This document shows positions 1 through 56,684 of a stretch of 56,684 nucleotides of DNA, in pieces. The translations under genes and the position numbers were made by a program. The stretch lies in the NCBI GenBank assembly GCA_020853635.1, contig JADYYN010000192.1:1-56684 (forward strand), written 5' to 3'. How positions within the stretch are numbered: position 1 is the first letter of the stretch; each line of letters opens with the position of its first letter. The notes under the pieces are model-generated. The model was not told where the DNA came from, searched no databases, and saw only the letters and a list, made by a program, of their open reading frames with translations. This DNA is from Gemmatimonadaceae bacterium. Its GTDB lineage: Bacteria > Gemmatimonadota > Gemmatimonadetes > Gemmatimonadales > Gemmatimonadaceae.

Positions 1-167
1 CCGGCAAACGGGCCCGCCACCTGCACGTTGCCGACCTCCGCTGCCACAAGCGCAGAAACCCTTGTCCCCTGCGCCGTAGCAGGGGCCGTCATGAGTGCCG
101 CAACGCACAGAGCGTACGCAAGGGAGCCCAGGTACTCAGAGGTGGAAGCAGGACTCCAGTTCGTCAT
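1..167 (-). CDS. N-terminus of a secreted/outer-membrane protein (partial, runs off left edge)
   Basis: The minus strand is open from ATG at 167 to the window edge and gives a protein starting MTNWSPAS. It carries a signal-peptide-like stretch (LAYALCVAALMTAPATAQG) with likely cleavage after the ATA motif, followed by a beta-strand-like segment. A GGAGG lies 11-12 nt upstream of the ATG. The mature part resembles in style the small outer-membrane protein at 14604-15209, but too little is visible to assign a family. Its start lies at the edge of the duplicated segment, so its upstream region is shared with copy 2 near 14.5 kb. The function is unknown. I am fairly sure it is real because of the signal peptide and ribosome site. 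Confidence 0.55.
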   Translation of the reverse strand, partial: MTNWSPASTSEYLGSLAYALCVAALMTAPATAQGTRVSALVAAEVGNVQVAGPFA

Positions 168-345
168 ACCACAGAAGACCTCCGCGAGAGCCACCCAGTC
201 ACCTCCGATCGGCGCGTGACGGGGAGCGTTCCGGAGAGTTCATCCCCTAACGCCGAAAAGACATGGTGACAGCATCGTCGCTAGAGACCGAGAAAGCGCG
301 TACGCCGAACCCGGTTCGCGTGAGTTGGACGATCGGCCCCTTAAG
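167..345. repeat. ~178-bp dispersed direct repeat, copy 1
   Basis: This segment matches 14522-14699 at high identity with scattered substitutions, in the same orientation. On the minus strand it contains the last ~30 codons of a small outer-membrane protein (ending RAFSVSS...SFRR), the stop, and the intergenic leader up to the ATG of the next gene. Copy 2 carries the full-length gene; copy 1 carries only its tail. It contains a CCTAACG word at the stop codon. Confidence 0.8.
247..339 (-). pseudogene. C-terminal remnant of a small outer-membrane protein
   Basis: About 30 codons read VQLTRTGFGVRAFSVSS then DAVTMSFRR and stop. They are nearly identical to the end of the complete protein at 14604-15209. 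Upstream (minus direction) the similarity stops at about 343 and unrelated sequence follows, so this is a truncated copy rather than a gene. Confidence 0.65.
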
Positions 346-359
346 TGGCACCGCTTTTC

Positions 360-594
360 TGTAAGGCCTACGTCGTCCGGGGAGGAAGTCGTCCGTTGCC
401 CGCAGCTCCTTGAGCAGTCTTGGCATCGTTTCGAGGCGACGCTCGCCAAAGCTTCGGCGAACAGTCGCTTCTTCGTCTCCGCTTTCTGACCCATGGACGC
501 GAGCTTCTCGGGGTGCTTGAAGGCGAAGTACGCCAGCGTCGTGCTCTCGAGAAGACACCACACCGCGGCGAATCTCCCTGGCTCCATGTACGTA
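360..594 (-). other. Possible gene fragment between lgt and the repeat
   Basis: In the 320 bases between the repeat and the lgt end, one minus frame starting at ATG 587 reads MEPGRFAAVW...AYFAFKHPEKLASMGQK... with strongly GC-biased third positions for about 50 codons. It then degenerates into the repeat without a natural end. I do not recognise it. It may be a 5' fragment of a helical protein truncated by the recombination that placed repeat copy 1 here. Confidence 0.3.
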
Positions 595-668
595 ACGTTG
601 GCGGAGCGCAGCCCATGTTAGGCGTGGGACGACCGAACCCTTGGTCGCACCATCGAACGCACGCAGGG

Positions 669-1595
669 TCATGCGCGCCCCCGACCCGCGGCGTGCGCGG
701 GAGCATGGTCCGCAGGTGACGCGGTAGGCACGCCGTCTCGGCCACCCGTGGGCATCGCGACTCGACACCGGCCCGACGTCACGATCACGGCCAGCACCGC
801 GAGCACGACCAAGGCCCCCCACTGCGCGGGCGTGAGCCCCGCGTAGCGCACATCGCTCACACGAAGATAGTCGAGCAGGAAGCGCGCGGGCATGTAAAGC
901 ACGATGAACGCGGCGAGGAAGAATCCCGGTCTCCTCGACCGTCGGTCGAGCAGCAGCATCGTCGGCACGACGGTGGCCGCGAGGAAGAGGAACTCGTACC
1001 AGCCGAGGTCGTGGAAGCCAAGCGTCGCGAGCACGTCGAGCGGGGGAAGCTCTGCTCCCCGGCCCGCGTCGGCGTAGACGCCCTCCATGTATGAGCGGGC
1101 CGGAGCGCTCTCGAGGCTCACCGCGAGGGGGAAGTCGGTCACCGTCCCCGGGTGGTCGTGCGCGAGGCTGCAGGCAATGCGCCCAATCATGAGCGACACG
1201 GGGAAAACGAACGCGGCCACGTCGAGGTACGCCAGCCGTGTCAGCGTGTCGATGCTGCGGGCCCTGAGCCGGAAGAAAAGCCAGATGCCGAGGATGCCCC
1301 CCAGGATGCTGCCGAACGAGCTGATGTCCTCCCACAGCTTGAAGAGCAAGAGCGGGTTCGCGGCCACCTTCTGCGGGAAGTAGAAGAGCACCGAGAAGAG
1401 GTGCGCGCCGAGGAAGCCGCCGACGACCGCCCACCACGCGAGGCGCTCTCCGAGGGCGCGGTCGAGGCCAAGCCCGGTGAACCGCCGCGCGCCGATTGCG
1501 AGCCCCGCGTACACCGCCGCGGCGACGATCGCGCCGAAGGCGTGGATCGTGAGCGGGCCAATGCTGACAGATGGTTGCTCGATGTAGGGAATCAC
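669..1595 (-). CDS. lgt: Prolipoprotein diacylglyceryl transferase
   Basis: Predicted to transfer diacylglycerol from phosphatidylglycerol to the lipobox cysteine of prolipoproteins in the inner membrane. The 308-residue protein has about seven hydrophobic segments, an early HAFGA motif and the Lgt signature SLMIGRIACSLAHDHPG. The length fits Lgt (260-300) with a hydrophilic C-terminal extension of about 35 residues. The start is GTG at 1595, 54 bases after the P-type ATPase stop, so it is probably the last gene of the arsR-ATPase-lgt unit. An extra lgt in a metal operon parallels lspA in lead/zinc operons, and the CzcB-like adaptor encoded here has a lipobox. Whether it is the only lgt in the genome cannot be seen. 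Confidence 0.88.
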   Translation of the reverse strand: MIPYIEQPSVSIGPLTIHAFGAIVAAAVYAGLAIGARRFTGLGLDRALGERLAWWAVVGGFLGAHLFSVLFYFPQKVAANPLLLFKLWEDISSFGSILGGILGIWLFFRLRARSIDTLTRLAYLDVAAFVFPVSLMIGRIACSLAHDHPGTVTDFPLAVSLESAPARSYMEGVYADAGRGAELPPLDVLATLGFHDLGWYEFLFLAATVVPTMLLLDRRSRRPGFFLAAFIVLYMPARFLLDYLRVSDVRYAGLTPAQWGALVVLAVLAVIVTSGRCRVAMPTGGRDGVPTASPADHAPAHAAGRGRA

Positions 1596-1649
1596 GGTGC
1601 CAGCTCCGCCCGGGCCCGCTTGGGTTGGTCTTCCGCCCGCATGCGCACC

Positions 1650-3839
1650 CTACGCGCGCAGCATCCGCAGCCCGCTCGCGATCACGATGAACTCGCTCAT
1701 CTCGTGGGCGAGCACCGCGACCGGAAGTGTGAACCTGCCGAGCACCGCGCCCACGACGAGGACGGCGATGACCACGATCGAGAGCGCGAGGTTCTGTCGC
1801 ACGATGCGCTGATTGCGCTGCGCGAGCCGTAGCGCGTAGACGAGCTTCTCCAGGTCGTCCGCCATGAGCGCGACGTCCGCCGTCTCGAGCGCGACGTCGG
1901 TCCCGGCCGCACCCATCGCCACGCCAACCGTGGCCTCTGCAAGGGCCGGCGCATCATTCACACCGTCGCCTACCATCAGTACGTGCCCGTTTCGCGCCCT
2001 CAGCTCCCGGATGATGCGCGCCTTGTCCTCCGGCTTGAGGTCCGCATGCACCTCGTCGATGCCGACCTCGCGCGCGATGGCCTGCGCCGTCCGGGGGTTG
2101 TCACCGGTGAGCATCGCCACTGTCCGAACGCCGATTTCGTGGAGAGCACGGATGGCTGCGGCCGCGTTCGGGCGCACGTTGTCGCGAATCGCGAGCAGCG
2201 CCCAGGCACTCCGGGCGTCGCCGACGACGATGACCGTCTTGCCGGCCCCCTGCAGCCGCGCAATATCGCTCGCCGCGTGCGCGAGCGAGATACCCAACTC
2301 GCTTTCGAAAAGCGCCGGGCTGCCGACGAACACTTCACCCTCGATGCCCTCGACCCGTGCCGCGGCGCCTGCACCGGTCAGCGACCGGAATTCGGCGATC
2401 GTTGCGGGCGCGACGCGCTGCGCTTCCGCGTGTCGCATCACGGCGCGGGCGAGAGGGTGCTGGCTCCGCGACTCGATTCCCGCGGCGACGGCGAGCACGC
2501 GCTCCGGTGGCAGGGTCGCGCCGGACAGCGCGAGCACGTCCATGACGCCGGGTGCGCCGTGCGTGATGGTACCCGTCTTGTCCAACGCCACGACGCGCAC
2601 CTTCGCCAGCTCCTCGACGAAGACGCCGCCCTTGATGAGCACGCCCATTCGCGCGCCCGTGCCAAGCGTCGCGACCAGCGTGATCGGAATGGAGATGACC
2701 AGCGCGCACGGCGCGGCGGCGACGATGAACACCGTCGCCCGGGTGATCGCCTCGCTCCAGGTCATCGCGTCCATCATCGGCAGCAGCCCCGCCATCAGGA
2801 TGCCGATCGCGAGGACGGCCGGGCTGTACCGCTTGCCGAAGCGCTCGATGAAGCGCTCGCTCGAGCCCTTCCGCTCCTGCGCCTCCTCAACCATGTGGAT
2901 GACGCGCGCGATCGTATTCTCGGCGAACGCCTTGGTCGCCCGCACCTCGAGCGAGCCCTCGCCGTTGATCGTGCCTGCGAAGACGGTGTCGCCAACCGCC
3001 TTCTCCACCGGCACGCTCTCGCCGGTGACGGGCGCCTGATCCACGCTTGACTGGCCGACGAGCACCTCGCCGTCGGTCGGCATCGACTGGCCGGGGCGCA
3101 CGATGAAGACGTCGCCAGCGCGGACTTCCTCGACAGGGATCTCGGTCTCGGTGCTGCCACGGCGGACCAGCGCCGTCTTGGGCGCGAGGTCCATCAGTGC
3201 CTTCACGGCGGCGCGCGTCTTCTCGCCGGTGTAACCCTCGGCCGCCTCGGACATCGAGTAGAGGAAGGCGAGCATCGCGCCCTCGAGCGCCTCGCCCATG
3301 GCCGTGGCGACGATGGCCGCCACGGTCATCAGCAGCTCGATGCCGACCTCGCGCTCGAGGAAGAGCTCCTCGAGCGCCTCGCGCCCGAAGTAGTAGCCTC
3401 CGATGAGCAGCGAGGCGACGAAGATGCCCGTCGTGACGCCCTCGGCGGCCCCGGCCCGCGCGAGGAGCCAGCCCACGAGGAGCAGCAGGCCGGACACCGC
3501 TGACGTGATGACCTTGGGGTTCTTCCAGGGCCGCGGCGTCTCGGGGAGCGTCGCGGAGGCCTGCGGCGGGAAGCCCAGGTCGCGGAGCCGGTCCTTGAGC
3601 GCGTCCGCGGACGCCGCATCGGGCCGGAAGCGCAGCGACACCTGGGCCGCCTTCGGAAAGACGGTCAGCGCGGTCACGCCGGGCGCGTCACCGAGCGCAC
3701 GCTGGATCTTCGCGGCGTCGCGCTCGCAATCGAGGTTCGCGACGCGGACGTCCAGCCTCTCCTCGTCGCCCGCCTGGACGGTGCCGACCGTCTCCTTCAC
3801 TCCACGCCCCGAGGTCTCACTCACGGATGCTTCCCTCAT
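1650..3839 (-). CDS. P1B-type heavy-metal ATPase (Zn/Cd/Pb exporter-like) with APC motif
   Basis: Integral-membrane ATP-driven metal exporter, 729 residues. In order: a ferredoxin-like HMA domain (~30-95) with a single conserved Cys in LDCERDA (C38) instead of CxxC; TM helices; actuator loop TGES (~272-275); the metal-site helix reading AAAPCALVIS (A376-P377-C378) where most Zn/Cd and Cu pumps have CPC; the phosphorylation loop DKTGT (D420); SQHPLARA; and the hinge GDGVNDAP. Start ATG 3839; an alternative GTG at 3824 has AGGGA in front and may be the true start. The gene follows the CadC-like repressor by about 75 bases and precedes lgt. Context and fold suggest Zn/Cd/Pb. The APC motif makes metal specificity uncertain. 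Confidence 0.9.
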   Translation of the reverse strand: MREASVSETSGRGVKETVGTVQAGDEERLDVRVANLDCERDAAKIQRALGDAPGVTALTVFPKAAQVSLRFRPDAASADALKDRLRDLGFPPQASATLPETPRPWKNPKVITSAVSGLLLLVGWLLARAGAAEGVTTGIFVASLLIGGYYFGREALEELFLEREVGIELLMTVAAIVATAMGEALEGAMLAFLYSMSEAAEGYTGEKTRAAVKALMDLAPKTALVRRGSTETEIPVEEVRAGDVFIVRPGQSMPTDGEVLVGQSSVDQAPVTGESVPVEKAVGDTVFAGTINGEGSLEVRATKAFAENTIARVIHMVEEAQERKGSSERFIERFGKRYSPAVLAIGILMAGLLPMMDAMTWSEAITRATVFIVAAAPCALVISIPITLVATLGTGARMGVLIKGGVFVEELAKVRVVALDKTGTITHGAPGVMDVLALSGATLPPERVLAVAAGIESRSQHPLARAVMRHAEAQRVAPATIAEFRSLTGAGAAARVEGIEGEVFVGSPALFESELGISLAHAASDIARLQGAGKTVIVVGDARSAWALLAIRDNVRPNAAAAIRALHEIGVRTVAMLTGDNPRTAQAIAREVGIDEVHADLKPEDKARIIRELRARNGHVLMVGDGVNDAPALAEATVGVAMGAAGTDVALETADVALMADDLEKLVYALRLAQRNQRIVRQNLALSIVVIAVLVVGAVLGRFTLPVAVLAHEMSEFIVIASGLRMLRA

Positions 3840-3914
3840 CGTGCGGCGGGCCGCCGCCGGCCGCCTGGTCGTTGTCGCTGCGTGCCTCGAGCAGGCGAGG
3901 ACGCGTGGGCCCCG

Positions 3915-4376
3915 CTATTCGTCGTGTTGGATGTGTCGTACGCCTTCGCGCACGAGCTGCGCGACGTGGGCGTCGTCCAGCATGTAGTACGCGATCTTCC
4001 CCGCCTTGCGGTACTTGACCACGCCGAGCTGCCGGAGCGTGCGCAGCGAGTGCGACACCGCCGATTCGGACACGTTCACGAGGGTCGCGATGTCGCAGAC
4101 GCACAGCTCGTCCACGTCGTCGGTCGCGAGCGCGCAGACGATCTGCAACCGGGTCGGATCGCCGAGAGCTCGCAGCAGCTCGGCAAGGTCGACGAGCGTC
4201 GAGGGGTCGGGCAGCGCCGCGCGTGCGCGCGCCACCTTGTCGTGGTCGACGACCTCGACTTCGCACAGGTCCGACTTGTCTTCCCGAGCCACACGCGGGA
4301 GTGGTCGGACGTTTCGGCGCCCTGGCTGCTTCTTGGCGGCGGTCGTGCGGCGGGATTGCGGAGTCGGTGTGGGCAT
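3915..4376 (-). CDS. ArsR/SmtB-family metal-sensing repressor, CadC-like
   Basis: DNA-binding repressor released by Zn/Cd/Pb, 153 residues. The winged-helix core is LAELLRALGDPTRLQI followed by ELCVCDIA, the CadC alpha4 Cys pair (C92, C94). An N-terminal LCEVEVVDHDKV segment supplies C38, like the CadC N-terminal arm. The C-terminal helix has D135-x-H137-x10-H148-xx-H151, matching the SmtB/CzrA alpha5 zinc site. Both site types are therefore present. The ATG at 4376 is preferred because it gives the family's N-terminal arm and has AGGA upstream; longer in-frame starts run into the divergent promoter region. It lies between the ATPase gene and the divergent czc operon, so it probably regulates both. 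Confidence 0.88.
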   Translation of the reverse strand: MPTPTPQSRRTTAAKKQPGRRNVRPLPRVAREDKSDLCEVEVVDHDKVARARAALPDPSTLVDLAELLRALGDPTRLQIVCALATDDVDELCVCDIATLVNVSESAVSHSLRTLRQLGVVKYRKAGKIAYYMLDDAHVAQLVREGVRHIQHDE

Positions 4377-4394
4377 CGTAGGTTCCTGTTTGAC

Positions 4395-4408
4395 TGAACA
4401 GACGTTCA
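4395..4408. promoter_or_regulatory. Candidate ArsR/CadC operator in the divergent promoter region
   Basis: Perfect inverted repeat TGAAC-N4-GTTCA, 18 bases upstream of the repressor start. It lies inside TTGACT...TATCGT (4390-4416) on plus, which could be the czc promoter although the spacer is short at 15 bp. ArsR-family operators typically contain TGAAC/GTTCA half sites. Binding by this repressor is inferred. Confidence 0.5.
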
Positions 4409-4482
4409 AGTATCGTACCCGCGGATCATCCCGGTCGCAACTGGTCGATACGGCCCGCTTCAGACCCGCTCGCGTGAATCCC

Positions 4483-4944
4483 ATGGCAACCCCGCGACAC
4501 TCGCGCTTCGCCCGGTGGCTCCGTCGGAGCCAGCGGGGCATCGCGGCGTTGCTGCTCGGGTTGCTGGCGCTCGGCTGCGCCGAGCCGCTCTCCGAGCTGG
4601 CATGCTGTGGAGGGCCGCAGCTCGCGAGCGCGGCGCACGCAGGGCCGATCGGGACCCTCGTGGTGCGCGGGGTCGAGATGCGCGACATCGGTCAAGGCGC
4701 GCCTGCCGGCGACCGCCACGATGACGCGAACGCCCCAGGCTCACGCGAGCAGCCCGCGGCGCCCCACGGAGTGTCGCCGCCGCCCTGCGCCTGCGTGAAT
4801 GCCGTCCCGGTCTCGGCGCTGTCCGACCTCGCCAGCACGGCCGTCGTGGACTCGTCCTCCGCACCGTGCGGCGGCGACAGCACGCTGCCGCCCAGTCCCG
4901 TGCTGGAGCTGCACCTGCGCCCTCCCCTCGCACACCTCGGCTGA
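4483..4944 (+). CDS. Small secreted/lipoprotein-like protein at the czcI position
   Basis: A 153-residue protein with a basic start, a hydrophobic segment (IAALLLGLLALGC) and lipobox-like LALGC, so likely exported. The mature part is rich in Ala, Pro and Cys (CCGG, CACV, APCGG) with scattered His/Asp, and has no domain I recognise. ATG at 4483 gives the signal peptide at the N-terminus. It precedes the czcC-like gene by about 170 bases, the place occupied by czcI in Cupriavidus-type operons. The czcI analogy rests on position and export only. Confidence 0.5.
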   Translation: MATPRHSRFARWLRRSQRGIAALLLGLLALGCAEPLSELACCGGPQLASAAHAGPIGTLVVRGVEMRDIGQGAPAGDRHDDANAPGSREQPAAPHGVSPPPCACVNAVPVSALSDLASTAVVDSSSAPCGGDSTLPPSPVLELHLRPPLAHLG

Positions 4945-5112
4945 CGCCGGCCGGTCGGCTCGCGCTCGTCGCGACCGATGGGATTATGTGGCGAGCCGCG
5001 CCGATCGTCCTGACGTTCCGGCTCCGCGCGCTGGCCGCTTTGGCTCGACGCGCATGGTCGCCGGACGCGGTGCGGTCATGAGTGCGACCCGACCACATCC
5101 CGCTTCCAGTAC

Positions 5113-6678
5113 ATGCCGGTCCGGCGCCACCGGCCTGGCTCGCTTTCGCGATCATTTCACTCCCCTTCCCAGAGACGTCACGTGCACGTGGATCCGTTTC
5201 CTCGCCTGCGACTTCGCCCGCCGCCTGTCGGTGGGCACGCATGCTCGTCGAGGCCTCACGACGCGCCGCCTGGTGCAGCGCAAGCCGCTCCGATTCTGAC
5301 CGCACTCCTCGCGGCGGCTATGCTACTCGGAGCCGGCGGACTGCACGCACAGGAGGTCCGCTCTGCCTCCGCCGCGGATTCACTCCTCGCAACGCTGCTG
5401 CCGGCTCCGGTGCGCACGGCGATCGTCTCGGCCTCGCCGGCGCTCGTCGTGCGACGCGCGGAAGTCGCCGCGGCCGAGGCGCGCAGGGCGGCGGTCGGCT
5501 TCGCGCCGGCTGCCGTGCTCGGCTTCGAGTCGGAGGAGTCGCGCAATGGCCGGCTCGATCGCGGCAATACCCGCGTCGACCTGTCACGTGAGTTCCTCTC
5601 CGGCGCGCGACGCCGCAGCGAGCGCGAGGCTGCCGAGGCCGACGTGCGCGTCGCGCGAGTGGCGCTCGTCATCGAGGAGCGGCGCGCGCTGGCCGCGGCC
5701 GCGCGCGCCCTCTATGGCGCCGCCGGATGGCGTGGCATCACGCGGCGACTGGCCGCGCAGGACTCGCTGCTCGCCTCGGCTGAGGTGTCCGTACGCGCCC
5801 GGTTCAGCGTCGGGGAGTCGCGCTACGTCGATGTGCTGCGGCTGCGGACCGAACGCCTCCGTGTCCAGACGGATCGCGCGACCGCCGAGACCGAAGCCGA
5901 GGCGGCCGCAATCGCTCTCGTAGCGATCGTTGGAGGAGACAGCGCGGCCATCCGGGCTGCCAGCGACGCGATCGACAGCGCCGATGCCTCGGGCGTCCGG
6001 CGGTCCGGTGCGCGCGTCGTCCCGGTGGTGCTCACGCTGCGGCTGCCAGAGGCGCCGCCGATCGACTCGCTGGTCGGGCTCGCGGCGGACGTACAGCTGG
6101 CCGAGGCGCGCATCGCGCAGGCGCGCGCCCAACGCCAGCTCATCCTCGCGCGCCAGCGCCCGGCCTTCTCGGCCTCGCTGGGCCTCCAGCGCATCGGCCC
6201 CGAGGGGGACGAGGGGGCGGCATTCGGTCCCGTCATCTCGGCCGGCATGACGCTCCCCTTTACGGTGGCGCGCGCCAACCGCGCCGGACTGGCCGCGGCC
6301 GAGCAGCAGACCGCCGTCGCGCTCGCCGCGCGCGCCGCGACGGTGACGAGTGTGCGGGGCGCGGTCGCGGCAGCCCGGGCGCGCTACGAGGCGGCGAGGC
6401 GGCGAGCGGCCACCTTCGATGCGACGCTGCTCCAGGCGGCGCGCGAGGAGCGCGAGAGCGCGCTCGCCGCCTATCGCACGACGGACATCTCGCTGCTCGA
6501 GCTGCTCGACTTCGAGCGCGCCCTGGCGCGCGCCGAGATCGAACGCACGCAGGCGACACTGGACGCGCTGACCGCCCTCGCGGAGCTCCTGTCGGGAGCG
6601 CCGTCACCGGTCACCGCTTCTTCCCTCTCCACGACCCAAGCCGAGACCGGCACTGGCCGGGCCACCGATGACCAATAG
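5113..6678 (+). CDS. czcC: CzcC-like outer-membrane efflux protein (TolC family)
   Basis: Forms the outer-membrane channel of the RND metal exporter. The N-terminal ~50 residues are unusual. A signal peptide follows (ILTALLAAAMLLGAGGLHAQ), then two outer-membrane-factor repeats with long Ala/Arg/Glu helices (e.g. RAEVAAAEARRAAVGFAP; SVGESRYVDVLRLRTERLR; AAYRTTDISLLELLDFERA), typical of CzcC. The true start may be downstream of 5113 (in-frame GTG at 5182 or 5188), since the signal peptide sits about 55 residues in. The stop overlaps the next gene by 11 bases, indicating translational coupling in czcCBA. Confidence 0.87.
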   Translation: MPVRRHRPGSLSRSFHSPSQRRHVHVDPFPRLRLRPPPVGGHACSSRPHDAPPGAAQAAPILTALLAAAMLLGAGGLHAQEVRSASAADSLLATLLPAPVRTAIVSASPALVVRRAEVAAAEARRAAVGFAPAAVLGFESEESRNGRLDRGNTRVDLSREFLSGARRRSEREAAEADVRVARVALVIEERRALAAAARALYGAAGWRGITRRLAAQDSLLASAEVSVRARFSVGESRYVDVLRLRTERLRVQTDRATAETEAEAAAIALVAIVGGDSAAIRAASDAIDSADASGVRRSGARVVPVVLTLRLPEAPPIDSLVGLAADVQLAEARIAQARAQRQLILARQRPAFSASLGLQRIGPEGDEGAAFGPVISAGMTLPFTVARANRAGLAAAEQQTAVALAARAATVTSVRGAVAAARARYEAARRRAATFDATLLQAAREERESALAAYRTTDISLLELLDFERALARAEIERTQATLDALTALAELLSGAPSPVTASSLSTTQAETGTGRATDDQ

Positions 6679-7945
6679 CACCAAGGATGGGACGCGCCCG
6701 CGGGTGCGCCGGATGATCGACCTGCCCCTACACGCCCGCGCACTCGCGCTCTCGCTCCTGCTGGCGTTGACGACGGCGTGCTCCGGCGGTGAGAAGACAC
6801 CGGAGGACAGTGCGTCGTCCGCGGAGGCGCGCGCGCCCGCTGGTGCGCCACGCGAGGGAGCCGAGGCCGGCGAGAACGGCGGCAAGGAAGCAGGCGAGGA
6901 AGGCGAGGCGGGTCCGAGCACCCGCGTCACGCTCGGCGAGGCGGCATTCCGCACCGCGCGCATCGCCGTCGAGGTGCCCACGCTCGAGAGCATGAGCGCG
7001 GCGTCCGGCGGCCTGGAAGTGCCCGGCCAGATCGACTTCGATCCGGCACGCGTCGCGATCGTCTCGCCCCGTGCGAGCGGCCGGCTCGAACGGCTGCTCG
7101 TCGTGCCGGGCGACCGCGTGGGCGCCGGGCAGACGGTGGCGCTCGTGCAGAGCCCCGCGTATCTGACCGCGCAGAACGACGTGCTGCAGGCGCATCGCCG
7201 CCTCGAGCTCCTGCGCGAGACGCCCGATGCCTCCGGAGCGCAGGCGCTGCTCGACGCCGCGCGCCGGCGGCTCGCCCTCCTCGGCCTCGGCGAGGCCGCC
7301 ATTCGCCGGCTGGAGGAAAGCGCCACGCCGAGCGCCCTGCTCCCGGTGGCGGCGCCCTTCGCCGGCAGCATCATCGAGGCGCAGGCGCTCGCCGGCCAGG
7401 CGGTCGAGGCGGGGACGCCGCTCTACAAGATCGCGGACCTCTCGGTGGTAAACGTCGCGGCCGACGTGCCGGAGCGCGCGCTGCCGGCGCTGCGCGTCGG
7501 ACAAGGTGCCACCATCCGCGTTACGGGCGCGCCGCAGGCGGCGTTCGCGGGGCGCGTGACGCGCGTGAGCGATGTGCTCGACCCCGACAAGCGCACGGCC
7601 CGCGCGCTCATCACCGTGGCCAACAGCGGCCGCACGCTCAAGCCGGGCATGTTCGCCGCCGTGAACCTTCGTGGCGGCGGGACGTCGACGGTCCCGGCGC
7701 TCACGATCCCGGCCACCTCGGTGGTCGCCGACGGGTCGGCCCTCTACGTGTTCGTCGAGGTCGGGCCGCGCACCTACGAGCGCCGGCCGGTCGAGCTAGC
7801 GCCGGGCGTCGTCGCCGGCGCCGGGCCGGCGGGCGGCCGCGTCTCCGTGGTCAGCGGCCTCGACGCCGACGACCGCGTCGTCGTCCGCGGGGCGTTCACC
7901 CTCAAATCCGAGCTCGCGAAGGCGACGCTCGTCGACGAAGACTGA
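6668..7945 (+). CDS. czcB: CzcB-like periplasmic adaptor of RND metal efflux
   Basis: Membrane-fusion protein joining the RND pump to its outer-membrane channel, 425 residues. The N-terminus has a lipoprotein signal (LALSLLLALTTACSGG), followed by an acidic Gly/Glu linker. Then come the barrel-sandwich hybrid (VSPRASGRLERLLVVPGD and PVAAPFAGSIIEAQALAGQ), a helical hairpin between them, the beta-barrel (VNVAADVPERALPALRVGQ) and a membrane-proximal domain. This order is that of CzcB/CusB adaptors. It overlaps czcC by 11 bases and is 10 bases from czcA. Lipidation would need Lgt, which is encoded nearby. Confidence 0.9.
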   Translation: MTNSTKDGTRPRVRRMIDLPLHARALALSLLLALTTACSGGEKTPEDSASSAEARAPAGAPREGAEAGENGGKEAGEEGEAGPSTRVTLGEAAFRTARIAVEVPTLESMSAASGGLEVPGQIDFDPARVAIVSPRASGRLERLLVVPGDRVGAGQTVALVQSPAYLTAQNDVLQAHRRLELLRETPDASGAQALLDAARRRLALLGLGEAAIRRLEESATPSALLPVAAPFAGSIIEAQALAGQAVEAGTPLYKIADLSVVNVAADVPERALPALRVGQGATIRVTGAPQAAFAGRVTRVSDVLDPDKRTARALITVANSGRTLKPGMFAAVNLRGGGTSTVPALTIPATSVVADGSALYVFVEVGPRTYERRPVELAPGVVAGAGPAGGRVSVVSGLDADDRVVVRGAFTLKSELAKATLVDED

Positions 7946-7955
7946 GGGCTGCCGC

Positions 7956-10900
7956 ATGATCGACTCCATCATCGCATGGGCAGTCCGCGCCCGCGTGCTC
8001 GTCGTGCTCGGGGTGCTCGCCGTCGTCGCGGGTGGCATCTGGGCGTTCCGCACGCTCCGCGTCGATGCCTTCCCCGACCTCACCAACGTGCAGGTCGCCG
8101 TGCTCGCCGAGGCGCCGGGACTCTCACCGGTCGAGGTCGAGCGACTCGTCACCTTCCCGATCGAGGTCACCGTCAATGGCGTCCCCCGCGTCGAGCAGGT
8201 GCGCTCCATCTCCAAGTACGGCTTCGCCCAGGTGACCGTCGTCTTCGAGGACGGCACGGACGTCTACTTTGCCCGCACGCTCGTGAACGAGCGGCTGCAG
8301 GGCATCCGCGACCAGCTCCCCGAGGGCACCGAGGCGTCCCTCGGCCCAATGGCGGGCGCGACGAGCGAGATCTATCTCTACACGCTCGAGGACACGCTGC
8401 ACGGTGAGGCCGGGCGGAGCGACACCGCGTTGATGGCGCTGCGCACGCTGCACGACCGCATCGTCCGTCCGCAGCTCCGCAGTGTGCCGGGCGTCGTCGA
8501 GATCAACCCGTTCGGCGGGTTCGTGCGCCAGGCACAGGTCGTCGTGTCCCCGGAGAAGCTGGCGAGCTACGGCCTCTCGATCGGCGACGTCATCGAGGCG
8601 GTCGAAGCGAACAGCCAGGTGCCTGCCGGCGCCTATGTCGAACACGCGCAGGAGCAGTACATCCTCCGCGGCCTCGGCCAGGCGGCGAGTCCCGACGACA
8701 TCCGCCGGTCGGTGATCCGCGCCACGGGCGGCGTGCCGGTGCTCGTCGGTGACGTGGCCGACGTGCGCTACGGACCCGAGGTGCGCCAAGGTGCCGTGTC
8801 GCGCGATGCCGAGGGCGAGGTGATGAGTGGCATCGTCATGATGCTGCGCGGCGCGAACAGTCGCGAGGTCGTGCACCGCGTCCGCGAGCGAGTCGCCGAC
8901 ATCAACCGCTCGCTGCCGGAGGGGGTGGTCCTCTCCTCCTACTACGACCAGACGGACCTCGTCGAGGGCACGCTCACCACGGTGGAGCGCAACCTCCTTG
9001 AAGGCGGCTTCCTCGTCATCGCCGTGCTCCTGCTCTTCCTCGGCAACGTGCGCGCGGCGCTGCTCGTGGCGGCGACGATCCCGCTGTCGCTGCTCTTCGC
9101 CTTCCTGGGAATGCGCTGGCTCGGCCTCTCGGCGAACCTCATGAGCCTGGGCGCCATCGACTTCGGCATGATCGTCGACGGCGCCGTCGTCATGGCGGAG
9201 AACTTCATCCGCAAGCTGCATCCGGCCCCGGTGCACGACGCGCATCCGCACGAGGTCGAGGCCGGCGGCGAGGCCGCGCCGCCCCGCGCCGCCCTGTCGC
9301 GGGAGGAGGCCACGCGGCGCATCGTCGCCGCCGCGCGCGAGGTGGGGAGGCCGATCGTCTTCGGCGTGCTCATCATCATGCTGGTGTACGTGCCGATCAT
9401 GACGCTGCAGGGGCTCGAGGGGAGAATGTTCCGGCCGATGGCGATCACGGTGGCCATCGCGCTCTTCGGCAGCCTCCTTCTGGCGCTCATCGCCGTGCCG
9501 GCGGTCGCGACGTGGATCTTCCGGCGGGGGGCCCACGAGGCCCGCTACGCCATCGCCATCGAGCACTGGCTCGATCACCGCTACGCGCGCCTGCTGCGGG
9601 CCACGATGCGTCGGCCCGCCCTCGTCGTCGGGACGGCCGTCGCCCTGTTCGGGGCGACCATGTTGCTCGTGCCCCGGCTCGGCACCGAGTTCCTCCCCGA
9701 GCTCGACGAGGGGTCGATCCTGCTGCAGGCCACGAAGGACCCGAGCATCTCGCTCTCGTTCGCCGGTGAGGTGCACCGGGAGATCGAGCGCGTGGTGAAG
9801 GAGACGCCCGAGGTCACCACCGTCGTGAGCCGGATGGGACGCGCGGAGGTCGGCAGCGACCCGATGGGGGTGAACCAGTCCGACGTCTTCGTCATGCTCA
9901 AGCCGCGCGAAGCATGGCGGCCCGGGCTCACCAAGCAGGACCTGATCGAGGAGCTCGACCACCGGCTCAACGAACGCGTCCCGGGCGTTGGCTTCGGTTT
10001 CACGCAGCCCGTGAAGATGCGCCTCGACGAGCTGATCTCCGGCGTGCGCTCGGACCTCGCGGTGAAGGTCTTCGGCGACGACCCGGACGTGAACCGGGAG
10101 ACGGCCGAGCGCGTGGCCGCGGCCATCCGCAAGGTGTCCGGCACGGCCGAGGTGTTCGTCGAGGCCACGACGGGTCAGGGCTATCTGGCGGTCCGCATGG
10201 ACCGGGCGGCGCTCGCACGACATGGCATCCCGGTCTCGGAGGTGCGGCAGGCGCTGGCCGTCGCCGTCGGCGGGCAGCCGGTCGCGCCGATCACCGACGG
10301 CGGCGCCGGCACCTACACGCTCGACGCGGTCGTCCTGCTCCCTCCGGAGTACCGGAACACCCCGGAGGGAACCGGCAGCATCACGGTACCGTCCGCGTCG
10401 GGCGCACGCGTCGCGCTCGCCGAGCTGGCCGACATCCGCATGGAATCGGGCCCCGTGCAGATCAGCCGCGAGCGCGCCCAGCGCCTCGTGATCGTGCAGG
10501 CCAACGTGCGCGGACGCGACCTCGGCGGCTACGTGGCAGACGTGCAGGCACAGATCGCCAGGGACGTGAAGGTTCCCGCCGGGGTGTTCCTGACCTACGG
10601 CGGCCAGTTCGAGAACCAGCAGCGCGCGATGGGGCGGCTGCGCTTCGTGGTGCCGTTGTCCATCGCGCTGATCGCCCTGCTGCTCTATGCATCGCTCCGG
10701 AGCTGGCCGCTCGCGGGGCTAGTGTTGGTGAACCTGCCGTTCGCCGCCGTGGGCGGCGTCCTCGCGCTCTGGCTGCGTGGCCTGCACCTGAGCATCTCGG
10801 CGTCGGTCGGCTTCATCGCGCTCTTCGGCGTTGCAGTGCTCAACGGTCTCGTGCTGCTCTCGACGGTCCAGCGCCTGCGCGCCGACGGGAGAGCACCGGA

Positions 10901-11219
10901 CGACGCGGCGGTCGACGGTGCGCGAGCCCGACTTCGTCCGGTGCTCATGACGGCGCTCGTCGCGTCGATCGGCTTCATCCCGGTGGCGATGTCGCATGGT
11001 ACGGGCGCCGAAGTGCAGCGGCCGCTCGCCACGGTGGTCATCGGGGGCTTGGTGACGTCCACGCTCCTCACCCTCCTCGTGCTGCCGACGCTGTACGGTA
11101 CGATCGAGCGCCGACGCGCGCGGCGGGCGGCGGCGCGGACCGCGGACCGCGCCGGCGAGTACGGCGGCGCCGTGCCGACGGCGGCCACGACCATCGCGCC
11201 CGCGGAAGGGACCTCCTGA
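7956..11219 (+). CDS. czcA: CzcA-like RND heavy-metal efflux pump (HME family)
   Basis: Proton-driven inner-membrane pump exporting divalent cations from the periplasm, 1087 residues, normal for CzcA. It starts MIDSIIAWAVRARVLVVL (TM1), followed by the porter-domain segment FPDLTNVQV. The TM4 motif is DFGMIVDGAVVMAEN: the D-F-G and D-G pattern of Zn/Co/Cd-type (HME1) pumps, unlike the A-x-x-x-D-A pattern of monovalent CusA pumps. A second porter half and TM7-12 follow (SIALIALLLYASLRSW, FIALFGVAVLNGLVLLS). The C-terminal tail is hydrophilic. The stop overlaps the ATG of the next, broken gene. Substrate Zn/Cd/Co is inferred from the motif and the neighbouring CadC-like regulator. Confidence 0.93.
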   Translation: MIDSIIAWAVRARVLVVLGVLAVVAGGIWAFRTLRVDAFPDLTNVQVAVLAEAPGLSPVEVERLVTFPIEVTVNGVPRVEQVRSISKYGFAQVTVVFEDGTDVYFARTLVNERLQGIRDQLPEGTEASLGPMAGATSEIYLYTLEDTLHGEAGRSDTALMALRTLHDRIVRPQLRSVPGVVEINPFGGFVRQAQVVVSPEKLASYGLSIGDVIEAVEANSQVPAGAYVEHAQEQYILRGLGQAASPDDIRRSVIRATGGVPVLVGDVADVRYGPEVRQGAVSRDAEGEVMSGIVMMLRGANSREVVHRVRERVADINRSLPEGVVLSSYYDQTDLVEGTLTTVERNLLEGGFLVIAVLLLFLGNVRAALLVAATIPLSLLFAFLGMRWLGLSANLMSLGAIDFGMIVDGAVVMAENFIRKLHPAPVHDAHPHEVEAGGEAAPPRAALSREEATRRIVAAAREVGRPIVFGVLIIMLVYVPIMTLQGLEGRMFRPMAITVAIALFGSLLLALIAVPAVATWIFRRGAHEARYAIAIEHWLDHRYARLLRATMRRPALVVGTAVALFGATMLLVPRLGTEFLPELDEGSILLQATKDPSISLSFAGEVHREIERVVKETPEVTTVVSRMGRAEVGSDPMGVNQSDVFVMLKPREAWRPGLTKQDLIEELDHRLNERVPGVGFGFTQPVKMRLDELISGVRSDLAVKVFGDDPDVNRETAERVAAAIRKVSGTAEVFVEATTGQGYLAVRMDRAALARHGIPVSEVRQALAVAVGGQPVAPITDGGAGTYTLDAVVLLPPEYRNTPEGTGSITVPSASGARVALAELADIRMESGPVQISRERAQRLVIVQANVRGRDLGGYVADVQAQIARDVKVPAGVFLTYGGQFENQQRAMGRLRFVVPLSIALIALLLYASLRSWPLAGLVLVNLPFAAVGGVLALWLRGLHLSISASVGFIALFGVAVLNGLVLLSTVQRLRADGRAPDDAAVDGARARLRPVLMTALVASIGFIPVAMSHGTGAEVQRPLATVVIGGLVTSTLLTLLVLPTLYGTIERRRARRAAARTADRAGEYGGAVPTAATTIAPAEGTS

Positions 11220-11931
11220 TGCCCGCGCACGCCGCGCCGTCGACAAAGCGCGGCGCTCCGCCTCGGCGCGTCGAGGAGGCCCACGTGTCTGCGGTGATCG
11301 GGAAGTCGTTCCGGCGGCGCGGCGGCGCGCTGCTCACAGCGGCGCTCGTATGGGGGGCCGCGGAGTGCGAGCGTGAATCGGGAGCGGGATAGCCCGCGTC
11401 CCGGGAGAGCGGTGACCACTCAACGCCCGCGAGCGCAGTCCCATCCGCCGCCCCCACGGTGCCAACGGGGACCGCCTCCCCGGCCCAACCCGCCGCGAGC
11501 CCGCCCGCAGAGACGTCCGGGACGCGGTTGAGCATCCGCACGACCGCGGAGCACGGCGCGTTTCTCACCGACGCGGCCGAGAGGGCGGTCTACCTCCTCG
11601 AGGCGGGTTCGGTGGGTGAGTGCGTCGAGATGTGCGCGGCGATCTGGCCGCCGGTGCTGGCGCGCGGGGTGCCGACCGCGGCCGATACCGCGGTGCGGAC
11701 CTCCCTACTCGGCACCGTCACGCGGCGCGACGGAGCGACGGCGCGACGCAGGTCACGTACGGCGGCCAACCCCTTTACAACTACCTCGGCGACGCCGCGC
11801 CCGGACAGACGCGCGGCCTGCGGGACGGGGACTCGTGGAGTGAATGGTACCTCGTGACCCCCGCGGGCCGGGCGGTAGAGGCCTCGCGCGACGGCACCGG
11901 CACCGGCCGGCGGCGTGGGCGGCGCCGCTGA
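11219..11931 (+). pseudogene. COG4315-type lipoprotein (Yx[FWY]xxD repeat), broken by an amber codon and an 8-bp duplication
   Basis: The ATG at 11219 overlaps the czcA stop. The first frame gives a lipoprotein-like leader (GGALLTAALVWGAAEC) and then meets TAG at 11390-11392. The same frame continues with a Pro/Ala linker and family sequence (FLTDAAERAVYLLEAG, CAAIWPPVLARG, SLLGTVTRRDGAT). At 11734-11741 an 8-base imperfect tandem duplication (agcgacgg after cgcgacgg) shifts the frame. The rest continues in the next frame: QVTYGGQPLYNYLGD, PGQTRG, WSEWYLVTPAGRAVE. This order is the secreted repeat family of COG4315 (function unknown, often with metal or redox genes). One nonsense and one frameshift make it inactive as read, unless they are sequencing errors. 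Confidence 0.75.
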
Positions 11932-11949
11932 CGCGGGGCGACGCCGGGG

Positions 11950-12439
11950 CCGCCCAGCAGCGGCGCATCCTCGCCGTCGTGCTCGCGCTCAACCTGCTGC
12001 TGGTGGTGCTGCTCACGGCCGCGGGGGTGAGCGCCGACTCAAGCGCCCTGATCGCGAACGAGCTCCATAACGCGTCGGACTCCGCCGTCTACGTGATCAG
12101 CCTCTTCGCCGTGAACCGATCGTCGACTTGGAAGCGCGCCGCGGCCACCGCGTCCGGCGTGCTGCTCCTCCTATTCGCCACCGGCGTGCTCGCCGACGCC
12201 GTGCGGCGCTACGTGGTCGGGTCGGAACCGGTCGGGCCGATGATGATGGGCGCGTCGTCCGTCGCCGGCGGCGGCGTGCTGGTGGTGGGAGGGCTCGTCG
12301 TTTGGACCGACCAGCGGTGGCCGGACCTGCCGTGGGCGTTGCCGTCACGGCGATCGCGGTAAAAGGCGGGATCGAGATTCTCCGCGACGCGCGCGACGCG
12401 AAGCGCGTTCAGGGACCCTCGGGAGGGGCGGACGCGTGA
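11950..12439 (+). pseudogene. Cation diffusion facilitator (CDF) remnant
   Basis: Reads as a shortened CzcD-like transporter. TM1 and TM2 are present (LAVVLALNLLLVVLL, then SALIANELHNASDSAVYVISLFAV, where HNASD keeps the H-xxx-D metal pair). TM3/TM4 (GVLLLLFATGVLADAVRRYV, GPMMMGASSVAGGG) join directly to the end of TM5 (VLVVGGLVVWTDQRWPDL). The segment with the second HxxxD site seems deleted. Near 12329 a one-base loss shifts the frame, and TM6 continues as VGVAVTAIAVKGGIEILRDA to a TGA at 12437-12439. No good start codon is visible; the upstream neighbour is also broken. Confidence 0.6.
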
Positions 12440-13038
12440 CCGCTCGGTTCTTCGCGCTCGCGTACGTCGTCCTGTTCGTCGGGGCGCGCGTCGTCGCGAG
12501 ACTCCTCGCGCACCGGCAGGCGCGGGGACGGGACGCCGGGGCGGTCATCGACGACCGCGTGAACGCCGGAGAGCGGCTCGTCATGGCCGCGTATCTCGCC
12601 GGCGGGCTCGTGCTCCCCCTTCTGGCGCTCGGACCGTGGCTCCCCGGGTTCCGCTACTCGCTGCCCGAGTGGGCGAGTTGGGCCGGCCTCGCGATCCTCG
12701 CCGGGGCGCTGTACCTCCACGTGAGCTCGATCGCCGACCTCGGACGCAGCTATTCGGCTACGGTGCGCGCGCGGGAGCATCAGCCGCTCGTGCGCGACGG
12801 CGTCTACGCGTGGGTGCGTCATCCGATCTACGCGTCGCTCTGGCTCGTCACGCTCGCGCAGCCCCTCCTCGTGCATCACGTCGTCTTCGGGTTCGCGGGG
12901 CTGCTGGGCTTCGCGCTCCTCTACTTCTACCGCCTGCCGCGGGAGGAAGGCATGATGCTCGACCGCTACGGGGACGAGTACCGAGAGTATATGCGGCGTG
13001 TGGGAGGTCTCGTTCCAAGGCTCCGCCGACGGCCGTGA
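12436..13038 (+). CDS. Isoprenylcysteine carboxyl methyltransferase (ICMT/PEMT)-family membrane protein
   Basis: A 200-residue membrane protein with about four hydrophobic segments and the family C-terminal signature LVRDGVYAWVRHPIYASLW, then REEGMMLDRYGDEYREYMRRV. In characterised relatives this region binds S-adenosylmethionine and the lipophilic acceptor. The bacterial substrate is unknown; such genes are common next to metal and cation transporters. The start is GTG at 12436, overlapping the CDF-remnant stop by 4 bases (GTGA), implying former translational coupling. It looks intact, unlike its neighbours on both sides. Confidence 0.8.
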   Translation: MTARFFALAYVVLFVGARVVARLLAHRQARGRDAGAVIDDRVNAGERLVMAAYLAGGLVLPLLALGPWLPGFRYSLPEWASWAGLAILAGALYLHVSSIADLGRSYSATVRAREHQPLVRDGVYAWVRHPIYASLWLVTLAQPLLVHHVVFGFAGLLGFALLYFYRLPREEGMMLDRYGDEYREYMRRVGGLVPRLRRRP

Positions 13039-13071
13039 ACGCGCATCGCGGGCGCGCGCCGCGGTCCCGCG

Positions 13072-14525
13072 TCAGGCGCGCAGCGCGCGGAGCCCGTTCG
13101 CCACGACCACGAGCGACGCGCCCATGTCCGCGGCGACCGCCATCCAGAGCGTCGCCCACCCGCCGACCGCGAGTACCAGGAACACCGCCTTGATCGCGAT
13201 CGAGAACCAGATGTTCTGCCGGATCACGCCCTGCGTCTTCCGCGAGAGGCGCATCGCGAGGGCGAGCTTCGAGAGGTCGTCGCCCGTAGGGGCGATGCCC
13301 GCCGTCTCCGGTGCCACGTCGGTACCCGCCGCGCCCATCCCGACGCCCATCGTCGCCGCCGCAAGCGCGGGCGCGTCGTTCACGCCGTCGCCCACGAACG
13401 CTACCGTCTCCACCACTGCCTCCAGCTCGCGGACGATCCGCATTTTGTCGTCTGGGAGGAGCTCTGCGCGGTAGTCGGTCACCCCGGGCCGTTCCGCGAC
13501 GGCGCGCGCGGTGCCCGGGTTGTCGCCGGTGAGCATGATCGGGCGGCGGACGCCCGCCTCGCGCAGACCGGCGAGCGCGTCGTGGGCCTACGCGCGCACC
13601 TGGTCGGCGATCGCGATGACCCCTAACGGGTCCCCCGCCGTGGCGACGAGCACCGCGGTCTTCCCTTCCCGCTCGAAGCGCCGGAGTGCCTCGGCGGTCG
13701 CCAGACCGGCCGCGCCGATCTCCCCCGCCAGGCGCTCGTTCCCGACGAAGACGACGTCGCCGTCGACCGCCGCCCGCGCGCCGCGCCCGATGAGCGCTTC
13801 GAAGTCGCGGGCCGGCTTCGTGGAGCGGATGCGGAGCGCGCCCTGCCCGTTCAGCGTCCCCGGAACACCTCGGCGCCGAGCTCCTTGTCCACGGGCATCG
13901 ACTCGCCGGTGATCGGGGCCTGGTTCACGCCCGAGCGGCCTTCGGTGACCTCGCCGTCGACGGGGATCTTCTCGCCGGGCCGCACGATCACGGTCTGGCC
14001 CACGGCGACCTCGCTCACGGGCACGCGCGCCTCGCGGCCGTCGCGCTCAACGGTCGCCTCGGCGGGCGAGAGCTCCATGAGCGCCCGGATGGCGTTCCGC
14101 GCGCGGTCCATCGAGTACGCCTCGAGGAGCTCCGCGACGGCGAAGAGGTACAGCGTCGCCGCGGCCTCGGTCGGCTCGCCGATGACCCACGCTCAGCCGG
14201 CCGCGACCGACATTAGGAAGTTCATGTTGAGCGCCCGGTTCCGCGCCGCGCGGAGCGCGCGCCGGACGACGTACCAGCCGCCCGCGATCGTCGGGACGAC
14301 GAGCAGCGCGGTCGTCGCCGCCGCGGGCGCGCCGAGCGCGCCGGCGAGCAGCGCGAGCGCGATCGCGGCGCCAGCCGTCGCCGTCATCACGCGCCGACCG
14401 CGTCGCTCCCAGATCGTCTTCGGCGCCGCGGTCTCTCCTTCCACGCGCGGACATGCCGACGTCGCTCACGGCGCGCTGGATCTCGGGCGTGGTGATCGAA
14501 CCCGCGACGACGAGCCGGTGCCATA
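13072..14525 (-). pseudogene. Second P1B-type metal ATPase, multiply inactivated
   Basis: Reading the minus strand: an HMA-domain tail (RLVVAGSITTPEIQRAVSDVG) begins at the repeat boundary near 14525. It is followed by TM1-2 up to an in-frame TGA at 14195-14193, then LYLFAVAELLEAYSMDRARN and the actuator PITGESMPVDK. A one-base frameshift lies near 13860. GTLNGQGALR then runs straight into PARDFEALIGRGARA of the nucleotide domain, so the central block with the metal-site helix and DKTGT loop is missing. There is an in-frame TAG at 13590-13588, then MLTGDNPGTA, FVGDGVNDAPAL and the last TMs to the stop at 13072. It cannot make a working pump. It appears related to Zn/Cd ATPases, but the motif-bearing segment is absent. 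Confidence 0.8.
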
Positions 14526-14699
14526 CCGCAGAAGAGCTCCGCGAGAGCCACCCAGTCACCTCAGATCGGCTCGTGACGGGGAGCGTCCCGGGGAGCTCAT
14601 CCCCTAACGCCGAAAAGACACCGTGACAGCATCGACGCTAGAGACCGAGAAAGCGCGTACGCCGAACCCGGTTCGTGTGAGTTGTACGAACGGCGCCTT
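14522..14699. repeat. ~178-bp dispersed direct repeat, copy 2
   Basis: Matches 167-345 in the same orientation. It starts at the ATG-proximal leader fused to the HMA remnant of the broken ATPase and ends inside the 3' part of the outer-membrane protein gene at 14604-15209. The left edges of both copies coincide with the putative start codon of the next gene. Confidence 0.8.
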
Positions 14700-15209
14700 G
14701 GAAGACGAGCCAAGAGGTAACTCCAAGCCTGCTCGCCAAGTGGCGCGGACTACCGCGCTCTCGTCCACGATGCCTCGAGTTCGTTGATTCTCACGAGGTG
14801 CCGAAGCAAGAGTTGCTCCGAGTCCACCCACTAACCGAATCGGCAAGCCACCCCGTGGAGCCAGGCTGCCCTCTACAGCTAGTCCGCTCATCCAGGTTGG
14901 AAATACGGCGTCCGGTAGACAACCGCCACCTTCGGGATGACACAACGCGATGTCGTCGGCCGAAAACACCCCGCGTGTCGGCGATGCGAGCGCACGCAGA
15001 GAGAACGCGGTCGTCAGTGACCGTTCTATACCCAGAACGATGCCTGCGGTAGCAATGCCGCCCTCCGGGTGTGGAGTGCGGGCGCCGCCTACGGTCAGCC
15101 CAGCTAATAACAGTGTGCGGGACGTTCTGCGCTGGGCCTCAGATGGCCGCGGCGACAATGAGACGGCAAGGCTACTTACCACAATGACAACAAGCGACAA
15201 GCCGCGCAT
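14604..15209 (-). CDS. Small outer-membrane beta-barrel-like protein
   Basis: A 201-residue protein with a clear signal peptide (LSLVVIVVSSLAVSLSPRPSEAQ), then alternating Gly/aromatic-rich strands (LLLAGLTVGGARTPHPEGG; IRLVGGLGATLASAP; VQLTRTGFGVRAFS) and a C-terminal SFRR. The pattern suggests a small beta-barrel or surface protein; I cannot name a family. ATG 15209 is chosen because it places the signal peptide at the N-terminus. The 3' end lies in the duplicated 178-bp segment, and a tail-only copy exists at 247-339. The stop TAG is part of a CGTTAGG word. Confidence 0.6.
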   Translation of the reverse strand: MRGLSLVVIVVSSLAVSLSPRPSEAQRRTSRTLLLAGLTVGGARTPHPEGGIATAGIVLGIERSLTTAFSLRALASPTRGVFSADDIALCHPEGGGCLPDAVFPTWMSGLAVEGSLAPRGGLPIRLVGGLGATLASAPRENQRTRGIVDESAVVRATWRAGLELPLGSSSKAPFVQLTRTGFGVRAFSVSSVDAVTVSFRR

Positions 15210-15299
15210 CGTAGCCTCTCGGGACGCGAGGTAGAACGCCACAAGTTGGATAGCCCGCCGACATCGACGCCAACGAGGCATCGACCTGCGCCACGCCCC

Positions 15300-15552
15300 G
15301 CTGCGTACGCCCATCCTGCAGCGCAGCGCCGAGATGCTCGAAGGCCTGGCGCTGCCAGAGCTAGAAGAGCGTGGGCTGGATCGCGTACTCGTCACACAGG
15401 TCCGAGACCGCGACCTTGTCGACGAGATGGCGTCGCAGAATGATCGCCTTCTCCTCCGGCGTGCACTGCCGCCGTGCCTTCTTCTTGCCGTTGTTTCGAC
15501 TCATGGACTCCTCCGAGGGACTCTTGCATAGAGTGGAGGCAGTGGGAGTCAC
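15300..15552 (-). mobile_element. IS3-type OrfA transposase remnant
   Basis: From ATG 15504 (preceded by GGAGGAGTCC) the frame reads MSRNNGKKKARRQ, then CTPEEKAIILRRHL and VSDLCDEYAIQPTLF, the helix-turn-helix start of an IS3-type OrfA. TAG at 15361-15363 replaces the expected Tyr of a Y-x-W-Q motif. The frame continues as LWQRQAFEHLGAALQ and then degenerates. No OrfB is present. It separates the outer-membrane gene from the protease-inhibitor remnant. Confidence 0.65.
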
Positions 15553-15555
15553 ATT

Positions 15556-15962
15556 TCAACTGAGGCAGGACATCCGAAACCACGCGCGCGGTTCTTGGGG
15601 GACTGGCAACTTCAGCGATTGATCCGTAGACCCATCCGACGATCCGGTAGCGGCCAGCAGGAACGGCTCCCCCACTGTCCCCTTCGCCGGACCACGCAAT
15701 GCTTATCTGCCATTCGTCCCCTGGCACCAGCATCCTACGATGGCTGACGGCTTTACGATCCAACTCGATGTACGCGACGTCAGAGAGGGATCGCAATACC
15801 GCGACTGCGGCCGGTGAAAGGGTCGTGGCGAACCCTCGTAAGGCATTCTCGAAAATGTGATGCGTGATCTTTCCGTATTGGGTCGTCAGTGCCAGCGCAC
15901 GTGTTCTAGGATTGACGACGATGTCCTTCAGCATCACGATGTAGCGGGCATCGCTATCTGGT
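15556..15962 (-). pseudogene. Inhibitor I9 (subtilisin propeptide-like) fused to a BsuPI-like segment, truncated at both ends
   Basis: The minus frame reads DARYIVMLKDIVVNPRTRAL, then HHIFENALRGFATTLSPAAV and LSDVAYIELD. This is the Inhibitor_I9 fold (Y-I-V-x-L-K-D, GF, LSPxAV, VAYIE-D) found as subtilase propeptides or free inhibitors. It is followed by VPGDEWQISIAWSGEGD and GAVPAGRYRIVGWVYG, resembling the C-terminal half of BsuPI-type proteinase inhibitors. No signal peptide or convincing start is visible upstream, and the 3' end runs into the transposase remnant. It is probably a fragment of a dual-inhibitor protein. No subtilase catalytic domain is present here. Confidence 0.5.
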
Positions 15963-16102
15963 GGAGTGGAGCCCACTGACCGAGCACGCCGAGATGGACA
16001 TGGCTCGCGCAGCGAAAGCAGACACGCTGGCGATAGTCGCACGCATGCGGCTCAATGGCTTGGATGCGGGCGTGGCGCGTCGGCAACGTTGCAGCTCCCG
16101 AC

Positions 16103-17467
16103 TCAGTCGATCGCAATCCCGTCGCGGCGGAGTTCCTCGACCGTCGCCGCACGCGCGACCGTGCCAGGCGGATCCTGATACCATCCCGGATCAGACTGCC
16201 CGCTCACGCGCTCGCGCACCTTGAGGATGGTGAACATCCCTCCCATGTCGATGTAGCCCTTCGGCCCAGCGGTGCCCAACATCGGAATGGAATTGCGGGG
16301 TACGGGCATTCCCATCGTCGCGTGTTCGCCCATCCCCCCCTGCCCCATCGTCATGTACTCGGGGAGTACGCTGCGTGTGGCGGCATCGATCTTCTCCCCG
16401 TCGACCCCGAGAAGACTGAGTCCGCTGTGCCCCATCTGGTTCATCGTGTGATGCGTCATGTGACAATGCATCGCCCAGTCACCCGGGTTGGTCGCCTCGA
16501 ATTCGACCGTCCGCGTGCTGCCAACCGGGACCAGCACCGTACTTTCGGGCCACTGCCCGTCGCGTGCGATCGGTCCGCCATCCGTCGCCACCACGCGCCA
16601 CGCGAGTCCATGCACATGAATGGGATGATGACTCATCGCACTCAGGTTGCCGAAGCGGATTCGCACGTCATCGCCAAGCTGTATCACCAAGGGGGCCGTG
16701 GCGGGAAACGCCTTGCTGTTGAACGTGAGCACGTTGAAATCGAGCATCTCGTTCGGATCGGGACGCGACGTGCCGATCCCGATACGCCACTCACTCGAGA
16801 GCATGGCGAAGTCCTTGTTAGGCCGTCGCCGTTCGTCGCGCTGGTGGATCACGAAGAGCCCCATCATCCCCAGCGCCTGCTGCGTCATCTCATCGTAGTG
16901 CGGATGGTACATGTACGTGCCGTACTGATTCAGGTCGAATTCGTAGCGATACGTCTCGCCTGATGGAATCGGTGCGTGACTCAACCCGGCCACCCCGTCC
17001 ATCCCCGACGGAAGGATGATGCCGTGCCAGTGCACACTGGTCGGCTCGGGAAGGCGATTCGTGACGTAGATGCGCACACGGTCCCCTTCAACCGCCTCGA
17101 TGGTCGGGCCGATCGTGCGACCGTTGTATCCCCAGCACGTCGCCTTCAGGCCGGGGGCGAACTCGTGGGAAAACTCTCCCGTCACAAGGTGGAAGACCTT
17201 CACGCCGTCGACCACACGGAACGGGAGCGTCGCACCGTTAGGTGTAATGACCGGCGTATAGTCCTGTCCCGAAACACCTGCGCGAGCACGACGTCGCACG
17301 TGGGCCACTGACACCGCATCCGGAGCTGCCGCGGGCGCCGCTGGTGGGGGCGGCATCTTGTGCCCAGCGTGCTGTGCCTCGGCCATCGTCGCGGCGGCGG
17401 CCGAAGCGGCGAGCACGGAGAGCCCCTGTCCAATCAGGTCGCGTCGTGTCAAGGTCGAGTCGCTCAT
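16103..17467 (-). CDS. Tat-exported multicopper oxidase
   Basis: Periplasmic copper-dependent oxidase, probably oxidising Cu(I) or an organic substrate, 454 residues. The N-terminus has a Tat signal (TRRDLIGQGLSVLAAS). The four copper-ligand motifs are present: HWHG, HPHYDE, HPIHVHG and HCHMTHHTM (type 1 site with an axial Met). Met/His/Gly-rich stretches near the end (MTMGQGGMGEHATMGM) are typical of copper-resistance oxidases such as CopA/PcoA. ATG 17467 gives the Tat motif and lies one base from the stop of the TolC-like gene, so they are co-transcribed. It is the last gene of the blaI-M56 operon. Confidence 0.9.
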   Translation of the reverse strand: MSDSTLTRRDLIGQGLSVLAASAAAATMAEAQHAGHKMPPPPAAPAAAPDAVSVAHVRRRARAGVSGQDYTPVITPNGATLPFRVVDGVKVFHLVTGEFSHEFAPGLKATCWGYNGRTIGPTIEAVEGDRVRIYVTNRLPEPTSVHWHGIILPSGMDGVAGLSHAPIPSGETYRYEFDLNQYGTYMYHPHYDEMTQQALGMMGLFVIHQRDERRRPNKDFAMLSSEWRIGIGTSRPDPNEMLDFNVLTFNSKAFPATAPLVIQLGDDVRIRFGNLSAMSHHPIHVHGLAWRVVATDGGPIARDGQWPESTVLVPVGSTRTVEFEATNPGDWAMHCHMTHHTMNQMGHSGLSLLGVDGEKIDAATRSVLPEYMTMGQGGMGEHATMGMPVPRNSIPMLGTAGPKGYIDMGGMFTILKVRERVSGQSDPGWYQDPPGTVARAATVEELRRDGIAID

Positions 17468-17468
17468 G

Positions 17469-18941
17469 CTAGTGCTCGTCTCGCATCTCGGGGCGGCTCG
17501 CGCCGCGGTCACTGAAGGCCGCCTCTTCCGCCAAGGACAGCGGGGCGAAGGAACCGCCCACCGCACGCTCCAACTCGGCGCGCGTTGACCAGTACTCGCG
17601 CAACGACTCCACGTACGCCTGTCCGGCGTCGATCTCCGACTGTCGCGCCAGGAGCAAGGTGAAGACGGTTTCCTGCATCGCGTTCACGAAGCGCTGCATC
17701 TCGGATACGACCGCGCGGCGAAGCGGGAGCACCGAACGTTGCAGCTGCAACGCGCGGGCGCGCGCCCCGCTGAGCCTCGCGAAATCGCTGGTGACCTCGG
17801 CCGAGATATCGACAGCGAGCGCATCGTGCAGGGCCACCGCTTGTCGCAGCTGGGCGCGCGCGCGTGCCACCCGCCCCTGGCCGCGGTCAAACAAGGGGAT
17901 GGGCACGTTTACTCCGCCGCCTCGGAATGTGCCATCAGGTTCCCGCTCGTACCCCAGCCCGATCGTGCCATCTGCCAGCAGCGCGAACTTCTCGGTGAAC
18001 CCCAACGACCGCGCGACCGACTCGATGTCCTGACGGCGCGCCATGAGGTCCAGGCGACGCGCTTGCGCGACGCGGAGGAGCGTCGCAAGGGTCAGACTGT
18101 CGGCGCCCGGATCCGGGAGTCGCGGCGATACGTTCCACGACGAGTCAGCCGCGACCCCCATCTGTCGCTCCAGTTCGGCCCGCGCCACGCGCCGCGATTC
18201 CTCTGCCCGAATCAACGACAATCGCGACTCGGCCGCCATCGCGCGTTCTTGGGCGAGCGCGAGATCGGACAGGTTTCCCGCCGCGTGCACAGCCGAGGCG
18301 GCGGTCGCACTGGCGTCAGTGACCGTTACCACGCGTTGCCACAGTTCGACCGATTGCTCGGTTGCCTGCGCCTCCACATAGGCAATGCGTACGTCCGCTA
18401 CCACGCGCACCACTGCATCGGCGACTCGCTGCTGCGTCGCGACGAGCGCGCTTGCCGCTATGCGGCGTCGCAGTGGACGCTGCAGCGCGTCGACGAAGGG
18501 AAGCGCGACGTTCGCCAGCTGCACTCCACGCCCTCCCCCACCCGCCCCAAGGACCTCACCCGAGAACACGGGATTCGCGAGCAAGGACGCCTGGACAACG
18601 TCCGCCTGCGCCAAGCCGACCTCCTCGAACGTCGCCCGTAGCGCCCGATTGCGCAGCAGCGCCACCTGCACCGCGGAATCGGCCGTGACCTCACCGCGAA
18701 GGACCGCGCGCACCCGCTCGTCGACGAGCGAGTCCTCATGCGTCCCGCTGGTCCATCGCACGACCAGCGGTGTTCGCGCACCAACGAGGCGCTCGACGGC
18801 ACCAAAGTCCCCGCGATTCGACGCCGAAGCACACCCGACAGAGAGTGTCGCGAGGAGCATATACGTCGGTCTTACCGGTGCGCAGCTCAGCGCGCGTACC
18901 AAGCCGCGCGTGCGGCGAAACAAAACGGCGGTGGGCAACAT
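17469..18941 (-). CDS. TolC-family outer-membrane efflux lipoprotein
   Basis: A 490-residue protein with a lipobox-like LATLSVGCAS about 35 residues in, then two long coiled-coil halves (e.g. ALRATFEEVGLAQADVVQAS; LALAQERAMAAESRLSL; RARAQLRQAVALHDALAV) and ANPVFSGEVLG / VNVPIPLFDRGQG strands, as in OprM/CusC-type channels. It lies directly upstream of the multicopper oxidase (one base apart) and 55 bases after the NTF2-like gene. Its partner pump is not adjacent. With the oxidase it suggests a periplasmic copper detoxification pair, like PcoA/PcoB or CusC. The assignment to copper is inferred from context. Confidence 0.82.
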   Translation of the reverse strand: MLPTAVLFRRTRGLVRALSCAPVRPTYMLLATLSVGCASASNRGDFGAVERLVGARTPLVVRWTSGTHEDSLVDERVRAVLRGEVTADSAVQVALLRNRALRATFEEVGLAQADVVQASLLANPVFSGEVLGAGGGGRGVQLANVALPFVDALQRPLRRRIAASALVATQQRVADAVVRVVADVRIAYVEAQATEQSVELWQRVVTVTDASATAASAVHAAGNLSDLALAQERAMAAESRLSLIRAEESRRVARAELERQMGVAADSSWNVSPRLPDPGADSLTLATLLRVAQARRLDLMARRQDIESVARSLGFTEKFALLADGTIGLGYEREPDGTFRGGGVNVPIPLFDRGQGRVARARAQLRQAVALHDALAVDISAEVTSDFARLSGARARALQLQRSVLPLRRAVVSEMQRFVNAMQETVFTLLLARQSEIDAGQAYVESLREYWSTRAELERAVGGSFAPLSLAEEAAFSDRGASRPEMRDEH

Positions 18942-18996
18942 CAGCGGGCGACCGCGGAGCTAAGAGCGAAGCCGATTCTTGACTTGCTCAACATCG

Positions 18997-19500
18997 TCAA
19001 CTTGGATCGGTGGCGCGTCGGGCCCGCGACGACGTCTGCGTATGGCGTACGACCCATCGGCTGCCACGGCGCTCGAGCACCGCCGTTCCTCTGCCGACCT
19101 GATCAACCGCCTTTCCGCCCATTTCGGCCTTCAGCGAATACCGGAAGAGGGCCCATGCCACGTCTCCAGCGACGTGCACCTCGATGTCGCTCGGCGCATA
19201 CTGGAAGTTCTTCATCTCCTTGAGTTCGGGCGCGAGGTGATGGTCCCGGTAGTCAGCCCACCCGCGGTTGATCCCGGCCCCCTCAACGACCGTCAGGCTG
19301 TCGCCGGCATACAGGGAATCGAGCGCCGCCATGTCGTTGCGCTCCGCGGCGCTGAACAGCGCGCGTAGCACGGCGGCGACGTTCCCGGCATCCGTTCGAT
19401 GCGTCATGGCTGCGTGATCGTGCGCGGCCTGAGCCTGCGTAACAGAAGTCGCGAGGGGCGTGAGGAGGGTCACACCGATAAGCAGGAAAAGTCGCCGCAT
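18997..19500 (-). CDS. Secreted NTF2/SnoaL-like (DUF4440-type) protein
   Basis: A 167-residue protein with a signal peptide (LFLLIGVTLLTPLATSVTQAQA), a short His-rich linker (AAHDHAAMTH) and a cone-shaped NTF2-like domain: VLRALFSAAERNDMAALDSL, then DVAWALFRYSLKAEMGGKA, GRGTAVLERRGSRWVVRHTQ. Members bind small ligands or have catalytic pockets; a role here is unknown. The HxHxAMTH segment could bind metal. The ATG shares one base with the stop of the M56 gene (TAATG), so translation is coupled in the blaI operon. Confidence 0.75.
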   Translation of the reverse strand: MRRLFLLIGVTLLTPLATSVTQAQAAHDHAAMTHRTDAGNVAAVLRALFSAAERNDMAALDSLYAGDSLTVVEGAGINRGWADYRDHHLAPELKEMKNFQYAPSDIEVHVAGDVAWALFRYSLKAEMGGKAVDQVGRGTAVLERRGSRWVVRHTQTSSRARRATDPS

Positions 19501-20564
19501 TACGTCGCTCCATGAGTGTAGGCGAGCTGGCCACTGTGTGGACAGCGATCATCGCCCCAGCGCCAAACGGCGCCGCGGCAAAAAAGGTGCGTGAGCGGGC
19601 CACCCGAATGCTTGTCGCAGTGCACGGGCCCGACGTAATTCGAGCTCGCGTCGGGCAACGGATGGAGGACCATGACACCAGATCCCCACGCCGCGGCAAG
19701 CACGAGCACCGCGCCGACGATCGAGCGGCGTGAGACATGACTGTGAATCGGTGGTTCGAATCCAGCCAGCCTCCTGACTCTCCGCTCGAGCAGATCGGCC
19801 GACTCGAACCCGACGATGCCGTCAATGGTCTCGCGCGGACTGGGCCCGCCGGCGAGCGTCACCAGCGCTGACGCGAGATCGAGCGGAAAACGCGCGGCCG
19901 CAATCGAGTCGGCCTCGATCTCGAAGTCGTCGGCGAGATCGTCGGCCAAGCGACGGAGCGCCGGAATCCAGAACAACAATGTGGCGAGGAACCGACACGC
20001 AGAGAGACGAAGCGGATCGCGACGATTCCGGTGAACGGACTCGTGCGTCAATACGGCCGCCATCTCTTCCACCGTCAGCCGCGAGGGCAGGTCGGCCGCG
20101 ACGTAGATTCGCGGACGCAATAAGCCGGCGGTGAACGCCGGTACCGGACCGCTTCCAAGTGTGTGGATGCAGTCGGGCGGCACGCCGGCCAGCGCGGCCG
20201 CCTCGTACAACCCGTCCCCCGGTTGTGTCGGCGACGTCACCACGCCGCGCAGCACGGCGCGGGCGCGCCACACCGCGCGCGAACGATCGAGCACGGCCAG
20301 TACGAAGCCCAATCCGAGCAGCCAATGAAACAGCCCGTGCACCGGGACCAGCAACAGGTGCAACGAGACGAGGCAGAAGACGCCCAGGTGTTGTCGAGAC
20401 GCCGGGAGCCAATCCACCGCCTTCACCACGTGATGCCCCAGAACCGGGCTGGTACTCAGCACGATCAGAACGGCGAGCCCGATCAGCAGCGTGCGGCGTC
20501 GGTGAACCTCACGTCGACGGAGCGTCGTCGTCAGGACCGAGTCGGGCGACGACGCCGGCATCAC
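19500..20564 (-). CDS. M56/BlaR1-like membrane metalloprotease with a Cys/His-rich C-terminal tail
   Basis: A 354-residue membrane protein. TM helices 1-3 (LLIGLAVLIVLSTSPVLG; LGVFCLVSLHLLLVPVHGL; HWLLGLGFVLAVL) precede a cytoplasmic protease domain with AAVLTHESVHRNRRDPLRL, the HExxH-type zinc site of M56 peptidases, and a downstream acidic segment DDFEIEAD. A last TM (IVGAVLVLAAAWGSGVMVL) follows. Instead of a penicillin-binding sensor domain there is a tail of about 55 residues with Cys/His clusters: VHCDKHSGG, LTHLFC, DDRCPHSG, YTHG. The ATG overlaps the blaI stop by 4 bases. By analogy with BlaR1 it would cleave or inactivate BlaI when stimulated. The tail suggests a metal or redox stimulus (inference). 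Confidence 0.82.
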   Translation of the reverse strand: MMPASSPDSVLTTTLRRREVHRRRTLLIGLAVLIVLSTSPVLGHHVVKAVDWLPASRQHLGVFCLVSLHLLLVPVHGLFHWLLGLGFVLAVLDRSRAVWRARAVLRGVVTSPTQPGDGLYEAAALAGVPPDCIHTLGSGPVPAFTAGLLRPRIYVAADLPSRLTVEEMAAVLTHESVHRNRRDPLRLSACRFLATLLFWIPALRRLADDLADDFEIEADSIAAARFPLDLASALVTLAGGPSPRETIDGIVGFESADLLERRVRRLAGFEPPIHSHVSRRSIVGAVLVLAAAWGSGVMVLHPLPDASSNYVGPVHCDKHSGGPLTHLFCRGAVWRWGDDRCPHSGQLAYTHGAT

Positions 20565-21043
20565 TTCGCCGGGCGTCCGGCGTTTCGTTCGCGGATTCTC
20601 TGGCGAACCAACTTCGCCAACTCCTCGAGTTCCTCCGGCCTCCGCTCCGCCACGACATCCACGAACGATGCCGTGATCGCGTCAGGCTGCAACGACAGAA
20701 TACCTTCAACTACCCGCCGCGACGCGAACTTCATGAACTGCTCTTCTCGTAGCAGCGCTGAATAGTGCAACAGATCGTCCCACGTGGTCCGCGCGAGGAT
20801 TCCCTTCGTCACCAACTTGTTGAGCACCGTGATCGTGGTCAGGTGCGAGACCTGATGCTCCAGCACCAGACGCTCATGAATTTCGCGCGCAGGCGCCGGT
20901 CGATCGAACGACCACACGGTTCGAAGTACGCGTGCCTCCAAGTCGCCGAGGACCTTCGCCAGCCCCTCGGCCGACAGTCGGACAGTGTCCTGCATCTGCG
21001 GAGCGTGTGCTCCCTTTCGATCGAGTCGCGGCGGACGCGGCAT
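20561..21043 (-). CDS. BlaI/MecI-family transcriptional repressor
   Basis: Winged-helix repressor of the BlaI/MecI/CopY family. The core reads LGDLEARVLRTVWSFDRPAP, then VSHLTTITVLNKLVTKGILA, and the C-terminal dimerisation helices include RRPEELEELAKLVRQ. No CxC metal motifs of CopY are present, so sensing must lie in the partner protease. ATG 21043 is 29 bases after a good -10; an alternative ATG at 20995 gives a typical-length start (MQDTVRLSAEG). The stop overlaps the M56 start (ATGA). First gene of the operon ending in the multicopper oxidase, which it probably autoregulates. Confidence 0.85.
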   Translation of the reverse strand: MPRPPRLDRKGAHAPQMQDTVRLSAEGLAKVLGDLEARVLRTVWSFDRPAPAREIHERLVLEHQVSHLTTITVLNKLVTKGILARTTWDDLLHYSALLREEQFMKFASRRVVEGILSLQPDAITASFVDVVAERRPEELEELAKLVRQRIRERNAGRPAK

Positions 21044-21071
21044 GTGAATACGGGGTGAGGCGTTCAGCCAA

Positions 21072-21100
21072 AACATATCGGGTGATTTAGCCTGCGTCAA
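21072..21100 (-). promoter_or_regulatory. Sigma70-type promoter of the blaI-M56 operon
   Basis: On minus: -35 TTGACG (21100-21095), a 17-bp spacer, -10 TATGTT (21077-21072). The expected transcription start is about 21065, shortly before blaI. No TACA-N-TGTA dyad of known BlaI operators is seen here. Confidence 0.6.
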
Positions 21101-21220
21101 ATGGTCGCGGGTCTCCCACTCCGCTTCGCCTCCCCAATCGCCCGGTCGCCTCACGGACGGCGTCTCGATACATTCGCCAGGCCCACTCCACCCCCCCCAG
21201 CGCCTCTATCCGCCCGTCCG

Positions 21221-22531
21221 ATGCCGAACCCGCCCGACGATCCGGCTCGAACCCTCATCGCGCGATGGCGGGATGACCCGGCAGCGACCTATCGGTCGTG
21301 GTTCCTCTGGGAGGAGCGCGTGAAGAATTTTCGCTCCATTCGGCGCGGCGTGCAGGCGGTCGCCCGGGAGATCGAACTCGGAACATTCGGCAACGCGTAT
21401 CGCGGGTCGTCGCTCGAGACGGTCGTACACTCGATCGCCGAGCAGCGGCAGCTGTTCAAAGGTGCCGATCACGCCTGGCTCTGGAAGCCCAAACTCCGGA
21501 TCCCCGATATCTATGAGTCGCCCGACAATCAACGGGCGTTCGGACGCTTCCTCGACACCTGCGTCTGCTGCAGTACTGAAGAACACCTCTTGTCGGCCGT
21601 TCGCGCGCTCGACGCTCTCAAGATCAAGGGATTGGGTCCGACGGCTGCCAACCTGCTCTACTTTCTGCACCCGACACTGGCGCCGCCGTTCAACACCGCC
21701 ATCGTCAACGGGTACAACGCGATGACCGGTGCCAGCGTGAAGCTCGGCAACTGGTCGCACTATCTCGCCATGCGGTCGGGCATTCTCGACTTCAATCGTC
21801 GCTACCGCGACCTGCTGTCGAACGATCTCGGAGCGGTCGCGGGGCTCCTGTTCGACATCGGCAGCGGACGCTACCCCGCTCCGCCGCGCGACGCGGACAC
21901 CGGCAACGCATCGGACCAACGTGCCGCGTGGGAGGCGGAGCTCGCCCGAGTGCGCGAGGCGTCGACCCGGGACGCCAAGGCGCTCGCATCGGCGCGCGAC
22001 AGTGATCGCACCCACACCGAGGTGCAGGGATGGCTCCGTGACCTCGGTCACGCGCTCGGGTACGCCGTCTGGATCGCCGCCAACGATCAGTCGCGTCCGT
22101 GCGGCGTGGGTCGCCTGGGAGACGGATGTCTCGACGCGCTCCCCGTGACGCTCGCCGTGTCGCCCGGGGCGGACGCGGTCCGCCTGATCGACGTCTTATG
22201 GCTCGAACGCGATGGCGAGGGACGTCCAAGCGGCCTCGTCGCCGGCGCCTTCGAGGTCGAGCACACCACGTCCATCTACTCCGGTATCGTGCGAATGCTC
22301 GATCTCGCGCTCGGCGCGCCCAACGCCGCGGTCACCCACCTCTTTCTCGTGGCACCTGACGAGCGCGAACCGGATGTCCGCGCACAGCTCGCCAGACCGG
22401 CGTTCAGCCGGATCAACGATCTCCGTGTTCGCTTCCTCCCATACAGCGAGCTGGCCAATCACCGGGAAAGCATGGCGCGATTTGGCACCGGAATGAAGGC
22501 CGTCGAGGCGGTGGCGCGAACGCTACCCTGA
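21221..22531 (+). CDS. Putative nuclease: helix-hairpin-helix-like region plus PD-(D/E)xK-type C-terminal domain
   Basis: A 436-residue protein. The N-terminal half is helical and contains IKGLGPTAANLLYFL, resembling a helix-hairpin-helix DNA-binding motif. A charged linker follows, and then a C-terminal domain with HTEVQGWLRDLGHALGYAVW, NDQSR, IDVLWL and FEVEHTTSIYSGIVRMLDL, VAPDEREPDVRAQL. The acidic pattern (ID ... EVE) fits a restriction-endonuclease-like fold. I recall this C-terminal pattern from proteins labelled restriction endonuclease-like but cannot confirm it. ATG 21221 avoids a low-complexity Pro-rich leader from 21101. It is a single gene, divergent from blaI, with no methylase or toxin partner nearby. 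The product is probably cytoplasmic and DNA-binding. Confidence 0.6.
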   Translation: MPNPPDDPARTLIARWRDDPAATYRSWFLWEERVKNFRSIRRGVQAVAREIELGTFGNAYRGSSLETVVHSIAEQRQLFKGADHAWLWKPKLRIPDIYESPDNQRAFGRFLDTCVCCSTEEHLLSAVRALDALKIKGLGPTAANLLYFLHPTLAPPFNTAIVNGYNAMTGASVKLGNWSHYLAMRSGILDFNRRYRDLLSNDLGAVAGLLFDIGSGRYPAPPRDADTGNASDQRAAWEAELARVREASTRDAKALASARDSDRTHTEVQGWLRDLGHALGYAVWIAANDQSRPCGVGRLGDGCLDALPVTLAVSPGADAVRLIDVLWLERDGEGRPSGLVAGAFEVEHTTSIYSGIVRMLDLALGAPNAAVTHLFLVAPDEREPDVRAQLARPAFSRINDLRVRFLPYSELANHRESMARFGTGMKAVEAVARTLP

Positions 22532-22548
22532 CGGGAGACTCCGAACCA

Positions 22549-24708
22549 TCAGAGTTCCACACGGCGTAGCAGTTGCGCGTTGATCGCCACGATGATCGTG
22601 CTCATCGACATCAACACGGCGCCGATGGCCGGCGTCAGCACGATCCCCCACGGCGCCAGGACGCCTGCGGCAAGCGGGATCGCCACGATGTTGTAGCCGG
22701 CCGCCCACCACAGGTTCTGCACCATCTTCCGATACGTCGCGCGGGAGAGATTGATGATGCGCGGAATATCGCGTGGATCGCTCCGCACGAGCACGATATC
22801 GCCCGCCTCGACCGCGACGTCTGTTCCTGCTCCCACGGCGATGCCGACGTCCGCCGTCACGAGCGCCGGCGCGTCATTCACGCCATCGCCGACCATCGCC
22901 ACTCGCTTCCCCTCCTGCTGCAGACGCGCGATGTGCGACGCCTTCTCCTCGGGCAGCACCTGCGACAGCACGGTATCAATGCCCAGCTCCTTCGCCACCG
23001 TCGTCGCAACGGCCGTCGCATCACCGGTCATCATCACGATCTCGATCCCCCGCTCGTGAAGCCGGCGTACGGCGTCAACCGACTCCGGCCGGATCGCGTC
23101 CGCCACCGCGAAGGCCGCGCGAACACCCACGCTCCCGCCGCCGACCGCCGGCCCCTCGTCGATGAGATACACGACCCCCTGCCCTCGCATCGCCGCGCGT
23201 TCGCCGAAGAGCTGCAGGTCCAGCGGCACGGTGACGGCCAGACGAGCCACAAGGTTCGGACCTCCCGCCGAGTAGCGTCGCCCGTCGACCGTCGCCCGCA
23301 CCCCGCGTCCCGGGATCGCCTCGAAGTCCGTCGCGCGCGCGACAACCAGATCGCGCGCGGCGGCGCTGGCGACTATCGCGCGCCCAACCGGATGCTCGGC
23401 GTCGCGTTCGACCGCGGCCGCCACGCGCAACGCGTCGTCAGGCCGGAGGTCTTGGACCGTGAGCATGTCCACCACGCGATGTTCGCCTAACGTCAATGTG
23501 CCGGTCTTGTCGAAGACCACCGCCGTCAGCAAACGGGCCGTTTCCAGGCCGCGCCGGTCGCGGACCAGGAGTCCGCTCTGTGCGCCCAACGTCGTCGAAA
23601 TCGCCAACACGAGCGGAACCGCCAGCCCGAGCGCGTGCGGGCAGGCAATGACCAGGACCGTCACGAGACGTTCCACCGCCGTAGCCGCGCTGGCACCCAC
23701 TGCCAACCAGGCCACCAGCGTCACCGCTCCGGCACCGAGTGCAATCCAGGTCAGCCAAAACGCTGCACGGTCCGCCAGCACCTGCGCCCGAGACTTCGAG
23801 CGCTGCGCCTCGGCCACCAGGCGCATGATCCCCGCCAGCGCGGTCCGCTCCCCCGTGTCCGTCACCTCCACGCGAAGCGATCCGGAGCCGTTGACCGTCC
23901 CGGCGATCACTCTGGTCCCTGGAGCCTTCTCGACCGGCACCGATTCGCCGGTGATCATCGATTCGTTCACCGCACTGTGCCCGTCGCGCACCATACCGTC
24001 CGCCGGCACATGGGCGCCAGGCCGTACCAGTACCACGTCACCCGCGTTGAGCGCCTCAACCGACACCTCCTCCTCCCGTTCAGCCCCGCTGTCACCTCGC
24101 ACGCGAACTGCGCGATCGGGGAGGAGCTTGGCGAGCGCGCCCAACGCACCCTGCGCCTGGGCAATGGAGCGCATCTCCATCCAGTGTCCCAGCAGCATGA
24201 TCGTGACCAGCGTGGCCAACTCCTCCCACAACGGCATCCCCGGAAATCCAAGCTCCACGACGGCGCTGAAGACGAACGCGACGCTGATGGCGAGCGCGAT
24301 CAACGTCATCATCCCCGGTCGCCGGTCGCCGATTTCACGCGTCGCGCCGCGCAGGAACGGCGGGCCGCCATACAGGAAGACCGCCGCACCGAAGAGCGCC
24401 GGCACCAGTCGCGCGCCCGTGAACATCGGCGCCTCGTAGCCAAGGGCGCGCTGCAGCATGTGCCCCCAGATGAGCGTCGGAAGCGTCAGCAGCAGCGCAA
24501 TCCAGAAGCGGTCGCGAAACATCGCGACGGAATGACCCGAGTGCCGGTCGTGACCCTCGCTGGAGTCATGATGGTCGGGTGACTCCGGCACTCGCTCGTG
24601 CCGCGCCGACGGTGCGTTCGTATGCTCGGCCGATGGTTCGCGTTGCGGCTCGGACGCGGCCTGCCGATGCGTGTCGTGCGCGTGATGCTCGCTGGATGCG
24701 TCGGACAC
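22549..24708 (-). CDS. copB: CopB-type copper-transporting P1B ATPase with His-rich N-terminus
   Basis: Copper exporter of the P1B-3 class. The N-terminal ~65 residues hold about 11 His (SEHHAHDTH, PDHHD, GHDRHSGHS) in place of an HMA domain, as in CopB. The metal-site helix is VIACPHALGLAVPL (CPH motif, diagnostic of CopB-type pumps). MITGESVPVEK, FDKTGTLTLG, EHPVGRA and GDGVNDAPAL complete the P-type core. The GTG at 24708 has an ideal GGAGGAG seven bases upstream and is preferred over the ATG at 24771. The gene lies 126 bases downstream of the small membrane protein following the PepSY gene. Cu(II)/Cu(I)/Ag specificity cannot be split by sequence. Confidence 0.92.
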   Translation of the reverse strand: MSDASSEHHAHDTHRQAASEPQREPSAEHTNAPSARHERVPESPDHHDSSEGHDRHSGHSVAMFRDRFWIALLLTLPTLIWGHMLQRALGYEAPMFTGARLVPALFGAAVFLYGGPPFLRGATREIGDRRPGMMTLIALAISVAFVFSAVVELGFPGMPLWEELATLVTIMLLGHWMEMRSIAQAQGALGALAKLLPDRAVRVRGDSGAEREEEVSVEALNAGDVVLVRPGAHVPADGMVRDGHSAVNESMITGESVPVEKAPGTRVIAGTVNGSGSLRVEVTDTGERTALAGIMRLVAEAQRSKSRAQVLADRAAFWLTWIALGAGAVTLVAWLAVGASAATAVERLVTVLVIACPHALGLAVPLVLAISTTLGAQSGLLVRDRRGLETARLLTAVVFDKTGTLTLGEHRVVDMLTVQDLRPDDALRVAAAVERDAEHPVGRAIVASAAARDLVVARATDFEAIPGRGVRATVDGRRYSAGGPNLVARLAVTVPLDLQLFGERAAMRGQGVVYLIDEGPAVGGGSVGVRAAFAVADAIRPESVDAVRRLHERGIEIVMMTGDATAVATTVAKELGIDTVLSQVLPEEKASHIARLQQEGKRVAMVGDGVNDAPALVTADVGIAVGAGTDVAVEAGDIVLVRSDPRDIPRIINLSRATYRKMVQNLWWAAGYNIVAIPLAAGVLAPWGIVLTPAIGAVLMSMSTIIVAINAQLLRRVEL

Positions 24709-24834
24709 GGAAGCGCTCCTCCATTGCGTCTTCGAGTGGTTTCGTTCGGGGACATACACAACGACCGGCAAGACGAACTGTCAGATGCAGAGTGGTGTTA
24801 GCGCCTCCGTCGCACGCGTCACGCACCTGACGCA

Positions 24835-25053
24835 CTAGGACGCGTGATCGGCAGGCCGGGCGTCCACGGCCCGGTCTCGCGAGACGTTCTGCGACATGCG
24901 CCATGCGAGCCAACCCAGCATGGCGAGCACCAAGCCTGCGCCGAGAAGGAGCGCGGCGAGGTCGGCGCGGGAGAGCGCGACGCGGCGCCGCGTCCGGCCA
25001 TCGAACCGCACCGCAGGCATCGTGCCCTCTATCTCCGGTGTCGAGAGGCTCAC
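24835..25053 (-). CDS. Small single-pass membrane protein
   Basis: A 72-residue protein: a polar N-terminus (STPEIEGTMPAVRFDGRTRR), one TM helix (DLAALLLGAGLVLAMLGWLAW) and a short charged tail. The GTG at 25053 overlaps the PepSY stop by 4 bases (GTGA), so it is translationally coupled to it; an internal ATG at 25020 is an alternative. I know no family. Its coupling to a PepSY protein suggests an accessory subunit of that system. Confidence 0.6.
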   Translation of the reverse strand: MSLSTPEIEGTMPAVRFDGRTRRRVALSRADLAALLLGAGLVLAMLGWLAWRMSQNVSRDRAVDARPADHAS

Positions 25054-26582
25054 GAGTCCGCTCCCACCGCAGGAGAGGGAAGCACCGACCCGATGTCGCG
25101 CCGCGCGCGTGTGCCGGGAAACTGCAGCCGCCAACCGGTCGCGATCATCCCGAGAATCGCAAGTTGAAATGTCACCAGCAGCGTCATGTCCACGGGCTTG
25201 TTTCCCGTGAACGAGAACATGTGCAAGGCGAGGAAGGGTCCGAACATGCGCCAGAACCACGGTCGACGCTGAATGATCTGACCGGTGCTCTGGGCGACGT
25301 AGACGTCGGTACGCCCCGGGTCGTCGAAGCGGAAGTGGTAGGTAGCCACCGGGCGGTTGAGGTCCATCCACAGCTGTGGCGCGCTCCCGGCGAACCTGAA
25401 CGACGGTTTGCCTACGACCTCCTGCCGCGCGATTTCGCCAGCCACTTCGGGGGCAAGCGTCTTGATTGCGGCTCCAGTGGCGGCCGCGAAAACGAGCGGC
25501 TCCTCGTCAAGCCGCGGCGTCACCAGCCATGCGTCCTGCACTCCGAGCTGACGCCACTCGATGGCCTGCACCGGCCGCGGACTCTTGGGCAGTGATGCCG
25601 ACACCTTACCGAGTACCACTCCGGGAGCAGCCAGCGAATTCTCCGTGCTGAAACCACCGGCCCAGTCACTGCTGAAGCTGGCTTTGCCACGAAACGGATC
25701 CTCGAGCGGACCGAGGCTCATCCAGAGATACCCGCCCACGAGGAGCTCCACGGCAAGGACCCCGCCGGCGACCGCGCCCAGCTTGCGATGCCAGTTTCTC
25801 GACGGCGACGGCGGGACTCCTCGCTGTTTCGCCGCCGCGACGATACCGCCCGGTCGACGCCACCAGAAGAGCTGGTAGCCGAGCAGCGACAGCATGATGG
25901 CGCCGATGGCACCGATGAACAGCAGCGTCGTCCACAGGGCCATGTGGTCCGAGAATTGGTTCACGTGAAACGCTCGATACCACCAGTTGAACCGTTCCGA
26001 CTCGGCGTTCAATCGGCGCAGTGTTCGGCCCTCGTCTCGGGAGAGGACCAGCGAAGCGAGTTGGTCACCGACGATGCTCGCCCGGACCACCGGCAGGCGA
26101 TTCAGTTCGTAGTACCGATTGTACTCCGTCGTGGACTCGAGTGCCGCCACACGCCCGCCAACAAGCGCCTCGCCAGCGACCACCTCGAGCAAGTCGTCTG
26201 GCAGCGGGTCGAGCCGTGCCGCGGTGTGCGCATCGAACACCATCGCTTGCGCGAAAGGCGTCGGCTTCACCACGTACCACAGGTGCGCCCCGCGCGACTG
26301 CAGGCGGAGCCAGTACACGCGCCGGATTCCGTGTTCCTTCGCGAGCGTGCGCAGAATCGTCGTGGGCTCGACGGTCGCCGCATCGAGGCGCACGTCCGCA
26401 GAGTTATACGGGTTCAGCGTGTAGACTCCGGCCAGTCCGTTCGGCGCGTCCATCGTGACCAGCATCATGACCGCGGCAGACACCGCCCAACCGGCGAGCG
26501 GCAGCGTGAGTCCCAGCCCCAGCCAACGATGCCACGATGCAACTCTCGCTTTGGCGCGTGCGCCGAACATCGGTGATCCCAT
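25050..26582 (-). CDS. PepSY-associated transmembrane protein
   Basis: A 510-residue protein. An N-terminal TM (WHRWLGLGLTLPLAGWAVSA) opens with the HRWLG motif of PepSY_TM proteins. A periplasmic domain follows, a middle TM (LWTTLLFIGAIGAIMLSLLG), WHRKLGAVAGGVLAVELLVG, a second periplasmic PepSY-like domain (TGQIIQRRPWFWRMFGPFLA) and LHMFSFTG before the last TM. Such proteins sit with TonB siderophore receptors and are thought to reduce ferric complexes using conserved TM histidines. It lies 58 bases downstream of a TonB receptor gene and upstream of a small membrane protein and CopB. Role in iron (or copper) reduction is inferred. Confidence 0.83.
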   Translation of the reverse strand: MGSPMFGARAKARVASWHRWLGLGLTLPLAGWAVSAAVMMLVTMDAPNGLAGVYTLNPYNSADVRLDAATVEPTTILRTLAKEHGIRRVYWLRLQSRGAHLWYVVKPTPFAQAMVFDAHTAARLDPLPDDLLEVVAGEALVGGRVAALESTTEYNRYYELNRLPVVRASIVGDQLASLVLSRDEGRTLRRLNAESERFNWWYRAFHVNQFSDHMALWTTLLFIGAIGAIMLSLLGYQLFWWRRPGGIVAAAKQRGVPPSPSRNWHRKLGAVAGGVLAVELLVGGYLWMSLGPLEDPFRGKASFSSDWAGGFSTENSLAAPGVVLGKVSASLPKSPRPVQAIEWRQLGVQDAWLVTPRLDEEPLVFAAATGAAIKTLAPEVAGEIARQEVVGKPSFRFAGSAPQLWMDLNRPVATYHFRFDDPGRTDVYVAQSTGQIIQRRPWFWRMFGPFLALHMFSFTGNKPVDMTLLVTFQLAILGMIATGWRLQFPGTRARRDIGSVLPSPAVGADS

Positions 26583-26640
26583 GGCCCCTCAGGTAAGCGT
26601 AAGAATGTCTGGAGCGCGTTCGCGCACAGAATCCAACCGG

Positions 26641-29061
26641 CTACCAGTTCACCTTGAGACCAGCGGTGACGTTCGCGCCGGGCAGCGGGTTGAAGAATCT
26701 CCCGGCCCCCGCGTTGATTTGCGGCTGGGACGAGTACTTCTCGGACAGCACGTTGTTCACTCCGACAAATGGCGAAAACTGCACACGACCGGATGCCTGC
26801 TCCCAACCCATGCGGACGTTGACCAACTGGTACGCGTCATTGGTCGCCGTGTTCGCATCATTGAGGAAGAACTTGCCGACCGACTGAAGCTCAACGCCAC
26901 CAACGAGCCCCCTGCTATCGCGGTACCGCATCTCAACAAATCCATTGTGCTTCGGAATGCCGGGCAGTTCATTGCCGGCAAAGTTGCTCGTGCCCGCCAC
27001 GTAGCGCTCGTACGTGAAATCCGAGTACGTGTACGTCCCGGCAAGGGTGAGCGCGCTGGAGAGAACGAACGTGGTGCCGAACTCCACGCCACGCTGCTTC
27101 ACTGAGGCAGCGTTCACCAGTGCCGCGAACTGCCCAGTGAGCGGCGGCACACGCACGAAGTTCACGTTGACCTGCTGGTCGCTGAGCTTCTGGCGAAAAA
27201 CGGCGAGCTCGAATGTGGCCCGCCCGACGCCTCCCCGCGTCCCGAGCTCGTACGTCCGAATCGTGAGCGGTTCGACCACCTGGTTGGTGACGAACTCCCC
27301 GTCCGATCGCGGCGAGTTGCGCAGCTGGCCGATGACCGGCGCCTCGAACGACTCACTGACATTCGCGTAGACCGAGTGCGACGGATCGATGCGGTAGTTG
27401 AGGCCGAACTTCGGCGTCACGCGGGTGAATTCTCGTGGGCGCGTGAGTTCCTTGCGCAGCTTGTTCTGCTGGCGGAAGCGAATTTCATCGTAACGGACGC
27501 CCGCCTGCAACGTGAGATCATCCCGAAGGGCGAGTTCCTCGAGCGCGTACACACCGAACGCGGTCGCCTGTTCGTCGAAGGCGGAGAATGCAGTTCCCGC
27601 GCTCGTCGTGCCGGGACGACCGGTTGTCGTGGTCTGGATCGGTGTGTCGTGAAAATCCACACCAGTGGTAAAGCGACTGCCGAGTGAACCGAGCGAGCGC
27701 GTCGAGAGCAGTCGCGTCGTGGCACCGCGATTCAGGAAGGCCTGCTGGAGAAACTGCGCCTGGCTCGGCGCGTTGTGGATCGTGCGCGGCACGTAGAAGA
27801 CCTGCGTCTCCAGCTCCTCGGACGCGGTAAGCGATCGCCGCACGTTCAAGCCGATTCGGAACTCGTCGAAACGACCGAAGTTCGAGAGGCGCACCCCGTT
27901 CACCCGGATGAACGAGGTCGAATCGGCGATAGTGGGAGACGCGCGCATCTCGCCTGCGGTGAGTCCGCCGGGCACGTCCTGCCCGAGGTTGTCATATGAC
28001 ATCACGCCCGTGATCGTGCTGCGAGCGTCGGGCTTGTAGACGAACTTCGAGCTGAAACCGGTCTGGTCGAAGTTGGAAAAGTCACGGTAGCCGTCCTGTT
28101 GCGTGCGCCAAGCACTCGCGAGGTAGCTCACCGTGCCGCCAAACGCCTGCCCCGTGGCCTTGGCGTGGAGTCGGGCGAAACCGAAGCTCCCTCCGAGCAG
28201 CTGCAATTGCCGGCGCGGCGTCTCACCGCCCGTCTCGCTGGTCATCACGATCACCCCGCCCGCCTGGTTGCCGTACAGGGTGGACGCTGCGCCGCGCAAC
28301 ACCTCGATGCTCGAAATGGACGTCATGTCCAGGTTGGCCAGGTCCTGCCCGGAACCGCCGGCGTTGTTCTTCGGCACACCGTCGATCATCAGTCGGATGC
28401 TGCGCACACCAAACGTGTTGGACGAACCCGCGCCGCGGATCGCGATCGTCACGCGCGACGCGCCACCGAGTTGATCCCGGACCACGAGGCCGGGAACGGT
28501 TCGCAGCGCTTCCTCGATGTTCGTGTTACGCCGACCTGTCCCCTGAATGACATCCAGCGGGACAACACTGACGGACGCCGGTACGCTCGCCAACGCCTGG
28601 CCACTTCGGCTTGCCGAGACAACCACCTGGCTGAGTACCGACGGCGCCTCGACAAGGGTGATAGTGATAGACGTCTCGCTGCCGATCGTGAGGTTGACAT
28701 TGACGACATTCGGCAGGAAGCCGAGCAGCGTCGTACGGAGGCGAAACGGTCCAGCGGCCGAGGCACTTACGCTGAAGCGGCCGCCATCGTCCGACCTCGT
28801 TTCACGCTCGAGCCGGCCGGCCTCACCGAGCAACTCCACTCTCGCGCGCGGAATGGGGGCACCCTCGGCGTTGACGACTTGACCGCGCACCGTGGCGACC
28901 GCGGTTCTTTCCTGCGATTGGGCGGGCGTGACGAGCGTGCACACGAGGGCTGCGAAGCCGAGGAGGGTGCGCTGCCAGACTGGACGCTGCTGCAGGGCGT
29001 GTGGGGGCACGGAATCGGGGGAGGGAGTGTAAGCGCACGAACGGGCACGATGGCGGGACAC
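26641..29061 (-). CDS. TonB-dependent outer-membrane receptor
   Basis: An 806-residue receptor. A signal peptide (LLGFAALVCTLVTPAQSQ) is followed by a carboxypeptidase-regulatory-like beta domain (VRGQVVNAEGAPIPRARVEL), then a plug (TNIEEALRTVPGLVVRDQLG; RSIRLMIDGVPKNN; ISSIEVLRGAASTLYGNQAG) and a 22-strand barrel ending LKVNW with terminal aromatic. It lacks SusC features and has a PepSY partner downstream, so a metal-chelate (ferric or other) substrate is likely. The start ATG 29061 leaves about 30 residues before the signal peptide; a downstream GTG may be used. A promoter candidate lies at 29157-29187. Confidence 0.9.
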   Translation of the reverse strand: MSRHRARSCAYTPSPDSVPPHALQQRPVWQRTLLGFAALVCTLVTPAQSQERTAVATVRGQVVNAEGAPIPRARVELLGEAGRLERETRSDDGGRFSVSASAAGPFRLRTTLLGFLPNVVNVNLTIGSETSITITLVEAPSVLSQVVVSASRSGQALASVPASVSVVPLDVIQGTGRRNTNIEEALRTVPGLVVRDQLGGASRVTIAIRGAGSSNTFGVRSIRLMIDGVPKNNAGGSGQDLANLDMTSISSIEVLRGAASTLYGNQAGGVIVMTSETGGETPRRQLQLLGGSFGFARLHAKATGQAFGGTVSYLASAWRTQQDGYRDFSNFDQTGFSSKFVYKPDARSTITGVMSYDNLGQDVPGGLTAGEMRASPTIADSTSFIRVNGVRLSNFGRFDEFRIGLNVRRSLTASEELETQVFYVPRTIHNAPSQAQFLQQAFLNRGATTRLLSTRSLGSLGSRFTTGVDFHDTPIQTTTTGRPGTTSAGTAFSAFDEQATAFGVYALEELALRDDLTLQAGVRYDEIRFRQQNKLRKELTRPREFTRVTPKFGLNYRIDPSHSVYANVSESFEAPVIGQLRNSPRSDGEFVTNQVVEPLTIRTYELGTRGGVGRATFELAVFRQKLSDQQVNVNFVRVPPLTGQFAALVNAASVKQRGVEFGTTFVLSSALTLAGTYTYSDFTYERYVAGTSNFAGNELPGIPKHNGFVEMRYRDSRGLVGGVELQSVGKFFLNDANTATNDAYQLVNVRMGWEQASGRVQFSPFVGVNNVLSEKYSSQPQINAGAGRFFNPLPGANVTAGLKVNW

Positions 29062-29156
29062 GCCAGTCGCGCACGAGACAGAATTGCTACCACGCCGCCG
29101 CTCCCGGTCTTTGCGATGGACGAGGTGGCCTGACGACGGTCACACTTGATGCGGCG

Positions 29157-29187
29157 TAAAAGTCACTGCGACTCAGCGTCTTGTCAA
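29157..29187 (-). promoter_or_regulatory. Candidate promoter of the TonB receptor gene
   Basis: On minus: TTGACA (29187-29182), 19 bases, CTTTTA (29162-29157). The same arrangement, TTGACA then about 19 bases then TTTTAT, occurs upstream of the first susC gene at 39937-39967. The spacer is longer than the sigma70 optimum. Confidence 0.4.
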
Positions 29188-29286
29188 TCACGAAAGCGGG
29201 CGCGAGTCCTGACACGGCGCCCATGCGACCGGTCGGGAGGCATTCAACCGTAATGCTGCGATCCTCAAGTGACGTGGGCCCTGCAT

Positions 29287-29880
29287 TCGACGGCGGTTGG
29301 CGACATGTTCGCCAGAACGGAGAAGTTCCCGATGTCGAAACGTCCCCGACGCAACCGTTCCCCGGCCATCAAGACGCGGTGCGCAACGAAGGCACGCGCG
29401 CCGAGTTGGCCAAAGGGTTTTGGTGAGCTCCCACTGTATCGCGGATCTACAGCAGGCGCTGGCACGCCACGGTCGTCCAGCGATCTCCAACACCCAACTC
29501 GGCGCCCAGTTCACGAGGGCGGCGTTCACCGGCCTGCTCCACGACCACGGCATCCAACTCAGCACGGAAGGCAAGGGCTGTCGGCGGGACTACATCTTCG
29601 TCGAGCGGCTCTGGCGGTCGCTCAAGTACGAAGCGGTGTATCTCCATGCCTTCGTCTCCGCCGCGACGGCGGGCATCGCCCGCTACTTCACCCTCTACAA
29701 CAGCCGCAGCCCCCACGCCAGCTTGACCGACCGCAACCCGGACGACGTCTGCTTCTGCCCGCTGCCGCTCCAAGCCGCGGCGTGCCCCCCGCTCGCGCTC
29801 CAGTTAACCAGCGCCCCGTTAGGCTATACAGAAAAGCGGAGCCACTTCATCTTCCATGAGCTGGTGCCGGAAGATCGCGA
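29287..29880 (+). mobile_element. IS3-family insertion sequence remnant (OrfA start and OrfB end, middle deleted)
   Basis: The leader CGACATGTTCGCCAGAAC precedes ATG 29332 reading MSKRPRRNRSPAIK, an IS3 OrfA start that soon loses frame. After about 100 bases the sequence jumps to the C-terminal OrfB integrase domain: ALARHGRPAISNTQLGAQFT, then HGIQLSTEGKGCRRDYIFVE, RLWRSLKYEAVYLHAF and YNSRSPHASLTDRNPDDV. DQGSQFT is altered to NTQLGAQFT, so the first acidic position visible here is lost. The right part abuts the merA stop (29882). It fills the 820 bases between the TonB receptor and mer genes. A sister remnant lies at 40020-40330. Confidence 0.8.
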
Positions 29881-29881
29881 T

Positions 29882-31665
<1,784 letters not shown>

Positions 31666-31678
31666 GGGAGTTCTCCTG

Positions 31679-32050
31679 TCAGTAGAAGAGTGGAGCCACG
31701 TATGGAAAGGCCAGCGCAATGCCAAGGAGACCAGCTACGATCCAGAAGAGAACCTTGTAGCCGCGATTGACGACGGGAATGGCGCATATCTCGCCGGGTG
31801 CGCACGACTCGACAGAGCGAAAGATCCGTCGATTGGCGAAGTACAAGGCCAAGAGCGCGACACCGATAAATATGGGTCGATACGGTTCGAGCGCTGTGAG
31901 ATTGCCGATCCACGCGCCGCTCACGCCCAGCATGAGCAGGACGAGCGGTCCGAGGCAGCACACCGACGCCAGCAAGGCCGCGATGCCTCCCGCGAGCAGA
32001 GCACCGCGAGCAGAAGGCGCCTGTGATGGCTTGGTTCCGATGGTTTCCAT
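31679..32050 (-). CDS. merT: Mercuric transport protein
   Basis: A 123-residue inner-membrane protein with three TM helices. TM1 carries the Cys pair VCCLGPL (C31-C32), and the loop after TM2 has CAPGEICAIP, the second Cys pair that hands Hg(II) to MerA. The length and pattern are those of MerT. It is the first gene of the merTPA operon, starting nine bases after the -10 of the mer promoter, 13 bases upstream of merP. Confidence 0.93.
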   Translation of the reverse strand: METIGTKPSQAPSARGALLAGGIAALLASVCCLGPLVLLMLGVSGAWIGNLTALEPYRPIFIGVALLALYFANRRIFRSVESCAPGEICAIPVVNRGYKVLFWIVAGLLGIALAFPYVAPLFY

Positions 32051-32058
32051 ACCCTACT

Positions 32059-32089
32059 ACCTTAACTCCGTACTTGAGTACGGAGTCAA
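32059..32089 (-). promoter_or_regulatory. mer operator/promoter with 19-bp spacer
   Basis: On minus: -35 TTGACT (32089-32084), a 19-bp spacer holding the MerR dyad CCGTAC...GTACGG, and -10 TAAGGT (32064-32059). This matches the classical Tn501/Tn21 merT promoter nearly base for base. MerR untwists such overlong spacers when it binds Hg(II). merR is transcribed divergently. Confidence 0.93.
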
Positions 32090-32101
32090 GGAGGCGCATT
32101 C

Positions 32102-32548
32102 ATGCCCGTTGAGTTCACGATCGGTGTCTTTGCGGCGGAGGCCGGGGTCACCGTCGAAACCATCCGGTTCTATCAGCGCAAGGGACTGATCCGCGAGCCA
32201 TCACGGGCTCTCGGAGGCATCCGACGCTATGATGCGAGCGACATCGCGCGAGTGCGCTTCGTGAAGGCAGCACAGAATCTCGGCTTCAGTTTGGATGAGA
32301 TCGCAAGCCTTCTTCGACTCGAAGACGGTGCGCATTGCGACGAGGCACGAGTTGTTGCGGAAGAAAAGCTCGCAGGGGTTCGCGTCAGGCTTGCAGACCT
32401 TCGACGCATCGAGACGGTGCTCGGAATGTTGGTTGATGAATGCTGCGCATTGGCGGGCCATGTTCGATGTCCGCTGATTAGCGCGTTGCAAAACCAGCAG
32501 GGGGATCTGGCTGAATTCCGCTTTTCAATTGGCGGACACCGTTCCTAG
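32102..32548 (+). CDS. merR: Hg(II)-responsive transcriptional regulator
   Basis: A 148-residue MerR-family activator/repressor. The winged helix reads [25 protein letters not shown], then the dimerisation helix, with all three Hg-ligating cysteines in family context: DGAHCDEA (C79), DECCAL (C114/C115) and VRCPLI (C123). ATG 32102 follows AAGGAGG by seven bases. It is divergent from merTPA with a shared operator. Functionally it should repress merTPA without Hg and activate with Hg. Confidence 0.95.
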
Positions 32549-32933
32549 AGCTGTTACTGTTGATAAAAACTATGTTGTCACTAGTACAATAGGCCGCATG
32601 ACCGCCCCCAGAAACCCCGATCCCCGGCGCCGCAGCCGACCACGAAAAGCCGAATCCGTCAACCTTCCTCTCCTTCCGGGGACTGAGACCGGGAAGCGGC
32701 CGCCTAGGATCGATTCTGCGGCCCGATCGGCAACCGCCGAGGGTGCGAGTAGCCTCGTGCGGCGATCCGACCGCTTGCTCACCGCCGCGGAGTTCGTGCG
32801 CGAAGACGACATCGCCTTCGCGTTCCGCCCAGCGCGCTACTGTGCAAGGAATCCCCTGGCTCTCACCGCGCAGCAATGGAATCTGCTATCCCCTGCTCCA
32901 GGGCCGCCGTTGTCGGCAGGGCGCTCGAGCACC
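32549..32933. other. Intergenic stretch with an orphan palindrome, no confident gene
   Basis: About 385 bases between merR and the next gene. At 32575-32589 lies the near-perfect palindrome TTGTCACTAGTACAA (two mismatched positions), inside an A/T-rich patch with TTGATA and TACAAT 19 bases apart, just before ATG 32598. The frame from that ATG is Arg/Pro-rich and matches nothing I know. The arrangement looks like an operator/promoter whose gene has been lost. Confidence 0.4.
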
Positions 32934-35444
32934 TCACGGTCGCGCCTGGGGCGCTGGCGCCGCCCCGGCCGTCGCGGCTCCGCGCAGGTGACGCGGCAGC
33001 ACCGCATCGGCTCGAGCCAGCGACGCTCTCGCGGAATCGCTCATCTGCTCGCGGGCGAATACGTAGTACCAGTGCAGCTGCGCGCCGGCCTCCTCATACA
33101 CCCGCTCGCGCTCTGGAAACCGTAGCAGGACCGGGTCGGCGTGGGGCGGCGTCGCGCGCTTGAGTTGCTCCACGAATCGAAGGAGATCGCGCCCGACCAA
33201 CGGTGGCCGACCCTCCGCCCGCAGCCGCGGCGCTAGGTGCTCCATCACCGGATGATCGTCCGTGTTGATCGGCACGTGCGCCCCACTGCGCTCGAGACCG
33301 AGCGCATTCCCCAGGTAGAACAGCCCGGCCATTACATCCGCGCCCCCGGGAACCGCCGGCGAGGTTCGCCGGAGGCGATGGGCGTTGCGGCGTATGGCGT
33401 CGAAGTCCAGCGGGCCGACCGACGTCTGGGCGACGAGTGCCACGATCGGCTCGGCCGCCGAGAAGTTCCCTCGCCAGATCGAGACCTGCGGGAAGGCCGT
33501 GCGCAGCGTGCGCACGATGATCAGGAATTCCTCTCGCGAGAGCTGATGGAGCGGGAGCCACTGGATGAACAGGCCGTTCGGGGCGAGACGCTTACGGGCC
33601 GTGCGAAAGTGCTCGCGCGTGTAGAGCGCACCCGCGCCCGCCTGCCACGGCACAAACAGGTCAGCGATGATCACGTCATACCGCGTCGAGTCGGTCGCGA
33701 GTACATGGCGCCCATCATCCACCACCACCCGTACACGCCGGTCAGAGAAGAGCGGAGCGCTCCACGAGGCGAAGAAGTCGCGCGCGGCGCGCACCACCTG
33801 GGGAAGCAGTTCCGACACGGTCACCCGTTCGACCCCGAGCTGGAGTGCCGATCCCGCCGTGAGGCCAGTTCCCATTCCCAACAAGAAGACCGATTGCGGC
33901 CGGGGATGCAGCAAGAGCGGGAGAGTCGCCTGTAGGCGCTCAACCTCGGCGGAACGGGTGTCGCCGAGCACGTAGCCGTTGTTCAAACGCATCACGCGGT
34001 TGCCACCTTCCTCGGTGACCGCCACCGACCCGCCGCTGCCCTCCACGAACCCGATCAGGCGCTCCCCCGCGCCCAGGCGCACCGTCGGTCCACGAGGCAG
34101 CAAGACGCCGATCGTGAGCGCGCTCGCGACCGCGATGACCGCGAAGGCCACCGCCCCCTCCCGACGAGGATCGGAGAAGCGCACAAGTATGGCCGCCACG
34201 CCATAGACGAGTGCCACCGTCAAGAGGCTAACCCAGTAGTGCAAGAGCGGAAGCAGCACGAATCCGGCCGCGAGCGCGCCCGTCACTGCGCCGAGCGAGT
34301 TGGCGGCGAGCAGTGGGCCGGACCAACGAACGGCGGAGGGCCCTTCGCGTGTGTAGTGAGAGAGCACCAGCGGTAGCACCATGCCAAGCAGCACGCCGGG
34401 GACCAGCATCAGCAGCGCGCTCGCGGTGCCGATCGACAATAGGTAGGCCCCCCAGCCGTGCCCGACGGTCAAGGTGGAGAAGTCGTGTGTGGCACGAACC
34501 AAGGCGACCGACGTCAAGGCAATCGCGGCCCCCGCGAGTGCCAGAGTCCACGCGAGTTGCCGCGCCGCGCTCGTGGCGCGCGCGCCGGATTGCGCGACGA
34601 TCCACGCGCCGATCGACAGTGCGAGCAGGACGGTGACGAGGATCATCGCGAACACGTACAGCGAGTTGTTGGTTACGAGCGAGAGCAACCGCGTCCACAG
34701 GACTTCCATCGCGAGCACGCCAAATCCCGAAAGAAAGGCGAGGCCGATCGCGAGAAAGGGCGGGCGGGCGTGCTCCTTCTCCGCCGGATCCAGGGCGTCG
34801 GTTGCGCCCGCAGGGACACATCGCCTCGTGTGCGGCTGACGGCCGAGATGCACGGCGACCAATCCAACGGTCGTGGCGACGGCGACCGCGATCAGGTAGG
34901 TCAGGCGATAGCCCACCTCCTGCGGCAGGACGAAGCCGGCGGCGACTGCCCCGGCGGCCGCGCCTAACGTGTTGAGCGCATAGGCCAGCCGCAGCGACCG
35001 CGATCCGTCGGAGCCGGCGCTCGAGAGCGCCTCGAAGATCGCCGGCAATGTTCCGCCCATGCACACGGTAGGCGGAAGCAAGAGAGCCGTCGCGACCACG
35101 AGCCTGGTGACCAGTCGCGCCGCATCGCCGACACCATCACCGAGAGCAAGTGGCGCATGGCGCAACAACTCCAGCGCCCCGAGGGTGAGCAGGGCGCCGC
35201 CCGCCGTTCCCAACTCGAGCAGGCCGTAGAGCAGCAGCGGACGTTCACTGCACGCCGCGCGCCGCGCCCACCAGGCGCTCCCCACAGCGAGTCCGAGGAA
35301 GAAGATGCCAAGTGTGGCGCCCGCGGCGGGTGCCGTGCTCCCGAAAACCAGGGAAGCCTCACGCATCCAGAGCACTTCTAGCGCCAGGCCCGACGCGCCC
35401 GACAACATCGGGAGTACCAGCAACACTCGCTTCACGGTCTGCAT
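32934..35444 (-). CDS. Multi-spanning membrane protein fused to a spermidine-synthase-like domain
   Basis: An 836-residue protein. The first ~460 residues form about 12-14 TM helices with paired repeats (SGASGLALEVLWMREASLVF and FLSGFGVLAMEVLWTRLLSL; NTLGAAAGAVAAGFVLP and NSLGAVTGALAAGFVLLP), typical of fused MFS/spermidine synthases. A cytosolic Rossmann domain follows: SVFLLGMGTGLTAGSALQLG, VTVSELLPQV, VVDDGRHVLATDSTRYDVII, ADLFVPWQAGAGALYTREHF. The expected polyamine-site D/E-x-E pattern is only partly kept, so aminopropyltransferase activity is uncertain. It lies about 100 bases downstream of susD 1. ATG 35444. Confidence 0.82.
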   Translation of the reverse strand: MQTVKRVLLVLPMLSGASGLALEVLWMREASLVFGSTAPAAGATLGIFFLGLAVGSAWWARRAACSERPLLLYGLLELGTAGGALLTLGALELLRHAPLALGDGVGDAARLVTRLVVATALLLPPTVCMGGTLPAIFEALSSAGSDGSRSLRLAYALNTLGAAAGAVAAGFVLPQEVGYRLTYLIAVAVATTVGLVAVHLGRQPHTRRCVPAGATDALDPAEKEHARPPFLAIGLAFLSGFGVLAMEVLWTRLLSLVTNNSLYVFAMILVTVLLALSIGAWIVAQSGARATSAARQLAWTLALAGAAIALTSVALVRATHDFSTLTVGHGWGAYLLSIGTASALLMLVPGVLLGMVLPLVLSHYTREGPSAVRWSGPLLAANSLGAVTGALAAGFVLLPLLHYWVSLLTVALVYGVAAILVRFSDPRREGAVAFAVIAVASALTIGVLLPRGPTVRLGAGERLIGFVEGSGGSVAVTEEGGNRVMRLNNGYVLGDTRSAEVERLQATLPLLLHPRPQSVFLLGMGTGLTAGSALQLGVERVTVSELLPQVVRAARDFFASWSAPLFSDRRVRVVVDDGRHVLATDSTRYDVIIADLFVPWQAGAGALYTREHFRTARKRLAPNGLFIQWLPLHQLSREEFLIIVRTLRTAFPQVSIWRGNFSAAEPIVALVAQTSVGPLDFDAIRRNAHRLRRTSPAVPGGADVMAGLFYLGNALGLERSGAHVPINTDDHPVMEHLAPRLRAEGRPPLVGRDLLRFVEQLKRATPPHADPVLLRFPERERVYEEAGAQLHWYYVFAREQMSDSARASLARADAVLPRHLRGAATAGAAPAPQARP

Positions 35445-35545
35445 CGTGCGATTCGGGGGTGCGCGGGGTGCACGAACGGCACGAATGGCCTGCCGACCAT
35501 CCGTGCCGTCCGTAGTGCGAGTGTGTCAGTCGAGCCGCCAGATGC

Positions 35546-36913
35546 CTAGGGCAGTCGGTCCAGGCACCCGGTGACCTTGGGATTATTCAGCTCGCTGATA
35601 GGGAGCGGAAAGTTCACGTCTCCGCCGTACGTCCCACCCTTGAAGTAAGCACCCGAGGGAAAGACGGCTGAGGCGGCGCGCGCGTACTGCCGCACCAGTC
35701 GACGCATGTCCGCCAGTCGCTGGCCGCTCAACCACAACCACATCGCTCGCTCCTGGAAGTGAAACGAGACGCGTTCGTCGGCGGACATCTGGCTCACGGA
35801 GACGGCGGGGAGGCCGATGGTCGCGCGCAACGCGTCATGCCTCGCACCAAATGACGCGACGTCTCCTGCTCGCAGCGCAGCCTCGGCCTCGATGAGCCGC
35901 GCTTCCACGCCGCTGGCCAGGCGCACGGGCGCGGATGGCGAGTCATACAAGCGTTGCAGGAAGAACGGCGTGGCGCCGTCCTGTCCCACTTCGCCGTCGG
36001 TGCGTCCCCACCGCACGCGCGGGTCCGACATCGATCGGAACGCGACTCCCGTCGTGCCCTCGCGATCCGACACCGAGTACTGGCGATCCACGCCGCTGAG
36101 CGCAAAGACGCCATTCTGCTGCCGGGCCGTCGTCGCGGCGAACTCGAGGTCAAGCCGGAACGAGCTTGTGACGCTGCTCACGGCTTGTGCCGCTTCGGTG
36201 AACCGTGCGAGGCCGAGCAGTGCTCGCCCTTTGCCCACGGACGCGAGCGCCCGCTCGGGCGTCCCAGCGGGGGCGCCAGACAACGCGCGATCGAAGACGG
36301 CAACCGCTGCCTCGAGCACCGCCCTCGTCGTGAACGGATCTCCGTACTGCAATTCGCCAGATTCCGTCGCAGTGCTGATGGGAACACCGGAGCAGAAATT
36401 CTCGCCCAGCATCACGTAGGCGTAGCCCGCGAGTGCGAGCAGCTCGGCGCGGCGAACGTCGCTGGTGCTGGCGCGCTCGACGGTGGCGGCCGCGTTTTCA
36501 GCCGAAACACGCGCGCGATGCAGGTTGCGGAACAACGTGTTGACGTCGCCGTTATCGTCCTGCACTCGCCGCTCATCGAACTGCCGACGCGTGGGGAAGG
36601 TGCCGGAATAGGTTACTTCGTCGGTGAATGCGGCAACGTAATGCACCAACCCGGGTGTCGAGCCATGCCCAGCCGCCGCTCCTCCCACTGCGAGCGCCAG
36701 GTCGCCGAAGGCGCCCGCGCGCAGGACTTCGAGCCCGGCCCCGCCGGCCAGGTTCTCTGGCGTCACGATGTCCGGTGTGTCGACCGAGAGCAAGTTGTCG
36801 GTGCTGCAGGCGCCCGTGACGACTGCCAATGCGACCATCGAAGCGCGCAGCCGACGTCGCCAAGGCACGCGCGACTCGACCGGGGTCGCACCGTACGCGG
36901 AAGTATCAGTCAT
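35546..36913 (-). CDS. SusD/RagB-like outer-membrane lipoprotein (pair 1)
   Basis: A 455-residue surface lipoprotein with an N-terminal lipobox (VALAVVTGACS) and the helical TPR-like SusD scaffold (AELLALAGYAYVMLGENFCSG; ERALASVGKGRALLGLARFT; LIEAEAALRAGD; MWLWLSGQRLADMRRL). It ends with FPLPISELNNPKVTGC, a typical SusD tail. It would cap the adjacent SusC barrel and bind substrate. It lies 15 bases downstream of susC 1. The substrate is unknown; no glycoside hydrolase is adjacent. Confidence 0.85.
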   Translation of the reverse strand: MTDTSAYGATPVESRVPWRRRLRASMVALAVVTGACSTDNLLSVDTPDIVTPENLAGGAGLEVLRAGAFGDLALAVGGAAAGHGSTPGLVHYVAAFTDEVTYSGTFPTRRQFDERRVQDDNGDVNTLFRNLHRARVSAENAAATVERASTSDVRRAELLALAGYAYVMLGENFCSGVPISTATESGELQYGDPFTTRAVLEAAVAVFDRALSGAPAGTPERALASVGKGRALLGLARFTEAAQAVSSVTSSFRLDLEFAATTARQQNGVFALSGVDRQYSVSDREGTTGVAFRSMSDPRVRWGRTDGEVGQDGATPFFLQRLYDSPSAPVRLASGVEARLIEAEAALRAGDVASFGARHDALRATIGLPAVSVSQMSADERVSFHFQERAMWLWLSGQRLADMRRLVRQYARAASAVFPSGAYFKGGTYGGDVNFPLPISELNNPKVTGCLDRLP

Positions 36914-36928
36914 TCTTGCATGCTCGCG

Positions 36929-39877
36929 TTAGAAGGAAAGATTGATGCGCGCCGTGAAGTACCGCACCGGCGGCTGCGTCATGAAGTCGGTCGCGCCGAA
37001 GTTGCTCTGGCCCGCTTGGTTGATCTCCGGATCGAGCCCGGAGTAGTCGGTCCACACGGCGAGGTTGCGCCCGGCGAGCGCGAGGGACACGTCGCGCGCA
37101 CGCAGCATCGAGGCCCAGCGTCGCGGAGCGCTGAAGGTGAGCGACACCTCGCGGAGTTTGAGGAACGAGGCGTCCTCGATGAATCCCGCGTTGGTGCCCA
37201 GGAACGCCGCCGCCACCTCGCGCGCCTGGTCGGCCAACGGTGCCCTACGATCGTTGAGTCCCCGCGTGATGCCTTGGATGCTGCGCCACTGCTGCGTGTT
37301 GTTGTACAGCCGCTGGCCACCGCGATACTCGAACAGCGCGCTGGCCTGCACGCCACCGCGGAACCGGAAGCCGTTGCGCATCGCAAGCTGACGCTTGGGA
37401 AACGGCGTCCCGAGATAGGCGACGTCTGTCGCGACAGAGACCTCACTCGCCGCCAGGATGCCGTCTCCGTTCCCGTCAGCGAACCCGGTGATCGGACGCG
37501 CCCAGAAGCCGCCCAGGGGATAACCGACAGTATGGCGTTGCACCCCCAGGTTGATGGGCGGGATGCCGGCGCCCAGCGACTGCAGTTCGTTGGTGTTGAG
37601 CGACCCGTTCAAGGTGATGTCCCAGCCTAACGCGTCGCGCGCCAGGAGCGTCGCATTCACCAGCGCTTCCAGCCCGGAGTTGCGGACCGAGCCGAGGTTC
37701 TCGAAGCGGCCGTTCCCCACGCCCAGCGACGGCGGCAGCACGCGCAGGATTAACGCATCCCTGGTGCGTTTGTCGTAGTACGTGAGTTCAGCTGTCACCC
37801 GGCCGTCGGCAAACTGTGCATCAAGGCCCAGCTCCAGCTCCGCGGATTGCTCCGGACGGAGCGACGGATTGCCCAGACTCCCGAACGTCACCCCCGTTAC
37901 GTTGCGTCCCCCGAGCGCCACCGGCACGGGCTGGAAGTACCGCAGCGCGTCCACCGAGCCCGGTTGCAGTCCCGACTTGCCCCACGCCGATCGCAGACGC
38001 AATGACGTCAGGCCCGGGACGTCCGGGAAGAACCCCTCTTCCGACACGACCCACGAGACACTCAGCTTCGGATACGCCACAAGGTCGTAGTTGTTACCGA
38101 AGGCGCTGGCATCATCGGCCCGCACCGCTCCCGTGACAAAGAGCCGGTCACGCCAGGCCACCTGTTGCTGCGCAAAAATGCCAACCTTGACGTTCTCGGT
38201 CGTGCTCTCGCTTCCTTCCGTGACGGCGGCGGCCCGAATGGAACGGCTCCCCGCCACCAGCTGCCGCCCAGTCGTGTAGCGTCCGGTCACATCCTCGCGG
38301 ATGTACTGCGCGCCCACCGACGTTTCTGCCGAGAGCGCGGTAGTCAGGGAGAACGAGGCGGACGACAGCGCGTCGACCGTGTACGTTTTGCCTGCGAACC
38401 GGTTGGCGAATCGCGCGCCCTGGTCGTACCCGAGCCACGCAGGTGCCCGTCCCGTCGGGAAGAACTCGTCGTCGTCGCGACCGATTTGGTCCAGGCCGAC
38501 ATTCAGGCGATTGCGCCAGAACGACACCGGGGCCCAGTCGAGGCGAACCGCCCCCGTGAGCCGGTTGATCAACTGGCGGCTCTCCACGGCGGTGAGCTGG
38601 TCAACGGGGAAGAAGCCCCATCCCCCCAGGATCGATTCCGTGCCTTGGCTTGCGAGGCCGTTGCCAATCAACCCGAGCTCGTAGTTGCCGTTCAGCGGAA
38701 GCTGCAGGTTGCTGTTGACATAGCCGGCGGAGACCGACGCGTTGAACGTGCTGCTGAGCGCGAAATCGAAGTTGCTGCGCACCGACGCGCGCTGCAGCGA
38801 ATTGCTAGGCAGCACTCCCGTCTCGCGCTTCAGGTCGGACGACAGGAAGAAGCGCATATTTTCCCGCCCCCCCGACGCGCTCGCGCCGTACTGCTGCACC
38901 GTTCCGGTCCGGAAGGGCGACATTTCCGACGACTCGAGAGGATTGAGCGACTGCAGACTTGCCTGCACGCAGCGCCCGGCCGCGACATCGGCCAACCGGC
39001 ACGCGCTTCCGGCGCTCGACACGCCGCGGTAGCTCGCCGGATACTCGGTCACGTCGAGCAGGCTCCCCTGCTCCGAGAAGAGTTTCCATTCCGTTGCACC
39101 CGCGCGGCCGCGCTTGGTGGTAATCCAGATCACGCCATTCGCGGCGTCGGTGCCGTAGAGCGTCGCGGCAGCCGGCCCCTTCACGATCTCGATGTTGGCG
39201 ATCTCGTCGGGGTTCAGGTCGTTCAACCGTGTGGGCGCGTCTCCTCCCGTTTCGAACGACATCGCGCTCACGTCGTTCGAGGCACGCACGCCGTCGACGA
39301 AGATGATCGGTTCGTTGGAGAGGGAGACGCTATTGGAGCCTCGAATGCGAATGCGGCTTCCCATACCGCTCGTACCGCTGCTTTGCAGCACCTGCACCCC
39401 GGCCGCCCGCGCGGACAACATCTCCGACACATTCTTGAGCGCCGCCGGCTGCACGTCGGCCGCCGCGACAGATGCAATCGCGTTCCCAACGGCGCGCTTG
39501 CGTTCCTCGCCGGTGGCCGTGACCACCACGGACTCCAGACTGAGCGCAACGGCCGCGAGGGCGAAGTCCAGCGTGAGCGTTCCCGCGGCCGGGACGACGC
39601 CGGTGAGCGTGGCGCGCTGGTAACCGAGGCGCTGTGCCACGATCGTGATCGGGCCGGCGCTCAGCCCTCTGATCGTGTACGAGCCGTCCGACGACGTCGC
39701 GGTGGCGAGCGGCGTGCCGTCCACGCGGACCTGCACATCTACCAGCGGAAGGCGCGTCGACAGCGCGACCACCCGTCCGCGAACGGTGCCAGTGGCCTGT
39801 GCCGCCACCGATGGGGCGAGGATTGGAACGCCGGGCAGGAGCAGCAGCAACGACACACACCATGAGCGAATGCGCAC
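36929..39877 (-). CDS. SusC/RagA-like TonB-linked outer-membrane protein (pair 1)
   Basis: A ~982-residue nutrient-uptake barrel. The GTG at 39877 has CCGGAGGTCCTC upstream and is followed directly by the signal peptide (LLLLLPGVPILAPSVAAQ). A carboxypeptidase-like domain follows (VRGRVVALSTRLPLVDVQVR), the plug (VSEMLSARAAGVQVLQSSG; RIRIRGSNSVSLSNEPIIFV; IEIVKGPAAATLYGTDAANG, the SusC LYG hallmark) and a barrel ending RINLSF. The open frame extends to 40141 but the extra residues have no signal peptide. A promoter candidate lies at 39937-39967. Confidence 0.9.
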   Translation of the reverse strand: MRIRSWCVSLLLLLPGVPILAPSVAAQATGTVRGRVVALSTRLPLVDVQVRVDGTPLATATSSDGSYTIRGLSAGPITIVAQRLGYQRATLTGVVPAAGTLTLDFALAAVALSLESVVVTATGEERKRAVGNAIASVAAADVQPAALKNVSEMLSARAAGVQVLQSSGTSGMGSRIRIRGSNSVSLSNEPIIFVDGVRASNDVSAMSFETGGDAPTRLNDLNPDEIANIEIVKGPAAATLYGTDAANGVIWITTKRGRAGATEWKLFSEQGSLLDVTEYPASYRGVSSAGSACRLADVAAGRCVQASLQSLNPLESSEMSPFRTGTVQQYGASASGGRENMRFFLSSDLKRETGVLPSNSLQRASVRSNFDFALSSTFNASVSAGYVNSNLQLPLNGNYELGLIGNGLASQGTESILGGWGFFPVDQLTAVESRQLINRLTGAVRLDWAPVSFWRNRLNVGLDQIGRDDDEFFPTGRAPAWLGYDQGARFANRFAGKTYTVDALSSASFSLTTALSAETSVGAQYIREDVTGRYTTGRQLVAGSRSIRAAAVTEGSESTTENVKVGIFAQQQVAWRDRLFVTGAVRADDASAFGNNYDLVAYPKLSVSWVVSEEGFFPDVPGLTSLRLRSAWGKSGLQPGSVDALRYFQPVPVALGGRNVTGVTFGSLGNPSLRPEQSAELELGLDAQFADGRVTAELTYYDKRTRDALILRVLPPSLGVGNGRFENLGSVRNSGLEALVNATLLARDALGWDITLNGSLNTNELQSLGAGIPPINLGVQRHTVGYPLGGFWARPITGFADGNGDGILAASEVSVATDVAYLGTPFPKRQLAMRNGFRFRGGVQASALFEYRGGQRLYNNTQQWRSIQGITRGLNDRRAPLADQAREVAAAFLGTNAGFIEDASFLKLREVSLTFSAPRRWASMLRARDVSLALAGRNLAVWTDYSGLDPEINQAGQSNFGATDFMTQPPVRYFTARINLSF

Positions 39878-39936
39878 GAGGACCTCCGGGAGGGGGGCTG
39901 CATCCTGCGAGGCTGGACGCAGATCTTTTAGCGCGC

Positions 39937-39967
39937 ATAAAATCCATGCAAACGATCGAACTGTCAA
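39937..39967 (-). promoter_or_regulatory. Candidate promoter of susC/D pair 1
   Basis: On minus: TTGACA (39967-39962), 19 bases, TTTTAT (39942-39937), about 60 bases upstream of the GTG start. It resembles the arrangement before the TonB receptor gene at 29157-29187. Confidence 0.45.
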
Positions 39968-40019
39968 TACAAGGTCCAAGCGGTCCCGGTCTTCTGAACA
40001 GGGTGAATGCGTGGAGCGC

Positions 40020-40330
40020 GGGCTCCACCGGCGACATGTTCGCCAGAACCAAGGAGTCCCGATGTCGAAACGTCCCCGTCGCGACCATGCCCCGACCTTG
40101 CGGGCGAAGGTTGCTCTGGCCGCAGTGCGCAACGCAGGCACGCTCGCTGAACTGCCTGAACGGTTTGCGGTGCATCCGGGCCAAATTGCCCCGTGGCAGG
40201 ACCAACTTCTCTCGGGCGCAAGCGACGACTTCGCTGCGGACCCGGTCGAGTCGACCGCCCATTTGAAGGCGGCTCAAGCCGACGAATCTGCGACGAGTTC
40301 CGTGGGCGGCGGCAGAAGCTACCGTCTGCG
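40020..40330 (+). mobile_element. IS3-family OrfA remnant (sister of the 29.3-kb copy)
   Basis: The leader CGACATGTTCGCCAGAAC recurs, then ATG 40061 reads MSKRPRRDHAPTLRAKVALA, followed by GTLAELPERFAVHPGQIAPW and LLSGASDDFAADP, the helix-turn-helix OrfA of the same IS3 subgroup as at 29332. It loses similarity by about 40330 and no OrfB follows. It lies about 55 bases upstream of the susC 1 promoter. Confidence 0.75.
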
Positions 40331-40771
40331 ACCGCGTGACAGCGGTCGGTCTCTGGCGGCCTGCGGTGAAAGACCTCCGCGTGTACGGCGCGCAGTGGAC
40401 GGACAACCCGAGCGACGAGCAGGTCAAGGATCGGGTCAGCCCAAGGCCGGCCCAGTAGGCCGGTCGGCGACGATCACGGCCCCGTCTGCCGAAGGCAGAG
40501 AGTGCCTTGCGTGCGGCGCCGGAGAAAGCCGCAATCGTTCGTGCGTGGTGGGTTCGGTGAGGACCGGTCCGGGCTTCGCCACGCGCGCTACGAACGTGGC
40601 ACGCTTCGACTTGGACGTTCCGGCCGGGGCCACATGCGCCTGCCTGCGACGCGCCTGCGTGCACATCGTGTGTCTCCGTGCGTGCGGTGCGCGTGAGGTT
40701 GTGCGCCAGGGCGACGCGGGCCGCGGCGTACACGGCCCGCATCGTGTCTGTTCGTTAGGCGCTGCGCCAAG
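40331..40771. other. Non-coding or decayed stretch after the IS3 remnant
   Basis: No complete gene. One plus frame (about 40346-40458) reads LWRPAVKDLRVYGAQWTDN, then PSDEQVKDRVS and a TAG, with good third-position GC, so it may be the tail of a lost gene. The rest is Arg/Gly/Cys-rich in all frames. A CGTTAGG word lies at 40753, just past the stop of the next minus gene. Confidence 0.3.
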
Positions 40772-41488
40772 CTACGCCGCGAGGTCCGCCGACGCCGGCG
40801 TGGTCGTACCGCTCTTTGCCGCGGGCGGCGCATCGCCCGCGGCGGACGCGACCGTGGCACTCCGCACGAACCGCCCGATCGCACGCCACTCGGCGAGCTT
40901 CTCCGGCTGGTCCACGAGACGCGGGGCGAGCATGAGGTCGAGCAGGCGCACCAGATCGCGGCCCCGCGACAGCTCGACCACCAGGCCGCTGGTGGCCGCG
41001 GAGCGACGAGCCAGATCAAGCGAGCGATCGGTGATCTCGTCGCGGAAGGCGTTGGTCGCCCGGCGCAGGCGCTCGCCGAGATCCACGGCCATCCCACGCG
41101 CCGCGAACGTGTCCTTGAACTCCTCGACCCGTTCGGCGAAGGCATTGGCGGTCTGGATCAACCCTTCGTCGTCCCGTGTCCCATGAAGGCGAAAGGCCTG
41201 GCGCAGCTGCGCATCGTGAGCAAAGAGGTGGCGCCCGACGTACGCGATGGGGCGCAGGTACTCCTGGCGCAGCTCGCGAGCCAGGGCGCGCTTCTTGTCG
41301 GTCGCGGTACGTGCGGCGCTGTTCCGGGCCGACTGCTCGGTGGCGAACCGCTCCAACCGGACCACGATGGCGTCGAGCGCCTCGACGTGGGGCTTGAGGT
41401 CGCCGACGGCGGCGGTGAAGTCCTTCCCGGCCAGGAAGGCGTGGGCGCGCCGGAGCGTCTGCAGTCCCTGCTTTGTCTTGAGTTCCAT
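40772..41488 (-). CDS. Conserved hypothetical helical protein
   Basis: A 238-residue, mostly alpha-helical, charged protein without signal peptide or TM: MELKTKQGLQTLRRAHAFLA, then HVEALDAIVVRLERFATEQ, ALARELRQEYLRPIAYVGRH, LRRATNAFRDEITDRSLDLA. I recall similar uncharacterised proteins in Gemmatimonadota/Acidobacteria but cannot give a function. ATG 41488 has GGGAGA eight bases upstream and AT-rich sequence in front. It stands alone between an IS remnant and the 21-bp-period tract. Confidence 0.65.
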   Translation of the reverse strand: MELKTKQGLQTLRRAHAFLAGKDFTAAVGDLKPHVEALDAIVVRLERFATEQSARNSAARTATDKKRALARELRQEYLRPIAYVGRHLFAHDAQLRQAFRLHGTRDDEGLIQTANAFAERVEEFKDTFAARGMAVDLGERLRRATNAFRDEITDRSLDLARRSAATSGLVVELSRGRDLVRLLDLMLAPRLVDQPEKLAEWRAIGRFVRSATVASAAGDAPPAAKSGTTTPASADLAA

Positions 41489-41639
41489 GGTGTCGTCTCC
41501 CTTCCATATAGTGGTGGACGCGAGGTGATCGAGCGGGGTGACGCGCGTCCTTCGCCAGCCCCGCCAGGTGCCCATCATGTGACGTCGTGTGCCGAGTGGC
41601 TGACGTCGTCGAGCGAGTGGTACGCCTCCTCTTTCTATG

Positions 41640-42700
41640 CGGCGACATCGTCGCGTGATGTGCGCGCACTGCGGCCCGACGCCGCGTCGCCGTCTTGCGA
41701 TCGCAGCGCATCGTGTTGCAGCAACGCCGTTTCGTCGTCCGCTCTCTCGACATCGCCTTCCGTGCGCCTGACAACGGTGTCAGGCTCACCGACATCGTCG
41801 TCCGGCTCACGGACATCGTCGTCCGGCTCACCGACATCGTCGTCTGGCGTGACGACATCGCCGTCCGTCGTGCGTGCATCGTCGTTCGTCGTGCGCGCTG
41901 CGTGATCCGTTGCACCTGCGCGCGCTGCCGTCGCTCGCGCGTTGTCATACGCCTCCGACTGCGCCGTCCTCCGTTGCTCGCGCACGCCCATCCGTGCCGA
42001 TCGCTTGCTTCGACGAACGCCGCGCCCTGTGTCCCGATGTGCACGCCGTGCCTTCCGGTCGTCGCGCTTCGCCCTCCCGTCGCCGCGCTCAGCCTTTCGG
42101 TCGTTGCACTCTGTGCTCCGTGCATCCCGCGCTGGCTCTCGTGCCGTGCGCGACGTCGGGCGTTGCATCGGCGTCGTGTCCAGCTGGCGCCGCTCCGTGC
42201 CTGCCGCATACGACCATGCCGTCCGAGCGAATCGCGTCGCCGTCCGTCGATGCGCGCAAGCATCGCGGCGTTAGTGCGCCGTGCGTCGAGGCGAGCGCGC
42301 GGTCGCCCGTGGGCTTTGCACGACGCCCCATTGCCGTTGCGCCCTCGCCCCTTTGTAGGGGGTCAGTGGTCCGACCATGCTGCGCGGTCGCCCGTTGGTG
42401 TCGCGCGGTCATCCGTCGTCGTAGCGCGATGCCTCGTGGAAATCCATGCGTGATCCTCGACTGGTGCGCGGTCGCCCGTCCCTATTGTGCAGAGCGCCCG
42501 AAGGTCCGCGCGCCGGCTCCGTGGCGTCGCGCATGGCGCTCTGGGCGTCGCGAACGTTGTCTCGTGCGTCACGCACCGCGCCGTTGGCCGATCGCGGAGC
42601 GCCGCGGGCTTCGATCGCGGCTCCACCTGCCTCGGGCGGGCCACCCTGCGCCTCCCGACGTGGCCGATCGGAGAGGGTGGGCGGTGGGTCCGGGCCGTCG
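41640..42700. repeat. ~1-kb tract of degenerate 21-bp-period repeats
   Basis: Three near-identical 21-bp units (consensus GGCTCACCGACATCGTCGTC plus one base) lie at about 41784-41850. Outside this core the seven-codon period persists on both sides: in one plus frame IVVRLTD repeated, later ALxxPVx units; near 42535-42660 Ala-Ser recurs every seven residues. On minus, 42270-41635 reads as about 30 seven-residue units in one register (PDDDVGE, PDDDVRE, PDDDVGE, TEGDVER). The plus strand is T-rich and A-poor. No known domain. The minus frame of 177+ residues could be a charged heptad protein, but stops at 42271 and 42409 break a longer reading. Confidence 0.6.
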
Positions 42701-42741
42701 GATCGGAGCCGTCAACAGCACTCGCGATCACACACCCCTCT

Positions 42742-42779
42742 ACTTAACCCCCCGGCCCCCCCCTGCTTGTCAAGGGGGG
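42742..42779 (-). promoter_or_regulatory. C/G-run hairpin overlapping a TTGACA box
   Basis: CCCCCC (42758-42763) pairs with GGGGGG (42774-42779) around a 10-base loop. On minus the loop contains TTGACA (42773-42768), with TTAAGT 20 bases downstream (42747-42742), pointing into the 21-bp-period tract. It could be a promoter for that tract or a terminator-like structure; no T-run follows. Confidence 0.35.
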
Positions 42780-42860
42780 TGGCGCGCCGACTTGCCGTAC
42801 CTGAAGCTCCTGTTCCGCGATCGCGTGCCGGAAGTGGGTCAAGTGCTAGTCGTTGTGTAG

Positions 42861-44037
42861 GACTCTTCTGGCAGAACTGGGGGGTTAGACGATTCGGAGG
42901 CAGGAGAATGGCGCGCGTTGGGGTGGCCGACTGGGGGAGGTAGCTTGTAGTGCTCTACTTCTCGGAGGTATCCATGGCCAGGGCCGTGACGAGGCGGAGG
43001 AGGAGAGCTTCGTGCGTGAATATCCCGCCGACCCGCCTGCGCCGGCGGACCTCGACGTGGAAGCGCTCCAAGACGTTCGTCGACCGTAGCCTGCGCCGCG
43101 CCACATCCTCGGGAAGCACGTAGACGCCGAGCGTGTCGCCGCTGGTATCCTCGAGCCAGTCGGCCAGCTTGCCCGTCCGCGGTCGGAGCGCGGTGGCGAG
43201 GGCGGCCAGCCGCTGCTGGGCCTCCGCGGCGGTGGGGACCGCCCACGCGTCGGTCAGCCCGCGTGGCACCTCGCGCTGCAGCGTATCGTTGGAGATATGG
43301 CTCAGGGCATTCCGCTGGTAGTGCACCTGGTAGCGTTGGTGCACCGCCTCCGGGAAATAGCGACGGACACTCTCCACGATCCCGCGATGTTCGTCCGACA
43401 CGACGTCGGCAACGCCCTGCAGGCCCCGCTCGGCGAGGTCGTGGAAGACGTGGGCCCAGCTTTCGCTGCTCTCGGAGGCCCTCGACCACGTCCCGAGCAG
43501 TTCGCAATCGCGGATGCCGAACACGACAGAAGGACGGTATGGCGCACCTGCCCTTCCCGCCGCACGCGCTACACCAGCGCCTCGACGACGAGCTGCGGAT
43601 ATGGATGCTCGTTCAATCGGCGCTGGCGCCACGCCGTCAGCGTCACGTCCAGCTTGCGGGCGAGGGTACTCACGGCGCTGGCACTGACGTTCGTGCCGCA
43701 CACGACCTCGATCACAGCCGTGACTTTGCGGGTGGACACGCCGTGGAAGTACATCTCCGCCATCGCGAGGACGAGCGCTTGCTCGGCGCGCTCGTACCGG
43801 GCGAAGAGCGACGGTTGGAACACCCCTTCGCGATCGCGCGGCCCCGAGAAAGGTCTCGAACTCGCGCGCGAGTGCATCCTGCACGGCGACGGCGACGAGG
43901 TCGCGCAGCGCATCGGGGGCCACGGCTCGTTCGAGACGCAGGCCGGTCCTAGTCTTGTATTCTGAGGTCATCGGTTGTCTCTCCTGGGCCAGGCGGGGTT
44001 GGCGCCCCGCAGGTTGGTTAGCGCTCCCAGAAGAGAC
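42861..44037 (-). mobile_element. IS256-family insertion sequence with terminal inverted repeats, transposase frameshifted
   Basis: Terminal repeats GACTCTTCTGGCAG (42861-42874) and, on minus, GTCTCTTCTGGGAG (44037-44024) match at 12 of 14 positions. Inside, the minus strand from ATG 43971 reads a mutator-type transposase in pieces: LERAVAPDALRDLVAVAVQD; then in another frame FQPSLFARYERAEQALVLAM, FHGVSTRKVTAVIEVVCGTN, EHPYPQLVVEAL and a stop; then in the first frame ESWAHVFHDLAERGLQGVAD, VVSDEHRGIVESVRRYFPEA, LRSTNVLERFHVEVRRRRRV. The second Asp (SDEH) and final Glu are present, but the first Asp position reads Glu (VVEAL). At least two frameshifts make it inactive. No target duplication is visible. 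Confidence 0.85.
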
Positions 44038-45101
44038 GGCCGATGGGCTCATCGCGTGAGGGGCCTCCAGCCGCTTCACCCCGGCGCTCACGTGGCGAAG
44101 TACACAGCTCGATGCACACTACTACCAGCTCGGTGCGATGTATTCGGAGCGTCGTGTGCTTCAAGCGAACGACGGCGTGGTCTCTTCGGCCGGCGCCGCG
44201 GGGATTTCGCGCTGCCGAGGGGCAGCGCGCACCATTGGCACGACGGTGCAGCAGGGTGTGCCAGCACGGCGGCTGCGTCGGACGACCGGGCGTTCATGTC
44301 CTGCGACGCTGCGCCGACATCGACGGCTCGGGCGACCGCGGCCAGCGTTGCAGCGCCCCCGTCGACAGTCAGGGCGATCTCGGCGGGTGACGCGACGTCC
44401 GGGTCGGCCGACGTAGCGATTTCACCTGGCGACGCGCAGCCAACAGCGCACGACGAGGCGGAAACGGCGAAGCACCTGTCAGAAAGTCTGGAAATGATCC
44501 ATAACCACTGAAATCGGAGGCGGTGTTGGCGCGACAGATGGAGCCAGCAGCCGTCGACGGGCCGGTGGTCTCGGAGGGACGCATGGATCAGCTGGCGCAG
44601 AGGGTGTAGACGCCATTGGACACTCAGTCGAGCGAACGGCAGTACTGGAAGTCGTCGGACTTACCGGACTCTCCGAAGCGCTGCACGTCGTGTATCCTCG
44701 CACGGTGATCCACCAGTGCGTCGTGCACCTCATGCCTCGCAGCACTCTCCGCCGCGTTTCGCCTCTCGCACCTCCACCGAGTTCGTCTGATGGCGATGAT
44801 GCGCCACCGTTGCTTTGCGCTCGGTCTTCGCAGCCGAGGTTGCATTTCATCGCGTCACCGGTGACGTGGCGCACCGCGCGGTTAGACGTCCGCGTCACAA
44901 GGCACCTTCGTAGGCCTCGCTGTTGGCGTCGGGAGCGAAGGCTGAGCGACATCAGGATGGCGGCAGTTTGAGGCGCAGTGGGTGGAGGGCGAGCAGGTCG
45001 AGGTGACGATGCATCGCAGTCGATGCCAAGCTCGAGCGAGGTGGGCGACAAGGACGCGCTGGCGGCGCTTCGCCACGCGCGCACGACGACTATCAGTACG
45101 C
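44038..45101. other. Gene-poor kilobase with IS debris
   Basis: No intact gene is convincing. Minus and plus open frames here are compositionally odd (Arg/Ser/Pro/Ala-rich). A plus-strand piece at about 44140-44510 has DDRAFMSCDAAPTSTARA-like Ala/Thr-rich text without family. An IS256-type fragment lies at 44628-44748. The last 100 bases lead into the beta-propeller gene. Confidence 0.4.
44628..44748 (+). pseudogene. IS256-type transposase fragment, opposite orientation
   Basis: The plus frame reads TAVLEVVGLTGLSEALHVVY, then PRTVIHQCVVHLMPRSTLR, matching the GL-x-G-x-x-EAI ... P-x-T-x-x-Q-x-C-x-V-H-L-x-R-x-S block of mutator-type transposases. No further match on either side. It is distinct from the element at 42861-44037. 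Confidence 0.5.
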
Positions 45102-46199
45102 ATGGGGCTCGTCGCGAGCGCTACCGCTGGCTGCGCAGATTCGGCGCCCGCCCCATCGTGGCTCGGATCGTATCCGTCAGAGTCGTTCGCGCATGGATTG
45201 CCCCTCACTCACCCCGCGCCTGACTATCGCGAGGGCTTTCGATCCGACTCGCTGAGCACGCCAGAGTTGCTAGGCGACTCCTCCGCGTTCAGCAGAATCA
45301 GCGCGCTTCGCGTCTTTGGTCGCCGACTGCTGGTGACTGATGCCGGCAGCCCCGAGCATTTAGTCGTGGTCGACCGCGTCTCCGGCGCCGTCGAGAGCCG
45401 GTTCGGAAGACACGGTGAAGGCCCTGGCGAGTTCCGTGATCCTCGATGGACGCACCATCACGCATCCGACGCCAGTCTCGCGTGGGTGTATGACTACACC
45501 TTGCGCCGCTTGGCGCTTGTTCGCCTCGATGGTAGCGTCCGTGAGCGGCTCGTGCGGACCCTCCGACTGGATCAAGGGCCGTACTTGTCCGAACCCGTCC
45601 TGCTCGGAGACCGCTTCGTCAGCAATGGTTATTTTGTCAGCCACACGCTAACCGTGGCTGACACGCAATGGAGCTCGCTCACTCACCTTGCCGGCGAGTC
45701 GCTCACGATTGCTACTGACGCGGATCCGATGTTTCGCACTCGACTGAACCGCACCCGCACGGCGGTCGATCCTGCTCACTCGCGTCTGGTTCTGGTGTTT
45801 CAGTCCGCCAACCGAATTGACATCTTCGATTCGGCGCTGCGTCATCGCGGATCGATTTCCGGACCGAGAGATACTAGGGTCGCACTTCGCACCATCGAAA
45901 CACCACGCGGCCCAACCACACGGTGGAGCGACGAGAACGAGCTCGCCTACGTGGGCGTGGATGCGACCAATGAGTTCATTTTTGCACTTTTTTGTGGCCA
46001 TTGTGGAGCGAGGGCGCTGCCCCGACGCGTGCACGTCTTCACGTGGGAAGGAAGATTCGTCTCAGAGCTGAACCTCGATCGATCGGTCGAGACGATCGCC
46101 GTTTCTGCCGATGGTCGGACACTCTACGGCTCGATCGACGAGCCATATCCCGCGATCGCGGCGTGGAGGGTTCCCGTGGAATCCGTGCGCCCCCCATAG
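45102..46199 (+). CDS. Secreted 6-bladed beta-propeller protein (putative lipoprotein)
   Basis: A 365-residue protein with a lipobox-like start (VASATAGCADS) and repeated four-strand blades: LRVFGRRLLVTDAGSPEHLV and VVDRVSGAVESRFGRHGEGP GEF (NHL-like G-x-G-P-G-E-F), LAWVYDYTLRRLALVRLDGS, ANRIDIFDSALRHRGSI, VHVFTWEGRFVSELNLDRSV, ISADGRTLYG-like ending. It resembles the BF3-type 6-bladed propellers common in Bacteroidetes. ATG 45102 is chosen because it opens the lipobox; the frame extends upstream to 44982. It is followed 76 bases later by a secreted Cys-rich peptide gene. Confidence 0.75.
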   Translation: MGLVASATAGCADSAPAPSWLGSYPSESFAHGLPLTHPAPDYREGFRSDSLSTPELLGDSSAFSRISALRVFGRRLLVTDAGSPEHLVVVDRVSGAVESRFGRHGEGPGEFRDPRWTHHHASDASLAWVYDYTLRRLALVRLDGSVRERLVRTLRLDQGPYLSEPVLLGDRFVSNGYFVSHTLTVADTQWSSLTHLAGESLTIATDADPMFRTRLNRTRTAVDPAHSRLVLVFQSANRIDIFDSALRHRGSISGPRDTRVALRTIETPRGPTTRWSDENELAYVGVDATNEFIFALFCGHCGARALPRRVHVFTWEGRFVSELNLDRSVETIAVSADGRTLYGSIDEPYPAIAAWRVPVESVRPP

Positions 46200-46275
46200 C
46201 GACAGTCGATGATGTAAACAGCTCATGCGCTGTCAGACCGCTCGACTCCACGCCCTTCATCACGGAGCGACTCCG

Positions 46276-46515
46276 ATGCGACCGAAGACTCAGCTCTTGT
46301 TCGCAGCTGGCTTGGCTGGTGCACTGGTTGTCCCAGTTGCCGGAAAGGTGCAGAACAATCGAATCACGATTGGCGGAAACGACGCGTGCGCACAGGCGTG
46401 CACGCCTCAACCACTGTGCGACGAGTGCTCACCAGAGCCGTACTACTCCTGCTCGGACTTGGGCGGATTCATCAACGTCGAGAACTACCGCTGCACCGGA
46501 GGGGGTTGTTCGTAG
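46276..46515 (+). CDS. Small secreted Cys-rich peptide
   Basis: A 79-residue protein with a signal peptide (QLLFAAGLAGALVVPVAG, cleavage near residue 23) and a mature part with seven cysteines (C38, C42, C48, C51, C59, C73, C78), including DACAQAC, LCDEC and CTGGGCS near the end. ATG 46276 is preferred over upstream starts because it begins the signal peptide. It sits right after the beta-propeller gene, ahead of a strong hairpin. In Bacteroidetes, NVEALA-type signal peptides of similar size pair with 6-bladed propeller genes; I see no NVEALA motif, so the parallel is structural and positional only. Confidence 0.65.
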   Translation: MRPKTQLLFAAGLAGALVVPVAGKVQNNRITIGGNDACAQACTPQPLCDECSPEPYYSCSDLGGFINVENYRCTGGGCS

Positions 46516-46594
46516 TGGCTCCCTTCATGCAGCGATGAAGCCGACCGTTGCTCGCGACGAGCGTCGGCCACTCGCGTACAGTCAAACAGCAAGT

Positions 46595-46627
46595 CACCCC
46601 GCCAACCCCATTGGGGCTGGCGGGGTG
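46595..46627 (+). terminator. Strong hairpin after the propeller-peptide genes
   Basis: CACCCCGCCAACCCC and GGGGCTGGCGGGGTG form a 15-bp stem with one wobble around an ATT loop. It lies 80 bases past the peptide stop. No U-run follows, so it may act as a transcript-end stabiliser or weak terminator. Confidence 0.65.
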
Positions 46628-46638
46628 ACATTGCTCCT

Positions 46639-46683
46639 CGATCACCGGGCCTGACTCACATCAATCACCGTTCCCGGTGATCG
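46639..46683 (-). terminator. Inverted repeat at the 3' end of susD 2
   Basis: Perfect 11-bp arms CGATCACCGGG and CCCGGTGATCG with a 23-base loop, immediately past the susD 2 stop at 46688. It probably marks the transcript end of the susC/D 2 operon. Confidence 0.5.
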
Positions 46684-46687
46684 ATCA

Positions 46688-47935
46688 TCACGTGCCCTTC
46701 AAGTTCTCGTTGTTGTCCTTCTCGGCCAGCGGCAACGGATAGCATGTCTTGCTGCCGATGGCTGGGAAGCCGGGCTTGAAATACGGCTGACCCGGGACCG
46801 GGATCCCGGTCATCGCAGCCGGCTGACGGCGCCAGTCACCCTGACGCTGCCCCTCGAGGTAGAAATCGAGCGATTTCTGCCACAGGAACTCCTTGAGGAC
46901 CGACGCGGCATCGGTCGGGCCGGTGTACGCCCCAACCCCGCCCGCCGTACGACGCGCCGCGATCAGGGCCAGCTGCGCCGCCGGCCCGGCGACTTCGGCC
47001 GCGATGTAGTCGGCTTCGAGCTTCGAGGCGATGCGCACGGCGGTGTTGAACGCCGGATACTTGTCCTGGATGTAGAAGGCACCGGTCGACGCATCCTGAG
47101 GGGCCAAGGTGTGCTCCGTGGGTGTCCTGTATCTCACTCGCGAATCTGGGCGAACGCGGAATGCCTCTGACACGCCGATCGAACCGCGATCGAGCGTGAA
47201 CTGCCAGAAGCGATTCCCGAGGCGAGTGCGCTGCGCGAGGTTGTCGACGTACGGCAGGGTGAAGGTGAAGCCAGCGGGGACGGCGGCCGCATCTGCCGCC
47301 GCCTGTGGCCCACGCCCAGCCTGCAGATGCGCGCGGGCACGCCCGACAAGCGACGCACGCGCCAGCGCCAGTCCGTCGGCGGACGCATTGGCGGTACCGA
47401 TGGTGATGGCGTTCGTGAAGTGTACCACGGCAGAATCGAGCATCTGTGCCGTCGTCAGCGCTGGCCCGCCGTTCACCACACCGGTGCAGAAGTCCTGCGC
47501 CATGTAGAGGAATGAATACCCCCGCCACGTCGCCGCCCGCGCGTAGTTGATGTTCGTCGTCGGGTTGGGAAGCGTAAGGTCAAGCACAATCTTGGTCGAC
47601 GCCGCAGCGAGCGACAGCGGCTGCCACACGTCCGTGTTGAGTGAACCGTTGGCTTCGTTGGTATCGCGCCGGCCGAACTCATTGCGCGTCGGAAAGGTCT
47701 CGGCGACGATGCTCTCGCCGTTGAACCAGGACGAGTACATCACCGACCAGCCGTGGAAGACAGCGAAGTTCTGTTGCGCCGAGTTGGCCAGCGTCGCGGC
47801 GTCACGCACCGGGTCGATAGCCGATGCATCGATCACGTTGGGGTTTTCGACAGTGAGGAACTCGTTGCAGCCGATGCTGGCAAGCACGGCGGCGGCACCG
47901 AGCAGTCGCCCGAAGGCGCGCTGATAGGTCGTCAT
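46688..47935 (-). CDS. SusD/RagB-like outer-membrane lipoprotein (pair 2)
   Basis: A 415-residue lipoprotein with lipobox VLASIGCNEFL and the SusD-like start TVENPNVIDASAIDPVRDA. The helical scaffold follows (TWRGYSFLYMAQDFCTG; LARASLVGRARAHLQAGRG; IASKLEADYIAAEVAG; WQKSLDFYLEGQRQGDWRR) and it ends CYPLPLAEKDNNENL, the usual tail. It lies 11 bases downstream of susC 2 and would be its lid. Substrate unknown. Confidence 0.87.
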   Translation of the reverse strand: MTTYQRAFGRLLGAAAVLASIGCNEFLTVENPNVIDASAIDPVRDAATLANSAQQNFAVFHGWSVMYSSWFNGESIVAETFPTRNEFGRRDTNEANGSLNTDVWQPLSLAAASTKIVLDLTLPNPTTNINYARAATWRGYSFLYMAQDFCTGVVNGGPALTTAQMLDSAVVHFTNAITIGTANASADGLALARASLVGRARAHLQAGRGPQAAADAAAVPAGFTFTLPYVDNLAQRTRLGNRFWQFTLDRGSIGVSEAFRVRPDSRVRYRTPTEHTLAPQDASTGAFYIQDKYPAFNTAVRIASKLEADYIAAEVAGPAAQLALIAARRTAGGVGAYTGPTDAASVLKEFLWQKSLDFYLEGQRQGDWRRQPAAMTGIPVPGQPYFKPGFPAIGSKTCYPLPLAEKDNNENLKGT

Positions 47936-47946
47936 GTTGCCTCTGA

Positions 47947-50900
47947 TCAGAAGGAAAGGTTGAGTCGGAGGAGCGCCCGACGCGGGTTCGGCAGCGTCAA
48001 GAAGTCGGTCCGTCCAACGCCAAACGCTTCGTTAGGGTTGGACACGACCTCCGGATCGGGACCCGAGTAATCGGTCCAGAGCGCCAGATTCTGCATGGCG
48101 AAGCCGACGGTCGCCGAGCGGGTGCCGAAGAGCCGAGTCAGCAGCCGGGGCGGAATGGTGTATGTTACCCCCAACTCGCGGAAGCGAATGAAGTCTCCCG
48201 GCTCAAGGAAGCCATCTCGGGCTTGGTCCACCGTGGTCGCCGTCCCGTTCTGCTGCACGAAGGCTGGCTGTCCTGCAGTCGGATTGCCGTAGCGGCGGAG
48301 CCGCTCGCGCTCGGAGAGCTTGGTGGGATTCAGGCGATTGTCGGAACGCACCAGCTGCGTCTCGCGGAAGTAACCCGTGAGGTTGTAGATGTAGAAGTCC
48401 TGCTTGGTGTCGATCAGCGTCGCGACGCGGAAGTTGCGGAAGAGCGTGAAGGTGTTGCTCCACGACGCTTCGAAGGTCGGCAAGGCATTGCCCACGACCT
48501 CGAACGTGTCGGCCACCGTCACGACTTTCGTGGTGGTGTTGATGTTGCGCACCCGCTTGGAGACGAACGCGCCGAGTTGGTACCCCTCGGTGAAGCGGTT
48601 GAGGGTGCCAAACGCGGCCACCTGACCGAGGTCAATCAACTCGTTGTGCAGCGTGTTGAAGTTGAGTCGCGTCTCCCACGAGAAGTTGCGCTTGCGCAAC
48701 ATGTCGGCCGTGATGCCAACCTCGACCCCGCGGTTCAGCACCTCGCCAATGTTCTGGAAGGGGTTTTGCTGGAAGCCCTGCGACGGCGGAAGCTGCGGCT
48801 GCAGGATGAGGTCCAGCGACTTCTTGTTGAAGAACGTGAGCTCGACGCGGGCGCGGTCCGACAAGAACGACGCGTCGAAGCCCAGCTCATACTCCACGCC
48901 GCGCTCGGGCTTGAGCTCCGCATTGCCCGGGTTCAAGGGAACGGCGCCGGCATCGGTAATGATGGCGGCCCCACTCGTCGTGGCGTAGGGCGCGGCACCG
49001 AGCGTCGTGAGGGCCGCTCCCGCGCGCGGAGCGCGTCCCGTCGTACCATAGGCGGTGCGGAACCGGAAGGATGACAGCAGGTTGGTCTTCGGAAACCACG
49101 ACTCGTCGGACATGACCCACGACAAGCCGACCTTCGGCAGGAGGATCGGGTCCGTCGCAACGCCAAACGCCGAAAAGTCGTCGAGACGGGCGCCAGCCTG
49201 CAGGAAGATGCGATCACGATACCCAAGCTGCAGCTGCGAGAGGTATCCGTACTGGCGAACCTCGGTTCGCTGCTGCGCCGCCGAAGTTGTCGACGCGTTG
49301 CCGATCACGTTCGCCGAGTTCGTCACCAACCCCTGTCCCGTGGCAGAGAGACTGTCGGTGCGCGTGGCAATCGCCTGGAATCCCGCCGAGACGTTGAGCT
49401 GCCACTGGTTTTCGGATCCGAACGCCTTGTTGGCGTCGTTCATCCAGTCCACGGTAAAGCGCTGCGCGCCAAACCGGGTCTGCTGGTTGTTGCCCAGATT
49501 GAGGTCGCCAGCGTAGTTCGTCCCCGAGTTCTTCGGGAAGTACCGAGTCGCCTCGTCGTTGAGCAAGTCGGCGCCGAGCGTGAACCGGCTCTTGAGCCAC
49601 GAAGTCGGAAGATAGGTCGCCGACATGTTCAGGATGTTGCGACGAGTGTCGAGCTCGTTCTGAATGGCCGCGATCGCGGCGACGCCGCGATTGAAACCGA
49701 ACCACCCGTTCTGGGATGGAACGCCGTCATCACGGCGGGTCAGCGGCGACCCGAGCAGGGCGCCCCCCAGGTAGCCGTAAATGTTGTTGTCGTTGTCCGG
49801 CAGGATCGCTTTGGAGTAAATGGACGAAACTCCCGCCTCGAGCGTCATCTTGGCGTTTGGGATCCAGTTGAAGTTCGAACGCCACGAGTAGCGGCGAAAA
49901 TCGTTGCTCGGGAGCGTGCCGATGTTACGGTCCGCACCCGCCGATACGAAGTAGCCGTAGTTCTGGCCTCCGCCACGACCCGTCCAGCCGAGGAGCTGGT
50001 CACCACCGTAACGAATACCGTCCTCGCGAGAGAGCGGATTGTCGCTCACGAGGGTCCCGACGGCCTTGCCCCGGCATAGCGGATTCGTGCTCGTGGTCGC
50101 GACGAGCGCCGCGGTGCAGTTGCCGAAGTTCGAAGGCGGCGTCCAGTTGAGATCGGCCTGGCCGTATTCGGCGCGCACGGTCTGCTGAAACGAGTTGGAG
50201 CCGGCGCGTCCCTTCTTCGTGATGATCTGGATCACGCCAGCGGAGGCGTCGGCGCCGTAGAGCGTCGCCGCTGCCGGTCCCTTCACGACCTCGATGTTCT
50301 CGATGTCGTCGGGGTTGAGATCATTGAGGCGGTCGGTGAGCTGGCCGTTGAGGCCAAGGTTGACGTTCCCCTCGTTGAAGCGTACGCCGTCGATGAAGAT
50401 GATAGGGTTGTTCGACAGAGAAATGGACGACGCACCGCGGATCCGGATGTTGCGGTTCGTCCCAGCCGTGCCCGACGCTGAGTTCACAGCAATGCCCGGC
50501 ACGCGCGACTGCAGCATGTCGTTTACGCTGTTGATGACTGCGTTCTCCTTGATGTCGGCGGCCGAAACCGAGGCAACCTGCGCGGGCTGCGCTCGGCGTT
50601 CCTGGTTCCCCGCCGTGCCGGTGACGACGAGCTCCTGCAGTGTCGTCACTGTCTTGGCCAGCTCGAAGTTCTGCGTGGCCGTTTCATTCGCCGTGATGCG
50701 CACGGTGTCCTGCCCGGCGCGATAGCCGATGCGAAGAACCCCCACCTGCACGACGCCGGGACGAACGCCGACGAGACGATACTCGCCTCGCGCGTTGCTC
50801 TGCGTCTCGAGGGTCGTTCCGGTGACCACGACACGTGCTCCCTCTAGCGGAGTTTTCGATTCGCGGTCGGTGATCACGCCACTTACCGAGCCCGTACCGG

Positions 50901-50988
50901 CTTGCTGCGCCGAGACGGCACTCGTCAGGCCTACGACGCCAGCCAGCGCGACGTAGAGCCTCCTGCGCCAACGAGACAATTGATTCAT
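47947..50988 (-). CDS. SusC/RagA-like TonB-linked outer-membrane protein (pair 2)
   Basis: A 1013-residue importer barrel. Signal peptide (YVALAGVVGLTSAVSAQQ), carboxypeptidase-like domain (VSGVITDRESKTPLEGARVV), plug (VNDMLQSRVPGIAVNSASG; NRNIRIRGASSISLSNNPII; IEVVKGPAAATLYGADASAG) and a barrel ending RLNLSF. ATG 50988 has AGGAGAGG five to six bases upstream. It is the first gene of the susC/D 2 operon, with a 17-bp palindrome in its leader. No enzymes are adjacent, so the imported compound cannot be guessed. Confidence 0.92.
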   Translation of the reverse strand: MNQLSRWRRRLYVALAGVVGLTSAVSAQQAGTGSVSGVITDRESKTPLEGARVVVTGTTLETQSNARGEYRLVGVRPGVVQVGVLRIGYRAGQDTVRITANETATQNFELAKTVTTLQELVVTGTAGNQERRAQPAQVASVSAADIKENAVINSVNDMLQSRVPGIAVNSASGTAGTNRNIRIRGASSISLSNNPIIFIDGVRFNEGNVNLGLNGQLTDRLNDLNPDDIENIEVVKGPAAATLYGADASAGVIQIITKKGRAGSNSFQQTVRAEYGQADLNWTPPSNFGNCTAALVATTSTNPLCRGKAVGTLVSDNPLSREDGIRYGGDQLLGWTGRGGGQNYGYFVSAGADRNIGTLPSNDFRRYSWRSNFNWIPNAKMTLEAGVSSIYSKAILPDNDNNIYGYLGGALLGSPLTRRDDGVPSQNGWFGFNRGVAAIAAIQNELDTRRNILNMSATYLPTSWLKSRFTLGADLLNDEATRYFPKNSGTNYAGDLNLGNNQQTRFGAQRFTVDWMNDANKAFGSENQWQLNVSAGFQAIATRTDSLSATGQGLVTNSANVIGNASTTSAAQQRTEVRQYGYLSQLQLGYRDRIFLQAGARLDDFSAFGVATDPILLPKVGLSWVMSDESWFPKTNLLSSFRFRTAYGTTGRAPRAGAALTTLGAAPYATTSGAAIITDAGAVPLNPGNAELKPERGVEYELGFDASFLSDRARVELTFFNKKSLDLILQPQLPPSQGFQQNPFQNIGEVLNRGVEVGITADMLRKRNFSWETRLNFNTLHNELIDLGQVAAFGTLNRFTEGYQLGAFVSKRVRNINTTTKVVTVADTFEVVGNALPTFEASWSNTFTLFRNFRVATLIDTKQDFYIYNLTGYFRETQLVRSDNRLNPTKLSERERLRRYGNPTAGQPAFVQQNGTATTVDQARDGFLEPGDFIRFRELGVTYTIPPRLLTRLFGTRSATVGFAMQNLALWTDYSGPDPEVVSNPNEAFGVGRTDFLTLPNPRRALLRLNLSF

Positions 50989-51025
50989 ACGCCTCTCCTG
51001 GGGAGAAAGGGGATTGTCCGCACGC

Positions 51026-51042
51026 GGTGCGGTTACCGCACC
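51026..51042. promoter_or_regulatory. 17-bp palindrome upstream of susC 2
   Basis: GGTGCGGTTACCGCACC has perfect 8-bp arms around one base, 38 bases before the susC 2 ATG. It could be an operator or, in RNA, a leader hairpin close to the ribosome site. No regulator gene is adjacent. Confidence 0.45.
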
Positions 51043-51161
51043 TGCGCCGAACGGTAGCCAAACGCGTCACCTCGACGATTCGTTCAGTCGAGTTGTGGAC
51101 ACGTTCGGCACTCTGCAGGGGCCCTAACGTCCGTCGCGGGGGTGAGGCGCGGGTCGTGCCC

Positions 51162-51662
51162 CTACTCGAACTCTACTAGCAGGGCGCCCTTCTCGACAGC
51201 CACGCCGGGCTGAATGAGAACGTTCTTCACGACTCCGGCAGTCGTAGTTCGCAGCTCGTTCTCCATTTTCATCGCTTCCATCACGACCAGCCCCTGCCCC
51301 GCCTCGACGCTGTCCCCGGGACGAACCGTCACCCGTACGATGAGTCCGGGCATGGGGGCCACGAGCGGGCGCGGCCCGCTGGCGGCGGCGCTGGCATTCG
51401 TGAGGTCGCGAATGGTTCGCATGCGCTCATCGAGTGCTTCCACCTCGTAGCGATAGCCATCCATCCACAGCGCATAGCGGCCGCGCGCGTCGCCGCGGCG
51501 GACGGCGACCCGATGCATCTCGCTCCCGATGGTGACGAGCTGGATCGGCGTCCCTTCCACGTCGGCGAGGTGCGCCTGCACATGTGCACCATCCACCCGT
51601 ACACCATCGGCGTCGAGGTCGACCTCGAGGCGTTCACCGTTCACGTCGACGATGTACTTCAC
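51162..51662 (-). CDS. Biotin carboxyl carrier protein of an acyl-CoA carboxylase
   Basis: A 166-residue protein. The N-terminal part resembles the BT-like linker domain of acyl-CoA carboxylases. The C-terminal biotinyl domain reads VAPMPGLIVRVTVRPGDSVE and VVMEAMKMENELRT, with the MKM lysine to be biotinylated. It swings carboxybiotin between biotin carboxylase and carboxyltransferase. Its ATG (51662) directly adjoins the stop of the methyltransferase gene, so it is the last gene of the carboxylase operon. A CCTAACG word lies 33 bases past its stop. Confidence 0.9.
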   Translation of the reverse strand: MKYIVDVNGERLEVDLDADGVRVDGAHVQAHLADVEGTPIQLVTIGSEMHRVAVRRGDARGRYALWMDGYRYEVEALDERMRTIRDLTNASAAASGPRPLVAPMPGLIVRVTVRPGDSVEAGQGLVVMEAMKMENELRTTTAGVVKNVLIQPGVAVEKGALLVEFE

Positions 51663-52892
51663 TCAATTCTCCGGGGCGAGGAGGCACACGCTTTCCACGT
51701 GGGCCGTCTGGGGAAACATGTCATACGGCTGCACCTGCACCACCCGATACGACGGCAGCCGCGCCACGTCGCGCGCAAGCGTGGCCGGATTGCAGCTGAC
51801 GTAGACCACGTGCGGGCGCGGCGCCCCTGCGGGCGGAGACTCGAGCGTCGCGCAGACCCTCGCATCAACCCCCGCACGCGGCGGGTTGAGGATCACCACA
51901 TCGGCCGGCAGGTGCAACGCCAGGGCCTCTTCCACGCGCGCGCACACCGACGTGGATGGTGCCACCAGCCGGCGCGCGGCGTGCGTTGCCGCCTCGGGAT
52001 CGAGTTCGATGGCCGTCACGCGAATGCCCGCCTCAGCGAGCGGGACCGACGTGTCGCCCGCCCCCGCATAGGCATCGATCACGACCCGTGGTTCGAGCGC
52101 GCGCACCATCGCCACCACATCGGCGTGCAACCGCGCCGCCATCGCCGGATTGACTTGTTCGAAGGACGCCGCCGGCCGATCGGGCTCGACGTCGACCACC
52201 TCATGATGCCGCCCTTCGACGTCGATCCACCGCACCACGCTGAAGGACGCGAGCCGCTGGGCGAAGTCGTGCGCGCGTGGCCACGACGACACCCCCTCGA
52301 GGACAAAGGCGAGCGACTCACCCGCCAGCCGCACGGCGCCGCGCAACTCCGGGGCCTTGGGGAGGAGCGCCTGCGCTGCCATGACGTCGTGCCACCCCGC
52401 AACCACGCGCGGATGCGTAATGGGGCATTCCTCGAGCGAGAAGACACGATTTGCGTCGTCCCACCGGTGCAGCCCGGCGAACCAACGCCCCCCTTCATGT
52501 CGCATCGTCAGGGTCAGCTTGTTGCGATACTCCCACTCGGCCGGACTGGCGACAACGGGCGGGACATCGACTGGTCGCTTGGCGATGCGCGCGAAGGCGT
52601 CGACGACGACCTGTCGCTTGGCCTCCCGCTGGGCGTCATACGCCAGATGCTGCACCTGGCATCCGCCGCAGCGATCGCGGTCGTAGTGGCGGCAGCGCGG
52701 CGCCACGCGGTCGGTTGACGGCTCCACGAGTCGCAGCAGGCGCCCGTGCCCCAGCCGATCCTTCTTGACGTACGTGAATTCCGCCTCGTCACCAGGCGCG
52801 GTGCGTGGCACGAAGACGACCAGTCCGTCGACGCGCGCCACGCCAGCTCCGCCAGCCGCAATGGAGTCGATGCGGGCGATGGTGCGGTGCAC
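51663..52892 (-). CDS. TrmA/RlmD-family RNA 5-methyluridine methyltransferase
   Basis: Methylates a uridine at C5 in rRNA or tRNA using SAM, 409 residues. An N-terminal TRAM-like domain (AAGGAGVARVDGLVVFVP) precedes iron-sulfur ligands in RHYDRDRCGGCQVQHL plus an upstream Cys (RVAPRC), and the SAM-binding VVIDAYAGAGDTSVPLAEAG, then LNPPRAG and the catalytic VYVSCNPATLARD. Start GTG 52892 is immediately after the accC stop and the stop immediately precedes the carrier gene, so it is embedded in the carboxylase operon. Which nucleotide is modified cannot be told. Confidence 0.87.
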   Translation of the reverse strand: MHRTIARIDSIAAGGAGVARVDGLVVFVPRTAPGDEAEFTYVKKDRLGHGRLLRLVEPSTDRVAPRCRHYDRDRCGGCQVQHLAYDAQREAKRQVVVDAFARIAKRPVDVPPVVASPAEWEYRNKLTLTMRHEGGRWFAGLHRWDDANRVFSLEECPITHPRVVAGWHDVMAAQALLPKAPELRGAVRLAGESLAFVLEGVSSWPRAHDFAQRLASFSVVRWIDVEGRHHEVVDVEPDRPAASFEQVNPAMAARLHADVVAMVRALEPRVVIDAYAGAGDTSVPLAEAGIRVTAIELDPEAATHAARRLVAPSTSVCARVEEALALHLPADVVILNPPRAGVDARVCATLESPPAGAPRPHVVYVSCNPATLARDVARLPSYRVVQVQPYDMFPQTAHVESVCLLAPEN

Positions 52893-54431
52893 CTAACGCA
52901 GCCCTTCGCGGCGGCCCGCGATGACCCACGCATCGGCCCCCGACAACGGCGCGTCCACGCGGGAGGCGCCGCCGTTGCCGCGATTCGCGCCCGCCGCCCC
53001 TGGGCGACGCGTATGGCGATCACGATCGGCGAGCAGCGCCGCGGCGATCGCCGCGGCGCGCACACTGTCTCGTGGCGCCTTGGGTGTCACCAACTCCGGG
53101 AGTCGGCGCTCGAGCCACTGGATCTCGATGTCGCCGCGCTGGAACTCGGCGTCTTCCATCACGCGAAGGTGGAACTCACGCGACGTCTCGATCCCGACGA
53201 TCGTGAGTTCCTTGAGCGCGCGGTGCATGCGCGCGACCGCCTGGTCGCGCGTGGCGGCCCAGACGATGAGCTTGGCCAGCATCGGGTCGTAATGCAGCCC
53301 GACGGTCGACCCCGACTCGACGCCACCGTCCCAGCGCACGCCGGGGCCCGCCGGCAGGTGCAAGTACTCGATGCGCCCGGTGCTCGGGAGGAATCCGTTG
53401 GCCGGGTCTTCGCTGGTGATGCGGCACTCGATTGCCCAGCCGCGCGGCTGGATCTCGTCAGGGAACGGGAGTTTTTCGCCGGCGGCCACCCTGATCTGCC
53501 ACTGCACCAGGTCGATCCCGGTGACCAACTCGGTGACCGGGTGCTCCACCTGGAGGCGCGTGTTCATCTCCAGGAAGTAGAAGTCGCCGTTCTTGTCGAG
53601 GAGGAACTCGCAGGTGCCGGCGTTGACGTAGCCGGCCGCCCGCGCGGCGGCCACCGCGGTCTCGCCCATGCGACGCCGCAACTCGGGGCTCACCGCGACC
53701 GACGGCGCTTCCTCGATCATCTTCTGGTGCCGGCGCTGCACCGAGCACTCGCGTTCGCCTAACGACAAGACCGTGCCGTGCTGGTCGGCGATGATCTGGA
53801 TCTCGACGTGACGCGGCCCCTCGATGTACTTCTCGACGTACACCGCATCATCGCCGAACGCGTTTTTCGCCTCACGCTTGGCGGCATCGAGCGACGCGGC
53901 GAGGTCCTTGGCCTCGCGCACCACACGCATCCCCTTCCCGCCCCCGCCCGCCGCCGCCTTGAGCAGGATCGGATAGCCGAACGTCTTCGCGATCTCCGCC
54001 GCCTCTTCAGCGTCTCGCAGCGGCTCGGTTGTCCCGGGGACGACCGGCACACCGGCCTTGATGGCCAGCTGTCGCGCCGACGTCTTGCTCCCCATCGCCG
54101 CGATCGCCTCGGCGGGCGGCCCAATGAAGACGAGTCCCGAGTCGCGCACCAGGCGCGCGAACCACTCGCGCTCGGAGAGAAAGCCGTATCCCGGGTGAAT
54201 CGCCTCCGCTCCCACCTGCTTCGCCGCCTCGACGATGCGCTCGCCCCTGAGGTAGCTCTCGCTCGACGCGGCCGGTCCGATGTGCACCGCCTCATCGGCC
54301 TCGCGCACGTGCGGCGCCTGCGCGTCGGCATCGGAATACACGGCGACCGACTTGATGCCGAGTTCCTGGCAGGCGCGGATGATGCGCAGGGCGATTTCAC
54401 CGCGATTGGCGACCAACACCTTGGTGAACAT
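52893..54431 (-). CDS. accC: Biotin carboxylase subunit of an acyl-CoA carboxylase
   Basis: ATP-dependent carboxylation of biotin on the carrier protein, 512 residues. MFTKVLVANRGEIALRIIRA start, the Gly-rich ATP loop KAAAGGGGKGMRVV, RECSVQRRHQKMIEEAPS, FYFLEMNTRLQVEHPVTEL and GWAIECRITSEDP are all family hallmarks. The C-terminus carries a Gly/Asn-rich and Arg-rich extension of about 50 residues beyond the usual end. It lies 43 bases downstream of the carboxyltransferase gene. Probable substrate for the complex: acetyl- or propionyl-CoA. Confidence 0.93.
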   Translation of the reverse strand: MFTKVLVANRGEIALRIIRACQELGIKSVAVYSDADAQAPHVREADEAVHIGPAASSESYLRGERIVEAAKQVGAEAIHPGYGFLSEREWFARLVRDSGLVFIGPPAEAIAAMGSKTSARQLAIKAGVPVVPGTTEPLRDAEEAAEIAKTFGYPILLKAAAGGGGKGMRVVREAKDLAASLDAAKREAKNAFGDDAVYVEKYIEGPRHVEIQIIADQHGTVLSLGERECSVQRRHQKMIEEAPSVAVSPELRRRMGETAVAAARAAGYVNAGTCEFLLDKNGDFYFLEMNTRLQVEHPVTELVTGIDLVQWQIRVAAGEKLPFPDEIQPRGWAIECRITSEDPANGFLPSTGRIEYLHLPAGPGVRWDGGVESGSTVGLHYDPMLAKLIVWAATRDQAVARMHRALKELTIVGIETSREFHLRVMEDAEFQRGDIEIQWLERRLPELVTPKAPRDSVRAAAIAAALLADRDRHTRRPGAAGANRGNGGASRVDAPLSGADAWVIAGRREGLR

Positions 54432-54474
54432 CAGAAGACGGGAGGACGGGAAGACGAGAAGACGAGTGAGGGCA

Positions 54475-56025
54475 TTACAGGGGGAGGTTGCCGTGCTTTC
54501 GTGGGGGGTTCTTGTCGCGTTTGCCCTGTAACGTTTCCAGCGCGTCGATCAGGCGGGGGCGTGTGTCGCGCGGATCGATGATGTCGTCGAGGAAGCCGCG
54601 TGAGGCGGCGACGTAGGGGTTGGCGAACTTGTGCGAGTACTCGGCCACCCGCTCGTCCATCGCCTTCTGCGGATCGGTGGACTCGGCGATTTCCTTCCGG
54701 AAGAGGATCTCGACGGCGCCCTTGGGGCCCATGACCGCGATTTCGGCGGTGGGCCAGGCGACGTTGAAGTCGCCGCGGATGTGCTTGGAGCTCATCACGT
54801 CGTACGCGCCGCCGTACGCCTTGCGCGTGATGACGGTGAGCTTGGGGACCGTGGCTTCGCAGTAGGCGTACAGCAGTTTGGCCCCGTGGCGAATGATGCC
54901 GCCGTGTTCCTGCGCCAGTCCGGGGAGAAAGCCGGGGACATCCTCGAAGGTGACGATCGGGATGTTGAACGCATCGCAGAAGCGCACGAAGCGCGCCCCC
55001 TTCACCGACGCGTTGATGTCGAGCACCCCGGCCAGCACGGCTGGCTGGTTGGCGACGATGCCGACGCTGAACCCCCCAAGGTGCGCAAAGCCGCAGACAA
55101 TGTTGGCGGCGTAGTCGCGATGCACTTCATAGAATTCGCCGTCGTCGACCACGCGGCGAATCACGTCGTGGATGTCGTACGGCTTGTTGGGGTGGTCGGG
55201 GACGACATCGAGCAACGCCTCGTCGCGGCGATCGCGCGGATCCCGGCCGCTCCCGCGCGGCGGATCGCCGAGGTTGTTCTGCGGGATGTAGCGAAACAGC
55301 TCGCGAATGGCCTGGAGCGATTGCAGCTCGGAGTCGTGCGCGAAGTGCGCCACCCCCGAGGTGCCGGCGTGCGTGTCGGCGCCGCCGAGTTGCTCCATGG
55401 TGACGTCCTCGTGCGTGACCGTCTTCACGACGTTGGGGCCGGTCACGAACATGTACGACGAGCCGCGCACCATGTAGACGAAGTCGGTGATGGCCGGCGA
55501 ATAGACCGCCCCACCGGCGCACGGCCCCAGGATCGCCGAGATCTGCGGGATGACGCCCGAGGCCATCGTGTTGCGCAGGAAGATGTCGGCGTAGCCACCT
55601 AACGAGACCACCCCTTCCTGGATGCGCGCACCGCCGGAGTCGTTGAGTCCGACGACCGGGGCGCCGTTGCGCAGCGCCAGGTCCATCACCTTGCAGATCT
55701 TCTCGGCGAACGTCTCGGAGAGCGAGCCGCCAAAGACGGTGAAGTCCTGCGAGAAGACGTAGACCAGTCGCCCATCGATGCGTCCGTGCCCGGTGACCAC
55801 GCCATCGCCGTAGACCTTCTGCGCGTCGAGGCCGAAGTCGGTGGAGCGATGGGTGACGAATCGGTCGTATTCGACGAACGACCCTTCATCGAGAAGGATG
55901 TCGAGGCGCTCGCGGGCGGAGAGCTTCCCCTTGTCGTGTTGGGCCTTGATGCGGGCAGGCCCGCCTCCCTGCTCCGACTCGGCGCGGCGGCGCTCGAGGA
56001 GCTCCAGTTTTTCACGCATGCTCAT
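54475..56025 (-). CDS. Acyl-CoA (propionyl-/methylmalonyl-type) carboxylase carboxyltransferase subunit
   Basis: Transfers CO2 from carboxybiotin to acyl-CoA, 516 residues. [15 protein letters not shown] start; [18 protein letters not shown]; oxyanion and CoA sites [59 protein letters not shown]; second half [54 protein letters not shown]. The length and motifs fit PccB-like subunits. ATG 56025 (or 56019) is chosen since the preceding open frame is Arg/Pro-rich shadow. First gene of the operon with accC, a methyltransferase and the carrier protein. Confidence 0.93.
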
Positions 56026-56188
56026 GGGCGGGTAAGGTAGCGGACGCGGGGGCGCTGGCAAACGCGCGCGGTCGACGCACCCATGGTCGCTGCAACTCGC
56101 GCCCGCCCCCTCCGGGCGTACGCATCCGCCGCGTACCGGTACCAATAGACGCGCAGCCGTATCACGGACGCCGTCGCAGGAAAGACAA

Positions 56189-56220
56189 AACGGGTCCCGG
56201 CTCGAAAGCCGGGACCCGTT
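56189..56220 (-). terminator. Rho-independent terminator of rpsA
   Basis: AACGGGTCCCGGCT and AGCCGGGACCCGTT form a perfect 14-bp stem around a 4-base loop. On minus it is followed by TTGTCTTT, a U-rich tract. It lies 38 bases past the rpsA stop. Confidence 0.9.
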
Positions 56221-56258
56221 CGTGGTGCGCGTCGCGAGGACGGCGCCAGGTGAAGCGC

Positions 56259-56684
56259 TTACTCCTCGACCGGGATGTCCACGGGGATCTCGCCGACGAC
56301 GTCGCCGTCTTCGGTGTGGATCTTGGACGGGGTTTCCGGCTTGGGCGGCTGCTCTTCCGGAATGGCCGTGACGGTGAGGACGATGCGGCGGTGGATCGGA
56401 TCGACTTCCACCACGCGCAGGTCGAGGTTCATCCCTTCCCAGCAGACATCGGCCGGGGAGGTGATGGCCTTGTCGGCCGGGAGGTGCGAGAGCGGAACGA
56501 AGCCTTCGATATCGTTGCCGATGTCGACGACGACGCCCTTCTCCATGAGGCGGACGACGCGGCCACGGAGTTCGGTGCCGACCGGGTAGGTCTCGCCGAT
56601 GCGGAGCCACGGATCCTCGCTGGCCTGCTTGAGGCCTAACGAGATGCGCTTGTTCTCGGCGTCGATGTTGAGGATCACGACGTC
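56259..56684 (-). CDS. rpsA: 30S ribosomal protein S1, C-terminal part (partial)
   Basis: The last 140 or so residues run off the right edge. They contain the end of one S1 repeat ([17 protein letters not shown]) and a full OB-fold S1 domain: [33 protein letters not shown], then [20 protein letters not shown]. An acidic tail [10 protein letters not shown] ends the protein. S1 binds mRNA on the small ribosomal subunit. The tail after the last S1 domain is short and acidic. A terminator follows. Confidence 0.88.

What the first reader, a model, noticed from the sequence alone, without database searches (positions are those of the whole stretch)
45102..46515. Beta-propeller lipoprotein paired with a secreted seven-cysteine mini-protein
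The 6-bladed propeller gene is followed at 76 bases by a gene for a 79-residue signal-peptide protein with seven cysteines, then a strong hairpin. In Bacteroidetes, 6-bladed propeller genes are found beside short Cys-containing NVEALA-type signal peptides of unknown function. This may be an analogous two-gene export or peptide-receptor system in another phylum. The odd cysteine count leaves one thiol free for crosslinking or lipidation. Pairing and system are inference; the sequences are seen.
Basis: partly seen in the sequence, partly recalled or inferred. Interest (0 to 1): 0.75.

Follow-up and report, generated by a model that had tools for sequence, protein, structure and literature searches.

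The report
Propeller gene with secreted cysteine-peptide partner
A gene for a propeller-shaped exported protein sits beside a gene for a tiny exported cysteine-rich peptide, and the same pairing recurs across this bacterial phylum, which points to an undescribed two-part envelope system that can now be tested.

Summary
Confirmed: a 79-residue signal-peptide protein with seven Cys (46276-46515) starts 76 bases after a TolB-like (PF15869) propeller gene; a strong hairpin follows. The peptide is real: a profile built without it ranks it first of 914 window ORFs (E=1.2e-9). The pairing recurs: by my curation 41 of 62 TolB-like loci of the phylum carry such a peptide gene; mechanically, 42 of 68 propeller ORFs have one on the same strand, 4 of 68 on the opposite. 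A peptide-first search gave 30 hits, 25 with such a propeller within the 1.5-kb flanks. Cys number is odd in 35 of 39. In one genome peptide and propeller share one reading frame, the first core Cys missing. In 18 of 61 loci an anti-sigma-like gene lies upstream on the same strand (16 with an ECF sigma gene seen), against 0 of 76 generic propeller loci; the window has neither. Some Bacteroidales relatives of the propeller have NVEALA peptides nearby; no homology between the two peptide families was detected. Best reading: a secreted partner of the propeller. Signalling is inference; nothing has been tested at the bench.

The parts
45102..46199 (+). TolB-like (PF15869) six-bladed propeller gene; start codon uncertain (in-frame ATG 45009 and GTG 44982 upstream)
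   Evidence: Pfam 31.4 bits over cut-off 29.2; aligned with 13 homologs
46264..46267 (+). GGAG, likely ribosome-binding site of the peptide gene, 8 bases before its ATG
   Evidence: sequence; many of the related peptide genes have a similar purine-rich stretch there (by eye)
46276..46515 (+). secreted mini-protein gene, 79 aa, seven Cys
   Evidence: a profile built without it finds it first of 914 window ORFs, E=1.2e-9
46276..46347 (+). signal-peptide region (residues 1-24; cleavage site not determined), with the Pro (residue 20) that is nearly invariant in the relatives
   Evidence: alignment A4
46387..46452 (+). three-Cys core: C38 (in NDAC), C51 and C59, invariant in the 13 rows of A4; C42 and C48 in between are extra in the window
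46492..46509 (+). C-terminal Cys C73 and C78, aligned with the YxC...C pair of several 5-Cys relatives
46588..46635 (.). hairpin, probable terminator, perhaps shared with the convergent gene
   Evidence: -40.2 kcal/mol, z -7.9

Best explanation
The two genes make an envelope pair. The peptide is exported by its signal peptide, oxidised outside the cytoplasm, and keeps one unpaired Cys (my guess is C1, the Cys usually preceded by Ala). It works as a small partner or ligand of the TolB-like propeller in the same compartment. Shown by sequence: the recurrent pairing, the shared signal-region Pro and three-Cys core, the mostly odd Cys number, one natural fusion of peptide and propeller, and linkage of about a third of the loci to an anti-sigma-like gene, mostly with an ECF sigma gene. 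Inferred: physical binding, the disulfide pattern, the free thiol, and the idea that the pair sets the activity of the anti-sigma factor where one is present. The window has no such sigma/anti-sigma genes, so there only the two-gene core can be claimed.
For: Recurrence: 42 of 68 TolB-like propeller ORFs have a same-strand small signal-peptide ORF with 3 or more Cys, against 4 of 68 on the opposite strand; stricter limits 33 against 2. Peptide-first search of 390 genomes of the phylum: 30 hits, 25 with a TolB-like propeller of at least 84 bits at least partly within the 1.5-kb flanks, 2 more at contig ends. Fusion in the one-contig genome G224: the peptide profile matches the N-terminal part of the propeller ORF, E=3.7e-7 in a search of 68 propeller ORFs, and by eye no separate propeller leader is left. 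Odd Cys in 35 of 39 peptides; 22 of 26 at under 50% identity, p=2.7e-4. Tight spacing: anti-sigma/peptide overlap of 4 bases in three loci, peptide/propeller overlap of 4 bases in L073. Anti-sigma-like gene in 21 of 61 TolB-like loci against 0 of 76 generic loci. dN/dS 0.10-0.42 in the largest clade, where the Cys part is better conserved than the signal part.
Against: No peptide gene was found at 21 of 62 loci (several cut by contig ends; one, G057, with a truncated remnant). Four accepted peptides (L073, L205, L217, L222) have even Cys counts and match the family poorly by eye. The peptide follows the propeller in four loci (window, L066, L179, L182) and precedes it in the others. The odd-Cys statistic is inflated by common descent. 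Small secreted Cys proteins also occur near generic propellers: strict scan 6 of 24 same strand against 1 of 24 opposite; one of the six (L230) is a cut copy of a TolB-like locus, and three (L150, L151, L161) are one conserved protein 510-560 bases away, so the pairing is not exclusive to TolB-like propellers. Eleven of the 18 same-strand anti-sigma loci come from one genus. DsbA-like neighbours are only mildly enriched (10 of 61 against 4 of 76). A3 shows no conserved Cys in the propellers to receive a thiol. Only one fusion was found. Both AlphaFold models were useless (pLDDT 32.5 and 45.5).
Confidence: 0.5

Rival explanations
1. The peptide is a bacteriocin-like weapon released against neighbours, and the propeller protects the producer or helps release.
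For: Small, secreted, Cys-rich, divergent (17-36% identity of the A4 rows to the window peptide); three tandem copies in G337; dN/dS up to 0.80 in the L206/L207/L215/L216 clade.
Against: In the largest clade the Cys part is the best conserved part. Among the recurrent neighbour clusters, of which I put only the leading ones through Pfam, I saw no secretion or modification gene. Linkage to sigma/anti-sigma genes suggests regulation.
Confidence: 0.15
2. The pair is a redox or metal-handling unit: the peptide carries a thiol or metal site, DsbA/thioredoxin-like neighbours load it, and the propeller is carrier or cap.
For: DsbA-like profile matches at 10 of 61 loci (5 representatives confirmed by Pfam, one, L183, without a Pfam match) and at the G048 contig end; thioredoxin-like lipoproteins after propellers in Bacteroidales (by eye); an AhpC/TSA-like C-terminus on one anti-sigma-like protein, below Pfam's cut-off.
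Against: DsbA enrichment is weak (4 of 76 generic loci); no CxxC seen by eye in the AhpC/TSA-like ends printed; the two L065 thioredoxin-like proteins tested have no significant Pfam match.
Confidence: 0.2
3. The peptide is an unrelated small secreted protein that happens to lie beside the propeller.
For: No convincing BLAST relative in 179 genomes of its family; the two genes are 76 bases apart rather than coupled; small secreted Cys proteins also occur near some generic propellers.
Against: Profile evidence without the window sequence, phylum-wide linkage and the fusion.
Confidence: 0.05

Closest known systems
NVEALA peptides (PF14055) near TolB-like propellers in Bacteroidales
   Same: Homologous propeller (A3 profile hits in 12 of 149 genomes of that order); short signal-peptide proteins with Cys nearby; NVEALA motif in 8 ORFs of 5 of 24 loci, one a cut copy; 4 of 6 tested over Pfam's NVEALA cut-off
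   Different: The window peptide has no NVEALA match or motif; profile-profile comparison of the two peptide sets gives probability 3%; Cys mostly even in the NVEALA-motif ORFs, mostly odd here; thioredoxin-like neighbours there (by eye), sigma/anti-sigma genes at part of the loci here
TolB_like propeller family PF15869
   Same: The window protein scores over the curated cut-off
   Different: The score is modest; I found no function in print
ECF sigma factor with zf-HC2 anti-sigma factor
   Same: Anti-sigma-like gene upstream on the same strand in 18 of 61 related loci, 16 with a sigma gene; Pfam Sigma70_r2/r4_2 and zf-HC2 confirmed on two representatives of each
   Different: Absent from the window; I did not find such a pair linked to a peptide and a propeller in the searches

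Membership tests
TolB_like propeller (PF15869) | Profile match over the curated cut-off | tested here: met
   31.4 bits against 29.2
TolB_like propeller (PF15869) | Six-bladed fold | tested here: inconclusive
   Single-sequence AlphaFold model pLDDT 32.5; partial sequence similarity of the A3 profile to NHL-repeat propellers of known structure
Lipoprotein | Signal peptide with lipobox | tested here: inconclusive
   ATAGC after a very short hydrophobic stretch, start codon uncertain; judged by eye
NVEALA peptide (PF14055) | Profile match | tested here: not met
   No Pfam family at E up to 5 for the window peptide; no NVEALA match for the 8 other peptides of this phylum tested (7, one)
NVEALA peptide (PF14055) | NVEALA-like motif before the mature part | tested here: not met
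   Motif search: 0 ORFs in the 53 loci L172-L224, 8 ORFs in the 25 Bacteroidales loci searched; not in the window peptide (by eye)
NVEALA-type gene pair | Short secreted Cys protein near a TolB-like propeller | tested here: met
   Bacteroidales in 5 of 24 loci by motif
ECF sigma/anti-sigma operon | Sigma and anti-sigma genes next to the pair | tested here: not met
   No match in the window with profiles made from the related loci
Modified peptide natural product (RiPP) | Dedicated modifying enzyme in the cluster | not tested
   Only recurrent neighbours were looked at; no targeted search for modifying enzymes was run

The most novel reading that the evidence does not exclude
A thiol-peptide signalling system of the cell envelope: the cell exports a mini-protein with one free Cys (C1), the TolB-like propeller presents or captures it, and the large outer part of a zf-HC2 anti-sigma factor reads the propeller-peptide state and releases an ECF sigma factor. 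C1 couples the peptide to its partner and becomes dispensable when peptide and propeller are one chain, as in G224. NVEALA peptides of Bacteroidales would be a separately evolved ligand for the same kind of propeller.
Probability: 0.2. Interest if true: 0.85.

Novelty: new variant of a known kind. Interest (0 to 1): 0.65.

Why it matters
NVEALA peptides and their propeller neighbours are an orphan pair: no paper in the library searched holds the word NVEALA. A second peptide family, not detectably related, tied to the same propellers in another phylum, with a mostly odd Cys number, a natural fusion and a sigma/anti-sigma link, turns an annotation curiosity into a specific hypothesis with clear tests. 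The propeller would be the constant part and the peptide the exchangeable part.

Tried and rejected
BLAST of the peptide in 179 family genomes: 31 genomes (its own included) with a match at E up to 0.1, best other E 0.0012; I judged the others to be chance from the reading frames. Single-protein search of the named genome collection gave one locus, Bacteroidales L065. The signal-peptide/Cys scan in Bacteroidales was uninformative: 7 of 30 propeller ORFs same strand, 8 of 30 opposite, so the Bacteroidales statement rests on the NVEALA motif and Pfam and on L065. Homology of the two peptide families: not detected. Both AlphaFold models were too poor to use, so no fold search was run. Generic propellers: 7 of 24 same strand against 4 of 24 opposite, strict 6 against 1; listed, where one of the six is a cut copy of a TolB-like locus. 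A first census of 87 propellers, TolB-like ones included, with other limits gave 9 candidate ORFs, several implausible. dN/dS of the window peptide itself: no close relative. Literature: searches were seen as listings only, one search returned nothing; passages were read in PMC11651109 and PMC10434189. None of what I saw describes the pair.

Full report
What is in the window. The propeller ORF (45102-46199 +) is a member of Pfam TolB_like, 31.4 bits against a cut-off of 29.2, with a sub-threshold DUF5128 match. Seventy-six bases later, behind a GGAG, lies a 79-codon gene (46276-46515) with a signal-peptide-like start and seven Cys. A hairpin of -40.2 kcal/mol follows, then two convergent genes: a TonB receptor by Pfam, and a SusD-like gene named by position and eye, without a Pfam match at E 0.01. 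The peptide has no Pfam or NCBIfam match at E up to 5. The start of the propeller gene, and so the lipoprotein call, is uncertain. Upstream lies a Mutator-family transposase broken across frames.

Is the peptide a gene? BLAST finds no convincing relative in its family. A profile of twelve related peptides, built without the window sequence, ranks the window peptide first of 914 ORFs with E=1.2e-9; the next is 0.0099. Within the family the frames are under purifying selection: dN/dS 0.10-0.42 in the genus-g78 clade (three printed pairs with saturated dS left out), 0.27 for L174/L177, and 0.36-0.80 in the clade of L206, L207, L215 and L216 (only pairs with pN under 0.35 were printed).

Recurrence. 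A propeller profile of 14 sequences (A3) searched against 395 genomes of the phylum, drawn from a larger group, gave full-length matches separated by a score gap from generic propellers (84 bits and above against 68 and below). I fetched the listed full-length matches: 61 loci besides the window, leaving out L065 (Bacteroidales) and L231 (a second copy of L072). They are not all independent: L196 and L197 have identical propellers and peptides. A mechanical scan for ORFs of 40-130 aa with a hydrophobic leader and at least three Cys near the propeller found one on the same strand for 42 of 68 propeller ORFs and on the opposite strand for 4 of 68; with stricter limits 33 and 2. For generic propellers it gave 7 of 24 and 4 of 24, strict 6 and 1 (the 68 include L065 and L231). 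Looking at the generic hits, one of the strict six is a cut copy of the G055 TolB-like locus (L230), three are one conserved protein of about 126 aa with six Cys 510-560 bases upstream (L150, L151, L161), and two are single cases (L132, L225). So small secreted Cys proteins near propellers are not confined to the TolB-like group; those generic ones lie more than 500 bases away, whereas the TolB-like ones are mostly close.

By hand I accepted 36 of the scanned loci and added the window, G048 (peptide at the end of another contig) and three found later by profile (G423, G416, G224): 41 of 62. G057 keeps only a truncated remnant. G058 has a transposase-like ORF just downstream of its propeller and no peptide (by eye).

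Peptide-first test. The 13-row peptide profile A4 was run on 390 genomes of the phylum: 30 hits at E up to 0.001 in 26 genomes. In 25 of 30 a TolB-like propeller of at least 84 bits lies at least partly within the 1.5-kb flanks. Thirteen of the 30 are training rows. Of the other 17, 12 are adjacent, 2 lie at contig ends (G291, G048) and 3 weak ones are unlinked (G333:C20, G189:C2, G206:C2; E 7e-5 to 7e-4). Of the 12, those of G416, G423 and G224 were new genomes for the peptide; the others lie in loci already seen.

The Cys rule. Counting Cys after residue 22 in 39 peptides: 5 in 24, 3 in 7, 7 in 2, 9 in 2, 4 in 3 and 6 in 1, so 35 odd and 4 even. After removing relatives over 50% identity, 22 of 26 are odd (binomial p=2.7e-4). 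Common descent weakens this number. The window's C38, C51 and C59 are invariant in the 13-row alignment; in the alignment the seven 3-Cys peptides have just these three columns, and the counts 3, 5, 7, 9 step by two. C1 is usually, not always, preceded by Ala. The four even ones are L073, L205, L217 and L222; three of them lack Ala-Cys, L073 has it. The peptides added by profile (G416, G423, G291) were not counted. NVEALA-motif ORFs of Bacteroidales, counted after the motif, are even in 6 of 7 distinct cases, so the rule is not shared.

The fusion. In G224, a one-contig genome, one open frame of 583 codons between stops holds a peptide-like start (leader with LPIAF, then GEC...YIC) and, from residue 260, the propeller; the peptide profile matches residues 189-245 with E=3.7e-7 in a search of 68 propeller ORFs, and it is the only one of the 68 matched at E up to 1. 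C2 and C3 are kept; the C1 position is not a Cys. I read this as natural fusion evidence that the two parts act together, and as a hint that C1 matters for joining two chains; it is a single case.

Neighbours. Clustering of neighbouring ORFs and Pfam on representatives show an ECF sigma factor (Sigma70_r2, Sigma70_r4_2; two tested) and a long protein with an N-terminal zf-HC2 domain (two tested), one with a sub-threshold AhpC/TSA-like end. Profiles trained on these loci find the anti-sigma-like gene in 21 of 61 TolB-like loci and 0 of 76 generic loci, and the sigma gene in 20 of 61 and 0 of 76. In 18 the anti-sigma-like gene is upstream on the same strand, in 16 of these with the sigma gene; in 3 (L173, L180, L211) it is on the other strand. 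Eleven of the 18 come from genus g78 (L185, L188-L190, L192-L198; genus), so these are not 18 independent events. Spacing is tight, with 4-base anti-sigma/peptide overlaps in L188, L194 and L198. DsbA-like matches occur in 10 of 61 against 4 of 76; five representatives have Pfam DSBA/Thioredoxin_4 matches and L183 has none. None of these genes is in the window.

Bacteroidales. The same propeller profile hits 12 of 149 genomes of the order of L065. For 30 propeller ORFs in the 24 loci the general scan was uninformative (7 same strand, 8 opposite). NVEALA-like motifs were found in 8 ORFs of 5 loci, one of them a cut copy of another, and in none of the 53 loci L172-L224. Pfam NVEALA is over its cut-off in 4 of 6 tested. 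In L065 three cassettes of Cys peptide, propeller and thioredoxin-like lipoprotein follow each other (by eye; only two of the propellers matched A3). The two peptide sets compared: hhalign probability 3%. So the propellers are related and the peptides are not shown to be.

Which phylum.

Mechanism. Best supported: an exported pair in which the peptide partners the propeller. Signalling through the anti-sigma factor is a reasonable extension in the loci that have one, and cannot be claimed for the window. Toxin and redox readings remain open.

Noticed in passing
window 42955-44091 (-): Mutator-family transposase broken across frames directly upstream of the propeller (Pfam); 44.1-45.0 kb looks non-coding by eye, so the 5' end of the propeller gene may have been rearranged
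   Followed up: partly
L175 (G423), about 5229-5855: Two short ORFs with LDLDAL leaders and many Cys downstream of the propeller, resembling lanthipeptide precursors by eye; no Pfam match
   Followed up: partly
L150, L151, L161 (G046, G069, G067): A conserved secreted protein of about 126 aa with six Cys lies 510-560 bases upstream of generic DUF5128-type propellers, possibly another peptide/propeller pair
   Followed up: no
L116 (own genome, C138), 3196-3411: Another small signal-peptide protein with 8 Cys beside a DUF5128-type propeller, with a DsbA-like match in the same locus
   Followed up: no
L065 (Bacteroidales): Three consecutive cassettes of Cys-rich signal-peptide protein, propeller and thioredoxin-like lipoprotein; two of the peptides share an almost identical leader but differ afterwards
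   Followed up: partly
G337:C284:44504-45240: Three tandem peptide genes upstream of one propeller
   Followed up: no
L072 (G057): Peptide gene reduced to its C-terminal part next to a DsbA-like gene, where the relative in G055 is intact
   Followed up: partly
L067 (G058): Transposase-like ORF starting close downstream of the TolB-like propeller, where no peptide gene is found (by eye)
   Followed up: no
L074 8011-8235; L080 3559-4011; L165 377-601: Further small Cys-rich signal-peptide ORFs in loci of generic propellers, of unknown relation
   Followed up: no
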